DNA from: Alphaproteobacteria bacterium
Lineage (GTDB): Bacteria; Pseudomonadota; Alphaproteobacteria; Rs-D84
Direction of reading: 5' to 3'
Assembly (NCBI GenBank): GCA_017524525.1
Contig: JAFXVM010000004.1
Span: forward strand, 1-64,000
DNA: 64,000 nucleotides
The notes under the pieces were generated by a model that was not told the DNA's origin, did not search any database, and saw only the letters and a list, made by a program, of their open reading frames with translations. The translations under genes were made by a program, and so were the position numbers. Numbering within the stretch: position 1 is the first letter of the stretch; every line of letters starts with the position of its first letter. Shown here in pieces: positions 1 to 64,000 of the stretch.

Positions 1-435
1 ATGATGGTCAACGGGCGCATTTCGGAAAAAAGTGTCAAGCGTTACAAGTACATGTTTTCGATTCTTCGCGACATGATTGGAACCGTCAAACTTTTTGCAA
101 TGGCCTCGCCCGTCGACGCCGGCTATATCAAAGAGCTTGGCGCGCCCGAAGAACTTATAACCGTCACGGGCAACACCAAGTTTGACCAGACTTACACCGA
201 CGTGACGAACGAACAACGCGAAAAAATTTTGGCGGGTGGTTGGTATATGGAGGCACCGTCATGGGCACCAGGATCGCGTCGGTTGGTTTATTATGAAACA
301 GAAAAATCTTTTGATGGTATGGATAGAACCAGTCATTTGCGTAGTGTTGATATTACTGGGCAAAACCTGTATGATATTGAATTGCCAGATGGTGTGAACG
401 GTGTAGAACCCAGTTGGTCGCCGAAGTTGCAGTAA
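1..435 (+). CDS. Chimeric ORF: KdtA segment joined to TolB C-terminus (left-truncated)
   Basis: Residues 1 to about 76 match the middle of 3-deoxy-D-manno-octulosonate (Kdo) transferase KdtA/WaaA: NGRISEKSVKRYK corresponds to the N-A-R-x-S family motif, and VTGNTKFD to its GN-x-K-[FY]-D motif. From about residue 79 (GGWYMEAPSWAPGSR, SVDITGQNLYDI, GVEPSWSP) the frame reads as the last beta-propeller blades of periplasmic TolB. No known protein joins these two. The first part uses CTT for leucine and many C-ending codons, whereas the second has the TTG/GAT/GGT use of the rest of the window. I infer a deletion fusion or an assembly join near position 235. The frame may begin before the window. 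Confidence 0.6.
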   Translation: MMVNGRISEKSVKRYKYMFSILRDMIGTVKLFAMASPVDAGYIKELGAPEELITVTGNTKFDQTYTDVTNEQREKILAGGWYMEAPSWAPGSRRLVYYETEKSFDGMDRTSHLRSVDITGQNLYDIELPDGVNGVEPSWSPKLQ

Positions 436-438
436 GTT

Positions 439-858
439 ATGATGAAAAGGAAAGGAATTTTTATCGCAATTGTTTGTGCGTTTATTACGCCATCGGCAAA
501 TGCTGTGCCGGCGGTTGTAAAATATGTTGTCGATGGCGATACTTTTTCTGCGGGTGTGAAATTGCAAGATGATACGATGGTGTCTGTGCGTGTGCGACTT
601 CGCAATGTGGATACACCGGAATTGCATGGTGAATGCGTTGATGAAATTGTTGCGGCAAATGTTGCGAAAAATCGGTTGGCTGAATTATTACCTGTGGACA
701 GTGTTGTTGAACTTGAAAATATCAAAGACGATAAATACCTTGGGCGAATTGATGCAAATGTTCGTGATTCACGCGGTCGTGATATTGGTCGTGTTTTAAT
801 TCGCGAAGGGTTGGGACGGGCTTATAGTGGTGGCAAAAGAAAGACTTGGTGTAAATAA
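439..858 (+). CDS. Secreted thermonuclease-like (SNase) protein
   Basis: The protein has 139 residues with a signal peptide over the first ~22 (MMKRKGIFIAIVCAFITPSANA), then one staphylococcal-nuclease OB-fold domain. Visible landmarks are VVDGDTF at the calcium-binding strand, VRLRNVDTPEL containing the first catalytic arginine region, DKYLGRIDANV, and GLGRAYSGGKRKTWC at the end. The family cleaves DNA or RNA in the periplasm or outside the cell. It starts 4 nt after the chimeric ORF; ATG codons at 439 and 442 are both possible. The stop codon lies at the foot of the structured element at 857-955. Confidence 0.85.
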   Translation: MMKRKGIFIAIVCAFITPSANAVPAVVKYVVDGDTFSAGVKLQDDTMVSVRVRLRNVDTPELHGECVDEIVAANVAKNRLAELLPVDSVVELENIKDDKYLGRIDANVRDSRGRDIGRVLIREGLGRAYSGGKRKTWCK

Positions 859-955
859 AAAATATAACAGGTATATGCTTGTTGTTTGTTCGTTTATGTA
901 ACGTCATGTACACTGCACTCACAAACAACGGCGCATCTACTCTGTTATATTTTTT
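857..955 (+). repeat. Stop-codon-associated structured element, copy 1
   Basis: The outer stem is 14 perfect base pairs (857-870 with 942-955). The inner stem pairs 881-889 with 921-929 and continues with two more pairs after a 2-nt internal mismatch. It encloses a 23-nt loop at 894-916 that starts TTATGTA and ends TACACTGC. The loop matches the 22-nt loops of the elements at 18254-18353 and 43159-43261, while the stem sequences are unrelated to theirs. It begins inside the stop codon of the nuclease gene. There is no long T-run typical of an intrinsic terminator apart from the T-rich outer arm. Confidence 0.75.
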
Positions 956-957
956 AT

Positions 958-993
958 TTCAAAGTGCAAAGTTCAAAGTGCAAAGTTCAATTA
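958..993 (+). repeat. Left end of IVS-like cassette (CAAAGTTCAAAGTG iterons)
   Basis: This is a tandem of short CAAAGT(G/T)-type iterons ending in GTTCAATTAA. It is the approximate inverted repeat of 1365-1400, and together they bracket the four-helix-bundle gene. The stop codon of that gene lies inside this repeat. A related solo copy occurs at 14808-14836. Confidence 0.7.
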
Positions 994-1355
994 ATGCTAT
1001 CAATTTTATTTTGCAGTGTTTGTGTTGTTTTTGTTAATATTTTCGCAATTTCTTTGCAGTCTGTAGAGATACTTGTGTGGCTTTTTGTGTCAATGAATTT
1101 TGCCTCTTTTAATAAATCTAACCAATATAAAGTTTCTTCTGCTTCTTTTAATGCAATATATACCTTTGACAGAAAATCTTTTTCGCTTATTGCGCAAACA
1201 GATTCCGCTATATTTGCACCTATACTTGTGCCGCTGCGCAAAACTTGTTTTGATAAAACAAATTCTTTTTTATCGTTTATTAGGTATTGATACAGATGCA
1301 CAATTCTTAATGCAAATTTTTTACTTTTTTCCTTTGCGATATTATTTTTTATCAT
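987..1355 (-). CDS. Four-helix bundle protein (S23 / 23S rRNA intervening-sequence family)
   Basis: The 122-residue, entirely helical protein has the family hallmarks: LRSGTSIGANIAES after helix 1, then KVYIALKEAEETLYWLDLL. Homologues are encoded in 23S rRNA intervening sequences and, more widely, as stand-alone cassettes; a related fold is Avd of diversity-generating retroelements, which binds nucleic acid. No rRNA is nearby, so this is the stand-alone form. Inverted iteron repeats at 958-993 and 1365-1400 bracket the gene almost exactly. It runs on the strand opposite to the nuclease gene and is separated from it by the structured element. Confidence 0.85.
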   Translation of the reverse strand: MIKNNIAKEKSKKFALRIVHLYQYLINDKKEFVLSKQVLRSGTSIGANIAESVCAISEKDFLSKVYIALKEAEETLYWLDLLKEAKFIDTKSHTSISTDCKEIAKILTKTTQTLQNKIDSIN

Positions 1356-1364
1356 ATTATAGCC

Positions 1365-1400
1365 TTAATTGAACTCTGCACTTTGCACTTTGACCTTTGG
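1365..1400 (-). repeat. Right end of IVS-like cassette
   Basis: In reverse complement this reads as the same iteron series ending GTTCAATTAA as 958-993, with a few mismatches. It lies 9 bp upstream of the four-helix gene start, so the likely mobile unit is 958-1400. Confidence 0.65.
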
Positions 1401-1402
1401 AT

Positions 1403-2110
1403 TTATGCGCTGTGGCGATTAATTGCATTTGCAATTTCTTCCAAATTTGCGGTTGATGGCAACAAATTTTCAAAATACACATTTGCAGTGCCCGGTTTTA
1501 TTAATCCGCGTTTTGGCCAATATAATCCAGTATCAACGCCGATCGGTAAAATTGGTAATTTTAATTCATGTGCCAAATATAGTAATCCGCGTCGTAATGC
1601 CGGGCGAACACCCGGTTTTACACGTGTCCCTTCGGGGAATATAACTAAATTTTGTCCGTTCATTATTTTGTTGGCAACGCGTTCGCTTAATTTTCTCATG
1701 TTGGTTTGTCCGCGTTTACGATTTACGGGTAATAATCCAATCCGGAAAAATGCCCAACCGTATACAGGTATCCAAATCAATTCGCGTTTCACAATGAAAA
1801 ATGAATTTGGAATGTTTAATACCAAGATTGCAACTTCTAAGATTGACATGTGTTTAGAGGCAATAATCGCCTTGCCATCAAGTCGAACATTTGCGTCTGG
1901 CTTTGTTGGAATTCCGTTTTCTTCCCGCGGGGGATAGTGAATTTGATATTTTATACCGCCGATTTTGTTTGCCAAATATAATACACCACGTGTTTCAGCC
2001 AATACAGCCATGCGGCAAATTTTCTTTGATATTAAACTTAAAAATAAAAACGGAGTCCATACAATGAAATAAAGCCCCAGTGTTGTTTTAAAAATAATTG
2101 TCCTTAACAT
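1403..2110 (-). CDS. plsC: 1-acyl-sn-glycerol-3-phosphate acyltransferase
   Basis: The 235-residue acyltransferase has an N-terminal hydrophobic segment. It makes phosphatidic acid from lysophosphatidic acid at the inner membrane. Motif I is KHMSILE, an H-x4-E form instead of H-x4-D, which is also seen in other alphaproteobacterial members (KHQSAWET). Motif II is VNRKRG and motif III is the phosphate-binding IFPEGTR. It ends the run ftsE-ftsX-elyC-plsC on the minus strand, with 4 nt between it and the elyC-like gene and a GGATAGG ribosome site before the ATG. Co-transcription with the division genes is likely. Confidence 0.9.
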   Translation of the reverse strand: MLRTIIFKTTLGLYFIVWTPFLFLSLISKKICRMAVLAETRGVLYLANKIGGIKYQIHYPPREENGIPTKPDANVRLDGKAIIASKHMSILEVAILVLNIPNSFFIVKRELIWIPVYGWAFFRIGLLPVNRKRGQTNMRKLSERVANKIMNGQNLVIFPEGTRVKPGVRPALRRGLLYLAHELKLPILPIGVDTGLYWPKRGLIKPGTANVYFENLLPSTANLEEIANAINRHSA

Positions 2111-2114
2111 TTAC

Positions 2115-2624
2115 CTATCCTTCTTTGATACCAAAAAGTGTGACCAAGTATTTTACATATTCAACGGTCCAACGTTGAAGTCGCATTGATGCCGGCATAC
2201 CAATCAATGGTGCCGAACATGTGACAATTTGAACACGTGGAATTTCATGATGAATTAAATGAACAGATCGCTTCATATGTTCTTCGGTTGTGACAACAAC
2301 AATTCTGTTCATGTGTTTTTGTTTAACAATATCCTTTATCGCCAATGCATTTTGGTATGTTGATTTGGATTTTGTTTCCATTTTTACCTTTGTATTTTTT
2401 GTGTCGAATTTATGACCGCCGACACCAATTATATGAATTTGTGCAAATGGATATTGTTTCGTTTGTTGCATCGCAAATGGAACACGACGTTCATCCCCAG
2501 TTAAAACGAAAATGTTATCATCTGGTAAAATTGGACCACACCCCATTGGTGATGTTAGTTTATATATCATACCGCCCAGCACAAATAACCCCAATATCAA
2601 AAAAGATGGTGTAAATATTTTCAT
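2115..2624 (-). CDS. ElyC/SanA/YdcF-family (DUF218) membrane-anchored protein
   Basis: The 169-residue protein has a single N-terminal membrane anchor (FLILGLFVLGGMIYKL) and then a DUF218 domain. Visible family landmarks are DDNIFVLTGDERR at the first strand, IHIIGVGG, the KSKSTYQNALAIKDIV helix with the conserved T-x-x-N-A, and IVVVTTEEHMKRS near the end. Members influence envelope integrity and peptidoglycan or lipid-carrier metabolism, but the reaction is unknown. Placement between ftsX and plsC is the usual alphaproteobacterial arrangement. The domain is short for the family. Confidence 0.8.
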   Translation of the reverse strand: MKIFTPSFLILGLFVLGGMIYKLTSPMGCGPILPDDNIFVLTGDERRVPFAMQQTKQYPFAQIHIIGVGGHKFDTKNTKVKMETKSKSTYQNALAIKDIVKQKHMNRIVVVTTEEHMKRSVHLIHHEIPRVQIVTCSAPLIGMPASMRLQRWTVEYVKYLVTLFGIKEG

Positions 2625-2627
2625 TTT

Positions 2628-3467
2628 TTAACTGTTTTTTAAAATTTTTTTGGTTGTGTGTTTTGTTATGTATGTCGCAAATACTGTGATTGCGATTGGC
2701 AATAATATAAGTAATATCCATCCAAATGTGTTCAATCCAATCATCGCCATTAATCCAACGCGAGTGCTGTGGGCGGCGGCACTGATTAAAAGCAAAAATG
2801 GTACGGCCAATATAAAACCATAAATTGTTGCGCGTGTACAAATGCGGGCAACAATTATTTGCATTTGATTTGCAACAAAAGAATCACTGGCCCCGATTTG
2901 GTTTAAAATTTCCAATTCGCGTTTGTGCAATATTGCCGTATTATGTGCGATGTATGTTATACATATTGTAATAGATCCCAATGCAACCGCCAATACCAAT
3001 GCAGAAATTGCAATTAAATACCAACCGGCACGAATTGGCGTGCTTAATGCCGCCCTGTGTGTTAAAAATTTTGAGTATGGTGTTATTTGGGTTTGAACAG
3101 ATTTTAAATCGTTGTGGGTTGCAAATTTAACCTCCCACATTTGGGGTAAATATTTTTGCAATGCAGTCCCCCCAGATACCCATGGCGACATTAAATTGTT
3201 CATTTGTGATGCGGAAATTTCGTTTGCGGATTTTATAATATTCTTATTTTTTGCCAAAATATCACGAATTTTTTGAACATCGTTTGAATCGGTGGTTTGG
3301 ATTGTTGCGTATAAATCCCATGATGTGTTCATACGAATCGCACCGGTACCAATCATCAATGCAATACCCAATGTTAAAACAGATAAAAATGTCAACACTG
3401 ACATAATCGCAGTCATAAATGTGCTTTGTTCTTTGATTAGTGAAAAAACAACCGGTTTCTGTTTCAT
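2628..3467 (-). CDS. ftsX: Cell division ABC-transporter-like permease FtsX
   Basis: The 279-residue protein has four membrane segments: residues ~18-40, then three in the C-terminal half (WYLIAISALVLAVALGSITICITYI, IYGFILAVPFLLLISAAA, TFGWILLILLPIAITVFATYI), with an extracytoplasmic domain at ~45-150. FtsEX couples ATP hydrolysis in the cytoplasm to activation of septal peptidoglycan hydrolases. Its ATG overlaps the ftsE stop codon (TAATG), which implies translational coupling. The sequence is divergent, as is common for alphaproteobacterial FtsX, but topology and position are decisive. Confidence 0.88.
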   Translation of the reverse strand: MKQKPVVFSLIKEQSTFMTAIMSVLTFLSVLTLGIALMIGTGAIRMNTSWDLYATIQTTDSNDVQKIRDILAKNKNIIKSANEISASQMNNLMSPWVSGGTALQKYLPQMWEVKFATHNDLKSVQTQITPYSKFLTHRAALSTPIRAGWYLIAISALVLAVALGSITICITYIAHNTAILHKRELEILNQIGASDSFVANQMQIIVARICTRATIYGFILAVPFLLLISAAAHSTRVGLMAMIGLNTFGWILLILLPIAITVFATYITKHTTKKILKNS

Positions 3468-4258
3468 TATAAGTTTCCAATATCGTCAAATTGTTTTGAT
3501 AGTTCGTTAAAGTAATTTTTTGGCGCGGGACCCTTCCATAATTTTTTTTGCTGTGTCGTGTCGGTTGTCCCAGATGATTTTGTCACAAAACTTACATGAT
3601 GATTTTCAACATGAATCACCGGAAATTTATATGTTTCAATCAATCGCCGATTATGTGTTGCCAATATGATGGTTGTGCCAAACATTTTGTTCATTTGTAT
3701 AAATAAATCCATTAAACGCGATGTGTTATCATCGTCCAAATTGCCAGTCGGTTCGTCCGCCAACAAAACAGACGGTTGAACAATAATGGCGCGTGCGACC
3801 GATACACGTTGCTGTTGTCCCCCGCTTAGTGCCAAGGGGTTTTCATTTGCGTATTTGCCAAGTCCAACCCAATCCAATACCTTTGGCACAAGGGCGCGAA
3901 TCTTGTTTTCCGCCATACCGCGAACACGCAATGGTAATGCAACATTGTCAAACACAGATAAATGCGATAATAATGAATATTCTTGGAATACAATTGCCAT
4001 TTTTTTGCGTAAAGCCGTAATATCATCGCGGGACATGTCGTTTGTGATTTTTCCAAATAATTTTATTTGACCAGTGCGCGGTTTATGCAATTGGTAAATC
4101 AAGCGCAACAATGTCGTTTTCCCAGCCCCAGATGCCCCGGTTAGAAAATAAATTGCACCACCGGTTATATTAAATGATACATCGGTTAAAACATCGGCGC
4201 CATTATCATAAGATGCCGATACATTTGTTAAAGATATAGTTGATGCTTTTTCTTCCAT
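3467..4258 (-). CDS. ftsE: Cell division ATP-binding protein FtsE
   Basis: This ABC ATPase has Walker A GASGAGKTT, Q-loop VFQEYSLL, signature LSGGQQQRVSVARAI, Walker B VLLADEPTGNLDD and switch ATHNRR. It pairs with FtsX just downstream. The frame stays open to a TTG at 4297, but I choose the ATG at 4258 (MEEKASTISLTNVSASYDN) because FtsE proteins start just before this strand and no ribosome site precedes the TTG. About 45 residues beyond the ABC core at the C-terminus (ending LSKQFDDIGNL) are unusual and may contact FtsX or FtsZ. Confidence 0.9.
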   Translation of the reverse strand: MEEKASTISLTNVSASYDNGADVLTDVSFNITGGAIYFLTGASGAGKTTLLRLIYQLHKPRTGQIKLFGKITNDMSRDDITALRKKMAIVFQEYSLLSHLSVFDNVALPLRVRGMAENKIRALVPKVLDWVGLGKYANENPLALSGGQQQRVSVARAIIVQPSVLLADEPTGNLDDDNTSRLMDLFIQMNKMFGTTIILATHNRRLIETYKFPVIHVENHHVSFVTKSSGTTDTTQQKKLWKGPAPKNYFNELSKQFDDIGNL

Positions 4259-4333
4259 TTCAGGGTTAATCTTAGAAAAAAATAACAGATTGGTCAAATA
4301 TTAAAATATTTTAGAAAATGTGCTTTTTATGAT

Positions 4334-4362
4334 TTGGAAAAATACTGAAATTATGATAAAAT
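4334..4362 (+). promoter_or_regulatory. Promoter of the outer-membrane protein gene
   Basis: A TTGGAA -35 (4334-4339) lies 17 bp before TAAAAT (4357-4362). An upstream TGA gives the extended -10 TGATAAAAT form shared with other envelope genes in the window (40794, 44014, 60134). Confidence 0.55.
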
Positions 4363-4373
4363 TATAAAAAGAT

Positions 4374-5183
4374 ATGGTACAAAAAATGTTTAAAAAAACG
4401 ATTGCGTGTGCAATGTTTTTGTGCGGTTTTGCGCCGATTACGGCGTTTGCAACGATGGCGTATACACCATCGCGTCCATGTGGTTGTGTGTGTGGCGATG
4501 TGTCGTGTTGTACGCAAAATGATTATTCTGGAAACAGTCAACCTTATAATTTTCAAAGGGTGCAAAAATCGCAACCTAATGAGGTTGGGGATTGGTATGT
4601 TGCGGCAAATTTTATGATGAATTTGTGGTCTTGGGAAAATGATTATCGGTCTGATTATACCGGGGCTGATTTGTTGTTCAGCAAGGATACATATTCGTTT
4701 GAATCTGTGACTGGGTTTTCATTTGCGTTCGGTAAAAAATTTGAATCTGGGTTGCGTGGTGATATAGAATTTGGCATGTCTTCAACATTTACAGATGCCG
4801 ATGATGTCGCACAATTTTCTATGAATATAATGCATTTGACGGCCAATATATACCATGATTTTGAATCTGGAATTTACCTGGGGGCGGGAATTGGTGTTGC
4901 AAAACCAACTGTAAAAATAGAAGGTTTGTTGTTTGGTGGTAATTCAGGCGAAAACAGTGCCATATCACCAAAGGTTGGTGCCGCATTGGGTTATGCAAAA
5001 CAGGTCGCAGATAATACATTTATTGATGTTCGGTATCGGTTGTCTGTGATGAAGGGGGTTGATTTATCGCAACCTTTTATGTGGGATCAATATACGGGTG
5101 AATATGAACAACATATATTGCAGATAGAGGCAGGATTGATATTGGAAAATTCTGTGTCTGTGGGATTACGGTACAGTTTTTAA
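4374..5183 (+). CDS. Outer-membrane beta-barrel protein
   Basis: The 269-residue protein has a signal peptide ending near PITAFA, a short Cys-containing stretch (PSRPCGCVCGDVSCCTQ) and then alternating hydrophobic/aromatic strands typical of an 8- to 10-stranded porin-like (OMP_b-brl) barrel: GDWYVAANFMMNLW, TGFSFAFGKKFESG, GIYLGAGIGVAKP, PKVGAALGYAKQ. It ends SVSVGLRYSF, with the terminal phenylalanine needed for BAM recognition. ATGs at 4374 and 4386 are both possible. The surface-stalk gene starts 23 nt downstream in the same direction, so the two may be co-expressed. No specific function is assignable. Confidence 0.75.
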   Translation: MVQKMFKKTIACAMFLCGFAPITAFATMAYTPSRPCGCVCGDVSCCTQNDYSGNSQPYNFQRVQKSQPNEVGDWYVAANFMMNLWSWENDYRSDYTGADLLFSKDTYSFESVTGFSFAFGKKFESGLRGDIEFGMSSTFTDADDVAQFSMNIMHLTANIYHDFESGIYLGAGIGVAKPTVKIEGLLFGGNSGENSAISPKVGAALGYAKQVADNTFIDVRYRLSVMKGVDLSQPFMWDQYTGEYEQHILQIEAGLILENSVSVGLRYSF

Positions 5184-5206
5184 GGCACAGGGTATAAAAG
5201 AGAGAG

Positions 5207-7822
5207 ATGAAACGTAGAACAGGATTTTATTCGTTTATTTTAACAAGTGTGGTTTGCATGCTTGGTGTGCCTGGGTTTGCGGCTTCGTCTGTGCGTATGT
5301 TGGGCGCAAATGGAAATACAGTTGTTGGTGCAGGGGTGGACGCAACAACGGGTGCGACGGTTGATAATGGTGTAAAAACAAATGCGGTGGCAACAGGTTC
5401 AGGTTCGGTGACCGGGCGTGCATCGTCTTTGCGGTTTTCGCCAACGGTGACGACAAAAACAAATAATACAGCATCGCAATCTTATTCTGGGTTGGTGTCA
5501 AACGGTGTCCAGACTGCGGGTGGTGCAAATGTTGTGTCAAATAATTCTCCGTCTGCGCGTTTATCAATTGGTAAGTATTTGAATTTATCGCATTCAACAA
5601 AACCGGTTACGCCAACAGATGGTGGTGAAACTTCTGGGAGTGGGGCGTCAAATGCAGATGTTGACGCTTTGCGTGCAGAATTGGATGCATTGCAAAACCA
5701 GGTTGATGATTTAAAAGACGGCAAACAAAATACTTTGGTTGTGGGGTCTGGGGAATATATTGATATATCGGGGCCGGGGAACAATGTTATTTCAATCGAT
5801 ATCCAGGCGTTAAAAGCCGATTTGCAGACTGCATTAGGAACCGATAAAGATATTTTGACCGAAATTGATGCGAATTATAAATTGTGGTGGTGTTATGCCA
5901 ATGCAACCAAAACGGCATGTGCAAATACTAAACAGGAAATTGTAGATTTGGGTAAGGTTTTAGATGAATATGATTTGGCGACCAATAATGAATCATTAAG
6001 TGCCGCATTGGCGGGAAAACAAGGTATGTTGACCGAAGCGGATAACGGTTATATCGCCATAGATCAAGAGCGTGGAACAATCGGTGTCAGGTTTGAAGAT
6101 TTAAGAGATGCGTTGGGAATTTCTGGAACCAGATCAAATGAAATTCGTTATACCGAAGATGGTAAATTACAGTGGCGGTATATGGATGAATATGAACAAG
6201 ATGGTGTTACGAAAAAATGGAATACCGCGGACATCAAATCTTTGATAGATTCTAGTTTGGAAAATTATGTTCAAACACAAACTTTGTTGGATTATGTTCA
6301 ACGCAGTGAGTTGGCTGGATTACAGGGAACTTTGACGGCGGATGCAGATAAGTATGTTGAAATCGTTGATAATAAAATTGGTGTTAAATTTGAAGACCTG
6401 AAAGATGCGTTGGATATTCCAACAGAACGCGAAATAGAAATGGAAATTGATGATGACGGAAAAATAAAGTGGCGTTATGTTGGTGCGGATGTGTGGCATA
6501 AAACTAATAAGGGTATAAGTGATTTTGTGGATTTGTCTGATTATGTCAAAAGTGATGAATTGGCAGGGTTCCAAGGTGCTTTGACGGCGGATGCAAATGG
6601 TTTCGTCCAAATAAATAATAATCAAATTGGAATCAAATATACCGAATTAAAAGACAAGTTGGTCCAAGATTTAAACATACCGGCGGCGGCAGAAAAAATC
6701 GAAATGGAAATTACTGAGGATGGTAAATTGCGCTGGCGGTATATGGATGAATATGAAATTAATCCGGAAACAAATGAAAATGTTAAAAAATGGACAGTGG
6801 TAGAGCAGAGTATTGATACGCTGATTGATGGTAAATTGGCGGCGTATGTTAGTAATGACAGTTTGAGTACGACTTTGCAAAATTATATAACAAGTACTGG
6901 GTTGTCGACAACTTTGCAAGATTATGCGTTAAAGACATATGTGGATACCGAATTGGGTAAAAAACAGGTTAAATTGACACCCGATGAAAATGGATTTATT
7001 GAAATTACACCGATAACCGGTGGGGGTGAAAAAATTGGTATAAAGTTTGATGATTTGAAAACTGCATTGGGAATTGATTCTGTGCGGTCTGCGGAAATAC
7101 GCGTTGATAATGGTATATTACAATGGCGTTATATGAACGATTTTGAAATTGACCCAGAAACAGGCAACCCAAAAACAGATACAAATGGTGAAAATATAAA
7201 AACATGGACAAATGTTTATAATTTGACGGATTTGTTAAATGGTTATGTCACTGAAACAAATTTGACTGAAATTGTAAATCGTATAGATGCGGATTTGGCG
7301 GGCAAGCAAATAAAGTTGGTTCCGGCGGTTGATGGTCATATTATATTAAACGAACAAACTGGTGAAATTGCTGTTGATATGGGCGAATTATTGGAACAAT
7401 TGTCCATAGAGGCCGGTACCGCCAGACAATCGCAAATTCGTGTGTTTGACGGTAAATTGCAATGGCGTTATGTCGACGAATTTACATACGAAGACAATGG
7501 CAATAAAGTTGAAACATGGCATACATTGAATTTGGCAGAGGTTGAATTGCCTTTGTATGTGGAAAAAACTTATTTGCGTAATAATTATTATAACAAGACA
7601 TATGTTGATAATTTGGCGCGGACGATTGAAAATAATATTAATATGACTTTGGATAGGCTGGCTTTGCCGGACGGACCGGATGCGGGTTTATATATGTTAA
7701 GCGTGACCGGCAGCGGAAGTGATAAAGTTTCATCATGGACACCAATACAAATTGTTGATGGTGCGGGTGTTGTCCAAAACTTTTCTATTAATGATTCTGG
7801 TAATAGTAATAGCGGTGAATAG
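5207..7822 (+). CDS. Large exported repeat protein with GKQ...LQWRY modules
   Basis: The 871-residue protein has a signal peptide cut after VPGFA and a Ser/Thr/Gly-rich leader to about residue 140. A short coiled coil follows (DVDALRAELDALQNQVDDLKDGKQ), then about five or six modules of 100-140 residues. Each module begins GKQ or L-x-G-x-Q-G-x-LT, passes through IGVKFEDLKDALGI and ends with dGKLQWRYMDEYE plus a W-T strand. The C-terminus is YVDNLARTIENNIN followed by a Gly/Ser tail (SGNSNSGE). The layout resembles trimeric fibre or stalk proteins, but no known adhesin domain or anchor is visible. It probably acts at the cell surface; I do not recognise the family. Confidence 0.8.
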   Translation: MKRRTGFYSFILTSVVCMLGVPGFAASSVRMLGANGNTVVGAGVDATTGATVDNGVKTNAVATGSGSVTGRASSLRFSPTVTTKTNNTASQSYSGLVSNGVQTAGGANVVSNNSPSARLSIGKYLNLSHSTKPVTPTDGGETSGSGASNADVDALRAELDALQNQVDDLKDGKQNTLVVGSGEYIDISGPGNNVISIDIQALKADLQTALGTDKDILTEIDANYKLWWCYANATKTACANTKQEIVDLGKVLDEYDLATNNESLSAALAGKQGMLTEADNGYIAIDQERGTIGVRFEDLRDALGISGTRSNEIRYTEDGKLQWRYMDEYEQDGVTKKWNTADIKSLIDSSLENYVQTQTLLDYVQRSELAGLQGTLTADADKYVEIVDNKIGVKFEDLKDALDIPTEREIEMEIDDDGKIKWRYVGADVWHKTNKGISDFVDLSDYVKSDELAGFQGALTADANGFVQINNNQIGIKYTELKDKLVQDLNIPAAAEKIEMEITEDGKLRWRYMDEYEINPETNENVKKWTVVEQSIDTLIDGKLAAYVSNDSLSTTLQNYITSTGLSTTLQDYALKTYVDTELGKKQVKLTPDENGFIEITPITGGGEKIGIKFDDLKTALGIDSVRSAEIRVDNGILQWRYMNDFEIDPETGNPKTDTNGENIKTWTNVYNLTDLLNGYVTETNLTEIVNRIDADLAGKQIKLVPAVDGHIILNEQTGEIAVDMGELLEQLSIEAGTARQSQIRVFDGKLQWRYVDEFTYEDNGNKVETWHTLNLAEVELPLYVEKTYLRNNYYNKTYVDNLARTIENNINMTLDRLALPDGPDAGLYMLSVTGSGSDKVSSWTPIQIVDGAGVVQNFSINDSGNSNSGE

Positions 7823-7849
7823 TTTTTCTTTGAATTATAGGTAAAAAAA

Positions 7850-7918
7850 TATCGCCGTTGCCGGCGGTATTTTCGAATGCCCAGAAAGGAAGGAAAGGAG
7901 AAAAAGAAACGGGCATTC
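7850..7918 (+). promoter_or_regulatory. Two hairpins after the stalk gene, one with a purine-rich loop
   Basis: 7851-7857 pairs with 7862-7868 (ATCGCCG/CGGCGGT) and is followed by a short T-run, so it may be a weak terminator. Next, GAATGCCC (7875-7882) pairs with GGGCATTC (7911-7918) around a purine-only loop carrying several GGA/AAGGAG motifs that resemble ribosome-binding sites. The rest of 7823-8205 has no convincing gene. Confidence 0.45.
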
Positions 7919-8037
7919 TAAACTGATAAAATGTTCGGGGTCCAAGGTCCAGAGGAGAGAGAATGTAGGAGGGAGTCTGAATCCCTGGGCCCCTGTATTT
8001 GATTGCAGATGCAACCAAAGTCAAACGGTTTTACCCT

Positions 8038-8080
8038 CTTGACGAATCGTAATGTAATACAATTTAATACATTTGTCAAG
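8038..8080 (+). promoter_or_regulatory. Operator-like imperfect palindrome upstream of the S24-type HTH gene
   Basis: CTTGACGAAT (8038-8047) is inverted as ATTTGTCAAG (8071-8080), with 9 of 10 positions matching, and a further TTTGTCAAAT half-site follows at about 8086. It lies 126 bp before the start of the small HTH gene. Autoregulation is inferred only from position. Confidence 0.4.
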
Positions 8081-8205
8081 TGTTTTTGTCAAATTTTTTT
8101 TTAGTATATTTGTATGGCTTGGAATCCTGGGAAATTGTACTGGTTGTTGATTGTGTCATTGTGCCATAAAATTATTATGTGGCGGCAAAATAATGGGAGG
8201 TTTTT

Positions 8206-8436
8206 ATGACACATGAAGAAGTATGGCAAGCAATCGAAAAATTCGCCGTTGAACATGGTATGTCTTGTTCTGGGTTGGCGCGAACCAGTGGTTTAGATGC
8301 GACAACATTTAATAAAAGTAAACGATGGTCAAAATGTGGTCAACCGCGTTGGCCGTCCAGCAACAGTATTGCTAAAATTTTAAGCGCCACAGATACAGAT
8401 TTACATGATTTTACAAAGCATATGGGACATCAATAA
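8206..8436 (+). CDS. Short HTH protein: DNA-binding half of an alphaproteobacterial S24-family regulator
   Basis: The 76-residue protein matches the N-terminal helix-turn-helix of alphaproteobacterial S24-peptidase regulators: VWQAIEKFAVEHGMSCSGLARTSGLD, then TTFNKSKRW and GQPRWPSSNSIAKILSATDT. The usual LexA/CI-like Ser-Lys autoprotease domain is missing; the frame stops right after the HTH and a terminator follows at once, so it is not an obvious frameshift. The ribosome site GGGAGG precedes the ATG. It probably binds DNA as a dimer or competes with a full-length paralogue, without proteolytic inactivation. Confidence 0.82.
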   Translation: MTHEEVWQAIEKFAVEHGMSCSGLARTSGLDATTFNKSKRWSKCGQPRWPSSNSIAKILSATDTDLHDFTKHMGHQ

Positions 8437-8437
8437 A

Positions 8438-8460
8438 AATGGCGGTTTTATACCGCCATT
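8438..8460. terminator. Bidirectional terminator between the HTH gene and lpxI
   Basis: AATGGCGG (8438-8445) pairs with CCGCCATT (8453-8460). The lpxI stop codon lies within the hairpin, so it ends both convergent transcripts. Confidence 0.7.
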
Positions 8461-9269
8461 ATGAATATTTTTGCCTTGTCTGCGGCGGCAATAACGGCCG
8501 CCTTGTCGATTACAAAGCATGTTTTTGCGTTCACGACAATTCCGCGTAATTTCGCCGCGGCAACGGCGCGCACCGTATCCAATCCAATTGCCGGAATATC
8601 AATCCGTAAATCCTGGCCTGGCTTTGTCATTTTTGCAAATACGCCTGATGCGTGTCCGCGTTTGTTTTTACGCATTTCAACCACGCGATCCAACATGCGT
8701 GCGGTTCCTTCGGCGGCCTCTACGGCGATGACCTGTTTATCAACGACGACCGATGCACCGATATCAGCAATACCAATAGTGTGTGATACATCGATTGCGC
8801 GTTCCATGTTTGCAATATCCGCCCGCGACGGTTTTGTCTTGGTTTGAATACCAGAATGTTCAAAGGTCAGGCTTGGCGCGATATCTTGGGCCGCGACAAT
8901 TTCATAACCACGTTTTTCCAAAGCTTTATTAAATGCAACCGCCATAGAATCATACCCCCGTTGATGTTTTATAACACTGAGTAATACACCGATTGACCAT
9001 AAATCCGGCCGAATATCAGCCAAATTTACATGTCCCAATGCGCCAACAAAACACAGTTTTTTTATTCCGCGTTTTTTACATTCGCGTGCCGCACGACCGG
9101 CACCGCCAAGGCGAATAACCAAATCAGGATTTAATGCCGGGTCATAAAAATTTTTTAATCCCACGACATACACATCCCACCCATTTTTTCGCATTTCGTC
9201 ACGCGCCAAAAATGGCAAAGATAATGCGCCGGCGAACAAAGCAACTTTTTTATCTGTATCTTTTTTCAT
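8448..9269 (-). CDS. lpxI: UDP-2,3-diacylglucosamine diphosphatase LpxI
   Basis: The 273-residue DUF1009/LpxI protein hydrolyses UDP-2,3-diacylglucosamine to lipid X in lipid A synthesis and replaces LpxH in most Alphaproteobacteria. Visible are the N-terminal nucleotide-binding region (KVALFAGALSLPFLARDEMRKNGWDV), GGAGRAARECKKRGIKKLCFVGAL, and the C-terminal catalytic part with VVDKQVIAVEAAEGTARMLDRV and MTKPGQDLRIDIPAIGLDTV. The EAAEGTD-like motif here reads EAAEGTA, and the following Asp (MLDR) may take over. The gene stands alone and is divergent from the rRNA methyltransferase. Confidence 0.93.
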   Translation of the reverse strand: MKKDTDKKVALFAGALSLPFLARDEMRKNGWDVYVVGLKNFYDPALNPDLVIRLGGAGRAARECKKRGIKKLCFVGALGHVNLADIRPDLWSIGVLLSVIKHQRGYDSMAVAFNKALEKRGYEIVAAQDIAPSLTFEHSGIQTKTKPSRADIANMERAIDVSHTIGIADIGASVVVDKQVIAVEAAEGTARMLDRVVEMRKNKRGHASGVFAKMTKPGQDLRIDIPAIGLDTVRAVAAAKLRGIVVNAKTCFVIDKAAVIAAADKAKIFIMAV

Positions 9270-9351
9270 AACATATATATTTTATTCATAAAACAACTTG
9301 GAATCAATAGAAATTATGCTAAAATGCGGTTAAGAATACAAAGGAAAATCG

Positions 9352-10281
9352 ATGGCAAAATGTCCTTTTTTTGGTGTTTGTGGTGGGTGCGCGTATGATT
9401 TTGATACGCCCGCGTATCGTGAAAATAAAATGCGTGATTTGCCGACAATACAAAATATGGTGACACCGATATGGGGCGGGGCGGGGCAAAGACGACGCGC
9501 AGACTTTGTCGCGGCACCAGGAAAATTCGGCTTTTACAAAGCCGCCAGTCGTGACATAGTAAATATTACAAATTGCCCAAATGTTTTGCCGGAAATAAAT
9601 GCGATTTTGCCGAATTTGGCTGGGTTGCCATGGACAGGTGTGGCATCTGTTTTGGTGACAAAATGCGAAAATGGAATTGTTGTAAATGTGACGGTTGATA
9701 TTCCTTATTTTGATGCAGAATTTCGTGCGGCGGTGCAAAAATTACCACAGGAAATAATCAGGTTTACTTGGAACGGTGGTGTGGTGCGTGATTATGAAAA
9801 GCCGATTGTTGCGTTTGATGATGTGCGTGTTCCTTTCCCGGACGGTGCGTTTTTGCAGCCAACATTGGACACAGAAAAAAAATTGCGTGACATGGTGGTT
9901 GCGGCGGTTGCGGGGTCGCGGCGGGTGGCAGATTTGTTTTGTGGAATTGGGAATTTTACATTTGCGACACATGCGACCGGGTTTGATATAAATGGTGTTG
10001 GAACATCGCGCGATTTGTTTAAAAAGCCTTTGGTTGTGGTTGTGTTAAATCGGTTTGATACAGTAATTATGGATCCGCCGCGTGCCGGTGCGTTTGCGCA
10101 AACAAAGTTGATTGCAAAATCGAAAGTACAACGCGTAATTTATATTTCTTGTAATCCGGATACATGGGCGCGCGATAGGGATGTTTTATTGCGTGGTGGT
10201 TTTAAGTTGAAAACGGTCACGCCGGTTGATCAATTTGTCGGCACAACCCATTGGGAAGTATTTTCTGTGTTTGAAAGATAA
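9352..10281 (+). CDS. TrmA/RumA-family RNA m5U methyltransferase, compact form
   Basis: The 309-residue class I SAM-dependent RNA methyltransferase carries the N-terminal [4Fe-4S] ligands (CPFFGVCGGC), motif I DLFCGIGNFTF, DPPRAG, the catalytic nucleophile in YISCNPDTWARD and a C-terminal PVDQFVGTTHWEVFSVF. Relatives methylate uridine C5 in 23S rRNA or tRNA. It is about 100 residues shorter than usual: the TRAM domain is absent and the loop between motif I and the acidic residue is compressed to TGFDINGVGTSRDLF. All catalytic motifs remain, so it is probably active. Confidence 0.85.
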   Translation: MAKCPFFGVCGGCAYDFDTPAYRENKMRDLPTIQNMVTPIWGGAGQRRRADFVAAPGKFGFYKAASRDIVNITNCPNVLPEINAILPNLAGLPWTGVASVLVTKCENGIVVNVTVDIPYFDAEFRAAVQKLPQEIIRFTWNGGVVRDYEKPIVAFDDVRVPFPDGAFLQPTLDTEKKLRDMVVAAVAGSRRVADLFCGIGNFTFATHATGFDINGVGTSRDLFKKPLVVVVLNRFDTVIMDPPRAGAFAQTKLIAKSKVQRVIYISCNPDTWARDRDVLLRGGFKLKTVTPVDQFVGTTHWEVFSVFER

Positions 10282-10282
10282 T

Positions 10283-10422
10283 AAAAACCACCCATTTGGG
10301 TGGTTCGGGATTCTAACATTTATTTTTTTATTATGCGGTTATTAATTAACTGCACTTACGTTTTCTGTATCCATTGCGGTCCATTCATAATGACCATCAA
10401 AGTATGTCAACACGCATGGATT
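10283..10422 (-). repeat. 140-bp inverted repeat, 3' end of surface-protein gene A
   Basis: This is identical in reverse complement to 13363-13502. It covers the last ~27 codons, the stop, the 3' UTR and the terminator, whereas the flanking coding sequence has diverged. Such a sharp identity boundary suggests recent duplication or gene conversion. Confidence 0.85.
10286..10305. terminator. Shared terminator of the methyltransferase and surface gene A
   Basis: AACCACCC (10286-10293) pairs with GGGTGGTT (10298-10305), flanked by A-rich and T-rich runs so that it works in both directions. The same hairpin follows the plus-strand paralogue at 13480-13499. Confidence 0.75.
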
Positions 10423-11622
10423 CGATGCAGTACATGACGAACTGTAATTGCTGCCCGAAACATTGACATTGGACAATCCTGCATCCATTGCATCATTAAA
10501 TGTGATTTTACCTCTGCTGGCTGTGATTAAACCGTCTGTTTGGGTTACTGCGGTCACAGGCATCGTGACAGCACCAGTTCCAGTTGTAGCAGTATTAGAT
10601 CCATATGTTGATTGATCTAATGCCTCGAATTGTTGGGTAACCGCTTTTTGGGTTGTCAAATCTCTATCAGAAGCGTATGTGGCGGTTGCAGTAGAATCTG
10701 TGGTCTGCCATCTTCCACTGGCTGCTGTTGGTGCAGTACCCGCCGCATATTTTGTTGTAGCAGCAATAGCGGCAACTGTTGTAAGTTTATTATCATTGCC
10801 ATTTTGTGCGGTGTTATTAGCATGCGATGTCAAAACGTTGTTTGTTTCTTTGCTGATATTGTTACCGGCTTGAGTAACCGCTCTTTCAACACGTCTTTCA
10901 ACCGCGGCGACTGTTGGAACATAATCATCGGTTGCCTTGTCGTGTTTTATTTTTTCCCATGCGGCATCTGTTTTGTCTGCTACACCTTCTGTGTCTATAT
11001 CAAAATTTGATGTATGATGTTCAATGCCGGTACCCAAAGCATACGCAATGCCCTTTGTAATATTAGAATTACGTGGGATTAGATTTTGATGGTCTTTTGC
11101 ATCATCGGTAACAACATTATGATATTTAGGGTCTGCTGCTATAGCGGCGATTAAAGCATCATATTTTTCCCCACTTGTCTTCTTTCCATCTTCAACCCAA
11201 CTTGCATATGCTTCCATAGCAGTTTCGCCCATTCCTTCTTCAAACAAACCTTTTATAGCATCAATATTACCAGATAAAGCAGCATTTAAGGTATCAATTG
11301 CACTACGGACCGCGGTTTCGGTTGGAACTTTAACATTACTTGTTGAACCAGCTTCAGCAACTGATGTTGTTTTCATACCTTCAACAGCAGTAATAGACGG
11401 TGCCATAGAATCTTTACTTTCCCCGCTTGCCATTGTTAAATCCAATGCGTTGGTACCGTTTTTGATATAATCTGTTGCAGCGATACTGCCCTTGGTGACT
11501 GTGACGGCGCCATCTGCAGCAGTAATGTCTGTAATAACATTACCAGAACCGCTTACAGTAATGTTTGCGTTTGCACCGGTACTGGTCAACTTATTCTGTT
11601 TTGTGGCGTCCATTGCGTCCAC
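10342..11622 (-). CDS. Silent surface-protein cassette A (no promoter, no signal peptide)
   Basis: The 426 residues from a GTG are paralogous to the exported protein at 12154-13443. Shared blocks are AMDATKQNKLTSTGANANI at the start, APSITAV-x-MKTT, LIPRN-x-N-I-x-KGI, DDYVPT-x-AAVE and the identical end PCVLTYFDGHYEWTAMD. Homology continues upstream of the GTG (GWGALAADGDTIIASKAYV) to 11677, then stops exactly at the end of a 117-bp inverted repeat; beyond that there is no ATG, ribosome site or signal peptide. The frame is intact to its stop, unlike a decaying pseudogene. Inverting 11678-12203 would give it a promoter and signal peptide in frame. Confidence 0.7.
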   Translation of the reverse strand: MDAMDATKQNKLTSTGANANITVSGSGNVITDITAADGAVTVTKGSIAATDYIKNGTNALDLTMASGESKDSMAPSITAVEGMKTTSVAEAGSTSNVKVPTETAVRSAIDTLNAALSGNIDAIKGLFEEGMGETAMEAYASWVEDGKKTSGEKYDALIAAIAADPKYHNVVTDDAKDHQNLIPRNSNITKGIAYALGTGIEHHTSNFDIDTEGVADKTDAAWEKIKHDKATDDYVPTVAAVERRVERAVTQAGNNISKETNNVLTSHANNTAQNGNDNKLTTVAAIAATTKYAAGTAPTAASGRWQTTDSTATATYASDRDLTTQKAVTQQFEALDQSTYGSNTATTGTGAVTMPVTAVTQTDGLITASRGKITFNDAMDAGLSNVNVSGSNYSSSCTASNPCVLTYFDGHYEWTAMDTENVSAVN

Positions 11623-11677
11623 GTACGCTTTTGACGCGATAATTGTGTCGCCATCTGCGGCTAATGCACCCCAGCCA
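11561..11677 (-). repeat. Left 117-bp inverted repeat of the putative invertible segment
   Basis: This is the perfect reverse complement of 12204-12320. It encodes the residues just after and overlapping the signal-peptide end of the paralogue (GWGALAADGDTIIASKAYVD onward). Identity ends abruptly on both sides. Confidence 0.9.
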
Positions 11678-11715
11678 AAAGTGTTTTTTTCGTTGCTATA
11701 CTGCGTATTTTTTCT

Positions 11716-11806
11716 TCGTCATACCGGCGATAATTCCCCTCCTGAGGAGGGGAATTTCGGGAAACCACCCCGGCGCTTCGCGCCACCCCTCCATAGAGGG
11801 GAACTT
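11716..11806. repeat. REP-like element with three hairpins
   Basis: It begins TCGTCATACCGG and contains a perfect 10-bp hairpin (11733-11742 with 11746-11755, loop TGA), GGCG/CGCC (11772-11775 with 11781-11784) and CCCCTC/GAGGGG (11786-11791 with 11796-11801). It is GC-rich against an AT-rich background. Its TCGTCAT end recurs around the palindromic cluster at 13541-13727. It lies within the putative invertible segment. Confidence 0.6.
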
Positions 11807-12036
11807 TTACGCCATTGGCATCAATCTTGTCTATACAAAAAATCGATATGATTTTTGGATATGGGTGCGGAATTTCGATTCGAAAAACGCACAAAAAAAC
11901 ACAAATAAAATTTTGCTAATTTGGGACAATATGCATACAAACAACGGTCGCAAACCTGCACAAAACATGATGTTTGGTAATAAAAAAATTAAATAATATC
12001 ATTTTATATATTACACATAAATTTTGATTTTTAGGT

Positions 12037-12065
12037 TTGCACAAAACAAAAAAGTATGATATAAT
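12037..12065 (+). promoter_or_regulatory. Promoter of surface-protein gene B, inside the invertible segment
   Basis: TTGCAC (12037-12042), a 17-bp spacer and TATAAT (12060-12065), with TG two bases upstream (TGATATAAT) giving an extended -10. It points to the right, toward the gene at 12154. Confidence 0.65.
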
Positions 12066-12153
12066 AAAGATAACAAGTCGGAGGGATTTTGCCTATACGA
12101 AGGTGTTTTGTATTCCACCGAACAAACAAACGAAGGAACAAAGGGAAACTAAC

Positions 12154-13443
12154 ATGAAAATAAGAAATCTTGCCTTTTGCGGAGTAATGGCATCAATCCT
12201 GTCTGGCTGGGGTGCATTAGCCGCAGATGGCGACACAATTATCGCGTCAAAAGCGTACGTGGACGCAATGGACGCCACAAAACAGAATAAGTTGACCAGT
12301 ACCGGTGCAAACGCAAACATCAACATTGTGGATTCTACAGGTAATAATACAGGTAATGTTATTACAAACATCGCCGCCAGTGATGGTACAGTCACCGTTA
12401 CCAAAGGTAATATTTCAGCATCAAATTTCGTTAAGAATACTGATACTGTGGGTGGTGTACAAAAAACAAATGTTTTAGAATTTGATAATGATTCTGATCA
12501 TGCACCATCAATCACCGCGGTTAAAAACATGAAAACGACAACGGTTAGAGCAACTGGTGCAGTGGATACATTGGTTCCAACCGAAGCCGCGGTCCGTAAT
12601 GCAATTAATACCGCAGCGTCAAATACTTCAGATGCTATCACGGGTCAATTTGAAACTGATGTTAATATAGAAGATGAAGAGTCTACTAATGCGGCACACA
12701 ACGTTGTTGCAGATACAGAAGATCCTAATTTGATTCCACGTAATTACAATATCCAAAAAGGTATTATGTATTTAAATGGTGCTGGTATTGAAAATCATTA
12801 TTCAGAAAACGATAACGAACCACTGAACGGTGATGCTATTACTGCTGACCAATCTTGGACACAGGACCCCAGTGAAACATCTGTGTACAAAGTGGGAAAC
12901 ATGGATGATTATGTTCCAACAATGGCGGCGGTCGAAGCACGTGTTAAGGAAGCGGAAAATTCAGCAAGTTCTGAGTATGCCGATAAAAGTTTGTCGAATA
13001 TCAATAGCAGTGGTAACGGCGTAATCGACGGACGGATTGACACAAAAATTAACGCATTAGATGTTGGTTTAACCAGTGGTACAACCGGTGTGACTATGGG
13101 TGGGACGGCTGTTTCTGGTGATATTGGCAAGGTGGTTGTATCTGTTCAAGAACAAGACGGTTTGCTTACTAACGTTGCCTTGGGTCAAGCGGGGACTGCC
13201 GGTATCGCAGACAGTGCGGTGACATCTGCAAAAATCGCTGATGGCACAATCATGAACGCAGATATCAACAGTTCGGCGGCAATCGACTTTTCAAAAATGG
13301 GCGCAGGATTGTCCAGTGTTAATGTGTCTGGTGGCAATTACAGTTCGTCATGCACAGCGGCAAATCCATGCGTGTTGACATACTTTGATGGTCATTATGA
13401 ATGGACCGCAATGGATACAGAAAACGTAAGTGCAGTTAATTAA
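12154..13443 (+). CDS. Exported surface protein B (expressed copy of the paralogous pair)
   Basis: I start at the ATG at 12154 (MKIRNLAFCGVMASILSGWGALAADGD), giving 429 residues. This begins a standard signal peptide cut after ALA and follows an AAAGGGAAA ribosome site; the longer open frame upstream overlaps the promoter. The mature protein is Thr/Asn/Asp-rich with repeating short strands (VTVTKGNISASNFVK, APSITAVKNMKTT, VPTEAAVRNAI), and the end has a Cys pair (SSCTAANPCVLTYFDGHYEWTAMD). No known domain is seen. Residues 19-57 and the last ~27 are encoded by DNA identical to cassette A, and the middle is clearly diverged. A surface antigen or adhesin role is inferred. Confidence 0.8.
   Translation: MKIRNLAFCGVMASILSGWGALAADGDTIIASKAYVDAMDATKQNKLTSTGANANINIVDSTGNNTGNVITNIAASDGTVTVTKGNISASNFVKNTDTVGGVQKTNVLEFDNDSDHAPSITAVKNMKTTTVRATGAVDTLVPTEAAVRNAINTAASNTSDAITGQFETDVNIEDEESTNAAHNVVADTEDPNLIPRNYNIQKGIMYLNGAGIENHYSENDNEPLNGDAITADQSWTQDPSETSVYKVGNMDDYVPTMAAVEARVKEAENSASSEYADKSLSNINSSGNGVIDGRIDTKINALDVGLTSGTTGVTMGGTAVSGDIGKVVVSVQEQDGLLTNVALGQAGTAGIADSAVTSAKIADGTIMNADINSSAAIDFSKMGAGLSSVNVSGGNYSSSCTAANPCVLTYFDGHYEWTAMDTENVSAVN
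12204..12320 (+). repeat. Right 117-bp inverted repeat of the putative invertible segment
   Basis: This is the perfect inverted match of 11561-11677. It starts in the last codons of the signal peptide of gene B, so recombination between the two copies swaps promoter, leader and signal peptide without disturbing the reading frame. Confidence 0.9.
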
Positions 13444-13502
13444 TAACCGCATAATAAAAAAATAAATGTTAGAATCCCGAACCACCCAAATGGGTGGTTT
13501 TT
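13363..13502 (+). repeat. 140-bp inverted repeat, 3' end of surface-protein gene B
   Basis: This is identical to 10283-10422 in reverse complement, including the terminator hairpin at 13480-13499 with its T-run. Confidence 0.85.
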
Positions 13503-13540
13503 TGTTGTGTCATCCTATTTAGTAATTCCGCCCCGCTTGA

Positions 13541-13727
13541 TCGTCATCCCACTCCGTTCGGTCGTCATCCCGCAGACGTGCGGGATTCAGTTGACGCCAA
13601 AGCGTCAACTTGCGTAATAAGGCAAAATGATACAGGTTTGTGCCAAAGGCACAAACTGGGTACCGGCCTTGATCCACCCACGAAATTTTGCAATTTCGCG
13701 GGGCCCGGTGCCGGTATGACGAGAGGG
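13541..13727. repeat. Cluster of nested palindromes (composite REP-like element)
   Basis: Five perfect or near-perfect hairpins fill this gene-free stretch: ATCCCGC/GCGGGAT (13567/13580), GTTGACGC/GCGTCAAC (13590/13602), GTTTGTGCC/GGCACAAAC (13636/13648), CGAAATT/AATTTCG (13681/13692), and TACCGGC/GCCGGTA (13661/13710) enclosing the fourth. The ends carry TCGTCAT and ATGACGA. It is GC-rich compared with its surroundings. This looks like a palindromic repeat family of the type scattered through rickettsial and other alphaproteobacterial genomes. Confidence 0.65.
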
Positions 13728-13749
13728 AGAGGCGGTATGACGAAAAAGA

Positions 13750-14085
13750 TTATAAATTTTTCAATAAATCTTCGATGCGGGTGGCACGATCCATTGTGTC
13801 GTCGTATATGAATTTTATTTCTGGGGTATATTTTTGGTCTAGGCGCGCCGCCAATTCATAACGAATTGTTTTTGTGACGGTGTCTAATTTTTGTTGTGTG
13901 GAATTTGGGTCTTGGTTGGTATAATAATACAAACGGACAAATGATAGTCCGCCATAACATTCGGCATCAACCAACGAAATGCCCGATAGTATGGGGTCGT
14001 CACTGAATTTATCGCGCAGTATTTCCGCGACAATTGTTTGAACTTTGGATGCAATGCGATTGCCGCGCGGCGTTTGTTTTTTCAT
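13750..14085 (-). CDS. rbfA: Ribosome-binding factor A
   Basis: The 111-residue single KH-like domain protein has the RbfA N-terminal pattern (RGNRIASKVQTIVAEILRDKF), the strand SFVRLYYYTNQD and the C-terminal TPEIKFIYDDTMDRATRIEDLL. It binds the 30S subunit near helix 1 of 16S rRNA during maturation and cold adaptation. The usual partner infB is not adjacent here; the gene is isolated next to the palindromic cluster and divergent from the DedA gene. Confidence 0.92.
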   Translation of the reverse strand: MKKQTPRGNRIASKVQTIVAEILRDKFSDDPILSGISLVDAECYGGLSFVRLYYYTNQDPNSTQQKLDTVTKTIRYELAARLDQKYTPEIKFIYDDTMDRATRIEDLLKNL

Positions 14086-14210
14086 GTTTGTACCTTTTTT
14101 TGTTTGTTTAGTATAGCATGCTTTAATTTGGTTGCAAGTGGGTTTGTTTTACAAATCTCTTGCGGGGGCGGGTGTGTTCATATATTATATGTATAGCAAA
14201 AGAGGAAGTG

Positions 14211-14783
14211 ATGAAATTTGGTGAATTTATGCTGAGCAAGGCAGATACAAAAATTTATTCTTGGTTCGTTTTTTTGATGTCTGTGTGTGAATCTGTGTTT
14301 TTGTTCGTCCCAGCCGAAGTGTTTATGACGCCGCCCATTATCGCAAATAAAAAACGCGCGTTGCCGACGGTTGTCGCGGCATCAATTGGGTCAATTGTCG
14401 GGGGGGCAATTGCTTATTTAATTGGGTTGTGGGTGTTTGATACGGTCGGTATTTGGTTGGTCGAAAATATCGCAAATATGGAAAAGTTTGAATTGGCACG
14501 ACAATTGTTTGTTCAACATGGTGTGTGGATTATCGTGTTCGCGGCTGTGACGCCAATACCGTATAAATTGTTGGCGATTTGTGCCGGGTTTATGGGGTAT
14601 CCAATACTGCTGTTTTTGGGCGTTTCTGCAATTTTCAGGACAGGGCGTTTCGCAATCGTGGGATTTTTGTTGTGGCGTTTCCAAGAACAAGCAAATGCAA
14701 TCGTTAAAAAATATTTTTGGCAATTGACGGTCGCGGCAATCGTGTTCGCGGGTGTGGGTGCTTTGTTGATGTTCGCAATGTAA
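14211..14783 (+). CDS. YqaA/DedA-family (VTT domain) membrane protein
   Basis: This is a 190-residue inner-membrane protein of the small YqaA group of DedA/SNARE-associated proteins. Visible are the re-entrant helix region (FLFVPAEVFMTPPIIANKKRALPTVVAASIGSIVGGAIAYLIG), the conserved VFAAVTPIPYKLLAICAGFMG and FRTGRFAIVGFLL. DedA proteins act in lipid-carrier or phospholipid translocation and membrane homeostasis. I use the ATG at 14211 because it follows an AGAGGAAG ribosome site. A terminator overlaps the stop codon. Confidence 0.82.
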   Translation: MKFGEFMLSKADTKIYSWFVFLMSVCESVFLFVPAEVFMTPPIIANKKRALPTVVAASIGSIVGGAIAYLIGLWVFDTVGIWLVENIANMEKFELARQLFVQHGVWIIVFAAVTPIPYKLLAICAGFMGYPILLFLGVSAIFRTGRFAIVGFLLWRFQEQANAIVKKYFWQLTVAAIVFAGVGALLMFAM

Positions 14784-14805
14784 AAGTGACCAAAAGGTCA
14801 CTTTT
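14782..14805 (+). terminator. Terminator after the DedA gene
   Basis: AAAAGTGACC (14782-14791) pairs with GGTCACTTTT (14796-14805) around an AAAA loop. Confidence 0.8.
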
Positions 14806-14807
14806 AG

Positions 14808-14836
14808 AGTACAAAGTTCAAAGTACAAAGTTCAAT
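14808..14836 (+). repeat. Solo iteron repeat related to the IVS-like cassette ends
   Basis: Two tandem TACAAAGTTCAAAG-type units ending GTTCAATT match the left end of the four-helix cassette at 958-993. No four-helix gene lies beside it, so it may be a remnant or an empty site. Confidence 0.55.
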
Positions 14837-14874
14837 TGTGGCAGAATTAATATTGTCATTGCGTTGGGCGGGGT

Positions 14875-15019
14875 GCTAAATTTTTAGCCCTCAACTTTCG
14901 TTTCGGTAAAAATTTTAGCCCGCCTTCGCCGATAAATTACAAGATTTTTTTTTAAAGCGAGTTATGCTACGGCGTGGCGCTAAATTTTTAGCCCTCAACT
15001 TTCGTTTCGGTAAAAATTT
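14875..15019 (+). repeat. Pair of 41-bp direct repeats upstream of lepA
   Basis: 14875-14915 and 14979-15019 are identical. Each starts with the palindrome GCTAAATTTTTAGC and continues CCTCAACTTTCG. The 104-bp period includes a divergent GC-rich/poly-T spacer. The rest of the gap from 14784 to 15074 has no gene. Confidence 0.8.
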
Positions 15020-15023
15020 GCGG

Positions 15024-15052
15024 TTGAAAATTTAAATATACAGGTGTATCAT
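15024..15052 (+). promoter_or_regulatory. Promoter of lepA
   Basis: TTGAAA (15024-15029), a 17-bp spacer and TATCAT (15047-15052), 22 bp before the lepA start. It begins 5 bp after the second 41-bp repeat. Confidence 0.5.
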
Positions 15053-15074
15053 TGCCGCAAAGGATAAAAGGGTA

Positions 15075-16868
15075 ATGAATCAAAAATATATCAGGAATTT
15101 TTCTATTGTTGCACATATTGATCATGGTAAATCAACTCTGTCGGATCGGTTGATTGAGTTTTGTGGCGGTTTGCAATCCCGCGAAATGAAGGCGCAAGTG
15201 TTGGATTCTATGGATATTGAACGCGAACGCGGAATCACGATAAAGGCACAAACTGTGCGGTTGAAATATAAGGCGCATGATGGACATGAATATCAACTGA
15301 ATTTGATGGATACACCGGGGCATGTCGATTTTTCTTATGAAGTATCGCGCAGTTTGGCCGCATGCGAAGGTGCAATTATATTGGTCGATGCAACCCAAGG
15401 GGTCCAAGCGCAAACATTGGCAAATGCTTATTTGGCGTTGGATAATGATTTGGAAATGTTGCCGGTGTTGAACAAAATTGATTTGCCATCCAGTGATGTC
15501 GATGGAACGCGGCAACAAATCAGTGATGCAATTGGTTTGGATGCCCGAAATGCAATTTGTGTGTCGGGTAAAACCGGTGCAGGTGTGCCAGAATTGTTAG
15601 AAGAAATTGTCACAAAGTTACCGGCGCCGCATGGTGATGATACCGCACCAACGCGGGCGTTGTTGGTGGATTCTTGGTATGATTCTTATTTGGGCGTTGT
15701 TGTTTTGGTGCGTGTTGTTGATGGAACGCTTCGTCGTGGGCAAAAGGTTCGATTCGTGGCGACTGGGGCGGAATATGCCGTCGAAAAAATTGGATACTTT
15801 ACGCCGAAAATGGTCGATGTCACAGAATTAAATACGGGTGAAATTGGATTTATTATTACTGGGATGAAAACAATACACGATTGCAAGGTCGGTGATACGA
15901 TTGTTGATGCAAAATGTGGCGGTGATGCATTGCCGGGATTTAAACCGTCTGTGCCGGTGGTGTTTTCTTCGTTCTTTCCAATGGCGGCGGATGATTATCC
16001 TGATTTGCGCGATGGTGCGGAAAAGTTGGCGTTAAATGATGCTTCGTTCACGTTTACGGTTGAAAAATCAAGTGCACTGGGGTTTGGATTGCGGTGCGGT
16101 TTTTTGGGACTGTTGCATATGGAAATTATAAGTGAACGTCTTAGCCGGGAATTTAATTTGTCGCTGATTAATACTGTGCCCAGTGTGTTGTACAAATTGC
16201 ACCTGCGCGATGGGTCGGTGATGGATTTAGAAAATCCTGCGGATATGCCAGACCCAACACGAATCGATTTTATAGAAGAACCATGGGTGTTGGCGACAAT
16301 TATGATGCCGGATAAGTATTTGGGTGGCATTATGGAATTATGTGCGTCGCGTCGTGGTGTCCAAGATAATATTTCTTATGTTGGTAATCGTGCGGTGTTG
16401 ACGTATCGGTTGCCGTTGGCAGAAATTGTGTTTGATTTTTATGACAGGGTGAAATCGATTTCTTCGGGTTATGCATCGTTTGATTATTCGGTGTGTGGGT
16501 ATCAACAATCAGATTTAGTCAAGGTGTCAATATTGGTTAATGATGAAAATGTTGAACCGCTGTCTTTTATGTGTCATAGGTCGTCTGCGGAATCACGTGG
16601 TCGACAAATTGTTGAAAAATTGAAAGATTTAATTCCGCGACATCAATTTAAAATACCGCTCCAGGCGGCAATCGGTGGAAAAATTATCGCACGTGAAACC
16701 ATTGCGGCGTATCGCAAGGATGTGACGGCGAAATGCTATGGTGGCGATATCACGCGTAAACGCAAATTGTTGGAAAAACAGAAAGAGGGTAAAAAACGTT
16801 TGCGGACTTTCGGTAATGTAGAAATTCCACAGTCTGCATTTATTAATGCATTAAAGGTTGGTAAGTGA
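15075..16868 (+). CDS. lepA: Elongation factor 4 (ribosomal back-translocase LepA)
   Basis: The 597-residue translational GTPase is full length for LepA. G1 is AHIDHGKS, switch [15 protein letters not shown]3 DTPGHVDF and G4 NKID. The LepA-specific C-terminal domain is recognisable ([10 protein letters not shown]-like [25 protein letters not shown], then [21 protein letters not shown]), and it ends just after the conserved [12 protein letters not shown]. It promotes back-translocation and 30S biogenesis. The ribosome site AAAGGGT precedes the ATG. A small hypothetical gene follows after 16 nt. Confidence 0.97.
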
Positions 16869-16884
16869 TTAAAAGGGGTGTGTG

Positions 16885-17238
16885 ATGAATTTTTGGACAC
16901 AATATCGGGAATTACGTAAACAATGCAAAGATGCATATCGTGATATGCAAAATAAACGTAGTGAAATTATTTGTTCTGGGTATGACATAAATACGGAAAA
17001 AGAGGTTTGCTTGAAAGTTTATCCTTTTCCTGTGTTTGGGATGTTAAATGACGATACAATCAAAACAATTGAATTAGATCATTGTGGTATGTTTGTTGAT
17101 AATAAGTATTGTCCGTGTAACGAATGTGAAATGTCTAAGAAAAATCACGAATATATAGATGCTGTAAAGTTGTATCGGTCTGTTGAATCTGCAAAATGGA
17201 ATTTGGTAAAGGATGCATTGAAATTAAGAAAGCATTAA
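16885..17238 (+). CDS. Hypothetical cytoplasmic protein (118 aa)
   Basis: I do not recognise this protein. It is charged and mostly helical at both ends (RELRKQCKDAYRDMQNKRSEII and VESAKWNLVKDALKLRK). The central part has three closely spaced cysteines (KYCPCNECEMSKKN) that could hold a metal together with an upstream His-Cys (LDHCGMF). There is no signal peptide or membrane segment. The ATG at 16885 has AAAAGGGG upstream. It lies between lepA and the integrase-like gene with gaps of 16 and 19 nt, so it probably belongs to the same transcript. Confidence 0.65.
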   Translation: MNFWTQYRELRKQCKDAYRDMQNKRSEIICSGYDINTEKEVCLKVYPFPVFGMLNDDTIKTIELDHCGMFVDNKYCPCNECEMSKKNHEYIDAVKLYRSVESAKWNLVKDALKLRKH

Positions 17239-17257
17239 TTAAACAAAAGGAAAAATT

Positions 17258-18259
17258 ATGGCTCATCAGTTTTTCTTTAATCCCTATATCTTGGATAATT
17301 TGCCGACACCGGCAACCGGCTTTGATGTTGTCCAAGATATTTCAGAACCGTTGCTTCGTCTGTATATAACCAGTCGTGGCGCAAAAACTTTTTTTGTGCG
17401 TAAACGTGTGCGTGGTAAAGATACGCGTATTATTATTGGGGCGTATCCGGAAATGGATATTGAAACGGCACGCGCTCAGGTTGCAATGGTGTTAAATGAT
17501 GCAACAAAAAAAATCCCAATACGACGGAAAAAATTATCTTTCAAAGAATTTTGGGAAATATATTTAAAAAATCAAGTTCGTCGATGTGAAGATTCCGAAG
17601 TGAAATTGGTGCGTGCGGTAAATATGCATTTAAGTGAATTGTTTGATAAAAATATTGCAGATATTACCCAAGACGATATTAAAAATGTTGTTGGAAAAAT
17701 TGGTGGAAATGTGATTGCTGCGCGCATGCAAGAAGTATTGCTTAGCATATTTAAGTATGCGGTGGACCAAGGATATGTAAAACAAAATCCTGTGGCTGGA
17801 TTGCCAAAAATTCAACAGGCGCGGCGCATCAGTCCATTAAATGAAGAAAATATTTCGCGTTTGTTGGATGCAATTCGTGCCATGGACGATGAAACCATGC
17901 GTAATGCTTTTTTGATGTTGATATATTCGTTCTTGCCAAAAAATAAAGTGTTATCGATGCGCTGGGATGAACTGGATTTTAATCATTATCTGTGGCGTGA
18001 TTGGCCTTTGCCGGATGTTGCGGTTGTGTTGTTGGAAAATATGCCCGAAGGTGGTGATTGGGTGTTTATGGGACGTTGCAAGAATCATTTGGCAGATCCG
18101 CGTGTCGCATGGCGTAGAGTTGTGACTGCGGCTCATATGCCAAATTTACGTATGGATGATGTGTATAAATTCTTTATGCGGCGTTTGGTATGGGCGGCAG
18201 ACCGCGAAGATGTGCGTGTGAATATGAACTCTTTGCTTGCGCAATTCGGGATACAATAA
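17258..18259 (+). CDS. Integrase-like protein lacking the tyrosine-recombinase active site
   Basis: The 333-residue protein has the layout of a P4-type tyrosine integrase. It has an N-terminal arm-binding (DUF4102-like) domain at ~15-90 (LLRLYITSRGAKTFFVRKRV, IIIGAYPEMDIETARAQV), a core-binding helical domain at ~95-190 (KYAVDQGYVKQNPVAGL) and a catalytic-like domain (MLIYSFLPKNKVLSMRWDELDF). The first catalytic Arg position of the G-x-R-x-x-E box is Pro/Lys, the H-x-L-R box reads RMDDVYK, and the protein ends before the Tyr. The frame is intact and normally codon-biased. I infer a domesticated DNA-binding protein rather than an active recombinase. Confidence 0.72.
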   Translation: MAHQFFFNPYILDNLPTPATGFDVVQDISEPLLRLYITSRGAKTFFVRKRVRGKDTRIIIGAYPEMDIETARAQVAMVLNDATKKIPIRRKKLSFKEFWEIYLKNQVRRCEDSEVKLVRAVNMHLSELFDKNIADITQDDIKNVVGKIGGNVIAARMQEVLLSIFKYAVDQGYVKQNPVAGLPKIQQARRISPLNEENISRLLDAIRAMDDETMRNAFLMLIYSFLPKNKVLSMRWDELDFNHYLWRDWPLPDVAVVLLENMPEGGDWVFMGRCKNHLADPRVAWRRVVTAAHMPNLRMDDVYKFFMRRLVWAADREDVRVNMNSLLAQFGIQ

Positions 18260-18353
18260 ATTCTATGGGTGCTTGTCGCAGAAATCGTTTCTTATGTATG
18301 TCTAATACACTGCGAAACAATCTCTGCTTCCAATCAACCCATATAATTTATTG
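18254..18353 (+). repeat. Stop-codon-associated structured element, copy 2
   Basis: The outer stem pairs 18254-18270 with 18337-18353 (16 of 17 positions). The inner stem pairs 18278-18291 with 18314-18327 (12 of 14). The 22-nt loop at 18292-18313 itself forms an apical hairpin, TGTAT (18295-18299) with ATACA (18305-18309). TTCCAA follows the inner stem, as in the copy at 43159-43261. The stop codon of the integrase-like gene is part of the outer stem. Confidence 0.8.
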
Positions 18354-18373
18354 TTAGAAGTGGTGTTATGGGG

Positions 18374-18396
18374 GCTTGTCGCAGAAATCGTTTCTT
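18374..18396 (+). repeat. Partial second copy of the 5' half of the structured element
   Basis: These 23 bases are identical to 18271-18293, covering the left half of the inner stem and the loop start. The match ends inside the loop (TTTACATG instead of TTATGTATG), and there is no 3' half. Confidence 0.75.
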
Positions 18397-18448
18397 TACA
18401 TGTTAAAATGTTGTTTGTCAAGTTTTTGTTATAATTTGTTATAATCTC

Positions 18449-18477
18449 TTGACACAAGGGTTCTAAAATGATACATT
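18449..18477 (+). promoter_or_regulatory. Promoter of acpP
   Basis: A consensus TTGACA (18449-18454), a 17-bp spacer and TACATT (18472-18477) preceded by TGA. A second candidate -10 (TATAAT) lies upstream at about 18430-18445. The leader before the ATG is about 55 nt. Confidence 0.65.
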
Positions 18478-18539
18478 ATGAGCAATTAGCGCCTGTGGGT
18501 TAGTAAGGCGGAAAAGTTAACGAAAATAAAGGATTTAAA

Positions 18540-18773
18540 ATGTCAACTTTTGAACAAGTTAAAAAGATTATTGTTGAAAAATTGGGTGTTAAAGAAGACC
18601 AAATTACAGAAAGCGCAACTTTTGTGAATGATTTGGGCGCGGATTCTTTGGATGTCGTGGAATTCGTTATGGAAGTTGAAAAAGAATTTAACATCACAAT
18701 TCCTGATGAAGATGCTATTAAATTGCAAACTGTGGGTGATGCTGTTAAATACATTGATGCACACAGAAAATAA
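18540..18773 (+). CDS. acpP: Acyl carrier protein
   Basis: The 77-residue protein is the usual length. The phosphopantetheine attachment serine lies in [18 protein letters not shown], and helix III follows as [19 protein letters not shown]. It carries growing acyl chains for FabF (next gene) and donates them to the PlsC and Lpx pathways also represented in this window. It has a strong ribosome site (AAAGGA) and its own promoter and terminator, as expected for a very highly expressed gene. Confidence 0.98.
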
Positions 18774-18796
18774 TTTTAGGTTTGTGATTAAAAATT

Positions 18797-18823
18797 CGCC
18801 GACATTTGCCGGCGTATTTTTTT
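18797..18823 (+). terminator. Terminator after acpP
   Basis: CGCCG (18797-18801) pairs with CGGCG (18810-18814) and a T-run follows. fabF, 74 nt downstream of it, probably has its own promoter or relies on read-through. Confidence 0.7.
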
Positions 18824-18887
18824 CTGTATATTTTTGCTAAAATATATTATGATATAGCGGATTTATAACAAAAAAGGATATACAGTT

Positions 18888-20138
18888 ATGAGAAGAGTTG
18901 TTGTGACCGGTATGGGTATTGTATCACCCGTTGGAACCGGTGTTGAATATGCATGGAAAAATATTTTAAATGGTGTGTCGGGTGTGCGTGCAATTGATAC
19001 TTTTGATACAACCGATATGGCATCGAAAATTGCGGGGATTCCTGTGCGTGGTGAAAAACCAGGCGATTTTAATCCGGACAGTGTTGTTGAACCACGCGAA
19101 CAACGTAAAATGGATAGGGCAATTATATATGGTATGGTTGCTGCAGATGAAGCAATGCGTGATGCAAATTTGATTGACTATGATGGTGATAAAGATTTGT
19201 TTGGTGTTTCAATCGGCAGTGGTATCGGCGGTGTGCAAACAATTTATGATACTTGTGTGGAATTGATGAAGTCAGGTCCACGATTTGTGAGTCCTTTCTT
19301 TGTTCCAAAGTCAATTATAAATATGACAGCGGGATATGTGTCGATAAAATATGGTTTGCGTGGCCCAAATATTTCTGTGGCCACAGCATGTGCAACGGGT
19401 TCACATGCAATTGCTGAAGCGGTGAATTTTATTAGAAGCGGCAGTGCCGATGTTATGTTGGCCGGTGGAACCGAAGCGGCTGTGACGGAATTGGCGGTTT
19501 CTGGGTTTGCGGCGATGAAGGCATTATCAACGCGTAATGATGACCCAACACATGCATCGCGTCCATGGGATAAAGATAGAGATGGTTTCGTATTAGGCGA
19601 GGGTGCCGGTATTTTGGTTTTGGAAGAATATGAACATGCGGTCGCCCGTGGCGCAAAAATTTATGCCGAAGTTGCAGGTTGCGGTATGACGGCGGATGCA
19701 CATCATATTACTGCGCCGGCACCAAATGGCGAAGGTGGGTTGCGTGCAATGAAGATTGCTTTGCGTGATGCAAATTTAAAACCAGATGATATTGATTATA
19801 TTAATGCACATGGAACATCAACTGGGTTGGGTGATGTTGGTGAGTTAGCGGCTGTGCGGGAATTGTTTGGCGATAAAGGTGCTTGCATGTCGTCAACAAA
19901 ATCTATGACGGGACATTTGTTGGGTGCCGCCGGCGCGATAGAGGCGATATTCAGTGTGCTTTCTATTCGTGATAATATCGTTCCGCCGACCATCAATTTA
20001 GAAAATCCAATTGATGAAGTTGGTGGTTTTAACTTGGTTCCAAATGTTGCACAAAAGCGGACGGTGAATGCAGCGTTAAGCAATTCTTTTGGGTTTGGTG
20101 GAACAAACGCATCGGTTGTGTTTAAGCGAGTAAAATAA
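18888..20138 (+). CDS. fabF: 3-oxoacyl-[acyl-carrier-protein] synthase II
   Basis: The 416-residue condensing enzyme is full length. It starts RRVVVTGMGIVSPVG; the catalytic Cys is in ATACATGSHAIAEA and the two catalytic His are in NAHGTSTGLGD and SMTGHLLGAAGA. The C-terminal NSFGFGGTNASVVF is also present. It elongates acyl-ACP with malonyl-ACP and makes cis-vaccenate precursors. It follows acpP, the canonical order, but fabG and fabD are not in the window. Confidence 0.97.
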   Translation: MRRVVVTGMGIVSPVGTGVEYAWKNILNGVSGVRAIDTFDTTDMASKIAGIPVRGEKPGDFNPDSVVEPREQRKMDRAIIYGMVAADEAMRDANLIDYDGDKDLFGVSIGSGIGGVQTIYDTCVELMKSGPRFVSPFFVPKSIINMTAGYVSIKYGLRGPNISVATACATGSHAIAEAVNFIRSGSADVMLAGGTEAAVTELAVSGFAAMKALSTRNDDPTHASRPWDKDRDGFVLGEGAGILVLEEYEHAVARGAKIYAEVAGCGMTADAHHITAPAPNGEGGLRAMKIALRDANLKPDDIDYINAHGTSTGLGDVGELAAVRELFGDKGACMSSTKSMTGHLLGAAGAIEAIFSVLSIRDNIVPPTINLENPIDEVGGFNLVPNVAQKRTVNAALSNSFGFGGTNASVVFKRVK

Positions 20139-20183
20139 AATATTTGTATTTTGATTTTATATTGCTAATATGTCGGTCATGTA

Positions 20184-20260
<77 letters not shown>

Positions 20261-20268
20261 TAAAATTC

Positions 20269-20290
20269 AAATCGGCCAAAGCGCCGATTT
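20269..20290 (+). terminator. Terminator after tRNA-Pro
   Basis: AAATCGGC (20269-20276) pairs with GCCGATTT (20283-20290). Confidence 0.65.
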
Positions 20291-20409
20291 TAATTTTATT
20301 GTTGTGGTAGCGGTATGATTTGATACCTTGGTATTGTGAAACAATGCCCGGTTCGGAACGAAGCGCAGCGGAGTGAAAGGGGCCCGCGAATGAAATGAGT
20401 GGGAATTAC

Positions 20410-20435
20410 AATCTTGTTACCCCGACCACAAAATT
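20410..20435 (+). repeat. Direct duplicate of the tRNA-Pro 3' end (att-like)
   Basis: 20410-20435 repeats 20242-20267 with one change; the first 19 bases, the tRNA 3' end including CCA, are identical. The 142 bp between the copies hold no gene. Another terminator (20436-20442 with 20451-20457) follows. A duplicated tRNA 3' end is the typical footprint of site-specific integration. Confidence 0.7.
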
Positions 20436-20463
20436 AAACCGGCACTTTGACCGGTTTTTTTAT
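20436..20463. terminator. Terminator between the tRNA remnant and the radical SAM gene
   Basis: AAACCGG (20436-20442) pairs with CCGGTTT (20451-20457), followed by T-rich sequence. It probably serves both convergent directions. Confidence 0.65.
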
Positions 20464-20471
20464 TTGTGTTT

Positions 20472-21317
20472 TTATCTCTGATTTGTTGTGTGTGTCATTA
20501 ATGATTGTAATACCAAATTTAATGGACGATTTTTGATTGGTTCACGATATGTATAATTCAAAATCGCACAATCCTGGTTATCGATTTGTAAACAATTATA
20601 TCCGTCATTGCCGTTTGGGTTTTTGGTTGATGTAAATGTTTTTGTTTGTTTTGCACGTCCCAGGTTATATATTGGTGCGCCGTAGTCATTATAAACATAT
20701 AAACCATCACCAGAATTTGGAATTTCTATTATCCAATCCCCGGCAAATGTTTGTTCTATGGATAATCCTGTGTTTTGTAATTGTTGTTGTAAATCGTTTA
20801 ATGCTGCTTTGGATGCGGTTGTATTAAATCCAACCAAACAAAATCTGATGGCAAACGACAGACCTGGATTGCGGACTATGTCGTTAATAATTTTGATAAC
20901 ACCGGTTTGGTTGTTATGGAATTCATCCACAGAAATATCCAGTGTGACTAATTTGTCGTATTGATAAGCCTTTTTTGCAATATCCGACAGTATTATTTTG
21001 CGTAATGTATTATTGTTTCCCCATGTGCCATTTGTTTTAAGCGTTGGGATATATCCAGCGCTGTAAACCGTGTTCAAAACATTTGGAATATATGTTGGAT
21101 TATTTAGCATGTATGGTGCCAATGCTTCACCGCCACCAATGGTTAATAATTGATCTGGGCGAATGTCCATGGTGATAGATTCTGATACATATTTATCCAA
21201 TTTTTCCAAAGACATAAAATTTGGTTTGTTGTGTTTATGACTGCGTTCACAACAGTGAGCACAATGCAAATCGCACCAATTTGTAATTTTAAAATTTATA
21301 ACTAATTTGTTGTTCAT
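20472..21317 (-). CDS. Orphan radical SAM protein
   Basis: The 281-residue protein has the [4Fe-4S] ligand motif CDLHCAHC (residues ~15-22) and the SAM-binding GGGEAL at ~62-67. These are arranged as in the radical SAM/SPASM-like superfamily, but the C-terminal auxiliary-cluster cysteines are sparse (CLQIDNQDC at ~250). The substrate is not deducible. No peptide precursor or maturation partner is next to it. Its place directly after the duplicated tRNA 3' end suggests it arrived as cargo of an integrated element; this is inference. A divergent Nudix pseudogene lies upstream. Confidence 0.75.
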   Translation of the reverse strand: MNNKLVINFKITNWCDLHCAHCCERSHKHNKPNFMSLEKLDKYVSESITMDIRPDQLLTIGGGEALAPYMLNNPTYIPNVLNTVYSAGYIPTLKTNGTWGNNNTLRKIILSDIAKKAYQYDKLVTLDISVDEFHNNQTGVIKIINDIVRNPGLSFAIRFCLVGFNTTASKAALNDLQQQLQNTGLSIEQTFAGDWIIEIPNSGDGLYVYNDYGAPIYNLGRAKQTKTFTSTKNPNGNDGYNCLQIDNQDCAILNYTYREPIKNRPLNLVLQSLMTHTTNQR

Positions 21318-21415
21318 GATAATATTATTATAATACCAAACATTTGTTTGTCAATGTTTATAAAAATACTTGTGTTTCGTTTGTTGGGTGTTATAGTGCG
21401 TATATGGAGCAAAAA

Positions 21416-21844
21416 ATGGCTGAAAATCAAATTGTTCGTGTCGGTGTTGGAATTTGGGTGACAAATTATAGGAACCAACTGTTATTGGGAAAGCGTTTGT
21501 CGGAACATGGTAATGGAACATGGGCACCACCGGGGGGACATTTGGAATATGCCGAAACACCGTTGAATTGTGCTGTGCGTGAATTAGAATAAGAAACAGG
21601 AATAAAAGTTTCACAAAAAAATTTTATTTCAATGGGATTTACAAATGATGTCTTTGGTTTTGGTAAGCATTATGTGACATTGCATTATTTTATTCCCGGA
21701 ATAAATACCAGACCGGAAATTAGGGAACCGAATAAATGTGCAGAATGGCAATGGTTCGATTATGATAAATTACCGAATAATTTATTTTTACCTGCACGTA
21801 ATTTATTAAACCAGGTAAATTTGCAAAATTTTTTAACTCTTTGA
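21416..21844 (+). pseudogene. Nudix hydrolase interrupted by a stop in the Nudix box
   Basis: Two adjacent open segments form one Nudix protein (MutT-like, nucleotide triphosphate or related diphosphate substrates). The first ends GGHLEYAETPLNCAVRELE, the next codon is TAA (21590-21592), and the same frame continues ETGIKVSQKN to a stop at 21844. In the consensus G-x5-E-x7-R-E-U-x-E-E-x-G-U, the TAA replaces the first of the two catalytic glutamates, one base away from GAA. The rest of the frame is open and conserved (WFDYDKLPNNLF). It is either a very recent pseudogene or a sequencing error. Confidence 0.85.
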
Positions 21845-21876
21845 CAATGTAAATTCTTTTTGTGATAATTCGTTAC

Positions 21877-22884
21877 ATGGCAAAGACCTTCAAAACTATT
21901 TTCAGGCGTATGATAAAAAAACATGTTGGTGCTGTGTTTTTCGCATTTGTGGCATTGATTTTATGTTTTATGTTATTTGGGTTTTCTACGCGTAAACCTG
22001 TATTAATTACTGTGTCAAATGGTGCAACGGTGACGGATGTTGCAAATGTTTTGAAAAAGCATGATTTGGTGGATTCTGCGTCTTCGTTTAAATTAGCCGT
22101 ACGTGCCCAAGGTGGTCGAATTCAAGTTGGTCAGTACGAGGTTCCGCGTGGGGCATCGGCGTGGCGAATCGCAAAAATGTTGGTCAATGGTGATGTCGCA
22201 ACAACCAAAATTGTAATTCCCGAAGGAATGACGATTAAGCAAATAAAGATATTGTTGGCAAATGATGATTCTTTGTCTGGGGATGTAAATTGTGCGGTGG
22301 GTAATATGGCACCGGTATGTGGTGTGCGTGATGGCGATATTTTCCCAGATACATATAAAGTGGCACGTGGGACAATGCGATTGGCGGTGTTGGATTTGGC
22401 GCGTCGTAAAATGGATTCTGTCAAAGCAAAGATGGAATCGCGTCATGTTCCAAAGCCTTTGACCGGTTGGCGTGATGTTGTGACTTTGGCATCAATTGTG
22501 CAAAAAGAAACACCGCATACAGCAGAGATGCCAATTGTTGCGAGTGTTTATTTAAATCGTTTACGTGCGGGTATGCGGTTGCAAGCAGACCCGACAGTTG
22601 TTTATGTTTTAACAGATGGACTTGGCGATATGCAAGGGGAACCATTGTTGTCGGGACATTTGAAATTGGACAATCCGTATAATACATATCGCAATAAAGG
22701 TTTGCCGCCTGGGCCAATTGCCAATGTTGGTGCGGCGGCGATTCGTGCGGTATTAAAACCGGCGGATACAAATTATCTGTTTTTTGTTGCCGATGGTAAT
22801 GGCGGACACAAGTTTTCAAATTCTTATGAAGACCATATAAAAAATCGTGCTGACTGGCGCGAGATAAAAAAAATAAAAAAATAA
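21877..22884 (+). CDS. mltG: Endolytic murein transglycosylase MltG (YceG-like)
   Basis: The 335-residue protein has an N-terminal membrane anchor (VGAVFFAFVALILCFMLFGF), a LysM-like region and the YceG catalytic domain. Visible are PEGMTIKQI, FPDTYKVARG, the catalytic Glu in LASIVQKET and LQADPTVVY, with NPYNTYRNKGLPPGPIANVG at the end. It cleaves nascent glycan strands and may act as a synthesis terminator. I start at the ATG at 21877, although a GTG 15 nt upstream is also in frame. It ends in a lysine-rich tail and is not next to pabC or fabF, unlike in many genomes. Confidence 0.93.
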   Translation: MAKTFKTIFRRMIKKHVGAVFFAFVALILCFMLFGFSTRKPVLITVSNGATVTDVANVLKKHDLVDSASSFKLAVRAQGGRIQVGQYEVPRGASAWRIAKMLVNGDVATTKIVIPEGMTIKQIKILLANDDSLSGDVNCAVGNMAPVCGVRDGDIFPDTYKVARGTMRLAVLDLARRKMDSVKAKMESRHVPKPLTGWRDVVTLASIVQKETPHTAEMPIVASVYLNRLRAGMRLQADPTVVYVLTDGLGDMQGEPLLSGHLKLDNPYNTYRNKGLPPGPIANVGAAAIRAVLKPADTNYLFFVADGNGGHKFSNSYEDHIKNRADWREIKKIKK

Positions 22885-23048
22885 TATCCTTGCAATCGTC
22901 GGGTGTGTTTTGTTGATTAAAAAATAAATTGTTAAAATTTTTAATGAAAGCCTATGATTTTTGTGGGGTTGCGCGTGCGTAAAAAAAACTCAAAAACGAC
23001 AGCGCGTATTATAGCACAAAAATGCCAAAAAAGCAAATTATCTTTTTT

Positions 23049-23078
23049 TTGACACTGGGAATTTAAGCATAGTAAAAT
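23049..23078 (+). promoter_or_regulatory. Promoter of the outer-membrane barrel gene
   Basis: TTGACA (23049-23054), an 18-bp spacer and TAAAAT (23073-23078), with an ~58-nt leader. The 22885-23048 stretch before it is AT-rich and shows no gene. Confidence 0.6.
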
Positions 23079-23136
23079 AATAATAACAGGTGACGATGTT
23101 CCTGTTTCAATTAACAATAAAAGGAAAGGATTATTC

Positions 23137-23943
23137 ATGAAAAAATTAGCTTTATCTTCTTTGATTGCTGTATTTGCTGTATCTGGGGCACATGCTGCTA
23201 ATGTTATTGATGGCAATCCATTATATATGCCGCAAAAGGGTCATTTTTATAGTGTGACGGCGTTAGAAACAGAAACACGCGGTGTTGATGGAACAGGTAT
23301 TATGGAAAACTTTGGTTATGGAATTACAGATAGATTGTCGGTAGAAGTTGCGGCCGATTTGTCTCAATCAGATTGGTTTAAGCGCGCCGAATGGGATAAA
23401 ATGGGACTGAATATGGCGTTCCGTATGTTAAATGACACAAATTGGAAATTGGATGCCATTGGTGGTTATGCTGTTGGTCCAGTTTGGGGCAGTGGCGGTA
23501 ATAATTTCTTCCGCGGTCGTTTCTTGAACAAAGATGAAACCCGCTATACTTGGATGGTTGGTGTTCGTGGGGGATATGCCGCGGCGGATTATACTGTTGC
23601 CGGTCATGTATTGATGGATTATGCGAATACAGAATCGTTCAATTGGGATAATGCCAATGTAAAAGGAACACATACACTGCGTGCGGGTGTTGATGGGCAA
23701 TTGGTCTTGAACAAGAATTGGAATTTGGTATCGGGTGCAGAATATACCAAATTGATGGATCATTACAATGAAGTAATGGGATCATGGGAATTGACCTTTG
23801 GTGCAAATTATAACATTGATGCGACCAAGTTCGTTGGTGTATATTTGACCAAAGATGTTGATCATACACGTGCAACCAATAAAGGTGATTGGGAATTCCG
23901 CGATGGGTTTGGCTTGGGTGCTAAATTCGGTATCGATTTCTAA
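23137..23943 (+). CDS. Outer-membrane beta-barrel protein
   Basis: The 268-residue protein has a signal peptide cut after GAHA and then amphipathic strands with aromatic girdles (MENFGYGITDRLSVEVAADLS, TRYTWMVGVRGGYAAADYTVAGHVLMDYA, WELTFGANYNIDATKFVGVYLTKDVD). It ends GLGAKFGIDF with the terminal Phe. The ATG follows a strong AAAGGAAAGGA site, which with a good promoter suggests an abundant porin-like protein. No peptidoglycan-binding OmpA domain is present. Specific function unknown. Confidence 0.78.
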   Translation: MKKLALSSLIAVFAVSGAHAANVIDGNPLYMPQKGHFYSVTALETETRGVDGTGIMENFGYGITDRLSVEVAADLSQSDWFKRAEWDKMGLNMAFRMLNDTNWKLDAIGGYAVGPVWGSGGNNFFRGRFLNKDETRYTWMVGVRGGYAAADYTVAGHVLMDYANTESFNWDNANVKGTHTLRAGVDGQLVLNKNWNLVSGAEYTKLMDHYNEVMGSWELTFGANYNIDATKFVGVYLTKDVDHTRATNKGDWEFRDGFGLGAKFGIDF

Positions 23944-23969
23944 TAATCTGGAATTATTCAAACAAAAGG

Positions 23970-23994
23970 TCCGGTCGTATGACCGGATTTTTTT
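23970..23994 (+). terminator. Terminator after the barrel gene
   Basis: TCCGGTC (23970-23976) pairs with GACCGGA (23981-23987) and seven T follow. Confidence 0.85.
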
Positions 23995-24108
23995 GTAAAA
24001 TATATTGATTTTATTTATATTTTTTTAATGCACTTTGTATGATGCCCGGAAATCCAAGATAAAGTCATTATGCAACCGAAAAATTGGCGGATTTTTCGCG
24101 AATATTTC

Positions 24109-24137
24109 TTGACAATTTGAATAGTTGATTATATACT
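24109..24137 (+). promoter_or_regulatory. Main promoter of the str-S10 ribosomal operon
   Basis: TTGACA (24109-24114), a 17-bp spacer and TATACT (24132-24137). It opens a leader of about 145 nt before rpsL. Confidence 0.7.
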
Positions 24138-24285
24138 AAACCTGCTTTCCGTGTAAATAAGGAGAGTAAAAAACACAGAAAACTGCACCTTTGGCGGAGT
24201 TATAACCACACGCATGCGTTTGGAATAATCTGCGACGGGTGTTTTGTGTAACAAAAAAAGTAAAGTAAAAACAAAGAGATTTTGA
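24138..24285 (+). promoter_or_regulatory. Long leader of the rpsL transcript
   Basis: No gene is present. A distant pairing (ACACAGAAAAC-type sequence near 24174 with GTGTTTTGTGT near 24240) could fold the whole leader. A GGAGAG ribosome-site-like motif at ~24161 has no ORF behind it. Autogenous control by an r-protein is possible but unproven. Confidence 0.35.
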
Positions 24286-24657
24286 ATGCCAACAGTAAAT
24301 CAACTGATTCGGAAACCTCGTAAAAGAAAAGTGGTCAAAAGTACCGCGCCTGATATGATGGAATGTCCGCAAAAACGTGGTGTTTGCACACGTGTATATA
24401 CCACAACACCAAAAAAACCTAACTCTGCTCAACGTAAAGTTGCCCGTGTAAAATTGGCAAATGGACGTGAGGTGACTGCATATATTCCTGGCGAAGGACA
24501 TAATTTGCAAGAACATAGCGTTGTTATGATTCGTGGTGGTCGTGTAAAGGACTTGCCTGGTGTTAAATATCATATCATTCGTGGTGTTTTGGATACCAAG
24601 GGTGTCGAATCGAGAAAACAAGGTCGCTCTTTATATGGGGCAAAAACAAAGAAATAA
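24286..24657 (+). CDS. rpsL: 30S ribosomal protein S12
   Basis: 123 residues, full length, starting [11 protein letters not shown]. It holds the decoding-site loops [14 protein letters not shown] and [13 protein letters not shown]. The lysines that mutate in streptomycin resistance (K43 and K88 equivalents) are wild type. First gene of the contiguous str-S10-spc-alpha run, followed by rpsG after 64 nt. Confidence 0.98.
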
Positions 24658-24721
24658 TACATCCATGAATATGGGTGAGTAATCTAGGGGTACTTGGGTG
24701 AAGAAATAAAAAGGATAAAAT

Positions 24722-25198
24722 ATGTCAAGACGTAAAGCTGCAACAAAGCGTGAAATTTTGCCAGATTCCAAATATAATAATCTGGTTGTTGCAAAATGTA
24801 TTAATGTCGTTATGTGGGACGGTAAAAAAGAAGTTGCCGAAAACATTGTTTATGGTGCATTGGAAAAATTAAAAACTTTGGCCAAAGATGGCAAAGATGA
24901 ATTGACTGTGTTTTTAGAGGCTGTTGATGCTTTGAAACCATCAGTAGAGGTCAAAGGTCGTCGTGTTGGTGGTGCAACTTATCAAGTGCCGGTCGAAGTT
25001 CGCCCAGAACGTCAACAAACTTTGGCACTTCGTTGGTTGGTTATGTTTGCCCGTAAACGCGGTGAACGTTCTATGCAAGACCGTTTGTTTGCAGAATTAC
25101 GTGATGCTTTGAATGGCACAGGTGGTGCGTTCAAGAAAAAGATTGATACACATAAAATGGCAGAAGCAAACAAGGCGTTTGCTCACTTCCGTTGGTAA
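24722..25198 (+). CDS. rpsG: 30S ribosomal protein S7
   Basis: 158 residues. S7 nucleates assembly of the 30S head and contacts E-site tRNA. Landmarks: [59 protein letters not shown] and the terminal [15 protein letters not shown]. The ribosome site AAAAGGA lies before the ATG, and fusA follows after 23 nt. Confidence 0.98.
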
Positions 25199-25221
25199 TT
25201 ACATAAAAGAAAGGAAAAACA

Positions 25222-27303
25222 ATGTCTGTTGGAAAAACCGCCCCTTTACATATGTACCGTAATATAGGAATTATGGCGCATATTGACGCTGGTAAAACTA
25301 CAACATCTGAACGTATTTTGTTCTATACCGGAAAAACATATAAAATTGGTGAAGTGCACGATGGTGCCGCCACTATGGACTGGATGGTTCAAGAACAAGA
25401 ACGTGGTATTACAATTACATCGGCTGCGACAACTTGCTTTTGGCGCGATCATCGTATCAATTTGATTGATACACCGGGACACGTGGACTTTACAATGGAA
25501 GTGGAACGTTCTTTGCGTGTTTTGGACGGTGCGGTTGCGGTATTTGAATCTGTGTCTGGGGTGCAACCACAAACAGAAACAGTATGGCGTCAGGCGGATC
25601 GTTATAATGTTCCACGTATTTGTTTTATTAATAAAATGGACAGAATTGGTGGAAATTTCTTCCGTTGTGTTGATATGATTCGTGAACGTTTGGGTGCAAA
25701 TCCATTGGTTTTGAATTTCCCAATTGGTGCTGAATCTGATTTCCGCGGCGTTGTTGATGTTTTGGAAATGAAGGGTTTGATTTGGGAAGATGAAACCGGT
25801 TCACATCCAAAAACAATTGAAATTCCAGAAGAATTAAAAGCAAAGGCCGAAGAATTACACAATCATTTGATTGAAGAAGCGGTGACTTTGGACGATGCTA
25901 TCATGGAAGAATATATGGAAGGCAAAGTTCCAGATATTGATACTTTGAAAAAATTAATTCGCAAAGGTGTGATTGCCCAGAATTTTGTTCCTGTATTATG
26001 TGGAACTGCGTTCAAGAATAAGGGTGTGCAACCTTTGTTGGATGCGATTGTTGATTATTTGCCATCGCCATTGGATATTCCTGCAATCAAAGGAACAAAA
26101 ATGGACGGTGAAACACCGGCGGAACGTCACCCCAGTGTGAACGAACCGTTCAGTGCTTTGGCGTTCAAGGTTGCAAATGATCCTTTTGTTGGAAACTTGA
26201 TGTTTATCCGTATTTATTCTGGTAAGTTGCAATCTGGTTCTTATATTTACAATTCTAATCGTGATAAACGTGAACGCGTTGGTCGTATGTTGTTGATGCA
26301 TGCGAATACTCGTGAAGAAATTAAAGAAGCGTCTGCGGGTGATATCGTGACATTGGTTGGTATGAAGGAAACCATTACTGGGGATACGCTTTGCGATGAA
26401 GCAAATCCAATTATTTTGGAAAGTATCCATGTCCCAGAACCGGTTATTTCTATTGCGGTTGAACCAAAGACCAAGGCGGACATTGAAAAAATGTCATTGG
26501 GATTGCAGGCATTGGCAAAAGAAGACCCATCTTTCCGCGTATCTGTGGACGAAGAATCAGGTCAAACTATTTTGGCGGGTGTTGGTGAATTGCATTTGGA
26601 AATTTTGGTGGATCGTTTATTGCGTGAGTTTAAGGTTGATGTTAATGTCGGTGAACCACGTATTGCATATCGTGAAACATTCCGCAAACCAGTTACCGAA
26701 GAATATACTCACAAGAAACAATCTGGTGGTTCTGGTCAATATGCCCAGGTTAAAATTGAATTTGAACCTTTGGAACCTGGTAAAGGCTATGAATTCGAGA
26801 ACAAAATTGTCGGTGGTGCGATTCCAAAAGAATACATTCCTGGCGTTGAAAAGGGTTTAAAGATAGCCCAACAAACAGGTGTTTTGATTGGCTATCCAAC
26901 TGTGGATTTCAAGGCAACATTGGTTGATGGTAAATATCACGAAGTTGACTCTAATGTATTGTGCTTTGAAATTGCGGCGCGTGCTTGCTTCCGCGAAGCG
27001 ATGAAGAAAGCATCGCCAAAATTATTGGAGCCGATTATGAAGCTTTCGGTCACAACACCGGAAGAATACGTCGGTGACATTATTGGTGACTTGAACAGTC
27101 GTCGTGGTCAAATCAATGGTATTGAAACACAATTCGGTAACCAAATGATTTCTGCGTATGTGCCGTTGGCAAATCTGTTCGGTTATGTTAAAACCCTGCG
27201 TTCTTTGTCACAAGGTCGTGCAAATCCGTACATGGAATTGTCACATTATGCCGAAGTTCCGCAGAATGTTGCTGATGAAGTAATAAAAAAGATGACAAAG
27301 TAA
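25222..27303 (+). CDS. fusA: Elongation factor G
   Basis: The 693-residue translocase GTPase is full length. G1 is AHIDAGKT, switch [17 protein letters not shown]3 DTPGHVDF and G4 NKMD. Domain III has [14 protein letters not shown] and domain IV begins [26 protein letters not shown], whose SGGSGQ form marks a true translocation EF-G. It ends [17 protein letters not shown]. Standard position between rpsG and tuf; the 99-nt gap to tuf contains a candidate secondary promoter. Confidence 0.98.
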
Positions 27304-27310
27304 AAAAAGA

Positions 27311-27338
27311 TTGCGATTTTTGATTTCTGGTTTATGAT
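27311..27338 (+). promoter_or_regulatory. Internal promoter upstream of tuf
   Basis: TTGCGA (27311-27316), a 16-bp spacer and TATGAT (27333-27338). It would add extra transcription of tuf. Confidence 0.5.
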
Positions 27339-27402
27339 AGGGTTCGAAACTTAGATTTCAAAAGTCAGTTTAACAAAAAAAAGAGCCTTAAGGAGAAAAA
27401 TT

Positions 27403-28590
27403 ATGGCAAAAGAAAAATATGTAAGAACAAAGCCACATGTCAATATTGGTACTATTGGTCACGTTGACCATGGTAAAACAACTTTGACTGCTGCTATCGT
27501 TCACTATTATGGTGTTGGTATTGACGCACAAAAAGGTGTTGACCAAATCGATAACGCCCCAGAAGAAAAAGCACGTGGTATAACAATTAATACTGCTCAC
27601 GTTGAATACGAAACAGAACATCGTCATTATGCTCACGTTGACTGCCCAGGACACGCGGACTATGTTAAAAACATGATTACTGGTGCGGCACAAATGGACG
27701 GTGCGATTTTGGTTGTGGCGGCAACTGATGGTCCAATGCCACAAACACGCGAACATATTTTGTTGGCACGTCAAGTGGGTATTCCAAAAATCGTCGTTTA
27801 TTTGAACAAATGCGATTTGGCAAACGATCCAGAATTGTTGGAATTGGTTGAAATGGAAATTCGTGAATTGTTGTCTGCTAACGATTTCGATGGCGATAAC
27901 GCTCCAATTATCCGTGGTTCTGCTATTTCCGCTTTGGAAGACAAGAAAGATGGTTTGGGCAAAGAATCTATTGATGCTTTGTTGGCAGCATGTGATTCCT
28001 ATATCCCAATGCCAGAACGTCCAGTTGATAAACCTTTCTTGATGCCAATTGAAGACGTGTTCTCTATCACAGGTCGTGGTACAGTGGTAACAGGTCGTAT
28101 CGAATCTGGTACAATCAAAGTAGGTGACGAATGCGAAATCGTAGGTTTGAAACCAACACAAAAAACAACTGTTACTGGCGTTGAAATGTTCCGTAAATTG
28201 TTGGATCAAGGTGAAGCCGGTGATAACGTAGGTTTGTTGTTGCGTGGTACAAAGAAAGAAGATGTAGAACGTGGTCAAATTATCTGCAAACCAGGTTCTA
28301 TCACACCACATACAGATTTCGAAGCTGAAGTTTATATTTTGACGAAAGAAGAAGGTGGCCGTCATACAGCGTTCTTCTCTAACTATCGTCCACAATTCTA
28401 TTTCAGCACAACAGACGTAACAGGTACAATTACTTTGCCAGCAGACAAAGAAATGGTCTTGCCAGGTGATAACGTTCGCATTAGCGTGCAATTGATTGCT
28501 CCTATTGCTATGAGCGAAGGTCGCCGCTTTGCTATCCGTGAAGGCGGACGCACAGTTGGTGCAGGTGTTGTATCAAAAATTGTTAAATAA
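27403..28590 (+). CDS. tuf: Elongation factor Tu
   Basis: 395 residues, full length. G1 is GHVDHGKTT, switch [18 protein letters not shown]3 [20 protein letters not shown] and G4 NKCD. The domain 2 and 3 landmarks [13 protein letters not shown] and [14 protein letters not shown] are present. It delivers aminoacyl-tRNA to the ribosome. Its codon use is the most optimised in the window (GGT, CGT, AAC). A single copy is seen here; a second copy elsewhere cannot be excluded. Confidence 0.98.
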
Positions 28591-28598
28591 TTGTTGAT

Positions 28599-28635
28599 TT
28601 TTGCGGGTTATGGGTTTATCCTATAGCCCGCAAAA
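28599..28635 (+). promoter_or_regulatory. 13-bp hairpin between tuf and rpsJ
   Basis: 28599-28611 pairs with 28623-28635 with a single G-T pair and an 11-nt loop. It has A-rich and T-rich shoulders but only a weak T-run. It may be an attenuator or processing site between the str and S10 parts. Confidence 0.55.
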
Positions 28636-28670
28636 CAATAATAAACCAAAAAAAATAAGGAAAACGAACA

Positions 28671-28982
28671 ATGGTACCAGCATCTAAGATTCGCATCAAA
28701 TTAATCGCTTTTGACCACAGGGTCTTGATGGAATCAGTAGAAGAAATAGTTAAAACAGCAAAGCGCACAGGCGCGGATGTCGTTGGACCCGTTCGCTTGC
28801 CAACTTTGATTCAAAAGTTTACAGTGAACCGTTCTCCACACGTTGATAAAAAGTCACGTGAACAATTCGAAATCCGCAATCACAAAGCGGTTGTCGATAT
28901 TGTTAACCCAACCCCTCAGACAGTTGATGCACTGATGAAGTTGGATTTGGCATCTGGTGTTGATGTAAAAATTAAATTATAA
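28671..28982 (+). CDS. rpsJ: 30S ribosomal protein S10
   Basis: 103 residues, full length: [22 protein letters not shown], the loop [31 protein letters not shown] and the end [12 protein letters not shown]10 is also NusE in antitermination. It opens the S10 part of the cluster behind a hairpin at 28599-28635. Confidence 0.98.
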
Positions 28983-28991
28983 AATGTGTAT

Positions 28992-29018
28992 GTTAATGAA
29001 CGGTGTGTGTTCATTAAC
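28992..29018 (+). promoter_or_regulatory. Perfect 10-bp hairpin between rpsJ and rplC
   Basis: GTTAATGAAC (28992-29001) pairs with GTTCATTAAC (29009-29018) around GGTGTGT. No T-run follows, so it is more likely a processing or stability element than a terminator. Confidence 0.6.
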
Positions 29019-29041
29019 CACTGACAAAAAAAGGCAAAAAA

Positions 29042-29764
29042 ATGAAACGTAGCGGATTAATTACAACAAAAATAGGGATGACCCGTCTTTATGATGATGG
29101 CGGTGTTGCCCATGCAGTAACAGTTTTATCTGTTGGGGATTGTGCTGTTATTGGAAATCGTACAACAGAAAAAAATGGTTATGTTGCAAATATTTTGGGC
29201 TTGCGCGAAGCAAAAGCAAAACATGTTGCAAAACCTCAAGCAAAAGCAGCAGAGAAAGCGGGTGTAAAACCTTATCGCAAGGTTGTAGAATTCCGCGTTT
29301 CTGATGATTGTGTCATTCCAGCAGGAACACAGTTGTCTGCCGCACATTTTATTGCCGGTCAATATGTTGATGTTCAAGCCACTAGCAAAGGTAAGGGCTT
29401 CCAAGGTGCTATGAAACGCCACAATTTTGGCGGTAAAGAAGCATCTCACGGTGTATTAAAGGCTCATCGTTCTTTGGGTGGTACAGGTATGCGTGAATGG
29501 CCAGGTCGTGTCTTGAAAGGTAAAAAGATGTCCGGTCAAATGGGTAACGAAACAGTGACTGTTCAAAATTTGAAAGTGTTTGGAACAGATAACGCTGAAA
29601 ATTTAATCTTCGTTGAAGGCGCAGTTCCAGGCAGCAACGGCACATTCGTGTTGGTAAGTGATGCAATTAAAAAAGTTCAAGACAAATTGCCAGTTCCAAC
29701 ATTTGTTGCAGCAAAAGAAGAAACTGTTGCAGAACAACCTGTGAACGAAGCAGAACAAGCATAA
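29042..29764 (+). CDS. rplC: 50S ribosomal protein L3
   Basis: 240 residues. Landmarks: SGLITTKIGMTRLYDD, the tentacle loop HGVLKAHRSLGGTGMREWPGRVLKGKKMSGQMGNE near the peptidyl-transferase centre, and VEGAVPGSNGTFVLVSDAIK. A ~30-residue acidic C-terminal tail (AAKEETVAEQPVNEAEQA) goes beyond the core, as in many Alphaproteobacteria. Confidence 0.97.
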   Translation: MKRSGLITTKIGMTRLYDDGGVAHAVTVLSVGDCAVIGNRTTEKNGYVANILGLREAKAKHVAKPQAKAAEKAGVKPYRKVVEFRVSDDCVIPAGTQLSAAHFIAGQYVDVQATSKGKGFQGAMKRHNFGGKEASHGVLKAHRSLGGTGMREWPGRVLKGKKMSGQMGNETVTVQNLKVFGTDNAENLIFVEGAVPGSNGTFVLVSDAIKKVQDKLPVPTFVAAKEETVAEQPVNEAEQA

Positions 29765-29787
29765 CGACACAATAAAAGGTGAATGAA

Positions 29788-30408
29788 ATGCAAGTAGATA
29801 TTTTAAATTTAGATGGAAAGTCAGTCGGCAAAGTAGAATTGTCCGACAGCATCTTTGGAATTGATCCACGTGCAGACATTTTGCACCGTGTTGTTACATG
29901 GCAACGTGCAAATGCTCGCGCTGGGACTCATGCAGTAAAAACTGTATCTGATGTCGCAGGAAGTGGTAAAAAAGCATTCAAACAAAAGAAAACGGGTAAT
30001 GCTCGTGAAGGTGAAAGATACAATGTTCACATGCGTGGCGGTGGTGTTGTTCATGGACCTGTGGTTCGTGATCATGGCACTGATTTGCCAAAGAAAATCC
30101 GTTCGCTTGGTTTGAAAATGGCTTTGTCTTCAAAGGTCAAAGAAGGCTCTTTGATTATTATCGACAGCGAAAAAATGAAAGAAGCAAAGACAAACACATT
30201 GGCAAAACAATTGAAAAAAATGAATATTGCTTCTGCTTTGTTTGTTGGGGCTGAAAAAGTTGATGAAAACTTCAAGAAATCTGCTGCGAATATTATCAAT
30301 GTTGACGTATTGCCAACAATTGGTTTGAATGTTTTGGATATCTTGAAACATGAAAAATTAGTTTTGACAGCAGATGCTGTTAAAGCAGTAGAAGCGAGAC
30401 TCGCATAA
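29788..30408 (+). CDS. rplD: 50S ribosomal protein L4
   Basis: Start at the ATG at 29788 (MQVDILNLDGK...), preceded by AAAGGTGA; the upstream GTG at 29779 is part of that ribosome site. 206 residues with the exit-tunnel loop (KKAFKQKKTGNAREG..., RGGGVVHGPVVRDH) and the C-terminal VDVLPTIGLNVLDILKHEKLVLTADAV. In enterics L4 represses its own operon; no such leader is obvious here. Confidence 0.96.
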   Translation: MQVDILNLDGKSVGKVELSDSIFGIDPRADILHRVVTWQRANARAGTHAVKTVSDVAGSGKKAFKQKKTGNAREGERYNVHMRGGGVVHGPVVRDHGTDLPKKIRSLGLKMALSSKVKEGSLIIIDSEKMKEAKTNTLAKQLKKMNIASALFVGAEKVDENFKKSAANIINVDVLPTIGLNVLDILKHEKLVLTADAVKAVEARLA

Positions 30409-30424
30409 TTAAAGGTTTGAAGAT

Positions 30425-30751
30425 ATGGCAGAAAAAAAAGTAGAAAAGAAATTAGTTGCGCGTGCAGAAACATATGATGTTTTGCGTCGCCCAATCATTT
30501 CGGAAAAAACTGCAAAGTTATCCGAAAGCAATGCTGTTGTGTTTGAAGTTGCAATGTCTGCTACTAAGGAAGATGTTGCTAAGGCAGTCGAAGTGTTATT
30601 CGGTATTAAACCAACAAAAGTTAATATCGTTATTACCAAAGGCAAAGTGAAAACTTTCCGTGGTCGCAGTACTGGTACACAACGCAAAGTTAAAAAAGCA
30701 TATGTATCTTTGCCAAAAGATGCAAAATTGGATTTGGCAACAGATATGTAA
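30425..30751 (+). CDS. rplW: 50S ribosomal protein L23
   Basis: 108 residues: DVLRRPIISEKTAKLSESNAVVFEVA, KVNIVITKGKVKTFRGRSTGTQRKVKKAYV. The protein lies at the tunnel exit, where SRP and trigger factor dock. A short Lys/Ala N-terminal extension (AEKKVEKKLVARAE) precedes the core. 72 nt to rplB contain a weak hairpin (GTTTTGGCA with TGTCAAAAC). Confidence 0.97.
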   Translation: MAEKKVEKKLVARAETYDVLRRPIISEKTAKLSESNAVVFEVAMSATKEDVAKAVEVLFGIKPTKVNIVITKGKVKTFRGRSTGTQRKVKKAYVSLPKDAKLDLATDM

Positions 30752-30823
30752 AAATTAACGTTTTGGCAGAGAACCCGAAACATAAGGGTGTTAGTGTCAA
30801 AACATAAACAAAGGTAAAACAAA

Positions 30824-31657
30824 ATGGCATTAAAACATTACAAGCCAACAACACCAGGAACACGTGGTTTAACTTTGATTGACCACAGTGGATTGCACAA
30901 AGGTGCGCCTGAAAAGTCTTTGACTGTTGGTTTAAAGTCCAAAGGTGGACGTAATAATTTTGGTCATGTCACAGTTCCTCATCAGGGTGGTGGACACAAA
31001 CGTAAATATCGTTTGGTTGATTTTGATCGTAAGAAAAAAGATATCCCAGCAAAAGTAGTTCGTTTGGAATATGATCCAAACCGTACTCCGTTTATTGCAT
31101 TAATTGAATATCAAGATGGTGTTCGCTCTTATATCTTAGCGCCACGTGATTTAAAAGAAGGCGATACGGTTATTTCTGCAGAACGTGCAGATATTAAACC
31201 TGGTAATGCAATGCCATTGAAAAATATGCCTATTGGAACAATTGTGCATAATGTAGAATTAAAACCTGGTGCTGGTGGTCAATTGGCTAGAAGTGCTGGT
31301 TGTTATGCTCAGTTGATGGGTAAAGACGGTGTTTACGCCCAGATAAAAATGAACAGCGGCGAATTGCGCAAGGTTCATTCTGAATGTTTAGCAACAGTTG
31401 GTGTTGTTTCTAATCAAGATCAACGCAATGTTAATTTAGGTAAAGCGGGTCGTGCACGTTGGTTGGGAATTCGCCCATCTACACGTGGTATGGCAATGAA
31501 TCCTAATGATCACCCAATGGGTGGTGGTAATGGTCATTCCAAAGGACATGAGCCTGTATCCCGCACAGGTATTCCAGCCAAGGGATATCGTACGCGTAGC
31601 AATAAACGTACTGCAAAGATGATTATCCGCAGCAGACATTTGGCAAAGAAGAAATAA
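30824..31657 (+). CDS. rplB: 50S ribosomal protein L2
   Basis: 277 residues, full length: [23 protein letters not shown], the conserved histidine loop [25 protein letters not shown] next to the peptidyl-transferase centre, and KTRSNKRT-like [22 protein letters not shown] at the end. rpsS follows after 13 nt with a GGAGTG ribosome site. Confidence 0.98.
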
Positions 31658-31670
31658 ATAGGAGTGTAAA

Positions 31671-31949
31671 ATGTCTCGTTCAGTATGGAAAGGTCCTTAT
31701 GTACATCCGTCTATCTTGAAAAAGGTAGCGGTGGCTATTGAAAAAGATGACCATAAACCTATTAAAACTTGGTCTCGTGGTAGTACGATTGTACCACCAA
31801 TGGTTGGTTTGACTTTCGAAGTTCACAATGGTAACAAATTTATTCCTGTGTCTATCGTAGAAGATATGATTGGTCACAAATTGGGTGAATTTGCTCCAAC
31901 TCGTACTTTCAAAGGTCACGCCGCAAACAAGAAAGCAGCAGCAAAATAA
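31671..31949 (+). CDS. rpsS: 30S ribosomal protein S19
   Basis: 92 residues: [67 protein letters not shown]. It forms a heterodimer with S13 (rpsM, 39900) in the 30S head. Confidence 0.98.
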
Positions 31950-31964
31950 GGGTAGGGTAAGATT

Positions 31965-32360
31965 ATGACAAGATATGGAATAAAAGACAATCAGGTTCGT
32001 GCGTTCAACAAAATGATTCGCATCAGCCACCAGAAATTAAATCTGGTTTGTGATATGGTTCGCGGCTTGCCAGTTGATCGTGCCGTTGACGTTTTAAAGT
32101 TTTCGAAAAAACGCGTAGCTGGCGAAGTTTTGAAAACATTGTTATCTGCTGTTGCAAACGCAGAACACAATAAAAATTTGCCAGTAGATTCTTTGTTCAT
32201 CAAAGAAATTTGGTGTGGTAAAGCGTTGACAATGAAACGTATTATGGCAGGACCTCGTGGAAGTGCTCGTCCAATTTTGAAACCATTTTCTAATTTGACA
32301 ATTGTTTTGGAAAGTGGCACGGCTCCTGAAAAGAAAAAAACTAAAAAAGTAACAAAATAA
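31965..32360 (+). CDS. rplV: 50S ribosomal protein L22
   Basis: 131 residues. KMIRISHQKLNLVCDMVRGLPVDRAVDVLKFSKKRVAGEVLKTLLSAVANAEHN is the L22 core. The tunnel hairpin (KEIWCGKALTMKRIMAGPRGSARPILKPFSNLTIVLE) follows, then a Lys-rich tail. A start with TRYGIKDNQVRAFNKM adds about ten residues before the usual N-terminus. Confidence 0.97.
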   Translation: MTRYGIKDNQVRAFNKMIRISHQKLNLVCDMVRGLPVDRAVDVLKFSKKRVAGEVLKTLLSAVANAEHNKNLPVDSLFIKEIWCGKALTMKRIMAGPRGSARPILKPFSNLTIVLESGTAPEKKKTKKVTK

Positions 32361-32375
32361 AAGTGGAGTGAAAAA

Positions 32376-33086
32376 ATGGGACAAAAAGTATCACCGATTT
32401 CATTACGCGAATTTATAAACAAGATTACTGATTCTCGCTGGATTGCTGGCAAAAAAGATTATGCCGCTTTGTTAGCAGAAGATATCAAAATCCGTAAGTT
32501 CGTTGAAAAGAAATTAAAGAAAGCAGGGTTAGCCAAAGTCGTTATTGAACGTTTTGCTAAAAAGGTAGTTGTCACTATCCACACATCACGTCCAGGAATG
32601 ATTATTGGTAAAAACGGTGCAGATATTGAAGCATTGCGCAATGATATCAAAAAATTGGTCAAGAACGATCAAGTTGTTGTAAACATCTATGAAGTTCGTC
32701 GTCCAGATTTGAATGCGCAGTTGGTTGCACAAAATATCGCACAACAAATTGAAGGTCGTGTTTCGTTCAAGCGTGCTATGAAGAAAGCAGTTCAAAATGC
32801 TCAAAAAGCAGGCGCTCAGGGTATCAAAGTTATGTGCTCTGGTCGTTTGAATGGTGCTGAAATTGCGCGCAGCGAACAAATCCGTGAAGGACGCATTCCT
32901 TTGCATACATTACGTGCAGATATTGATTATGCGTCAATTCAGGCCAAAACAACATACGGTGTTATCGGCGTAAAAGTTTGGATTTACACTGGTGATGTTG
33001 TGAATAAAGAAAAGCTGGCGTCCGAAATGGCGCGTCCGACTGAATATGCCGGCAGCAGCGAAAAGAAAAAAGCAAATAATAATTAA
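32376..33086 (+). CDS. rpsC: 30S ribosomal protein S3
   Basis: 236 residues: [36 protein letters not shown], the KH domain with [22 protein letters not shown], and the C-terminal domain [31 protein letters not shown]. It forms part of the mRNA entry helicase. It ends in a Ser/Lys tail. Confidence 0.98.
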
Positions 33087-33103
33087 AATCAAAGGTTTTA
33101 ATC

Positions 33104-33517
33104 ATGTTAATGCCAAATAAAACAAAATTTCGCAAACAGCACAAAGGTCGTATTCACGGGGCTGCCAAAGGTGGAAGTGAATTGGCTTTTGGGTCGTTTG
33201 GATTGAAAGCAATGTCTCCTGAACGTGTGACTGCACGTCAGATAGAAGCAGCGCGTCGCGCTATTACTCGTCACATGAAACGTATGGGTAAATTATGGAT
33301 TCGTATTTTCCCAGATGTGCCAGTGACTGCGAAACCAGGTGGTGTTCGTATGGGTAAAGGTAAGGGTGCTGTGGAATACTGGATTTGTCGCGTAAAACCA
33401 GGCCGCATCATGTTCGAATTGGATGGTGTTAAACCAGAAATCGCGTATGAAGCGTTTGCTTTGGCTGCTGCAAAATTGCCAGTTAAAACAAAAATCGTAG
33501 AACGCAAAGTAAACTAA
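33104..33517 (+). CDS. rplP: 50S ribosomal protein L16
   Basis: 137 residues, starting [19 protein letters not shown], which matches the family N-terminus MLxPKxTKFRK and so fixes the first [35 protein letters not shown] follows, including the arginine hydroxylated by YcfD in some bacteria. It organises the A site of the 50S. Confidence 0.97.
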
Positions 33518-33542
33518 AAACAAGTGCAAAAGGTTAGAAAAG

Positions 33543-33755
33543 ATGGCAGAAAAGAAAGTAAGTAAAACAGCCAAGACAGCAGAAAAAGAGGCTTTGACAA
33601 AAGAAGCCTTGGAAAGCAAATTGGTTGATTTGAAAAAAGAACAAATGAATCAGCGCTTTCAACTGGCTGCGGGTCAATTGCCAAAAACGCATGTTTTGCG
33701 CAAAACTCGTCGCGAAATTGCACGTGTAAAAACTAAGTTGAATGCTGCGAAATAA
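33543..33755 (+). CDS. rpmC: 50S ribosomal protein L29
   Basis: 70 residues: [48 protein letters not shown] is the two-helix L29 core near the tunnel exit. About 15 Lys/Thr-rich residues extend the N-terminus. Confidence 0.95.
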
Positions 33756-33823
33756 CTAAAACTTTGACTTTTGGTTTTTTTAGTGTAAAATCAAAAGCCG
33801 GAAAACAAAAAAGGACAAAAGTT

Positions 33824-34090
33824 ATGCCAAGACGTATACTGCAAGGAACTGTTAAAAGTACAGCAAATGACAAAACTGTCGTCGTCGAAGTTGAACGTCG
33901 TTTTCGTCATCCTTTGTACGGTAAGTTCGTGAAGCAGAATAAAAAATACAAGGCACACGATGAAAACAACGAATACAAAGTTGGCGAAGTCGTTGCTATT
34001 GAAGAACATCGTCCTATTTCCAAGACAAAAACTTGGATTGTAAAGGGTCGTGTTGGGGTCAGCAAAGACACAACTGTTAATGTTGACTAA
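33824..34090 (+). CDS. rpsQ: 30S ribosomal protein S17
   Basis: Start at the ATG at 33824 ([27 protein letters not shown]), which has AAAAAGGAC upstream and the family N-terminus; the frame stays open 60 nt upstream but that part is non-homologous. 88 residues, ending [14 protein letters not shown]. Contains [30 protein letters not shown]. Confidence 0.95.
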
Positions 34091-34210
34091 TAATTGGTGG
34101 GTTTTTTGAGGTCTTGAATTTTAAAAATTTAACAAAAAATTCAAGGCAGTCGAAACCCGGTAACAAAGCAGCAAGGGATTGCCTTGTTTGCAGGATTTAA
34201 GGAAAAAGTT

Positions 34211-34585
34211 ATGATACAAAATGAAACAGTTATGACAGTTGCAGATAACTCTGGTGCGCGCAAAGCTATGTGCATCAAGGTTTTGGGCGGTTCTCATCGT
34301 CGTTATGCAACAGTTGGCGACAAAATTGTTGTCGCTATTAAGGACGCCATTCCACGTGGCAAAGTTCAAAAGGGAACAGTTCAACGTGCTATTATCGTTA
34401 GAACAAAATTCCCTGTGAAACGTCCAGATGGTTCTATCATCCGTTTTGATGATAATGCTGTTGTTTTGATTAACAAAAACAATTTCGAACCAATTGGAAC
34501 ACGTATTTTTGGCCCAATTGCACGTGAAGTTCGTCGTAAATACGATGTTCAAAAAATTGTGTCTTTGGCACCAGAAGTGATATAA
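34211..34585 (+). CDS. rplN: 50S ribosomal protein L14
   Basis: Start at the ATG at 34211 ([27 protein letters not shown]), the family N-terminus, preceded by AAGGAAAAAG; an open frame from 34184 is an artefact. 124 residues, ending [16 protein letters not shown]. The 120-nt gap after rpsQ contains no gene and no strong hairpin. Confidence 0.96.
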
Positions 34586-34612
34586 TACTTTTGACAACAA
34601 AAAGGCGAAAAA

Positions 34613-34915
34613 ATGAAAATTAAGAAAGGCGACGAAGTCGTAGTTATTTCGGGAAAATACAAAGGCGTCAAAGGTAAAGTATTACAAGCACGTCCAACAG
34701 AATCCCGTGTAGTAGTTGAAGGTGTCAATCGTCATAAATGGCACATCAAACCAACACAAGAACAACCAGGTCATATTGTTGATCGCGAAGCACCAATTCA
34801 TGTATCTAATGTTGCATTGATTGATCCAAAAACCAAGAAAGCAACACGTGCAGGATACAAAATGGAAGGTGACAAGAAAGTTCGCGTTTCAAAAAAATCT
34901 GGAACACAAATTTAA
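34613..34915 (+). CDS. rplX: 50S ribosomal protein L24
   Basis: 100 residues with the KOW motif [22 protein letters not shown], then [38 protein letters not shown]. It nucleates 50S assembly. A hairpin (34923-34929 with 34936-34942) lies before rplE. Confidence 0.97.
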
Positions 34916-34922
34916 TTAATAT

Positions 34923-34942
34923 GGTTCCGCTGTTACGGAACC
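34923..34942 (+). promoter_or_regulatory. Hairpin with CTGTTA loop before rplE
   Basis: GGTTCCG pairs with CGGAACC around CTGTTA. The same loop closed by CCG/CGG occurs at 36874-36890 before rplR, with different outer pairs. Confidence 0.55.
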
Positions 34943-34962
34943 GATAACAAAAGGTAACAAAA

Positions 34963-35508
34963 ATGCAAAGCAGATTGCGTGAAATTTATGAAAAAAATGT
35001 TGTTCCTGAATTGGTTAAAGAATTTGGGTACAAAAATATGTTCGCAGTTCCAAAACTCACCAAAGTCGTTTTGAATATGGGTGTTGGCGAAGCAGTATCT
35101 GATAAAAAGAAATTGGATAGTGCAGCGGCTGATTTAACAGCGATTGCAGCACAAAAGTCAATCATCACACATGCAAAGAAATCTATTGCAACTTATCGTT
35201 TACGTGAAGGTCAAGCGATTGGAACCAAAGTGACTTTGCGTGGCAAAAGAATGTATGATTTCTTGGATAAATTGATTACAGTGGCTTTGCCACGCGTGAA
35301 AGACTTCCGCGGGCTTTCAAAATCTAAATTTGATGGTCGTGGAAATTATGCTTTCGGTATCAAAGAACACTTGATTTTCCCAGAAATTTCTGTTGATAAA
35401 ATTGACGCTATTCGTGGTATGGATATCGTTATTTGTACAACAGCGAAAACAGATGATGAAGCCCGTGCATTGCTGACTAAAATCGGCTTGCCATTGGTTT
35501 TGAAATAA
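34963..35508 (+). CDS. rplE: 50S ribosomal protein L5
   Basis: 181 residues: [105 protein letters not shown]. It binds 5S rRNA in the central protuberance together with L18. Confidence 0.98.
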
Positions 35509-35526
35509 AAATTAAGGAAATAAAAA

Positions 35527-35829
35527 ATGGCTAAGAAATCGTTAACAAATAGAGAACTTAAACGCAAAAAAATGGTCGCGCAATATGCAAAAAAACGCGA
35601 AGCAATTAAAGCGAAAATGTCCGTTAACGCAACACCAGAAGAACGTATGGATGCCATGAAAAAATTGGCGAAGTTGCCACGCAACGCGAATCCAACTCGT
35701 TTGCATAATCGTTGTTCGATTACTGGGCGTGCTCGCGGATTCTTCCGTATGTTTGGTTTGTGCCGTCAACAGGTTAGAACTCAAGCATCAGAAGGCAAAT
35801 TACCAGGTGTTCGTAAATCAAGCTGGTAA
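35527..35829 (+). CDS. rpsN: 30S ribosomal protein S14 (zinc-free type)
   Basis: 100 residues: the long C-minus form without the CxxC zinc pairs. AKKSLTNRELKRKKMVAQYAKKREAIKA leads, and NPTRLHNRCSITGRARGFFRMFGLCRQQVRTQASEGKLPGVRKSSW ends the protein. Confidence 0.97.
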   Translation: MAKKSLTNRELKRKKMVAQYAKKREAIKAKMSVNATPEERMDAMKKLAKLPRNANPTRLHNRCSITGRARGFFRMFGLCRQQVRTQASEGKLPGVRKSSW

Positions 35830-35899
35830 AGATTAACAAGCAAGCTGTGGACAATGCAGCCCAAGAGCAAGAATTTTCTTGCAAAGTAAGGAGTAAAAT

Positions 35900-36298
35900 A
35901 TGTCAATATCACATCCAATCGGAGATATGGTTACCCGCATCCGTAATGGACAAAATGCAGGTAAAGAATTCGTCACCGTTCCAAACAGCAAATTGCGTGT
36001 TGCTGTGTTGGAAGTTTTGAAAGACGAAGGTTTTATAACAGATTTTCGCCAAGAAAAAATTGATGAAAAACGTACCAATTTGGTAATTGAATTGAAATAC
36101 GTTAATGGTAATGGCGCAATCCAAGAAATCACAACTGTTTCTAAACCAGGACGTCGTGTATATTCTGGGGCTGCGAAAATGCCACGTGTTTTAAATGGTT
36201 TGGGTATCGCAATTGTGTCTACACCAAATGGCGTTATGACAGACCACAAGGCGCGCTTGATGAATGTCGGCGGTGAAGTTTTATGCAAAGTTATCTAA
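35900..36298 (+). CDS. rpsH: 30S ribosomal protein S8
   Basis: 132 residues: HPIGDMVTRIRNGQNAGKEFVTVPNSKLRVAVLEVLKDEGFI, KPGRRVYSGAAKMPRVLNGLGIAIVSTPNGVMTDHKARLMNVGGEVLC. It binds 16S rRNA helix 21 and in E. coli represses the spc operon at rplE; a matching site was not identified by eye here. Confidence 0.98.
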   Translation: MSISHPIGDMVTRIRNGQNAGKEFVTVPNSKLRVAVLEVLKDEGFITDFRQEKIDEKRTNLVIELKYVNGNGAIQEITTVSKPGRRVYSGAAKMPRVLNGLGIAIVSTPNGVMTDHKARLMNVGGEVLCKVI

Positions 36299-36313
36299 TT
36301 AAAGGAAATCGTT

Positions 36314-36865
36314 ATGTCTCGTGCAGGAAAATATCCAGTAGAAATTAAAAATGGCGTATCGGTTGAAATAACAGGTAGCGCTGTGGTTGTTAAAGGTCCA
36401 AAAGGCGAATTGAAAGTAGCATTGAATACTAAAAACGCTGGTTTGGTTGATATCAAAGTTGAAAACGGTCATGTTGTTGTGACTCCTAAAGACGCAGAAG
36501 ATAAAGCTTCTCGTGCTATGTGGGGAACAATGACTCGTAATATCAAAGCCGCTGTGAAAGGTGTTTCAGAAGGTTTTTCAAAACCAATGTACATGAAAGG
36601 TGTTGGTTATAAGGCTTCTGTCAAAGGAAATCAATTCACATTGGTTGTTGGTTTTTCTCATGATGTTGTTATGGAAATCCCAGCAGGTTTGACTGTGACA
36701 ATGGGTGAAACACCAACAGAATTTACAATTTCTGGTATTGATAAAAATTTATTGGGACAATTTGCTGATAAAATTCATAAAATCCGCAAAGCTGACCCAT
36801 ATAAAGGTAAAGGTATCTTCTATAAAGACGAATATGTCCGTCGCAAAGAAGGTAAAAAGAAATAA
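36314..36865 (+). CDS. rplF: 50S ribosomal protein L6
   Basis: 183 residues with both L6 domains: SRAGKYPVEIKNGVSVEI, VVKGPKGELKVALN, then YMKGVGYKASVKGNQFTLVVGFSHDVVMEIPAGLTV and the signature DKNLLGQFADKIHKIRKADPYKGKGIFYKDEYVRRKEGKKK. It lies near the sarcin-ricin loop. Confidence 0.98.
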   Translation: MSRAGKYPVEIKNGVSVEITGSAVVVKGPKGELKVALNTKNAGLVDIKVENGHVVVTPKDAEDKASRAMWGTMTRNIKAAVKGVSEGFSKPMYMKGVGYKASVKGNQFTLVVGFSHDVVMEIPAGLTVTMGETPTEFTISGIDKNLLGQFADKIHKIRKADPYKGKGIFYKDEYVRRKEGKKK

Positions 36866-36873
36866 TAAGTAAT

Positions 36874-36890
36874 TCCCGCTGTTACGGGGA
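36874..36890 (+). promoter_or_regulatory. Hairpin with CTGTTA loop before rplR
   Basis: TCCCG (36874-36878) pairs with CGGGGA (36885-36890) around CTGTTA, the same loop as at 34923-34942. Confidence 0.5.
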
Positions 36891-36911
36891 TATAAAATAA
36901 GGAAAAATAAA

Positions 36912-37268
36912 ATGTTAAGACATTTATCTTCAGAACAAAGACGTGCATTGGCAAATCGCGGTGCATTGAAAAGAAAAAATCCTGGCAAAATTCGTTTGTC
37001 GGTGTTTCGTTCTGCTCGTCATATTGAAATCCAAGCTATTGATGATGTAAAAGGTCACACATTGTGTGCAGCATCTTCAAAAGAAAAAGATTTCAAAGGA
37101 AAAGGATGGAATATCGCTGGGGCTGAAATGGTTGGCAAAATTTTTGCGGAACGCATGGCTAAAGCAGGTATCAAAGATAATTATTATTTTGATCGTGGTC
37201 GTTATTTATATCATGGTCGCGTGAAAGCTTTGGGCGATTCTATGCGCGCAAACGGTATGAAAATTTAA
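36912..37268 (+). CDS. rplR: 50S ribosomal protein L18
   Basis: 118 residues: NPGKIRLSVFRSARHIEIQAIDDVKGHTLCAASSKEKDFKGKGWNIAGAEMVGKIFAERMAKAGI, then YFDRGRYLYHGRVKALGDSMRANGMKI. It binds 5S rRNA with L5. Confidence 0.97.
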   Translation: MLRHLSSEQRRALANRGALKRKNPGKIRLSVFRSARHIEIQAIDDVKGHTLCAASSKEKDFKGKGWNIAGAEMVGKIFAERMAKAGIKDNYYFDRGRYLYHGRVKALGDSMRANGMKI

Positions 37269-37284
37269 TTAATGGAGCAAAAAA

Positions 37285-37839
37285 ATGGCACGTTTTGATG
37301 ATAAAAAATTACAATCAGATAATTTAGTAGATAAATTGGTTTCTATCAACCGCGTTTCAAAAACAGTGAAGGGCGGTCGTAATATGTCGTTTTCTGCACT
37401 GGTTGTAGTGGGTGATAAATCTGGTATGGTTGGATTTGGCAAAGGTAAAGCTTTGGAAGTTCAAGCAGCAGTTCAAAAAGCTACAAAAGCAGCAAAAGCA
37501 AAAATGATACGCGTTCCTTTGAAAGAAGGTCGTACATTGCATCATGATAGTGCTGCTAAATATGGCGCCAGCAAATTGGTTGTTCGCAGTGCTGTTCCTG
37601 GTACTGGAATCATCGCTGGTGGTGCTTTGCGTGCAGTTTTCGAATGTTTGGGCGTTCAGGACGTTGTTGTGAAATCTCAGGGTTCTAATAATCCAAACAA
37701 TATGATTCGTGCTGCATTTTTGGCTTTTGAAAAAATGAATTCTCCAAAAACTGTTGCTGCACGTCGTGGCAAAACAGTTGCAGAAATCATTGCTGGCAGA
37801 GACGGTAAAAAATTAGAAACACCAGCAGAAGCAAAATAA
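37285..37839 (+). CDS. rpsE: 30S ribosomal protein S5
   Basis: 184 residues: [51 protein letters not shown] is the double-stranded-RNA-like domain, and [42 protein letters not shown] follows. It forms the mRNA entry and fidelity region with S4 and S3. rpmD (L30), which normally follows, is absent. Confidence 0.98.
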
Positions 37840-37922
37840 GCAAAATTAACCGAGTACATAATCTTGAATTATGTGCGAAAAGGACTATAATGATATAGTC
37901 ATAGGACAAAAAGGAAAAAGAA
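37840..37922 (+). other. Gap where rpmD normally lies: two small hairpins, no gene
   Basis: GTACATAAT with ATTATGTGC (37854-37877) and GACTAT with ATAGTC (37883-37900) occupy the 83 nt between rpsE and rplO. No ORF resembling L30 is present on either strand. Confidence 0.6.
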
Positions 37923-38381
37923 ATGAAATTAAATGCATTGATGGATAATTTCGGCGCACGCAAAGATGTTAAACGCGTTGGTCGTGGTATGGCGTCTGGA
38001 TATGGTAAAACATCTGGTCGTGGTAATAAGGGTCAAAAGGCTCGTTCTGGTTCTCGTAAACAGGCTACTTTCCAAGGTGGACAAATGCCGATTTTGCGTC
38101 GTTTTCCAAAATTTGGTTTTAACAATCCTTTCCACAAAGAATATGTAACTATCAATTTGGGTGATATTGAAAAATTCATTGCATCTGGTAAAATTGATGC
38201 GAAGAAAGAAATCAATATCGATACTTTGTTGAATGCAAAAATTTTGAATCGCAGATTGGATGGTTTGAAAGTTTTGGGCAAAGGCACAATCAAAACAGCA
38301 GTGAATATTGTTGCTGACAAATGGTCTAAATCAGCCGAAGCAGCAATCGTCAAAGCTGGTGGAAAAATCCAATCTAAATAA
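37923..38381 (+). CDS. rplO: 50S ribosomal protein L15
   Basis: 152 residues: MKLNALMDNFGARKDVKRVGRGMASGYGKTSGRGNKGQKARSG is the Gly/Arg/Lys-rich extension into the rRNA. GGQMPILRRFPKFGFNNPFHKEYVTINLGDI follows, then the globular C-terminal part. The 60 nt to secY hold a 14-bp hairpin with G-U pairs (38389-38421). Confidence 0.97.
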   Translation: MKLNALMDNFGARKDVKRVGRGMASGYGKTSGRGNKGQKARSGSRKQATFQGGQMPILRRFPKFGFNNPFHKEYVTINLGDIEKFIASGKIDAKKEINIDTLLNAKILNRRLDGLKVLGKGTIKTAVNIVADKWSKSAEAAIVKAGGKIQSK

Positions 38382-38388
38382 TCAATAT

Positions 38389-38421
38389 AAACACATCTGC
38401 CTTTTTGGGCGGGTGTGTTTT
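38389..38421 (+). terminator. Attenuator-like hairpin between rplO and secY
   Basis: AAACACATCTGCC pairs with GGGCGGGTGTGTTT using several G-T pairs, followed by a T-rich end. It could reduce transcription into secY. Confidence 0.5.
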
Positions 38422-38441
38422 AATCACAAAAGATAGATATC

Positions 38442-39758
38442 ATGAGATTCTTGAAAAATATTTTTGGAAACCTTACTGATTTACAAAAGCGCATCATGTT
38501 TACTTTGGGTGCGTTGATTGTGTATCGTATTGGTTCTTTCATTCCATTACCAGGTGTTAATGCCAGTGCTGTTTTGCATTTGTTTAATGGCGACAATGGT
38601 ATGATGGGAATGTTCGATATGTTTTCGGGGGGATCATTATCTCGTATGTCAGTGTTGGCGTTAAATATTTTCCCGTACATCTCGGCTTCTATCGTGATTC
38701 AATTATTGACTGCTACCAGTAAATCTTTGACTGATTTAAGAAAAGAAGGCGAATCTGGACGTATTAAAATCAACCAATATACTCGCTATTTGGCAGTGTT
38801 GTTGGCTGTGGTTCAGGGTTGGGCAATCGTGCGCAGTTTGGAATCTATGGCACCAGTAAACGGAATATCTGCTGTTGCAAATCCAGGTTTTTCGTTTGAA
38901 TTATCTGCCATAGTTGCTTTGGTTGGTGGAACTGTGTTTGTTATGTGGTTGGCTGAACAAATCACAGCGCGCGGTATTGGTCAAGGTGCTTCGCTTTTGA
39001 TTTTTGCAGGTATTATCGCAGAAGTTCCAGGTGGAATTGCAAAATTGTTTTCGTTGGCGGGCGTTGGACAAATGTCGCCTGCGATGATTGCGTTAGTGTT
39101 GGGTTTTGTGATTGGCATCGTTGCTTTGATTGCATTTATGGAACAAGCACAACGTCGTATTCAAATTTTGTATCCTCGTCAAGCGATGGCTAATGGCGTT
39201 ATGAATACAAATGTTTCTTATTTGCCGATTAAGGTAAATATGTCTGGGGTTATGGGACCTGTGTTTGCTTCATCTATTATGATGTTGCCAGCGTTTATAC
39301 AACGTTTTGTTCAAAGTGAAAATTTGACAGTTCAAAATATTCTTGGATTTTTCACTTATGGAACATGGTCTTATATGGCGCTTTATACTGTTTTGATTGC
39401 GTTCTTTGCGTATTTCCAAACAGCAGTGGTTTTCAACAGCGAAGAAACCAGCAACAATTTGAAAAATATGGGTGGATATATTCCGGGTGTTCGTCCGGGC
39501 GAACAAACTATGCACTATTTAGACAGTGTTGTATCAAGAACAACTGCGATTGGTGTTGTTTATTTAATAGTTGTTTGTGTGTTGCCTATTATTTTGAATA
39601 CTCGTGGTGGAATGCCTTTGATGATTGGCGGAACCAGTGTCTTAATCGTTGCGGGCGTTGTATTGGATACTATGAATCAAATAAAATCTTATTTGGTTGA
39701 AAAGAAGTATACAGGTGTCGTGAACAACGGACAAAAGAAAGGTCGTTTTCGCGGCTAA
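38442..39758 (+). CDS. secY: Protein translocase subunit SecY
   Basis: 438 residues with ten membrane segments. The start is FGNLTDLQKRIMFTLGALIVYRIGSFIPLPGVN, the plug region MFDMFSGGSLSRMSVLALNIFPYISASIVIQLLT, the cytosolic loop GIGQGASLLIFAGII and the C-terminal loop FNSEETSNNLKNMGGYIPGVRPGEQT that binds SecA and the ribosome. It moves exported precursors, including the many secreted Cys-rich proteins here, across the inner membrane. adk, usually next, is missing, and rpsM follows after 141 nt. Confidence 0.98.
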   Translation: MRFLKNIFGNLTDLQKRIMFTLGALIVYRIGSFIPLPGVNASAVLHLFNGDNGMMGMFDMFSGGSLSRMSVLALNIFPYISASIVIQLLTATSKSLTDLRKEGESGRIKINQYTRYLAVLLAVVQGWAIVRSLESMAPVNGISAVANPGFSFELSAIVALVGGTVFVMWLAEQITARGIGQGASLLIFAGIIAEVPGGIAKLFSLAGVGQMSPAMIALVLGFVIGIVALIAFMEQAQRRIQILYPRQAMANGVMNTNVSYLPIKVNMSGVMGPVFASSIMMLPAFIQRFVQSENLTVQNILGFFTYGTWSYMALYTVLIAFFAYFQTAVVFNSEETSNNLKNMGGYIPGVRPGEQTMHYLDSVVSRTTAIGVVYLIVVCVLPIILNTRGGMPLMIGGTSVLIVAGVVLDTMNQIKSYLVEKKYTGVVNNGQKKGRFRG

Positions 39759-39817
39759 GATAAAAATTTGATTTTTGCTGTGATGCATTATAAAATTGGT
39801 TGCAGTAAAAATCAGGC

Positions 39818-39847
39818 GCATTCAAAAAACGTGTGGATTTTGAATGC
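39818..39847 (+). promoter_or_regulatory. 10-bp hairpin between secY and rpsM
   Basis: GCATTCAAAA (39818-39827) pairs with TTTTGAATGC (39838-39847). It lies in the 141-nt gap where adk would be expected; no gene is visible there. Confidence 0.55.
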
Positions 39848-39899
39848 AAGGTTGAGTGGAAACATTCGAATAAACTAAAAAAACAAAGGAAAATAAAAG

Positions 39900-40277
39900 A
39901 TGGCACGTATAGCAGGTGTTAACATCCCAAGCGAAAAACGCATTGAAATTGCGTTAAGATACATTCATGGTATCGGGCCTGCCAAATCTGCACAGATTTG
40001 TTCTGCATTGAAATTGAAAGACGGTCTGCGCGCAAAAGATTTGACTGACGAGGATGTTATCAAAATTTCAAATTATATTGAACAAAACTTCAAAGTAGAA
40101 GGTGATGTTCGTCGCGAAGTTGCAATGAATATTAAACGTTTGCAAGATTTGAAAACATATCGCGGCATTCGTCATCGTAATCGTTTACCAGTTCGTGGTC
40201 AACGCACTCAAACTAACGCAAGAACTCGTAAGGGTAAACGCGTGGTTGTTGCTGGATCCGCAACTAAGGGTAAATAA
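39900..40277 (+). CDS. rpsM: 30S ribosomal protein S13
   Basis: 125 residues: [33 protein letters not shown], the helix-two-turn-helix region [34 protein letters not shown] and the tail [26 protein letters not shown] that reaches the P-site tRNA. rpmJ (L36), normally before or near it, is not seen. Confidence 0.98.
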
Positions 40278-40339
40278 AATTAATTGGGTAGAGATTAACA
40301 CGATAGTTAATTGAAGACATCTAAACAAGGAAAACACAA

Positions 40340-40723
40340 ATGGCAGTTACAAAATCAAAAAAGAAAGTTGTAAAGAAAGTATCACATGGTATTGCTCATG
40401 TGGTCGCAACAAATAATAATACACGTATAACAATCACAGACCAAAGTGGTGCTGTTTTGACATGGGCAACCGCTGGGGCTAATAATTTCAAGGGTGCAAA
40501 AAAATCAACACCATACGCAGCAACAGTTGTTGCAGATGCAGTTGGTAAAAAAGTTGCTGAAATGGGTATGAAAACAGTTGATGTTTTGATGCGCGGTATT
40601 GGTCAAGGTCGTGAATCTGCTGTTCGTGGTTTGGCAAATGCAGGATTGGTTGTTCAATCTATTACAGACACGACACGTATTCCACACAACGGGTGCCGTC
40701 CAAAGAAAGTTCGTCGTGTGTAA
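40340..40723 (+). CDS. rpsK: 30S ribosomal protein S11
   Basis: 127 residues: GIAHVVATNNNTRITITDQSGAVLTWATAGANNFKGAKKSTPYAATVVADAV, GRESAVRGLANAGLVVQSITDTTRIPHNGCRPKKVRRV, the platform protein with the IPHNGCRPKK end. A strong terminator follows at once, so the alpha operon is split here from rpoA. Confidence 0.98.
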   Translation: MAVTKSKKKVVKKVSHGIAHVVATNNNTRITITDQSGAVLTWATAGANNFKGAKKSTPYAATVVADAVGKKVAEMGMKTVDVLMRGIGQGRESAVRGLANAGLVVQSITDTTRIPHNGCRPKKVRRV

Positions 40724-40746
40724 TAATTGCATTTTCGCAAAAATTA

Positions 40747-40772
40747 AAACCGTCCGTTTGGACGGTTTTTTT
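40747..40772 (+). terminator. Terminator ending the long ribosomal-protein transcript
   Basis: AAACCGTCC (40747-40755) pairs with GGACGGTTT (40760-40768) around GTTT, followed by a T-run. It separates rpsK from the Cys-rich gene and rpoA. Confidence 0.9.
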
Positions 40773-40793
40773 GTATAAAAAATTTTTTTAATA

Positions 40794-40822
40794 TTGCGAA
40801 TAAAAATTAAAATTGATAAAAT
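40794..40822 (+). promoter_or_regulatory. Promoter of the Cys-rich gene inserted before rpoA
   Basis: TTGCGA (40794-40799), a 17-bp spacer and TAAAAT (40817-40822) with upstream TGA. Confidence 0.6.
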
Positions 40823-40861
40823 AATCTGGTAACCAAGGAACGAAAGGTATTTTTCTTAATC

Positions 40862-42034
40862 ATGAAATTTGTAAAATCTGCATTTTTATCGGTCGTTTTT
40901 GCATGTGTTGGTAGTCTGTGTGTAATTGGTGGTGCGATAAGCAGTTGTGTAAATTACAATGATTCTAATCGAACATGTGGTGGGGCACGACCTGCTACGT
41001 GTGCTGGTTCGTATTGTTATATGGGGATAGCGTATAAGTGTGATGAGAAATGTTATTGCACTGGGGGGATGTCACAGGGTGATGGTTTATTGAGTCATTG
41101 TAATCCGGCAAACGGAACTTTTAAATTTGGTGCAATTTCGCATTCTTCCTCTTCTGTTGGTGTGCACGTGTGCCCATCGGGGGATTATCAGTTTTCTGAT
41201 GACGGAGCAGGTGCATTATCAGATTGTTATATGCATTGTAATAATAAAAAGCTACATAACATGGACGTATATTGTTCGCCAACAAAATATTTACCTGCTG
41301 GTAAAGAAAGCAGTGAAGATTGTCCGGCTGGCTATGCGTGTGCTGGTAACGTTACTTATCACACTAATTGTACCAACGACCAAGGAAGAGAAAAATGTTA
41401 TGGACTTAATTATGCTGCAGCAAACTCGTCAGCCTGTTCCACCTGTGATGCAGATGGTAAAGCAGTTGTTAAAAATGGCGAATTACATGTTGGTTGTGAA
41501 TTTTGTCCAGACGGAAAATACACGACGGACCATCAGAATTGTCTTGATTGTCCAGTAGGATATTCTTGTCAAAGCGGTATACGACATAAGTGCACAGGAA
41601 AAACTTATTCTGATGTGGAAGGATTAGCAGAATGTAAGGTTTGTAGTGGTGATAAAAAGGGTGTCACATATGCAACAACAACTGTTAATGGTCAAACCGA
41701 GACTTTGCAGACGGGGTGCGATATTTGTCCAAATGGAAAATACGGAAATGATGGTGTGTGCGAACCTTGTACTGCGGGGTATAGGTGTCTAAATGGTGAA
41801 AAAATCATTTGTCCCAAAGGTTATTATTCGGCTGCTGGTGCGGTCAGTTGTACACATTGTCCAAACTATTTCACTACTGAAGGTCCGGGAACAGCATGGA
41901 TGCAGGGCGAAAATGTACCTTGTACTGTGGCACATATATATTTAAAGAATGCAAATACTTCTGGTAATGGTATAATGTTTCCTGCTTGTTTAAATCGTGG
42001 CGACATAAATGAAAGAGTTTTGTATTCAAATTAA
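40862..42034 (+). CDS. Exported Cys-rich protein with GCC2/GCC3-like (C-x-x-C-P-x-G-x-Y) repeats
   Basis: The 390-residue protein has a signal peptide (MKFVKSAFLSVVFACVGSLC...) and 38 cysteines. From about residue 210 there are repeated units of the form C-x-x-C-P-[DNK]-G-[KY]-Y...C-x-x-C-x-x-G-[YS]-x-C (CEFCPDGKYTTDHQNC, CDICPNGKYGNDGVC, CPKGYYSAAGAVSC). These resemble the disulfide-rich GCC2/GCC3 or TNFR-like repeats of eukaryotic surface proteins. It must fold oxidatively in the periplasm or at the surface. It has its own promoter and is set between rpsK and rpoA, which is very unusual. Function unknown. Confidence 0.78.
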   Translation: MKFVKSAFLSVVFACVGSLCVIGGAISSCVNYNDSNRTCGGARPATCAGSYCYMGIAYKCDEKCYCTGGMSQGDGLLSHCNPANGTFKFGAISHSSSSVGVHVCPSGDYQFSDDGAGALSDCYMHCNNKKLHNMDVYCSPTKYLPAGKESSEDCPAGYACAGNVTYHTNCTNDQGREKCYGLNYAAANSSACSTCDADGKAVVKNGELHVGCEFCPDGKYTTDHQNCLDCPVGYSCQSGIRHKCTGKTYSDVEGLAECKVCSGDKKGVTYATTTVNGQTETLQTGCDICPNGKYGNDGVCEPCTAGYRCLNGEKIICPKGYYSAAGAVSCTHCPNYFTTEGPGTAWMQGENVPCTVAHIYLKNANTSGNGIMFPACLNRGDINERVLYSN

Positions 42035-42063
42035 TTGACTTTTCAAAAAATTTGTTATAAAAT
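42035..42063 (+). promoter_or_regulatory. Promoter of rpoA
   Basis: TTGACT (42035-42040) begins right after the stop of the Cys-rich gene. A 17-bp spacer leads to TAAAAT (42058-42063). rpoA is thus independent of the upstream r-protein transcript. Confidence 0.65.
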
Positions 42064-42131
42064 CTGCGGGTGCGCGGGAAAAGTGCGTTAATCTGGTGAA
42101 AATAATAAACTAAGCCTGATGGAGTATAAAA

Positions 42132-43160
42132 ATGATTGAAAAAAACTGGATGACTTTGATTAAGCCAAAAAAATTGAATATCAAAGTCGATGAAAATAAC
42201 CCTAATATTGCAACTTTGGTCGCTGAACCTTTGGAAAAAGGTTTCGGTTTAACATTAGGAACTGCATTACGTCGTGTTCTGTTGTCTTCTTTGCAGGGAT
42301 GTGCGCCAATCTATGTTAAAATTGATGGTGTTCAACATGAATTCAGCAGTTTGGCTGGTGTACGTGAAGATGTGACTGATATTATTTTGAATTTAAAAGG
42401 TGTTTATTTCAAAGCATTGACAGAAGGTCAACACAAAGCAACTTTGAAAGTCAAAGGTCCTGCAGTTGTGACTGCTGCGATGATTGAAACATCTGGCAGT
42501 GTCGAAGTTATGAACAAAGATGCTGAAATTTGCACTTTGGATAATGGCGCGTCATTGGATATGGAAATCACATTGGCGTCTGGTCGTGGTTATGTTCCTG
42601 CATCTGTTAATGCAACAGATTTGCCTTTGGGAACAATTCCAGTTGATTCAATTTATTCACCAATTTTGAATGTTGCATCAAATGTTTTCCCAACTCGCGT
42701 TGGTCAAAGCACTGATTATGACAAATTGGAATTGACTGTTAAAACAAATGGCGCAGTATCTCCAGAAGATGCGATTGCTTTTGCTGCTCGCATTTTGACA
42801 GATCAATTGACTGTGTTTATCAATTTTGAAGATCCTGCTCAAATCAGCGCAGCAAGCGATGAAGAAAAAGCAAAAGATGTTTTGCCATTTGATCCAAAAT
42901 TATTGAAACATGTTGACGAATTGGAATTGTCTGTTCGTGCAACAAATTGTTTGAAAAATGACAAGATTAACTGGTTGGGCGAATTGGTTCAAAAGACAGA
43001 AAACGATATGTTGAAAACACCAAACTTTGGTCGTAAATCTTTGAACGAAATTAAGGCTCAATTGGAAGCAATGGGATTGTCTTTGGGTATGGAAGTACCA
43101 GGTTGGCCACCAGAAAATATTGCGGAATTGGCCAAAAAATACGAAGACCCCTATAAATAA
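42132..43160 (+). CDS. rpoA: RNA polymerase subunit alpha
   Basis: 342 residues, full length. The N-terminal dimerisation domain has [22 protein letters not shown], and [20 protein letters not shown] follows. The C-terminal domain is [48 protein letters not shown] and includes the Arg (VRATNCL) used for UP-element contact. It assembles core polymerase. Its stop codon starts the third copy of the structured element, and rplQ is separated by 226 nt, more than usual. Confidence 0.98.
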
Positions 43161-43261
43161 AATTGTGATAATGTGCCATTTGTTGTGTTTGGCGGTTCTT
43201 ATGTAGGTTTACTACACCGCGAACCACCAAACACTTCCAACTAACACATTCTTACAATTTT
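43159..43261 (+). repeat. Stop-codon-associated structured element, copy 3
   Basis: The outer stem pairs 43159-43175 with 43245-43261 (15 of 17). The inner stem pairs 43185-43198 with 43221-43234 (13 of 14). The 22-nt loop at 43199-43220 has apical hairpin TGTAG (43202-43206) with CTACA (43212-43216). Loop bases TTA and CCGC and the TTCCAA following the inner stem match the copy at 18254-18353, whereas stem bases differ and covary. Confidence 0.82.
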
Positions 43262-43362
43262 CTTACCCGATGCTAGAAACTGGGTAAGCCGAAAACAAAA
43301 TCCACGATTCAGAAAGAAATTTTTGGTTGTGGCGTCTCAAAAAATCCCTGATGAAATCAGGG
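43262..43362 (+). promoter_or_regulatory. Two further hairpins in the rpoA-rplQ gap
   Basis: CTTACCC (43262-43268) pairs with GGGTAAG (43282-43288), and CCCTGAT (43346-43352) pairs with ATCAGGG (43356-43362) around GAA, 18 nt before the ribosome site of rplQ. They may be processing sites or an L17 leader. Confidence 0.5.
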
Positions 43363-43386
43363 CGGAAACAACAAAAGGAGTAATCA

Positions 43387-43950
43387 ATGAGACATAGAGT
43401 AGCAGGTCGCACTTTTAATCGCGATACAAATGCCAGAAAAGCCTTGTTTATTGGTTTGGCGAAAAACTTGATTGAAAAAGAACAAATTAAAACTACTTTG
43501 CCAAAGGCAAAAGATTTACGCAGTGTAGTCGAAAAATTGATTACCCGCGCAAAGGTTGATACTGTTGCAAACCGTCGTTTGACTGCGTCTGAATTGGGCA
43601 ACAATTCTGACAAAGCAGTTAAAAAATTGTTTGCTGTGTTGGGACCAAGATATGCAAAACGTCCGGGTGGATATACTCGCGTTTTGAAAGCAGGCTTCCG
43701 TTATGGTGATGCTGCGCCAATGGCGATTATTGAATTGATTGATCGCGATGAAAACGCAAAGAAAGTTGCACCAAAAACAGTCGCTGCTGAAAAAGAAGAA
43801 CCAGTTGCAAAAGTGGCAGAAGAAAAGAAAGTCGCTGCACCAAAAGCAGAAAAGACAACAAAAGTTGCTGCTGAAAAGAAAGCGGCTGCGCCAAAAGCAA
43901 CAGGTGCCAAGAAAGCAGTTGCTGTTAAACGTCGTGCAACAGGTAAATAA
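43387..43950 (+). CDS. rplQ: 50S ribosomal protein L17 with long Ala/Lys C-terminal tail
   Basis: The 187-residue protein has L17 core residues 1-120 ([86 protein letters not shown]). About 65 residues of Lys/Ala/Pro/Glu low complexity follow, with repeats of [13 protein letters not shown] type. Bacterial L17 is normally 115-140 residues. The tail resembles histone-H1-like or nucleic-acid-binding tails. It ends the ribosomal cluster before a terminator. Confidence 0.95.
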
Positions 43951-43977
43951 TAAAATCTGTTATCGATTAAATTTATG

Positions 43978-44000
43978 CCGCCCGATTGGGCGGTTTTTTA
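43978..44000 (+). terminator. Terminator after rplQ
   Basis: CCGCCC (43978-43983) pairs with GGGCGG (43988-43993) around GATT, followed by six T. Confidence 0.85.
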
Positions 44001-44013
44001 TTTGAATAATTAT

Positions 44014-44042
44014 TTGCAAGCGGGGGCGATTTATGATAAAAT
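44014..44042 (+). promoter_or_regulatory. Promoter of the 902-residue Cys-rich protein gene
   Basis: TTGCAA (44014-44019), a 17-bp spacer and TAAAAT (44037-44042) with TGA upstream, the same form as at 60134-60162. Confidence 0.6.
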
Positions 44043-44069
44043 ATTCACAAGAGGAATAAGGAGATTTTT

Positions 44070-46778
44070 ATGCGTAAACGTATATTTGTTGCATTGATTG
44101 TGTCATTGTGTGTCGCGGAATTTGCGGCTTTGGCGGCTGTTAATCAGCGTGGAAAGGCGGCACAAAAGGAGACTGCTGAGACTGCATCTGTGGCTGCACG
44201 TTCTGCAGTAAGGAAAGATACAGTGCAAAAAAATGGTGGTGTGTCAGCACGTTCTGCGGTGAAACAAACTGCACCAAAATCTAATGTTGTGGCGGCGCGT
44301 GCTGGAACCATGCAAAAGGCTATAAATACCGGAACCAAGGTTGCAACCGCGACTGAAAACACTGCTGTTCCCCAGGAGTGCCAAGATAATTTTTATGGAT
44401 GTATGGATGCGTTCTGTATGTTGGACAATGCATCTGGGGGACGTTGCCAATGCAGCGATAAGATTGCTGAATATGACAAAGTCTTGGAAGATATTTTAAG
44501 ATTGGATGAACAATCTTATGTCATGGCAACTGAAGGTGTTGAACGTATTAAAATGGGCGATGCAGAATCTGCGATTCTTGCACGTGCAAAGGCGGCAGGG
44601 GACAAAGTAGTTGCAGATAAAGAAAGTAAAGATAATAAGGCTAATCTTGCTAGAAAATTAGATATGTCTGTGTTTGATAACAATATTTTTGTTGATACTG
44701 ATGATATTTTTGATGATGGAAAAACTGATGGCGATATTTCAACATTTGCAGACAAGAAAGGCGATGAATTATATAAAGCCGCTGGAAAAATGTGTGTTGC
44801 TCAAATACCTGCAAATTGTAAAAGTTATGGTTCTATGTTGCAATTGGTTTATGCGCAAAGAATCAAATCTGATTGTATGGCGTATGAAAACAGTTTAAAG
44901 GCACAAAAAAGCCAAAGCCAACAAAAATTACAAACTGCACAAAAGGCTTTGCGTGATGCCGCTTTGGAAGAATACAAAGAACAAAACAGATATGGCACAG
45001 TTGGCGAATGTGCGGTGGCTTTTGCGCAATGTATGCAAACAACCGCTGAATGTGGTGAAGACTATACAGGCTGTGTGACGTTGGCTGCAAAAGAAAATGT
45101 TAAAAATAATAACCAGGGAACTGTTGCAAAACAACAAAAAATCAAAGGCACAGTTAAGGGTGCTGATATTACATTGGCGGCAACAACAATGGAACAATTG
45201 TTGGCCAAAAAGCCAATTTGTGAACGCATAACCAAACAGTGTGTTAATGCAAACAAAAATGATGCTGTGTGGAATACTTTCTTGCGTAATGCTGCACCAG
45301 CGTTGAAATCTGCAGAAGAAATCGCAGAACAAAAATTGCGTATGGAATGTATACCAACAATTACAAAATGTTTCCAGACGGCATGTAAATCTAATTTTGG
45401 CGAAGGTGATTCATACGATATGTGTTTGTCCAATCCAGCAACATATAAATCTTTGTGCAAGGTTCAATTGGAACCATGCCTAGAAGCAACAGGTGGTTCA
45501 TATACAACCCCGACAGATTCTTCTTTGTGGAATGGTGTCATAGCGGCGTTGGGTGCAATGAAAGTTGATGCATGTACCAAAGAAGTGAGAGATTGTTTGA
45601 CATCTGATAATGCATGTGGTGCAGATTATTCAGCGTGTATTGGTATGTCGGCGGATGCTATTATGGGTCTTTGTCCAGAAGATAAATTGACGGCCTGTAA
45701 GACTGCAAATGACAGTGGCTCTTATGACAGTGATAATGTAATGGAATATGTTTATAAGGTTGCCCAAGGTATTGCTTTGCAGATAGACAGCAATATGCAA
45801 CTTGCATGCGAAAATGCGCTCGATAGTGCGATGGAAAAATATTGTGGCGATAAACAATCTTGTCCAAATATTTCGCTGTTATCGAGTACGATAACCAATC
45901 AAATGCGTGCACAAGTATGTACAGAAGATGGCAAAGAATGTCACGATAGTCCATCTGTATTCAAAGTGGCTGATTTATTAAAAGGTGATATTCTTGTGAA
46001 GGTTCGTGGTCCGGAAATGTCTCAAATAGCTTATAATGATGGAAATCCGGGCAAAGATGTGTTTAAGTTGCGTGACGAGGATGATATAAAAAATAAAGAT
46101 ATAGCATCTTTGACCAACCAGACAGTTGATATGTTAAATACTGCATGGAATTCTAAGATTGCACAAATTGAATCGGATCCAAAGGTCAAGGCATGTATGA
46201 CTGGACGCGATTATGACAAATTTGGTAGTAGCGGATTGATGACTAGAGAGCTTAGGCTTACAAAAGCAAGATATCCAAATTTGACACAGAGTGCCAGAAT
46301 GAATATCGCGGATGATTTGGTAAAACGTTTTTCATCTGATTACAGCGATGCAGCAAAAAAGATTAATGATGAAAAGGTGCCTGCGTTGGCAGAAGAACTG
46401 GCCAAAAAAATCGAAAAAGAAGTTGGCAGTTTAGAAGATGCTTTGGATGTTGCTAACAAGGCGATATGCGATGCATATAATAAAACGGTAAAGTTGCCAG
46501 TGACGGGGAAAGTAAAAAATATTGGTGACTTAGAAGAGGTAAGCACTAATTATAACGCCACAACAAATGAATGTGTTGCCACTATCAAGGTTTATCAAGC
46601 ACGCAGGAAAGGTAATAAGGATAAAGAGTGCAATACGGTCTCTCTTGGAACTTGTGAATATATACATACTGAAACAAGAATAGAAAAAATGAAAGTGGGG
46701 GAATCAGAATTTACTAAGTCTACGATGGATTCTGTGAATAGTGTGGTTGAAGGAACTTCTGGGGGGGGACAACAGTAA
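44070..46778 (+). CDS. Large exported Cys-rich protein, CMDxFC family member 1
   Basis: The 902-residue protein has a signal peptide cut near FAALAA and a low-complexity Ala/Arg/Lys/Thr stretch with repeated ARSAV to ~residue 105. The family block C-x6-CMDAFCMLDN-x5-RCQCSDK follows. Next come an acidic linker, a coiled coil (~275-310), NRYGTVGECAVAFAQCMQTTAECGEDYTGC and repeated Cys pairs (ITKQCVNANKNDAVWNTFLRNAAPALKSAEE, VRDCLTSDNACGADYSACIGMSADAIMGLCP). The last ~250 residues are helical and end in a Gly/Gln tail. Paralogues lie at 57448, 60190 and 62339. No known domain; periplasmic or outer-membrane, disulfide-bonded. Confidence 0.78.
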   Translation: MRKRIFVALIVSLCVAEFAALAAVNQRGKAAQKETAETASVAARSAVRKDTVQKNGGVSARSAVKQTAPKSNVVAARAGTMQKAINTGTKVATATENTAVPQECQDNFYGCMDAFCMLDNASGGRCQCSDKIAEYDKVLEDILRLDEQSYVMATEGVERIKMGDAESAILARAKAAGDKVVADKESKDNKANLARKLDMSVFDNNIFVDTDDIFDDGKTDGDISTFADKKGDELYKAAGKMCVAQIPANCKSYGSMLQLVYAQRIKSDCMAYENSLKAQKSQSQQKLQTAQKALRDAALEEYKEQNRYGTVGECAVAFAQCMQTTAECGEDYTGCVTLAAKENVKNNNQGTVAKQQKIKGTVKGADITLAATTMEQLLAKKPICERITKQCVNANKNDAVWNTFLRNAAPALKSAEEIAEQKLRMECIPTITKCFQTACKSNFGEGDSYDMCLSNPATYKSLCKVQLEPCLEATGGSYTTPTDSSLWNGVIAALGAMKVDACTKEVRDCLTSDNACGADYSACIGMSADAIMGLCPEDKLTACKTANDSGSYDSDNVMEYVYKVAQGIALQIDSNMQLACENALDSAMEKYCGDKQSCPNISLLSSTITNQMRAQVCTEDGKECHDSPSVFKVADLLKGDILVKVRGPEMSQIAYNDGNPGKDVFKLRDEDDIKNKDIASLTNQTVDMLNTAWNSKIAQIESDPKVKACMTGRDYDKFGSSGLMTRELRLTKARYPNLTQSARMNIADDLVKRFSSDYSDAAKKINDEKVPALAEELAKKIEKEVGSLEDALDVANKAICDAYNKTVKLPVTGKVKNIGDLEEVSTNYNATTNECVATIKVYQARRKGNKDKECNTVSLGTCEYIHTETRIEKMKVGESEFTKSTMDSVNSVVEGTSGGGQQ

Positions 46779-46820
46779 GTCAACAACCAGCGCAGGGTCG
46801 CGGTAATACATTCTAAAACG

Positions 46821-46846
46821 AACCGCCCAGATGGGCGGTTTTTTTT
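46821..46846. terminator. Bidirectional terminator between convergent genes
   Basis: AACCGCCC (46821-46828) pairs with GGGCGGTT (46833-46840), then a T-run that also contains the stop codon of the minus-strand gene. Confidence 0.85.
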
Positions 46847-47789
46847 AATCTAATTCTTCTAGTTTTGTTATTACTTTGACACCGGCATCTGTGAATTGTT
46901 TAATTGTGTTTTCGATGTCCATAATGTTTTGCGATGCCAAATAAAGCACAGGCGTCAGGTTGTTTTGTTTTGCTAATGATATTAATTCTGGAATCGGGGT
47001 ATCTATTTGTTTGCCTGCTGCAAACCAACTTTCGTTGTCCATAATCCAAAAATCTTCGTCAGCGTGTTCGTATATTACATACTTTTCAGTTGCTACATAT
47101 TCTTTGTATGTTTCAAATTCTATGTTGTGCGATGCAAAATATTTTGTTGTGTTGTTTTCTAATTCTTTTTCTGTTGCAATAGGGGTATCAAAATTGATGT
47201 CTGTAAATGTTGGTACAGAATCATTCATGTCTTGGTTCAAATCGTCGCCTAAATCAAAATCCATCGGGATTGGTATGTTCGGGTTTTCTTCAGTTTCGGC
47301 TTGGACAACAGGGGTTTTCACAGGTCTTTTGTTATACACAGAAACGTTGCCCATGAAAGATTGGTGCTGTTTGGCGCGTGTATAAGGAACGCGCATTTCA
47401 CGCGGCAGGTCCGCTGGGTATTCTTCTTCTGGGGCTTCTTCTTCTGTCTCTGGTGCGACTTCTTCTTTGACTGGTTCTACTTTTTTTGCGAAAAGTTTAG
47501 ATATAATCGGTAGATATGATATCAAGGGTATGTTAAACAAAAGTGCTTTTTTGCGATAAATTGTCAGTGTGGTTGCGATATAAATTGGTATTGCTGAATA
47601 TACCAATATGACAAATGTTAATCCCCAAAAACCATGAAATGTCGCATGGAAAAATTTCCACCAATAAAGACGTGAAAACATATCGAAATTAAATACAAAG
47701 CGGGTAATCAACCAGAACACAAAAATATACCATATCGTCCATTTGACGATTAAAGGGTTCTGTTTTAAAAATTCAAATATCTTTTTCAT
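46845..47789 (-). CDS. Membrane protein with conserved C-terminal domain, unknown
   Basis: The 314-residue protein has two to three N-terminal membrane segments (WTIWYIFVFWLITRFVF, FHGFWGLTFVILVYSAIPIYIATTL, LFNIPLISYLPIISKLF). A Glu-rich linker follows (~105-135), then an acidic disordered stretch to ~215. The folded C-terminal domain (FETYKEYVATEKYVIYEHADEDFWIMDNESWFAAGKQ, PIPELISLAKQNNLTPVLYLASQNIMDIENTIKQF) alternates strands and helices as in restriction-endonuclease-like or Rossmann-type folds; this is only a visual impression. No signal peptide. It stands alone between two Cys-rich exported genes; a role in their export or surface display is speculation. Confidence 0.6.
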   Translation of the reverse strand: MKKIFEFLKQNPLIVKWTIWYIFVFWLITRFVFNFDMFSRLYWWKFFHATFHGFWGLTFVILVYSAIPIYIATTLTIYRKKALLFNIPLISYLPIISKLFAKKVEPVKEEVAPETEEEAPEEEYPADLPREMRVPYTRAKQHQSFMGNVSVYNKRPVKTPVVQAETEENPNIPIPMDFDLGDDLNQDMNDSVPTFTDINFDTPIATEKELENNTTKYFASHNIEFETYKEYVATEKYVIYEHADEDFWIMDNESWFAAGKQIDTPIPELISLAKQNNLTPVLYLASQNIMDIENTIKQFTDAGVKVITKLEELD

Positions 47790-47927
47790 ATTTATATTAT
47801 AGACAATATTTAAGATTTGTCAACCAATAGTGTAAAAAAATAATATTGCAAAAAAATTGTTAAAAAAAACTTTTTTTAATACTGACTATGTGATATAATA
47901 GTTTTATAGGAATTTGGGAGAAATATT

Positions 47928-50096
47928 ATGAAAATGTTGAATTTATGCGGAAAAACAGTAATCAGCGTTGCTGTGGTGATGGCAACTTTTGGGGCGGATG
48001 CGGCACAAAGTGGTCGTATTGCGGCTGCAAAAATGCGTATGCCAACAATGCCCACGACTGGGCTGACAACAATTGGCAATCCTGCTGTGAATACTGTTAA
48101 TGTGCCTTCTGGCGTTGTCAGTGGTGGTGGTTTCAATATTACACCAACCCCAAATAATCCTAATAATCCAATTCCAGATAATCCTGATAATCCAAACAAT
48201 CCTGATAATCCACAGCCACAAACAGATTGTCCTGATGGGGGGGTGAAAAATTCTAAGTATTCTATTACAGATTGTATGAATGATTTGTTGCAATGTGTTA
48301 ATACTGGCGCGCTTCAGGGCGGTTTAAACGATTTGTTTAACGAAGATGTTCGTAATTCTATCGTGGGTGGTATGAGATTATGTCAGGCTCAGGTCGATAA
48401 GTGTATCAGTGATGTTCGTGTTAATTGTCGTAATATTTACAACGAATCGACTGACGTTTGGTTAGATTTTAATTCCAGAATTATTCAACCTGAATATTAT
48501 AACTTTGTTTTGCGTAAAACGGGTTTGACACCAAATCAGGCTGAAAATACTTGTTTGTTATTGGACAGAAATACATACGGCGAATCGTTTGCTGCTGTTT
48601 CTGATTCAAATGCGGTTAATTCAGAATATAACAAGAAAGTGGGTGCTTATAACAAAGCAAACAATGGCAGTTTGTCCAAAAACAATCCACAAGGTGTCGA
48701 AGTTAATACAACTGGCTATGATGGAAATCGTGGACATTATGCGCGTTGGGATGCGGCTAAGGGTGAATGTTTGATTCGTGTTGCTGCGTATAACAAGGAT
48801 AAACTGATTACAAACAGTTGGTTGTTTGGTGCTGTGGGTAATGATAATGCTGCTGAGGTTTGGGAAAAGACCGGTTCTACATTTACTTGCAACAAAGATT
48901 TGTTTGATTTTTCGTTGATGAATGATACGAAAACAGCTGCTGTGGTTGGTGTTGGTGGTGGTACTGTGTTAGGTACTGCGATTGGTGCAGGTGCAGGTGC
49001 TGCCGCATATAACAAGAAACACAATGCTTATTTAGATAGCGACCCGTGTGCAGACGAAAATTATCGTAAAGATTTGGCTTCAAAAATATATTCGTCTAAT
49101 AATGGCGGAATATTGAAGAGTTATGCATACAAAAATGTCACATTTGATTCGTCAAGTGGAACTTTCTCTGGAACGCCTATTTTCAGTACTTCTACTGATT
49201 TGTCAAAAATGCAGATGAGTGAAACTGAATGTCGTGATTTGCATGAATTGAACGAAAAAGTCAATTTGTATGAATCAAAAGTTAATGAATGTGTGGCAAG
49301 CGATAAAAATAGACAAATTGCTGGCAAGATTGATGAAGTAAAAGCACCTTCGTCAAATGCAACTGTGTTGAGAAGTATGTCAATGAATGTTGGTGGAAAC
49401 ACAATACAGGTTGATGCGAATGTCACTTGTGGTGCGCCTGCTGGTGTGACACAAACTGATGTTGTTCAATTTGCTAGCCAATGTTTGTTCCAACCTTTGC
49501 GTGATAATGGCGATGGGGTGTTGTGTGAACATGAAAACAGATGTTTAACTGTCAACCAGATTCAATATCAAATTCGTGAATTAAAAGGTTTGTTGGCTGC
49601 GATATCTCCATCAATGAAGGCAGTCAAAGATGCAAACAAAGGCAAAGAAATCGCCAAGGGGGCCGCGATTGGTGCTGCGACTGGTGCTGGGGTTGGCGGT
49701 ATTGTAACAGGTATCACAGCTTTGGTTGAAAAGAATAATATTACATGTAAAGTTGGTGATGGGTTGAATTCTGTTGCGTTGGGTAAATCTCATACCATAG
49801 ATTCTTTGAAAGATTTCTATGTGAAATGGAATTTACAATTGCCAGATAATATTACGCCAACAGCGGCTGTGACAGATAGAGAATCTTGGAGACAAGCGTG
49901 CAGTCAATTCAACAGTAAATTGCTGGATTGCCCATATGTTCAGGTTAACTATAAACACGCTGGCACTTATGAATTGATTAATTCTGCTTGTAGAATTTCT
50001 GGCAGCATATGCGTACCAAATGATGCTGTGATGAATTCTCATTTGCCAATGCCAGTTGTGGTGGTTGATAATTTCATACCTGCTGTGAATCCATAA
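47928..50096 (+). CDS. Large exported Cys-rich protein with Pro-Asn repeats and glycine zippers
   Basis: The 722-residue protein has a signal peptide ending ATFGADA. A PDNPDNPNNPDNP-type repeat lies at ~75-100, and a Cys-rich helical region follows (ITDCMNDLLQCVNTG, VRVNCRNIYNESTDVWLDF). Two glycine-zipper membrane-like segments are present (~345-365, VVGVGGGTVLGTAIGAGAGAAAY; ~575-600, AAIGAATGAGVGGIVTGITAL). Glycine zippers of this kind insert in membranes or form channels. It shares the zipper feature, but not clear overall homology, with the CMDxFC protein at 60190. The promoter has an extended -10 (TGATATAAT, 47891-47899). Confidence 0.75.
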   Translation: MKMLNLCGKTVISVAVVMATFGADAAQSGRIAAAKMRMPTMPTTGLTTIGNPAVNTVNVPSGVVSGGGFNITPTPNNPNNPIPDNPDNPNNPDNPQPQTDCPDGGVKNSKYSITDCMNDLLQCVNTGALQGGLNDLFNEDVRNSIVGGMRLCQAQVDKCISDVRVNCRNIYNESTDVWLDFNSRIIQPEYYNFVLRKTGLTPNQAENTCLLLDRNTYGESFAAVSDSNAVNSEYNKKVGAYNKANNGSLSKNNPQGVEVNTTGYDGNRGHYARWDAAKGECLIRVAAYNKDKLITNSWLFGAVGNDNAAEVWEKTGSTFTCNKDLFDFSLMNDTKTAAVVGVGGGTVLGTAIGAGAGAAAYNKKHNAYLDSDPCADENYRKDLASKIYSSNNGGILKSYAYKNVTFDSSSGTFSGTPIFSTSTDLSKMQMSETECRDLHELNEKVNLYESKVNECVASDKNRQIAGKIDEVKAPSSNATVLRSMSMNVGGNTIQVDANVTCGAPAGVTQTDVVQFASQCLFQPLRDNGDGVLCEHENRCLTVNQIQYQIRELKGLLAAISPSMKAVKDANKGKEIAKGAAIGAATGAGVGGIVTGITALVEKNNITCKVGDGLNSVALGKSHTIDSLKDFYVKWNLQLPDNITPTAAVTDRESWRQACSQFNSKLLDCPYVQVNYKHAGTYELINSACRISGSICVPNDAVMNSHLPMPVVVVDNFIPAVNP

Positions 50097-50114
50097 AGTT
50101 GGGTAAAGATATAA

Positions 50115-50140
50115 AAAAGGGCGCCATAGGGCGTTCTTTT
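50115..50140 (+). terminator. Terminator after the Pro-Asn Cys-rich gene
   Basis: GGGCGCC and GGCGTTC pair with two G-T pairs around ATAG, and a T-run follows. It lies just before the convergent ccrM stop. Confidence 0.65.
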
Positions 50141-50168
50141 TTTATTAATATTTTTTATTGAAATTTTA

Positions 50169-51269
50169 TTATGCGGCTTTTTTGATATTTTGTTTTATAT
50201 TGCGGACGTATTTGCGTAATTCATCGATTGCAACCAATGAACCGTCTTTCTTTTCAGCAGACCAATAATCCCATCCGTTAAAACTGACACTGTGTTGAAT
50301 GCGTGCCGCCATAACGTGTATTGATGCTTTGCCGTAAAGCGTGTGCATTAATTGTCCGTCATGCGTTATCATAACACGGTCGCCACGTGGACCAACCAAT
50401 GTTTGTCCAACATACAAAAGACCTGCGTCTATTAATTCGCGGAAAGCAACTTTGATTGCTTCGCGTTTAGGTGCGGTGACTTCTATGTTCGATAAATCGA
50501 TTGGCTGCACAGCATTTACGCGTTCGCGTGAAGCGTCTATATAACTTTCTTCTTTTTCAATTCCAATAAATTGACGGCCTAATTCTTTCGCCACTGCGGC
50601 AGTTGTTCCAGAACCAGAAAATGGGTCTAAAATAATATCACCCGGTTTTGTGGATGCCAAAATTACACGACGTAATAAATCCATAGGTTTTTGTGTGTTG
50701 TGTAAACTTTTGCCGTTTTTATCTTTTATGCGTTCTTCGCCCAAGCATATATTTATATCCCAATCGGAACGCATTTGTTTCCCACCATTTAATTTTTTCA
50801 TAGTTTCGTAATTAAATGTGTATTTGCCAGTTTTGGTTGGTGTTGCCCAAATCAAAGTTTCGTGAGCATTTGTAAAACGGGTCCCGCGAAAGTTTGGCAT
50901 TGGATTAGTTTTTACCCACACGATGTCATTCAAAATCCAAAAACCCATATCTTGTAAAATAGAGCCAACGCGAAAAATATTATGATAAGAACCGATAACC
51001 CACATTGCGCCATCTGGTTTTAATACGCGTTTACATTCTCGCATCCATTGACGCGTAAATTCATCATATTGCGCGTTTGATTCAAAAGCGTCCCAATTGT
51101 CGCGCACCGCACGCGCAGCGGTTTGGTCTTCGGGTCTGTATAGTGTTTTTTCGCCCAGTTGTAAATTATACGGAGAATCAGCAAAAACAGCGTCCACAGA
51201 CGTGTCTGGGATATTGCGCATGATTTCAATGCAATCACCGCACAAAATCTGGTTCAAATATTTTTGCAT
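50169..51269 (-). CDS. ccrM: Cell-cycle-type adenine-N6 DNA methyltransferase (GANTC)
   Basis: The 366-residue beta-class N6-adenine methyltransferase closely follows CcrM: LCGDCIEIMRNIPDTSVDAVFADSPYNLQL, WVIGSYHNIFRVG, NPMPNFRGTRFTNAHETLIWA, motif I ILDPFSGSGTTAAVAKELGR, and the CcrM-specific C-terminal domain (LVGPRGDRVMITHDGQLMHTLYGKASIHVMAA, SFNGWDYWSAEK). It is expected to methylate GANTC and link replication to transcription. Motif IV reads DSPY instead of the common DPPY. It stands alone, divergent from nrdR. Confidence 0.95.
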   Translation of the reverse strand: MQKYLNQILCGDCIEIMRNIPDTSVDAVFADSPYNLQLGEKTLYRPEDQTAARAVRDNWDAFESNAQYDEFTRQWMRECKRVLKPDGAMWVIGSYHNIFRVGSILQDMGFWILNDIVWVKTNPMPNFRGTRFTNAHETLIWATPTKTGKYTFNYETMKKLNGGKQMRSDWDINICLGEERIKDKNGKSLHNTQKPMDLLRRVILASTKPGDIILDPFSGSGTTAAVAKELGRQFIGIEKEESYIDASRERVNAVQPIDLSNIEVTAPKREAIKVAFRELIDAGLLYVGQTLVGPRGDRVMITHDGQLMHTLYGKASIHVMAARIQHSVSFNGWDYWSAEKKDGSLVAIDELRKYVRNIKQNIKKAA

Positions 51270-51436
51270 TTTCTCTCTTCCAATCTTTTTGTATATTTTA
51301 TCATATTTTAAGGGGATAAAAAAGCCTCAAGCGAATCGGTTTGAAAAAAAAACACTTGATTTTTTTAAAAAAGCAATTTTTTTATTAAATAAATTCTACT
51401 TTACATGTGCATGATTTTTTTCTACCCTTGAAAATT

Positions 51437-51937
51437 ATGAGATGTCCTTACTGTAATTCTACTGACAGCAGGGTGGCGGATTCCCGCCCTGATATTGGAG
51501 ATGCGATTATTCGCCGCAGGCGTGTTTGTAATCAATGTGGTGCGAAATTCACCACCGTGGAACGTATTCAAATGCGCGATTTGATTGTTATTAAAAACAG
51601 TGGAAAGACAGAGGCTTTTGACAGGGAAAAATTATTTCGTTCTATTAAATTGGCATGTCGTAATCGTGATGTCAAAGACGAACAAATTGAAAAATTAGTT
51701 GCGTCTATTCAAAGACGACTTGAAACAGAAAGTGCGGACGACACGGTGACCAGTGCCCAAGTTGGACAAATGGTTTCTGATTCTTTGCTTAATCTTGATC
51801 CGATTGCTTTTATAAGATTTGTTTCGGTTTACAGAAAGTTTTCAAAGGTTTCTGATTTTAAAAAGATTATCAACCAAATACCAGAGGCTGATGAAGACGC
51901 AATCGTTTGTGAGTTACCAAAAACTTCTTTGTTCTGA
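51437..51937 (+). CDS. nrdR: Transcriptional repressor NrdR
   Basis: Start at the ATG at 51437 (MRCPYCNSTDSRV), the family N-terminus; the upstream in-frame extension is non-homologous. 166 residues. The zinc ribbon is CPYC...CNQC, and the ATP-cone domain is DLIVIKNSGKTEAFDREKLFRSIKLACRNRDV. It senses ATP/dATP and represses ribonucleotide reductase genes. Its stop overlaps the start of the lytic transglycosylase gene by 1 nt. In other Alphaproteobacteria it lies near glyA and rib genes, which are not seen here. Confidence 0.96.
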   Translation: MRCPYCNSTDSRVADSRPDIGDAIIRRRRVCNQCGAKFTTVERIQMRDLIVIKNSGKTEAFDREKLFRSIKLACRNRDVKDEQIEKLVASIQRRLETESADDTVTSAQVGQMVSDSLLNLDPIAFIRFVSVYRKFSKVSDFKKIINQIPEADEDAIVCELPKTSLF

Positions 51938-53664
51938 TGATGAAAAAAATAATCGCATTTTTAATATTGATTTTGTCGCCACTGGTTTCAATGGCGATTG
52001 AATCAGTTGATATTTTAACAGATGACGATGCTGCGATTTATGCGCAAATATTTATGCTGCAAGACAAAGAAAAAATAGACGCTGCAAAAAAACTTGAAAA
52101 TAAATTGACTGATAAATTTTTGATGAACGAAGTTTTATATCAAAGATATGTTTCAAAAACTTATCATACGCGCGGCAGTGAATTACAAAGTTGGATGAAT
52201 AAATATTATGATATGCCTGGTGCGGACAGGTTGGTCAAAATGGCGAAAATCAAAAAAGCATCTGTTCGTAATCCTGCGTTGCCAACAATTATTACTGGCA
52301 AAGAATATATAGAGGCAGCACAATCTGAAACATGGACTGTGAAAAAGTATAATGACAAAACCACCAAGACCATAGATAAATTTAGAAAAGCGATTCGTTC
52401 TGGTTCTTCAAAGGCAGCACGCAAAATTTTGGAAGACAAATCTTTTAAATCTCGCGTGTCCGAAGCGGATTACGGCAGATTGGCAGGACGTTTGTCGTTT
52501 CTTTATTATACAAATGGTGAATATGAATTGGCAAAAAAATGGGGTTTTGTGGCAAGTGATGCAAAATCTGAATATGGATTATGGTCTATGGGATTGCTTT
52601 ATTTCAAAGAACAAAAGTACAAAGAAGCAAAAAAATATTTCGGTCAAATTCTTGATTTAACACAAATTAATAATGCACGAAAAACAGAGGCTGCTTTTTG
52701 GGCTGGGCGCAGTGCAGATATAAATGGCGACAGCAGCGAAGCGCGCGATTATTGGAAAATTGCTGCGGCGCGTCCTATGTCTTTTTATGGGGCTCTTGCG
52801 TCAACTATGCTGGGTGATAAACCTGAATACGAATTTTTCGACCAAGAATGTTCGGATGAAGATATTGTCACTTTGCGCGAAGACAAATATGGAAAAAAAG
52901 CGTTGGCTTTAATTCAGGTTGGGCGCAAAGACAGGGCTGAACGTTATTTGAAATATCTTGTGACTGCGAAATCTTCGGATAAAATGTTGCACGCGGTGAA
53001 TGCTGTGTCGTCTTTGTATGGTTTGCCAAGTGTTTCTATTTTGGTTTCTGGCGTTATGCGCGACAGGGGAATTTTAGAAATCAATGATGACATTATTTAT
53101 TCAGCACAATATCCGTTGCCTAATTGGGAACCAATGGGTGGCTGGTCTATTGACAGGGCTTTGTTATTGGCGATAACAAAACAGGAAAGCGGTTTCAGGC
53201 AAACAGCGAAATCGACTGTGGGTGCAAATGGCGTTATGCAATTGATGCCGAATACTGCGAAGTTAGTAGCACGTAAAAATTCTGTAAAAATGTCTGAAAT
53301 AGATATGTCTAATCCAGAACATAATATGTTTTTGGGACAGCAATTTATTGTAGATTTATTACAGCAAGATTTAGTACAAAATAATATTATAAAAATGTTG
53401 ATTGCTTATAATGCTGGAATTGGAAATTTAGCAAAGTTTGAAAAAAGTTTTTCAACCAAAGATCCTTTGTTGTACATAGAAAGTTTTCCTGCGTATGAAA
53501 CCAGATATTATATTAAACGCGTAATGTCTAATTTGTGGTTGTATCGTGCGCGTCTTAATCAACCTTTGACTGCGTTGCAAGAATTAGCCGAAGGAAATTG
53601 GCCGTATTACAACAGTGAAGATGAATACGTTATAAATAATACTTTTAACAAAGCATCATTATAA
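51937..53664 (+). CDS. Soluble lytic murein transglycosylase (Slt-like)
   Basis: The 575-residue protein has a signal peptide ending SPLVSMA and a helical superhelix of TPR-like repeats (~130-400: YTNGEYELAKKWGFVASDAKSEYGLWSMGLLYFKEQKYKEAKKYF). The C-terminal lysozyme-like domain holds catalytic Glu in LAITKQESGFRQ, and GANGVMQLMPNTAKLVARK, MLIAYNAGIGNLAKFEK and YETRYYIKRVMSNLWLYR follow. It cleaves glycan strands to 1,6-anhydromuropeptides in the periplasm. It is coupled to nrdR by overlap, and rnhB follows after 3 nt. Confidence 0.93.
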   Translation: MMKKIIAFLILILSPLVSMAIESVDILTDDDAAIYAQIFMLQDKEKIDAAKKLENKLTDKFLMNEVLYQRYVSKTYHTRGSELQSWMNKYYDMPGADRLVKMAKIKKASVRNPALPTIITGKEYIEAAQSETWTVKKYNDKTTKTIDKFRKAIRSGSSKAARKILEDKSFKSRVSEADYGRLAGRLSFLYYTNGEYELAKKWGFVASDAKSEYGLWSMGLLYFKEQKYKEAKKYFGQILDLTQINNARKTEAAFWAGRSADINGDSSEARDYWKIAAARPMSFYGALASTMLGDKPEYEFFDQECSDEDIVTLREDKYGKKALALIQVGRKDRAERYLKYLVTAKSSDKMLHAVNAVSSLYGLPSVSILVSGVMRDRGILEINDDIIYSAQYPLPNWEPMGGWSIDRALLLAITKQESGFRQTAKSTVGANGVMQLMPNTAKLVARKNSVKMSEIDMSNPEHNMFLGQQFIVDLLQQDLVQNNIIKMLIAYNAGIGNLAKFEKSFSTKDPLLYIESFPAYETRYYIKRVMSNLWLYRARLNQPLTALQELAEGNWPYYNSEDEYVINNTFNKASL

Positions 53665-53667
53665 ATT

Positions 53668-54294
53668 ATGCGCAGTGTCCCTGATTTTTCTATTGAAATA
53701 AATTGTGGCAAAAAAATAATTGCAGGTATTGACGAAGCAGGGCGGGGACCGCTTTGTGGACCTGTGGTTGCGGGGGCTGTTATTTTTTTGAAATATGATT
53801 TTGATGATATGCCATTAATCAGTGATTCTAAACAGATGAGCGAAAAGCAACGCGATATTGCGTTTGATTGGATAACGAATAATCAAAATATAGTTTGGGC
53901 GACTGGTTTATGTTCGCCTGCGGAAATCGATGAATTAAATATTTTGTGGGCTTCGATGCGTGCGATGGAACGCGCTGCGGGGAATTTAAGAACACAACCA
54001 GAACATTGTTTGATTGACGGAAATCGTGTCCCGAAAAATTTAACTGGTGAAGCGGTAGTAAAGGGTGATGCGAAATCTTTATCTATTGCTGCGGCATCAA
54101 TTATTGCAAAGGTGACGCGTGACAGATTGATGAAAGAATTGGCACAAAAATATCCTGAATATGCCTGGGATAAAAACGCTGGTTATCCAACGCCACAACA
54201 CTTGCAGGCTATCGAAAAATATGGTATAAATGAACATTATAGAAAGTCTTTTGGACCAGTGAAAGAGAGGTTAGAAAAAAATGACAATTCGTAG
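53668..54294 (+). CDS. rnhB: Ribonuclease HII
   Basis: 208 residues: catalytic Asp-Glu in AGIDEAGRGPLCGPVVAGAV, the Asp of CLIDGN, and KGDAKSLSIAAASIIAKVTRDRLM. It removes RNA primers and misincorporated ribonucleotides. It starts 3 nt after the transglycosylase and its end overlaps the pgk start by 14 nt, so nrdR-slt-rnhB-pgk is one transcript. Confidence 0.97.
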   Translation: MRSVPDFSIEINCGKKIIAGIDEAGRGPLCGPVVAGAVIFLKYDFDDMPLISDSKQMSEKQRDIAFDWITNNQNIVWATGLCSPAEIDELNILWASMRAMERAAGNLRTQPEHCLIDGNRVPKNLTGEAVVKGDAKSLSIAAASIIAKVTRDRLMKELAQKYPEYAWDKNAGYPTPQHLQAIEKYGINEHYRKSFGPVKERLEKNDNS

Positions 54295-55447
54295 TATTCG
54301 TGAAATTAATGTTAAGGGTAAATATGTTTTATTGCGTGATGATTTCAATGTGCAAATTGAAGACGGAAAAATTGTCGACACTTTTCGTATCGATTCTTCG
54401 CAATCTACGATTAAGCATTTGATTTCTAATGGTGCGCGTGTTGTGATTTGCGCTCATCTGGGTCGACCAAAGGGAAAACGGGATGAAACTTTGTCTTTGC
54501 GTCCAATTGCTGAATACATGAATATCCCATTTATTGATGATTGTTTGAAAAAAGATTTCTTGACATCAATGAAAAATGGTGATGTCGTTTTGATGGAAAA
54601 TTTGCGCTTTTATATTGGTGAAGAAGAAAATGATGATACCTTTGCACAAGAATTAGCATCTGGTTTTGATATGTATGTAAATGATGCGTTTGCGGTATCG
54701 CATCGCGCTGCGGCAAGTCTGGTTGGAATTACAAAATATTTACCTTCGTTTGCCGGTGATTTATTAATCAATGAAATAAAAAATATTTCATCCGTTTTAG
54801 AAGAACCAGAACACCCATTGATTGCTTTTGTTGGTGGTGCCAAAGTTTCGTCCAAGATAGGTGTTTTGAAAAAACTAGTCACGATTGCAGACAAGGTTAT
54901 TGTTGGTGGCGCTATGGGGACAACATTTAATTTTGCGCTTGGTGCGCCAGTTGGCAATTCTTTGTATGAACCAGAAATGGCAAAAACTGCGATTGAAATA
55001 ATGGATATTGCAAAACAAAATGGTTGCGAAGTTTTGTTGCCTTTGGACAAAGGTGTCGGCAAAGTTTTTGATAAAAATGCGAAACGCGAAAATCGTGATT
55101 TGATGGATGTCAAAGATGATGATGTTATTATTGATGATGGAGAAAAAACCATAGAACGCAATCACGAAATTTTAGCAGACGCGAAAACAGTAATTTGGAA
55201 CGGGACTTTTGGTATGGCAGAATGGGGTGCTGTTTGGGGACGGGCTTCGTTTGCGTTGGCACGTGATTTAGCGCATCTTACCAAAATGGGAAAGATAAAA
55301 AGCGTTGTGGGCGGAGGCGAAACTGTGGCTGCGCTGGACGCAATTGGTGTTCATCAAGATATGACGTATGTTTCAACTGGTGGTGGTGCATTTCTTGAAT
55401 TTATCGAAGGCAAAGAATTACCAGGAATCAAAGCGTTGGAAAAATAA
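54281..55447 (+). CDS. pgk: Phosphoglycerate kinase
   Basis: 388 residues. KYVLLRDDFNVQIEDGKIVDTFRI is a variant of the R-V-D-F-N-V-P signature with Asp for Val and Gln for Pro. HLGRPKG, LMENLRFYIGEE, FVGGAKVSSKIGVLKKL (nucleotide-binding) and KSVVGGGETVAAL with STGGGAFLEFIEGKELPGI complete it. It makes ATP from 1,3-bisphosphoglycerate. No gap or tpi neighbour is present. The substrate Arg and Lys residues of the consensus are retained. Confidence 0.96.
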   Translation: MTIRSIREINVKGKYVLLRDDFNVQIEDGKIVDTFRIDSSQSTIKHLISNGARVVICAHLGRPKGKRDETLSLRPIAEYMNIPFIDDCLKKDFLTSMKNGDVVLMENLRFYIGEEENDDTFAQELASGFDMYVNDAFAVSHRAAASLVGITKYLPSFAGDLLINEIKNISSVLEEPEHPLIAFVGGAKVSSKIGVLKKLVTIADKVIVGGAMGTTFNFALGAPVGNSLYEPEMAKTAIEIMDIAKQNGCEVLLPLDKGVGKVFDKNAKRENRDLMDVKDDDVIIDDGEKTIERNHEILADAKTVIWNGTFGMAEWGAVWGRASFALARDLAHLTKMGKIKSVVGGGETVAALDAIGVHQDMTYVSTGGGAFLEFIEGKELPGIKALEK

Positions 55448-55544
55448 AAATCAAAGCAATCTTGTTTTATGTGTTATAAAATTGGCGAATCGGGTAAAAG
55501 CGTGTTATAATTAGGCTATGATTTAGTGTAAAAAAGGGGTTTTT

Positions 55545-56126
55545 ATGTCATTGGTACCTATTGTTATTGAAGAATCTCCAAAAGGTGAACGTTCTTTTGA
55601 TATTTATTCACGTCTTTTGCGAGACAGAATAGTTATGGTTTCTGGACCAATTGAAACGAATATGGCGAATACTATAATTGCGCAATTGTTGTTTCTGGAA
55701 TCCGAAAATCCAAATGCTGATATTTCTATGTATATTAACAGCCCTGGTGGCGAAGTGTATGCTGGGTTGGCGATTATGAATACCATGCAATATATTAAAC
55801 CAAATGTTTCGACTATTGGTATGGGGGTGGTTGCTTCTATGGCGTCTGTGTTGTTGGCTGCTGGTGAAAAGGGTAAACGTTTTCTTTTGCCAGATTCAAC
55901 AGTGATGATACATCAGCCATCAGCAGGAACCCAGGGTATGATTACAGATATGGAAATTTCTGTGCGCGAAGGTCAAAGGTTGAAAAAACTTATTACACAA
56001 AAGATGGCAGAATTCACAGGTCGCAAAGAAAAAGAACTTTTTGATGCTATGGAACGCGATAACTGGATGGATGCAGATGCTGCTAAGAAATTCGGTTTAA
56101 TTGATGGAATTCTAACAAGAAAATAA
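55545..56126 (+). CDS. clpP: ATP-dependent Clp protease proteolytic subunit
   Basis: 193 residues: catalytic Ser in [16 protein letters not shown], His in [12 protein letters not shown] and Asp in [20 protein letters not shown]. The N-terminal [30 protein letters not shown] matches the family. It forms the tetradecameric chamber fed by ClpX, whose gene follows after 25 nt; promoter-like TATAAT lies at ~55506-55511. Confidence 0.98.
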
Positions 56127-56151
56127 TTTTGTAAATTCAAGGTTGAAAAAG

Positions 56152-57417
56152 ATGAGCGACGATAAAACACAAAACACAACACCAGAAAATGCGCAACAAT
56201 TTTGCAGTTTTTGCGGTAAATCTGTTTATGAAGTAAAAAAGTTGGTCAGTGGACGCGGTGTTTGCATTTGTGATGAATGTATAAATTTGTGCAACGATAT
56301 TATGGCGGATGATAAACAGGCTAAGATTTCAAAAGAATCTGCTGCGTTGCCGACGCCTTCACAGATTTATAATTTTTTGAACGAATATGTTATCGGTCAA
56401 GATAGCGCAAAACGAACTTTGTCTGTTGCGGTTTATAATCATTACAAAAGAAATAGCGCGGCAATCGCATCTAATGTAGAAATTCAAAAATCAAATATTT
56501 TGATGATTGGTTCGACTGGAACTGGTAAAACTTTGTTTGCTCAAACATTGGCGCGCGTGTTGGATGTCCCTTTTGCAATCGCTGATGCTACAACTTTGAC
56601 AGAGGCGGGATACGTAGGCGATGACGTTGAATCTGTGTTAACTCGTTTATTACAGAACGCTAATTTTGATGTGGAACGCGCTCAAAAAGGTATTATTTAT
56701 ATCGATGAAATTGACAAGATTTCAAGAAAGTCTGAAAACCCGTCTTTGACACGTGATGTATCTGGCGAAGGTGTTCAACAGGCTTTGTTAAAATTAATAG
56801 AAGGAACTGTTGCTAATGTTCCTGCGGGTGGTGGCGGGCGTAAGCATCCAGGCGAAACCACTGTTCAATTAGATACCAGCAAGATTTTGTTTATCTGTGG
56901 TGGTGCTTTTGACGGGTTAAATAAGATTATAGCATCAAGAACTTCTGCGCGTGCAGGTATTGGTTTTGGTGCAGAAGTTGCAGATAAAAAAGAACGCGAA
57001 GAAAAAGATAGATTAGCGGACGTTCAATCAAGTGATTTGGTTAAGTTCGGTATTATACCTGAATTAATCGGTCGTTTGCCAATTGTGACAACTTTGGAAG
57101 CGTTGGACGAAGATGCTTTGATTAAAATTTTAACGGAACCCAAAAATGCTATTGTTAAACAGTATGCTGCTATGTTAGAAATGGATGGAATAAAATTAAC
57201 CATTACTAAAGACGGTTTGGAAGCAATTGCAAAAATGGCTATTGAAAGAAAAACTGGTGCGCGTGGTTTGCGTTCTATATTAGAGAAGATTTTATTACAA
57301 CCAATGTTCGATGCACCAGATAAAACTGATTTGAAAGAGATAGTTGTTGATGCTGATGTTGTTAATGGCAAGAAAGCACCAGTAGAAATATATGCCGAAA
57401 GTAAAAAGGCTGCTTAA
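56152..57417 (+). CDS. clpX: ATP-dependent Clp protease ATP-binding subunit ClpX
   Basis: Start at the ATG at 56152 (MSDDKTQNT...), with AAGG upstream at ~56140; a TTG at 56143 is less likely. 421 residues: the zinc-binding domain [31 protein letters not shown], Walker A GSTGTGKT, Walker B YIDEIDKI, sensor/pore region [12 protein letters not shown], and [12 protein letters not shown]-like [16 protein letters not shown]. It unfolds ssrA-tagged and other substrates, in Alphaproteobacteria also CtrA. lon does not follow. Confidence 0.98.
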
Positions 57418-57420
57418 ATA

Positions 57421-57449
57421 AAAAACCGATTTTTAAATCGGTTTTTTTT
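57421..57449. terminator. Bidirectional terminator between clpX and the Cys-rich gene
   Basis: AAACCGATTT pairs with AAATCGGTTT, with A- and T-runs on both sides. The stop of the minus-strand gene is at its edge. Confidence 0.85.
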
Positions 57450-59709
57450 ATTCTTTGCAATATCCCCATAATTTATTTGCTCCTGTGGTGATATAGAAGT
57501 CTTTGTGTAATTTATCGCCTGTTAAATCGTGGTATCCATTACTATCTTCGTCCGCCCAAGGAGAGCTTACCCAAATCCCATTAAGGTTGATACATTCCGC
57601 TGTCAACATTGGAACAAGAGATTCTTTGACACTTTGAGCCACCTTGTTAACTTCTGCCAATAAATATTCGGATAATGTATATGAATTATCGGATGTTCGT
57701 GTGCAATTTTGAAGCGCGTATATTACCAACTGTTGATATAAACTGCCAATGTAATATTGCCCGCATGTTTGATATAAATTCGCATTAATGTCTTGGGGTG
57801 GTTCTGTACCACCCATACAGGTTTGAGCAGATTGACAAGGATGACATTCTGTCGCTTCATTTAAACTAAATTGGCCATCATTATATAAATAATAACCGAA
57901 ACTGCAACTGGTGTACTTTTTTCTGTAATTGTTGCATACACCAAGATATGCTGAATAATCGTTATATGATGTTTGTGTTGTTAAAATATCAGAGCGAGAA
58001 AATGGGTTTACCAATTCTTTGTTACATAATGCTCTGTGTGCGTAAAAAGATTCGCCCGGCGAATATCTGCGACATCCGTAAGGGTAAGAATGAGTGGCAT
58101 CACTTGCAGGAACTGCGCAAATATCTCGTGCAAACTTTGCCAACAAATCAGGACAAGATTGTTCTATTGTTAAATCCGTTATCCCCGTCATTGTCGCAAT
58201 TAAAGTGTCAAGACCATCTGGGCCACCACCGTAAAGATTGCTGCAGGTGGTTAATTTGTCTTTGCACATTTCTTCTGATAATTCCATCGTTTGAACAAAT
58301 GCGATTTGAGAAGAATCTGTGACAAACTTTTTTAAAGAATCAGATTGTTTTAAATAGCATTCGTTCACAACATGTAAGCATTCATTTTTTACTGTTTGTG
58401 CGCTTTTTTGTTGTGCTTGGTATATTTCGACAATCGCTTGCCGTAAAAATTCATTCCAAACTTCATCTGCGTTATCTTGGCACAAGTTCAAATTTTTTTC
58501 AGCAAACACACGTTTTTTATTAAGCATTGAAACGAAAGTCGTATTTTTACTGTTTTTCAATACATCACCAGATAGAGAAATTTGGTTTTCTATTTGATAA
58601 AAATCTGGAGAATAAATCGGTTCGCCTGTTGTAACGTTTAAGTATTTTCCAGAAAAATCAAGACAATGTATGTAATTTTCACCGCACACAGAATCAGCAG
58701 TTATGCTTTCGCGAACCTTTGTGATACAGTCATTGACAACTAAAGAATTATGAGCATCATAGGTTTCAAGTCTGGTGTCTTGCATTTTGTGTCGAGTTTG
58801 CCTGATTGCGGAATTTGCAGAATTAATTTTGTTTCTAAGATTGTTTTCCACTATTGCACAATCGTTTTCTATGTACATTCCATACGCAGATGCAACCATC
58901 TTGAAATCAGCGTTTTGGCAAGATTCTTTGACCAAATCTTCACATTGTGCATGAACAGCGTTAAACAATGCATCGCCAGTAAGATTTGCAATGTCTGTCC
59001 CGCCAATGAGATTTGTTGTGGACCAAATATTTTTTATATCACCACCGATATCTAATTTTCCCTGGGTTGACAAAGACTGTTTCTTGGAATTGTTAAGGAC
59101 GTCTGTTATGCTTTGTAATGCGTTCGCGTTGGTTGAAGAATCTTTTTTTATTGCACTTTCGCCGCTGGAAGCAGATAACATCGCTTTGACTTCGCCAGAA
59201 GTTTTTGAAATCACATCTAAATTAAAGGCTTCAAAATCTTTTAAACTGGTATCTGTTTGTGATAAAAGACTTTCTTGCTGTTGTATTTTTTTTAATTTAG
59301 AAGAACAAACACAGCGTCTATAATTTTCGTTTTGAACTGCACAGAATTGATCCATACATGTGAAATAAGCATCACGACAAGAATTGTAATTTTGCCCGAA
59401 AGTTTTTGTTTTTACAGTTGTTGTTGCGCGTGCTGTTCGTTGTTTGGTGGCAGATGAAACAACAGGTGTTGTTTTTTGAACCACAGCAGAACGACCAACT
59501 ATGGATTTTGAAGACGCATTACGTGTCGCAACTTTTGAAGCGTTAGCGGTATTGCGAGATACAACAGTTTTTTTTCTGGAAGAACGATTTATAACCGTTG
59601 AATCATTTTTTGTAGATTGACGAGAAACGGTATTTGCATCACGAACAGCGGCGTTGATAGAATCAACGCACAAAAACAGACTAATTAAAACAAGACAAAT
59701 TTTTCTCAT
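57448..59709 (-). CDS. Large exported Cys-rich protein, CMDxFC family member 2
   Basis: Start at the ATG at 59709 (MRKICLVLISLFLCVDSINA...), a signal peptide; 753 residues. An Arg/Thr/Ala/Ser low-complexity region to ~115 contains repeats of SRKK/VVSR type. Then comes the family block NYNSCRDAYFTCMDQFCAVQNENYRRCVCSSKL, the Leu/Gln coil, VNDCITKVRESITADSVCGENYIHC, AIVEIYQAQQKSAQTVKNECLHVVNECYL and, unlike its paralogues, a C-terminal Cys-rich part with CSFGYYLYNDGQFSLNEATECHPCQSAQTCMGG. That segment resembles the GCC-type repeats of the protein at 40862. Function unknown. Confidence 0.76.
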   Translation of the reverse strand: MRKICLVLISLFLCVDSINAAVRDANTVSRQSTKNDSTVINRSSRKKTVVSRNTANASKVATRNASSKSIVGRSAVVQKTTPVVSSATKQRTARATTTVKTKTFGQNYNSCRDAYFTCMDQFCAVQNENYRRCVCSSKLKKIQQQESLLSQTDTSLKDFEAFNLDVISKTSGEVKAMLSASSGESAIKKDSSTNANALQSITDVLNNSKKQSLSTQGKLDIGGDIKNIWSTTNLIGGTDIANLTGDALFNAVHAQCEDLVKESCQNADFKMVASAYGMYIENDCAIVENNLRNKINSANSAIRQTRHKMQDTRLETYDAHNSLVVNDCITKVRESITADSVCGENYIHCLDFSGKYLNVTTGEPIYSPDFYQIENQISLSGDVLKNSKNTTFVSMLNKKRVFAEKNLNLCQDNADEVWNEFLRQAIVEIYQAQQKSAQTVKNECLHVVNECYLKQSDSLKKFVTDSSQIAFVQTMELSEEMCKDKLTTCSNLYGGGPDGLDTLIATMTGITDLTIEQSCPDLLAKFARDICAVPASDATHSYPYGCRRYSPGESFYAHRALCNKELVNPFSRSDILTTQTSYNDYSAYLGVCNNYRKKYTSCSFGYYLYNDGQFSLNEATECHPCQSAQTCMGGTEPPQDINANLYQTCGQYYIGSLYQQLVIYALQNCTRTSDNSYTLSEYLLAEVNKVAQSVKESLVPMLTAECINLNGIWVSSPWADEDSNGYHDLTGDKLHKDFYITTGANKLWGYCKE

Positions 59710-59783
59710 ATCCCTGTATTTATATAATGATAACAAAATATGGGCGTTTTAAGCAAGGGTATTTTATAAAAAAAAAGAAAATA

Positions 59784-59810
59784 AAAAAAATCACATATTG
59801 TGATTTTTTT
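59784..59810. terminator. Terminator overlapping the infA stop
   Basis: AAAAAAATCACA and TGTGATTTTTTT form a symmetric hairpin around TAT. The infA stop codon begins at its right edge. Confidence 0.8.
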
Positions 59811-60060
59811 AATGGTTTTGAGTATTTTCTTGGGTTGCGTGTGTGCGTTCTACGAATGTTATGCGACCTTTGTCTAAATCGTAGGGCGTCATTTCAACAT
59901 GAACTTTTTCGCCAACATTAACCCAAATACGCGCTTTGCGCATTTTTCCACACACAGTAGCCAATATCACATGTCCGTTCTCAAGACGAACACGAAACAT
60001 AGTGTTTGGCAATCTTTCTTCAACTGTGCCAGAGAAAACAATCACATCATCTTTTGCCAT
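59809..60060 (-). CDS. infA: Translation initiation factor IF-1
   Basis: 83 residues; S1/OB-fold protein: [72 protein letters not shown] is the complete IF-1, with a short non-conserved tail. It occupies the A site during initiation. It lies alone between two Cys-rich genes, far from the ribosomal cluster. Confidence 0.97.
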
Positions 60061-60133
60061 AAATTAAACCTCGTTTTAACGTCTCCTTAATGATAAAAGC
60101 CAAAAAAATAAAATGCAAGAATTTTTTATCTGC

Positions 60134-60162
60134 TTGCACGATGCAAGTTTTTTTGATAAAAT
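60134..60162 (+). promoter_or_regulatory. Promoter of the 709-residue Cys-rich gene
   Basis: TTGCAC (60134-60139), a 17-bp spacer and TAAAAT (60157-60162) with TGA upstream. The -35 box is part of the palindrome CTTGCACGATGCAAG, which could be an operator. Confidence 0.6.
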
Positions 60163-60189
60163 AAATAAATAAATGTAGGAAAGTATCAC

Positions 60190-62319
60190 ATGAAAATAAT
60201 AAAATTTTTGCCATTAGTGTTGGTGGTTTCTGGGGTTGCGTATGGTGCTGTGCGTGGGGATTCTAGTGCTCGTGTTGGGGTTGGTGGACGTGGTTCACAA
60301 GCAGGGGCAAGAATGTCTGTTAGTGCTGCTGATGTACAACAAGCGCAAAATCAATCTGCGCAAACATCACAGGCATCTAAGGATGTGGTTCAGTCTGTTC
60401 CAAAGGTCGAATCGTCTGAAAAAACAAATGGTGTTTCGGGTAATTGTCGTGATGCTTATAGGGAATGTATGGATAGTTTTTGTTTGCTAGAAGAAAGTCA
60501 GGGGGAACGTTGTGCTTGTTCTGATAATATCAATGCTGCAAAAAGTAAAATCAAAGCGGTGCTTGATATTCAAGCCGAAGCAGATAAATTATTCACAGAA
60601 GGCGTAGAACGTGAAAAATTGGGTGCCAAGGCTAGATTTGTGTTTACGGACAATAATACCAGCACGCAGATTTCAAGTACGAATTTTATGTCTTGGTTAA
60701 ACGATGATGAAGACGAAGAAGGCGAAGTTGGTGATGATGTAGAACTGGGTGATGAATTGTATGATATGGCGCAAAAGTATTGCGCAAATGAATTAAAGGC
60801 GTGTGGTGATAATGCAGAAATGGAAGAACAACTGTATTCACGCATGATTATCCAAGATTGCAAAAGTTATGATTCTTATTTGAAAGAACAAAAAGCAAAT
60901 GCGGAATCTAATAAACGTGTGGCGGAATCTGCTGTACGCAAAGCGCGTTTAGAAAATTTAGGCACGACGAACAAATACAATCGCGGAGAATGTTTGTTGG
61001 CGTATCGTTCTTGCATTGCTGACAAGGGTGGCTGTGGTACGAATTTTGAAAATTGTTTAGACGCAGGGCTTTTGAAACGTCGTTCTAATGCGTGTGAGAA
61101 TATACTGGATCAATGTATGGCTGTGCGTGATTATGTTGTCAAAGATTGGACAGACGAATCGAAAAAGGTTTTGGAAGAGGCTGCAAAATATGCGGAGAAA
61201 AATAAACGTGCTACTTGTTTAGCAAAAGTTCAAGATTGTTTGGAAGAAAATTGTTCGACGGCTACGAATGCAGAATGTTTGACTAATGTTAATGTTGCTG
61301 CTGGAATTTGTCCTATTATCACAGAATGTGATGAAATGATTCCGGGCTTTCAATCTGTGATTAATGATAAACTGGGATTTTTACAAACGAAATTCTGTGA
61401 AAACGATGTGGATAAATGTTTACAAGATAAATGTGGTGTTGATTTTACAAAGCCAGAATGTGTTGGCAAAAAACCTTATGAAATAGCGGCTTTGTGTCCA
61501 CAAGATATGTTCCCATCGTGCAAAACAGCAGACCAATTTGACATCATTGTTCAATCTGCAATTTTACAGATGGATTATCAAATGTTGCAAGGTTGTGTGA
61601 ATTATTTTGGTGAACAGTTGGGCAAGGTTTGTGGAACTGATATGGCTTGTTTGCCGATTGTGGGCAGTGTTACTGGATTGACAAAGTTGCCAACTGAAGA
61701 AGAAGGTTTGGCTGGTTTGCGTAAAACCGTTATTGACGATTCGGATAAGGCTGTGGAAGAATTCTTTAACCAATTTGAACAAGATAAGACTGTGGCGGCG
61801 TGCGCAGATTCTCAAAGTGGTTCAAAAAAAATGTCTGGCAGGAATTCTTTGGGGACCAATGTGTTTAATACTGCAAAATTGTTGGCGAAAATGTCTGCTG
61901 AACAACGCAATTTGCGTGAATTAGATTCCAAGATTGCAGAACTGACACGTGAAAAAGATGTAGAAGAAGCAAAACAAGTTTGTTTGAAAACTTATAAAGC
62001 GGAAAAACCAGAAAAATCTAAGAGTAATTACAGTTATATAAAGAGTGTATCTTTTGAACCTGATTTGCGTAATTGCCATGTTTGTCGTATTCAACAGGTA
62101 TGCGAAGAGGGTGGTGAATCAAAGGCAGCGTCTGCATTAAAGGCTGCGTCGGGTGGTTTGGCGGCTGGCGCATCTATGGGAACAATGGTTAACGCTGGAT
62201 GGGGAACTGCGATTGGCGGCGTTGTTGGTGCTGTGGGTGCAGGCGCATTGGGCGCTGTATCTGGGGGTAAAAAAGATTTTTGCCAAGAAATTGAATCTTG
62301 CGAAGATATAAATATGTAA
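60190..62319 (+). CDS. Large exported Cys-rich protein, CMDxFC family member 3
   Basis: The 709-residue protein has a signal peptide cut near GVAYG and a Gln/Ser/Ala linker to ~85. The block CRDAYRECMDSFCLLEESQGERCACSDN and a strongly acidic patch (~175-190, DDEDEEGEVGDDVELGDELYD) follow. Next are the coil KANAESNKRVAESAVRKARLENL and NKYNRGECLLAYRSCIADKGGCGTNFENC. Further Cys pairs lead to a C-terminal glycine-zipper (~640-690, GGLAAGASMGTMVNAGWGTAIGGVVGAVGAGALGAVSGG) that could span a membrane. The AEQRNLRELDSKIAELTREKDVEEA helix precedes it. The paralogue at 62339 follows after 19 nt, so they form an operon. Confidence 0.78.
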   Translation: MKIIKFLPLVLVVSGVAYGAVRGDSSARVGVGGRGSQAGARMSVSAADVQQAQNQSAQTSQASKDVVQSVPKVESSEKTNGVSGNCRDAYRECMDSFCLLEESQGERCACSDNINAAKSKIKAVLDIQAEADKLFTEGVEREKLGAKARFVFTDNNTSTQISSTNFMSWLNDDEDEEGEVGDDVELGDELYDMAQKYCANELKACGDNAEMEEQLYSRMIIQDCKSYDSYLKEQKANAESNKRVAESAVRKARLENLGTTNKYNRGECLLAYRSCIADKGGCGTNFENCLDAGLLKRRSNACENILDQCMAVRDYVVKDWTDESKKVLEEAAKYAEKNKRATCLAKVQDCLEENCSTATNAECLTNVNVAAGICPIITECDEMIPGFQSVINDKLGFLQTKFCENDVDKCLQDKCGVDFTKPECVGKKPYEIAALCPQDMFPSCKTADQFDIIVQSAILQMDYQMLQGCVNYFGEQLGKVCGTDMACLPIVGSVTGLTKLPTEEEGLAGLRKTVIDDSDKAVEEFFNQFEQDKTVAACADSQSGSKKMSGRNSLGTNVFNTAKLLAKMSAEQRNLRELDSKIAELTREKDVEEAKQVCLKTYKAEKPEKSKSNYSYIKSVSFEPDLRNCHVCRIQQVCEEGGESKAASALKAASGGLAAGASMGTMVNAGWGTAIGGVVGAVGAGALGAVSGGKKDFCQEIESCEDINM

Positions 62320-62338
62320 ACTTGTGGAGAGAAACAAG

Positions 62339-64000
62339 ATGAAAAAAATATTTAAATTTGGTTTGTTCTTAGGTGCTTTGGCGGTTGTTGTGTGCGCAGC
62401 AGATTCTTTTGCTGCAACCAAAGCGAAAAAACAATCTGCGTTGCAAGCAGGAACCAAAGTTCGTGCAAAGGTCGAAGCCAAAGGTCTTTATAATGAAGAT
62501 TGTTATAATGCATATTATGGCTGTATGGATCAGTTTTGTATTTCTGATAATGAAAATGGCGGAACATGTACTTGCAGTGATGAAGCCGCTGTATACAATG
62601 CGCAGTTGGAAGACATAAGAAAGGTTTTATTAGAAGCAGAACGTATTGGTACAGAAGAAGTTGAAAAGGTAAAGGCTGGGGCTAACAAAGATATCATATT
62701 CGGTGATGGCACACGAACCTATAATGAAGATGGTTCAGTTCAAAGTTTGGCGGACAAAGAAAAAGATGCTTCGATGTGGAAATCTATTTATGACGAAGAT
62801 GATGAAGAAAATACCGACGAAGATTGGGAAGATGTAGATTTGTCAGGTAAGACGGGTAAGGCTTTGTATACATCTGCACATGAATTATGTAAAGGTCAAA
62901 TGCCTGATTCTTGTTCAAAAGATATGACTTTGTTAACCCAGATGTATTCTCGTCAAATTGTGTCTGATTGCAAAGGATTGGCAAACAGCGTAGCACAGAA
63001 AAAACAAGAAGCAGATGCTACATTAGCCAGAGCCAAAGCGGCTGTGCGTGGTGCATTAAAAGAAAGTTTGGAAGAATCAAATAAATATGGTCGTGGCGAA
63101 TGTATGCTTGAATATAGAAACTGTATGAAAAGTGCCGATGCGTGCGGGTCAGATTGGTCGAATTGTGTGTTTACCATTGCGTCTGAAAATATGCAAAACA
63201 ACAAAGCAAAAAGTACTGCGGGAACCAAAGTTGAAACCGTTGACACTTATGATATAACTGCATCTACAATGGAAATTTTGGAATCTAAAAGATTTATTTG
63301 CGAAAAAGTTTTAGATCAATGTGTATCGGTTAGAGATTATGTTTGGAATGATTTTTTGCGTGAAGCAGCCCCAACGATTCGTTTGGCTGAATCAAATGTT
63401 GAATCACAAAAAAGACAATCTTGTTTGTCAGATATATCAAATTGTATTCAAAAAGCATGTAAAGATGATATTGCGGGTAAGGGTACTGCGACAATGGATG
63501 CGTGTTTGGCACGACCAGATATGGCACGTTCTTTCTGCAAAGTGCAAATTGATCCATGTGAAAGAATGGAACCACAGATTTGGGATTATGTAGTATCTAA
63601 ATTGGCGGCTATGCGTGTGGATGCTTGTACTGCGGAAGTCAAAGATTGCTTTACATCCGAAGATAGATGTGGCAAAGATTTTATAAATTGTATTGGTATG
63701 GATTTTGATTACATACATGATATGTGCCCAATTGATAAATTGGTTGTGTGTAAACAGGCTAATCCAGATTTCAAAATGACAGATTTAGATTCTATGTTGA
63801 TGGGCTTGTTCCTTAACATCGATAACAAAGCATTGGAAAACTGTCAAAACTTGGCAGAACAAAGAATGGTCGAACTTTGTGGTTCAGCGACAGATTGCAA
63901 TAGTTTTGCGAGCGATGACTACATAGGAACCGGTTCTTTGAAATCTCAAAAAGTGGGAACCGTATATCGTGTGACAGGGATGATATCGTTTGGGTCGATA
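62339..64000 (+). CDS. Large exported Cys-rich protein, CMDxFC family member 4 (runs off the window)
   Basis: The frame is open from the ATG at 62339 (MKKIFKFGLFLGALAVVVCA...) through the last base, 554 codons without a stop, so the 3' end is outside. It has a signal peptide, then DCYNAYYGCMDQFCISDNENGGTCTCSDEAA and an acidic patch (YDEDDEENTDEDWEDVDLSG). The coil ADATLARAKAAVRGALKESLEESNKYGRGECMLEYRNCMKSADACGSDWSNC follows, then CEKVLDQCVSVRDYVWNDFLREAAPTIRLAE and ACTAEVKDCFTSEDRCGKDFINCIGMDFDYIHDMCP. These blocks run in the same order as in the protein at 44070, its closest relative here. A GGAGAG ribosome site precedes the ATG. Confidence 0.76.
   Translation, partial: MKKIFKFGLFLGALAVVVCAADSFAATKAKKQSALQAGTKVRAKVEAKGLYNEDCYNAYYGCMDQFCISDNENGGTCTCSDEAAVYNAQLEDIRKVLLEAERIGTEEVEKVKAGANKDIIFGDGTRTYNEDGSVQSLADKEKDASMWKSIYDEDDEENTDEDWEDVDLSGKTGKALYTSAHELCKGQMPDSCSKDMTLLTQMYSRQIVSDCKGLANSVAQKKQEADATLARAKAAVRGALKESLEESNKYGRGECMLEYRNCMKSADACGSDWSNCVFTIASENMQNNKAKSTAGTKVETVDTYDITASTMEILESKRFICEKVLDQCVSVRDYVWNDFLREAAPTIRLAESNVESQKRQSCLSDISNCIQKACKDDIAGKGTATMDACLARPDMARSFCKVQIDPCERMEPQIWDYVVSKLAAMRVDACTAEVKDCFTSEDRCGKDFINCIGMDFDYIHDMCPIDKLVVCKQANPDFKMTDLDSMLMGLFLNIDNKALENCQNLAEQRMVELCGSATDCNSFASDDYIGTGSLKSQKVGTVYRVTGMISFGSI

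Follow-up and report, generated by a model that had tools for sequence, protein, structure and literature searches.

How could two secreted-protein genes both be kept usable when only one promoter and one start of a signal peptide lie between them? The question is raised by a pair of divergent genes, here called A and B, in a Candidatus Enterousia genome of the order Rs-D84, a group of uncultured gut Alphaproteobacteria with reduced genomes. Genomes in this order are near 1 Mb, and its members appear to be obligate symbionts or parasites (PMC12306168). The source genome comprises 965 kb in 18 contigs (96.5% complete, 2.9% contamination), and the window is the whole 64-kb stretch of it that was analysed. 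We favor, with some confidence, the view that the locus is an inversion switch between the two genes that operates by homologous recombination, most likely via RecA. The locus is new as an instance; the switching of surface-protein genes by inversion is itself already known. We found no report in the literature of phase variation in the order Rs-D84.

The putative invertible core (11678-12203, 526 bp) contains the sole promoter, the sole start codon and the first half of the only signal peptide of the A/B pair. It is bounded by a left arm (11561-11677, minus strand) and a right arm (12204-12320, plus strand) that form a 117-bp inverted repeat with 100% complementarity, just as an earlier note on this DNA had described. 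The left arm provides the opening in-frame codons of gene A, and the right arm provides codons 17-55 of gene B, which encode the end of the signal peptide and the mature N-terminus. The arms are in the same codon phase of both genes. Gene B (12154-13443, plus strand, 429 aa) begins at the ATG at 12154 and is at present attached to the promoter and leader; the earlier note was right that the segment now feeds this gene. In the assembled orientation, the body of gene A (10342-11677, minus strand) lacks both leader and start codon, yet its 444 codons run uninterrupted from the arm to the stop at 10342. No ATG, GTG or TTG lies ahead of the arm, an in-frame stop lies upstream, and the promoter scan found no promoter-like site on the minus strand (that of gene A) within the core. 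Gene A had been described as an intact frame lacking promoter and leader, and this is what we found. When 11561-12320 (760 bases) was inverted in silico, gene A gained a complete 461-aa frame with the full leader, and gene B became leaderless and was placed at the former dead end of gene A. The prediction that inversion would attach leader and promoter to A in frame and silence B is borne out to this extent. As in an inverton, inverted repeats flank a promoter-bearing segment, and its inversion joins the promoter to another intact frame.

The promoter at 12037-12065 (plus strand) has the form TTGCAC-17-TATAAT with an extended -10 TG, and it aligns with an element upstream of the A-type genes of relatives. 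The scan overall was not above shuffled sequence (10 sites found versus 9.5 expected). Because the scan alone performs at the level of chance, we base the promoter call on its conserved place in relatives, and on that footing the promoter proposed earlier stands. Alignment with relatives also identified a conserved A-type 5' untranslated motif and ribosome site, ending AAAGGGAAACTAAC (12125-12153, plus strand). The signal peptide that follows, MKIRNLAFCGVMASILSGWGALAA (12154-12225, plus strand), is of standard form and is A-type by comparison with the leaders of relatives. The leader had been placed inside the core; its first 16 codons are there and would move with it, but the cleavage region and first mature residues are within the arm, which puts the switch point inside the signal peptide. 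The core also contains a GC-rich palindromic element (11732-11807, including AATTCCCCTCCTGAGGAGGGGAATT and CCCCGGCGCTTCGCGCCACCCC), and copies resembling it are scattered in other Enterousia genomes, like REP elements.

The inner arms are found nowhere else in the 965-kb genome, according to a whole-genome search. A second exact inverted pair of 140 bp, overlooked in the earlier note, lies at the 3' ends of both genes. Its left copy (10283-10422, minus strand) covers the 3' end and terminator of A, and its right copy (13363-13502, plus strand) covers those of B. This outer pair sits within a 207-bp repeat that is 94% identical (10283-10489 and 13296-13502) and spans both C-terminal ends and terminators. 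Apart from the inner and outer pairs, the window has no exact inverted repeat of at least 20 bp. Outside the repeats, the coding DNA of A and B is mostly 33-80% identical, and the same residue is encoded at 127 of the 297 aligned codons of the bodies. Given this divergence, the exact inner arms are not a product of chance: at the 72% identity of the nearest flank, the probability of 117 exact base pairs is 0.72^117, or about 1e-17. The same divergence between the repeats rules out that the exact blocks are the residue of a recent duplication of the whole gene. Recent exchange is therefore needed at both gene ends.

What could carry out such exchange? The earlier note had named RecA or a remote recombinase as the possible agents, and the genome has a recA gene, encoded elsewhere than the locus. 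No serine recombinase of the Hin/Gin/Cin type was found, there being no PF00239 match in this 96.5% complete genome. Tyrosine recombinases are represented by five PF00589 matches, none on the contig of the window. The earlier note reported no invertase gene nearby. It is correct that no catalytic recombinase lies beside the locus, but a degenerate integrase-like gene does lie nearby (17258-18256). The encoded protein has arm-binding and core-binding domains and no match to a catalytic domain, and the gene adjoins lepA throughout the genus, including in relatives without the repeats. We rejected it as the invertase on these two grounds. A stretch of 117 exact base pairs is ample for homologous recombination. 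Since recA is present, serine recombinases were not found and the tyrosine recombinases are on other contigs, inversion driven by RecA is the economical proposal; the alternative is an unknown tyrosine recombinase.

In the mechanism that we postulate, two divergent paralogous genes for secreted proteins would use one promoter and one signal-peptide start. Homologous recombination between the 117-bp arms, most likely by RecA, would invert the 526-bp core. In the assembled orientation, B would be made and exported and A would be silent; in the inverted orientation, that leader would go to A, which would then be made, and B would be silent. The outer 140-bp repeats could permit exchange at the 3' ends.

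Relatives indicate how this arrangement may have arisen. The named ones are alphaproteobacterial metagenome-assembled genomes from rumen and gut, including Candidatus Enterousia onthequi, and the closest were ranked by DedA identity. (A second DedA gene, 64% identical, lies on another contig, at positions 1181-1756 of C18 in G000; it is a paralog or, alternatively, sequence from a contaminant of the bin.) In close relatives, this position near big-lpxI-trmA and dedA-lepA is occupied by one A-type and one B-type gene. The two genes have separate leaders in the six genomes in which both can be read, as they do in RUG14456 (L121). The A-type leaders resemble MKI[RK]NLAFCGVMASILG and follow upstream DNA of the form ACAAACAAAC..AAAGGGAAA.TAACATG; the B-type leaders are distinct from these and follow CACACACAAACGAAGGAAA.GGAAATG. 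The single leader in the window is A-type as protein (a mean of 58 bits to A-type versus 36 to B-type leaders), and the DNA upstream of it is likewise A-type in alignment with relatives. The body of B, in contrast, scores as B-type both in its opening part (at best 55.5 versus 33.9 bits) and at its end (84.0 versus 55.8 bits, the match being B of RUG14456). The combination of a promoter and leader of A type, a body behind them that is largely B-type, and an A gene without a leader points to an exchange of leaders that has probably taken place here. The earlier reading of the locus as a promoter and leader switch thus has its anatomy, in frame both ways, and the leader types of relatives suggest the exchange.

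The bodies are less simply assigned. Residues 166-310 of B are equally close to A-type and B-type bodies, and for this reason the orthology of A and B is a mosaic. Gene A is closer to a B-type body in its opening part (residues 40-129), whereas it is A-type over residues 95 to 294 and in its end segment. Across several loci of relatives (L064-L069, L071 and L121), the bodies of the A and B proteins combine common modules (such as DxYVPTVAAVExRV) in mosaic fashion, flanked by conserved ends. The sister species G028 and G154 have leaders in common and strongly different A bodies. Such mosaics could suggest that A serves as a silent archive whose segments are transferred into the expressed B through gene conversion in the manner of pilS/pilE, with the exact 5' and 3' blocks being traces of conversion tracts and not of inversion. 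Exact blocks of 117 and 140 bp at both gene ends and a leaderless silent copy would fit such an archive. However, conversion by itself accounts neither for the loss of the leader of A exactly at the repeat edge nor for the A-type leader of B, and the genome yielded a single donor. We consider an archive improbable.

The arrangement of neighboring genes has also changed during evolution. The order and orientation of lpxI/trmA, A, B and rbfA vary among relatives, and therefore the locus inverts on an evolutionary time scale. The rbfA gene of the window (13750-14085) is opposed to dedA and lepA, with which it is co-directional in most close relatives (L064-L067, L069 and L071), and this opposed rbfA is a further local inversion. 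Two relatives share the divergent layout with A on the minus and B on the plus strand; no relative examined shares the repeats, and other orders and orientations occur. Exact inverted repeats do not exceed 28 bp at any of 29 syntenic loci from the genomes of 28 relatives, a result that is biased downward because assemblies break at long repeats. The nearest case is a 26-bp repeat between opposed A and B genes in G153, at the codons for IASKAYVDA. This distribution indicates that the architecture in the window is derived. A contig break in the close relative G115 was considered as a possible trace of both orientations and was rejected; its two contig ends fit a single broken A-type gene.

Contig ends inside such genes in relatives, and the assembly of the source genome from a metagenome into 18 contigs, raise the possibility that A and B were falsely joined across the repeat. 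We think this very unlikely. The order trmA-A-B-rbfA-dedA-lepA in the window matches that in relatives, including the two with the same divergent layout, and reads are commonly longer than the 117 bp of the repeat. Only one orientation has been observed, in one metagenome-assembled genome, and it could be arbitrary if reads did not span the 117-bp repeat. Even if the core were misoriented, there would still be one leader for two genes. A wrong orientation would weaken the case for a past flip, which depends on the true orientation of the core.

The simplest history would begin with a pair like that in G013 or RUG14456, with A on the minus strand, B on the plus strand and both genes leadered. 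B would have lost its leader, and the leader of A would then have been inverted onto B. A single past inversion or conversion that moved the leader from A to B could also have left A dead and not yet decayed, at a locus that no longer switches. The sole known orientation, the lack of the repeats in every relative examined and the absence of every expression signal from A are all consistent with a dead gene. Against this, A is still open over 444 codons although 140 of the 3996 possible single-base changes would create a stop, and the arms are still exact, so that recombination would be expected to go on in a recA-positive cell. We regard a dead A as unlikely, and continue to favor a reversible inversion switch. 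More tentatively, and with a little less than even confidence, we propose that a phase switch was born here between related species: two divergent surface genes, separately expressed in the ancestral state seen in relatives, lost one promoter and leader and now share the other by means of exact inverted repeats within the genes, with RecA only.

Searches of Pfam, NCBIfam, PADLOC and PDB sequences gave no relative of use for A or B, and the viral and phage collections gave no relative. A PHROG tail protein matches residues 352-387 of B weakly (E 1.3e-5). AlphaFold2, with a 12-sequence alignment, gave no usable fold (mean pLDDT 38). A location of A and B at the cell surface is suggested by the signal peptide, by bodies that are hypervariable between conserved ends and by similar families with leaders throughout the genus. 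The proteins might, as the earlier note proposed, act as antigens or adhesins. G078 and G079 (L092-L111) encode extensive families of short proteins that are secreted and whose genes resemble one another at the 5' ends (about 200-380 bp, 75-96%); the proteins share a motif, TSKxYVDAxDALKQNKI, and are otherwise variable, and several contigs end inside the 5' ends. These families are a possible multi-copy antigenic repertoire. Also conserved beside the A/B locus is a gene for a large, apparently secreted protein (5207-7822) with internal repeats (GKLQWRYxDEFE units, family D1) and no Pfam match.

The locus appears functionally like known inversion switches of surface-protein genes, and the proteins are unrelated. 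Like those of the sap and slp type, it consists of opposed paralogs whose 5' coding parts are identical over long stretches and one of which is promoterless, in a genome with recA. In Campylobacter fetus, inversion of the sap promoter picks among surface-protein genes with a common 5' coding end, and the system has many cassettes and an invertible element of several kilobases. Here, in contrast, there are two partners only, and they are unrelated to the sap proteins. Inversion at sap is only partly RecA-dependent, according to work cited in PMC5634654. In Lactobacillus acidophilus, inversion of a segment swaps the active and silent genes slpA and slpB (Boot 1996, as cited in PMC6015585 and PMC6176008). 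As the pair is described in those citing papers, it resembles the present one in that one surface-protein gene is expressed and its partner, having no promoter, is silent; both slp genes are on the inverting 6-kb segment, whereas here a 526-bp core carries promoter and leader and the arms are inside both genes. The phylum is also different, and A and B have no S-layer family match (Slp or Sap) in Pfam, NCBIfam or PDB-sequence searches. In Ureaplasma, which is reduced in genome and host-dependent, as Enterousia appears to be, inverted repeats in the 5' coding parts of mba/UU376 and UU172/UU171 allow opposed surface-protein genes to be expressed alternately (PMC3047005). The Ureaplasma sites are short (21 nt at mba) with a presumed site-specific recombinase (PMC3047005), whereas here the arms are 117 bp and exact, with no recombinase that matches a catalytic domain beside the locus. 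In Mycoplasma agalactiae, Xer1-independent recombination in a 38-bp stretch common to two vpma genes leads to promoter inversion and a hybrid gene (PMC5634654). That event stands apart from the usual Xer1 system, whereas at the A/B locus homologous recombination would be the principal route. Phage shufflons, which have several invertible C-terminal segments, short sites and a Rci-type recombinase, are a poor match to this locus, with its single core, its long arms at the 5' ends and no catalytic recombinase.

If the switch is real, Rs-D84 bacteria would face pressure from immunity, phages or partners under which alternating between surface proteins pays off, and alternation could thereby benefit a host-dependent gut bacterium. 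Related species show the likely states before and after an ordinary pair of divergent genes became such a switch, and thereby make the origin of contingency loci a general question that can be tested by genome comparison and read mapping.
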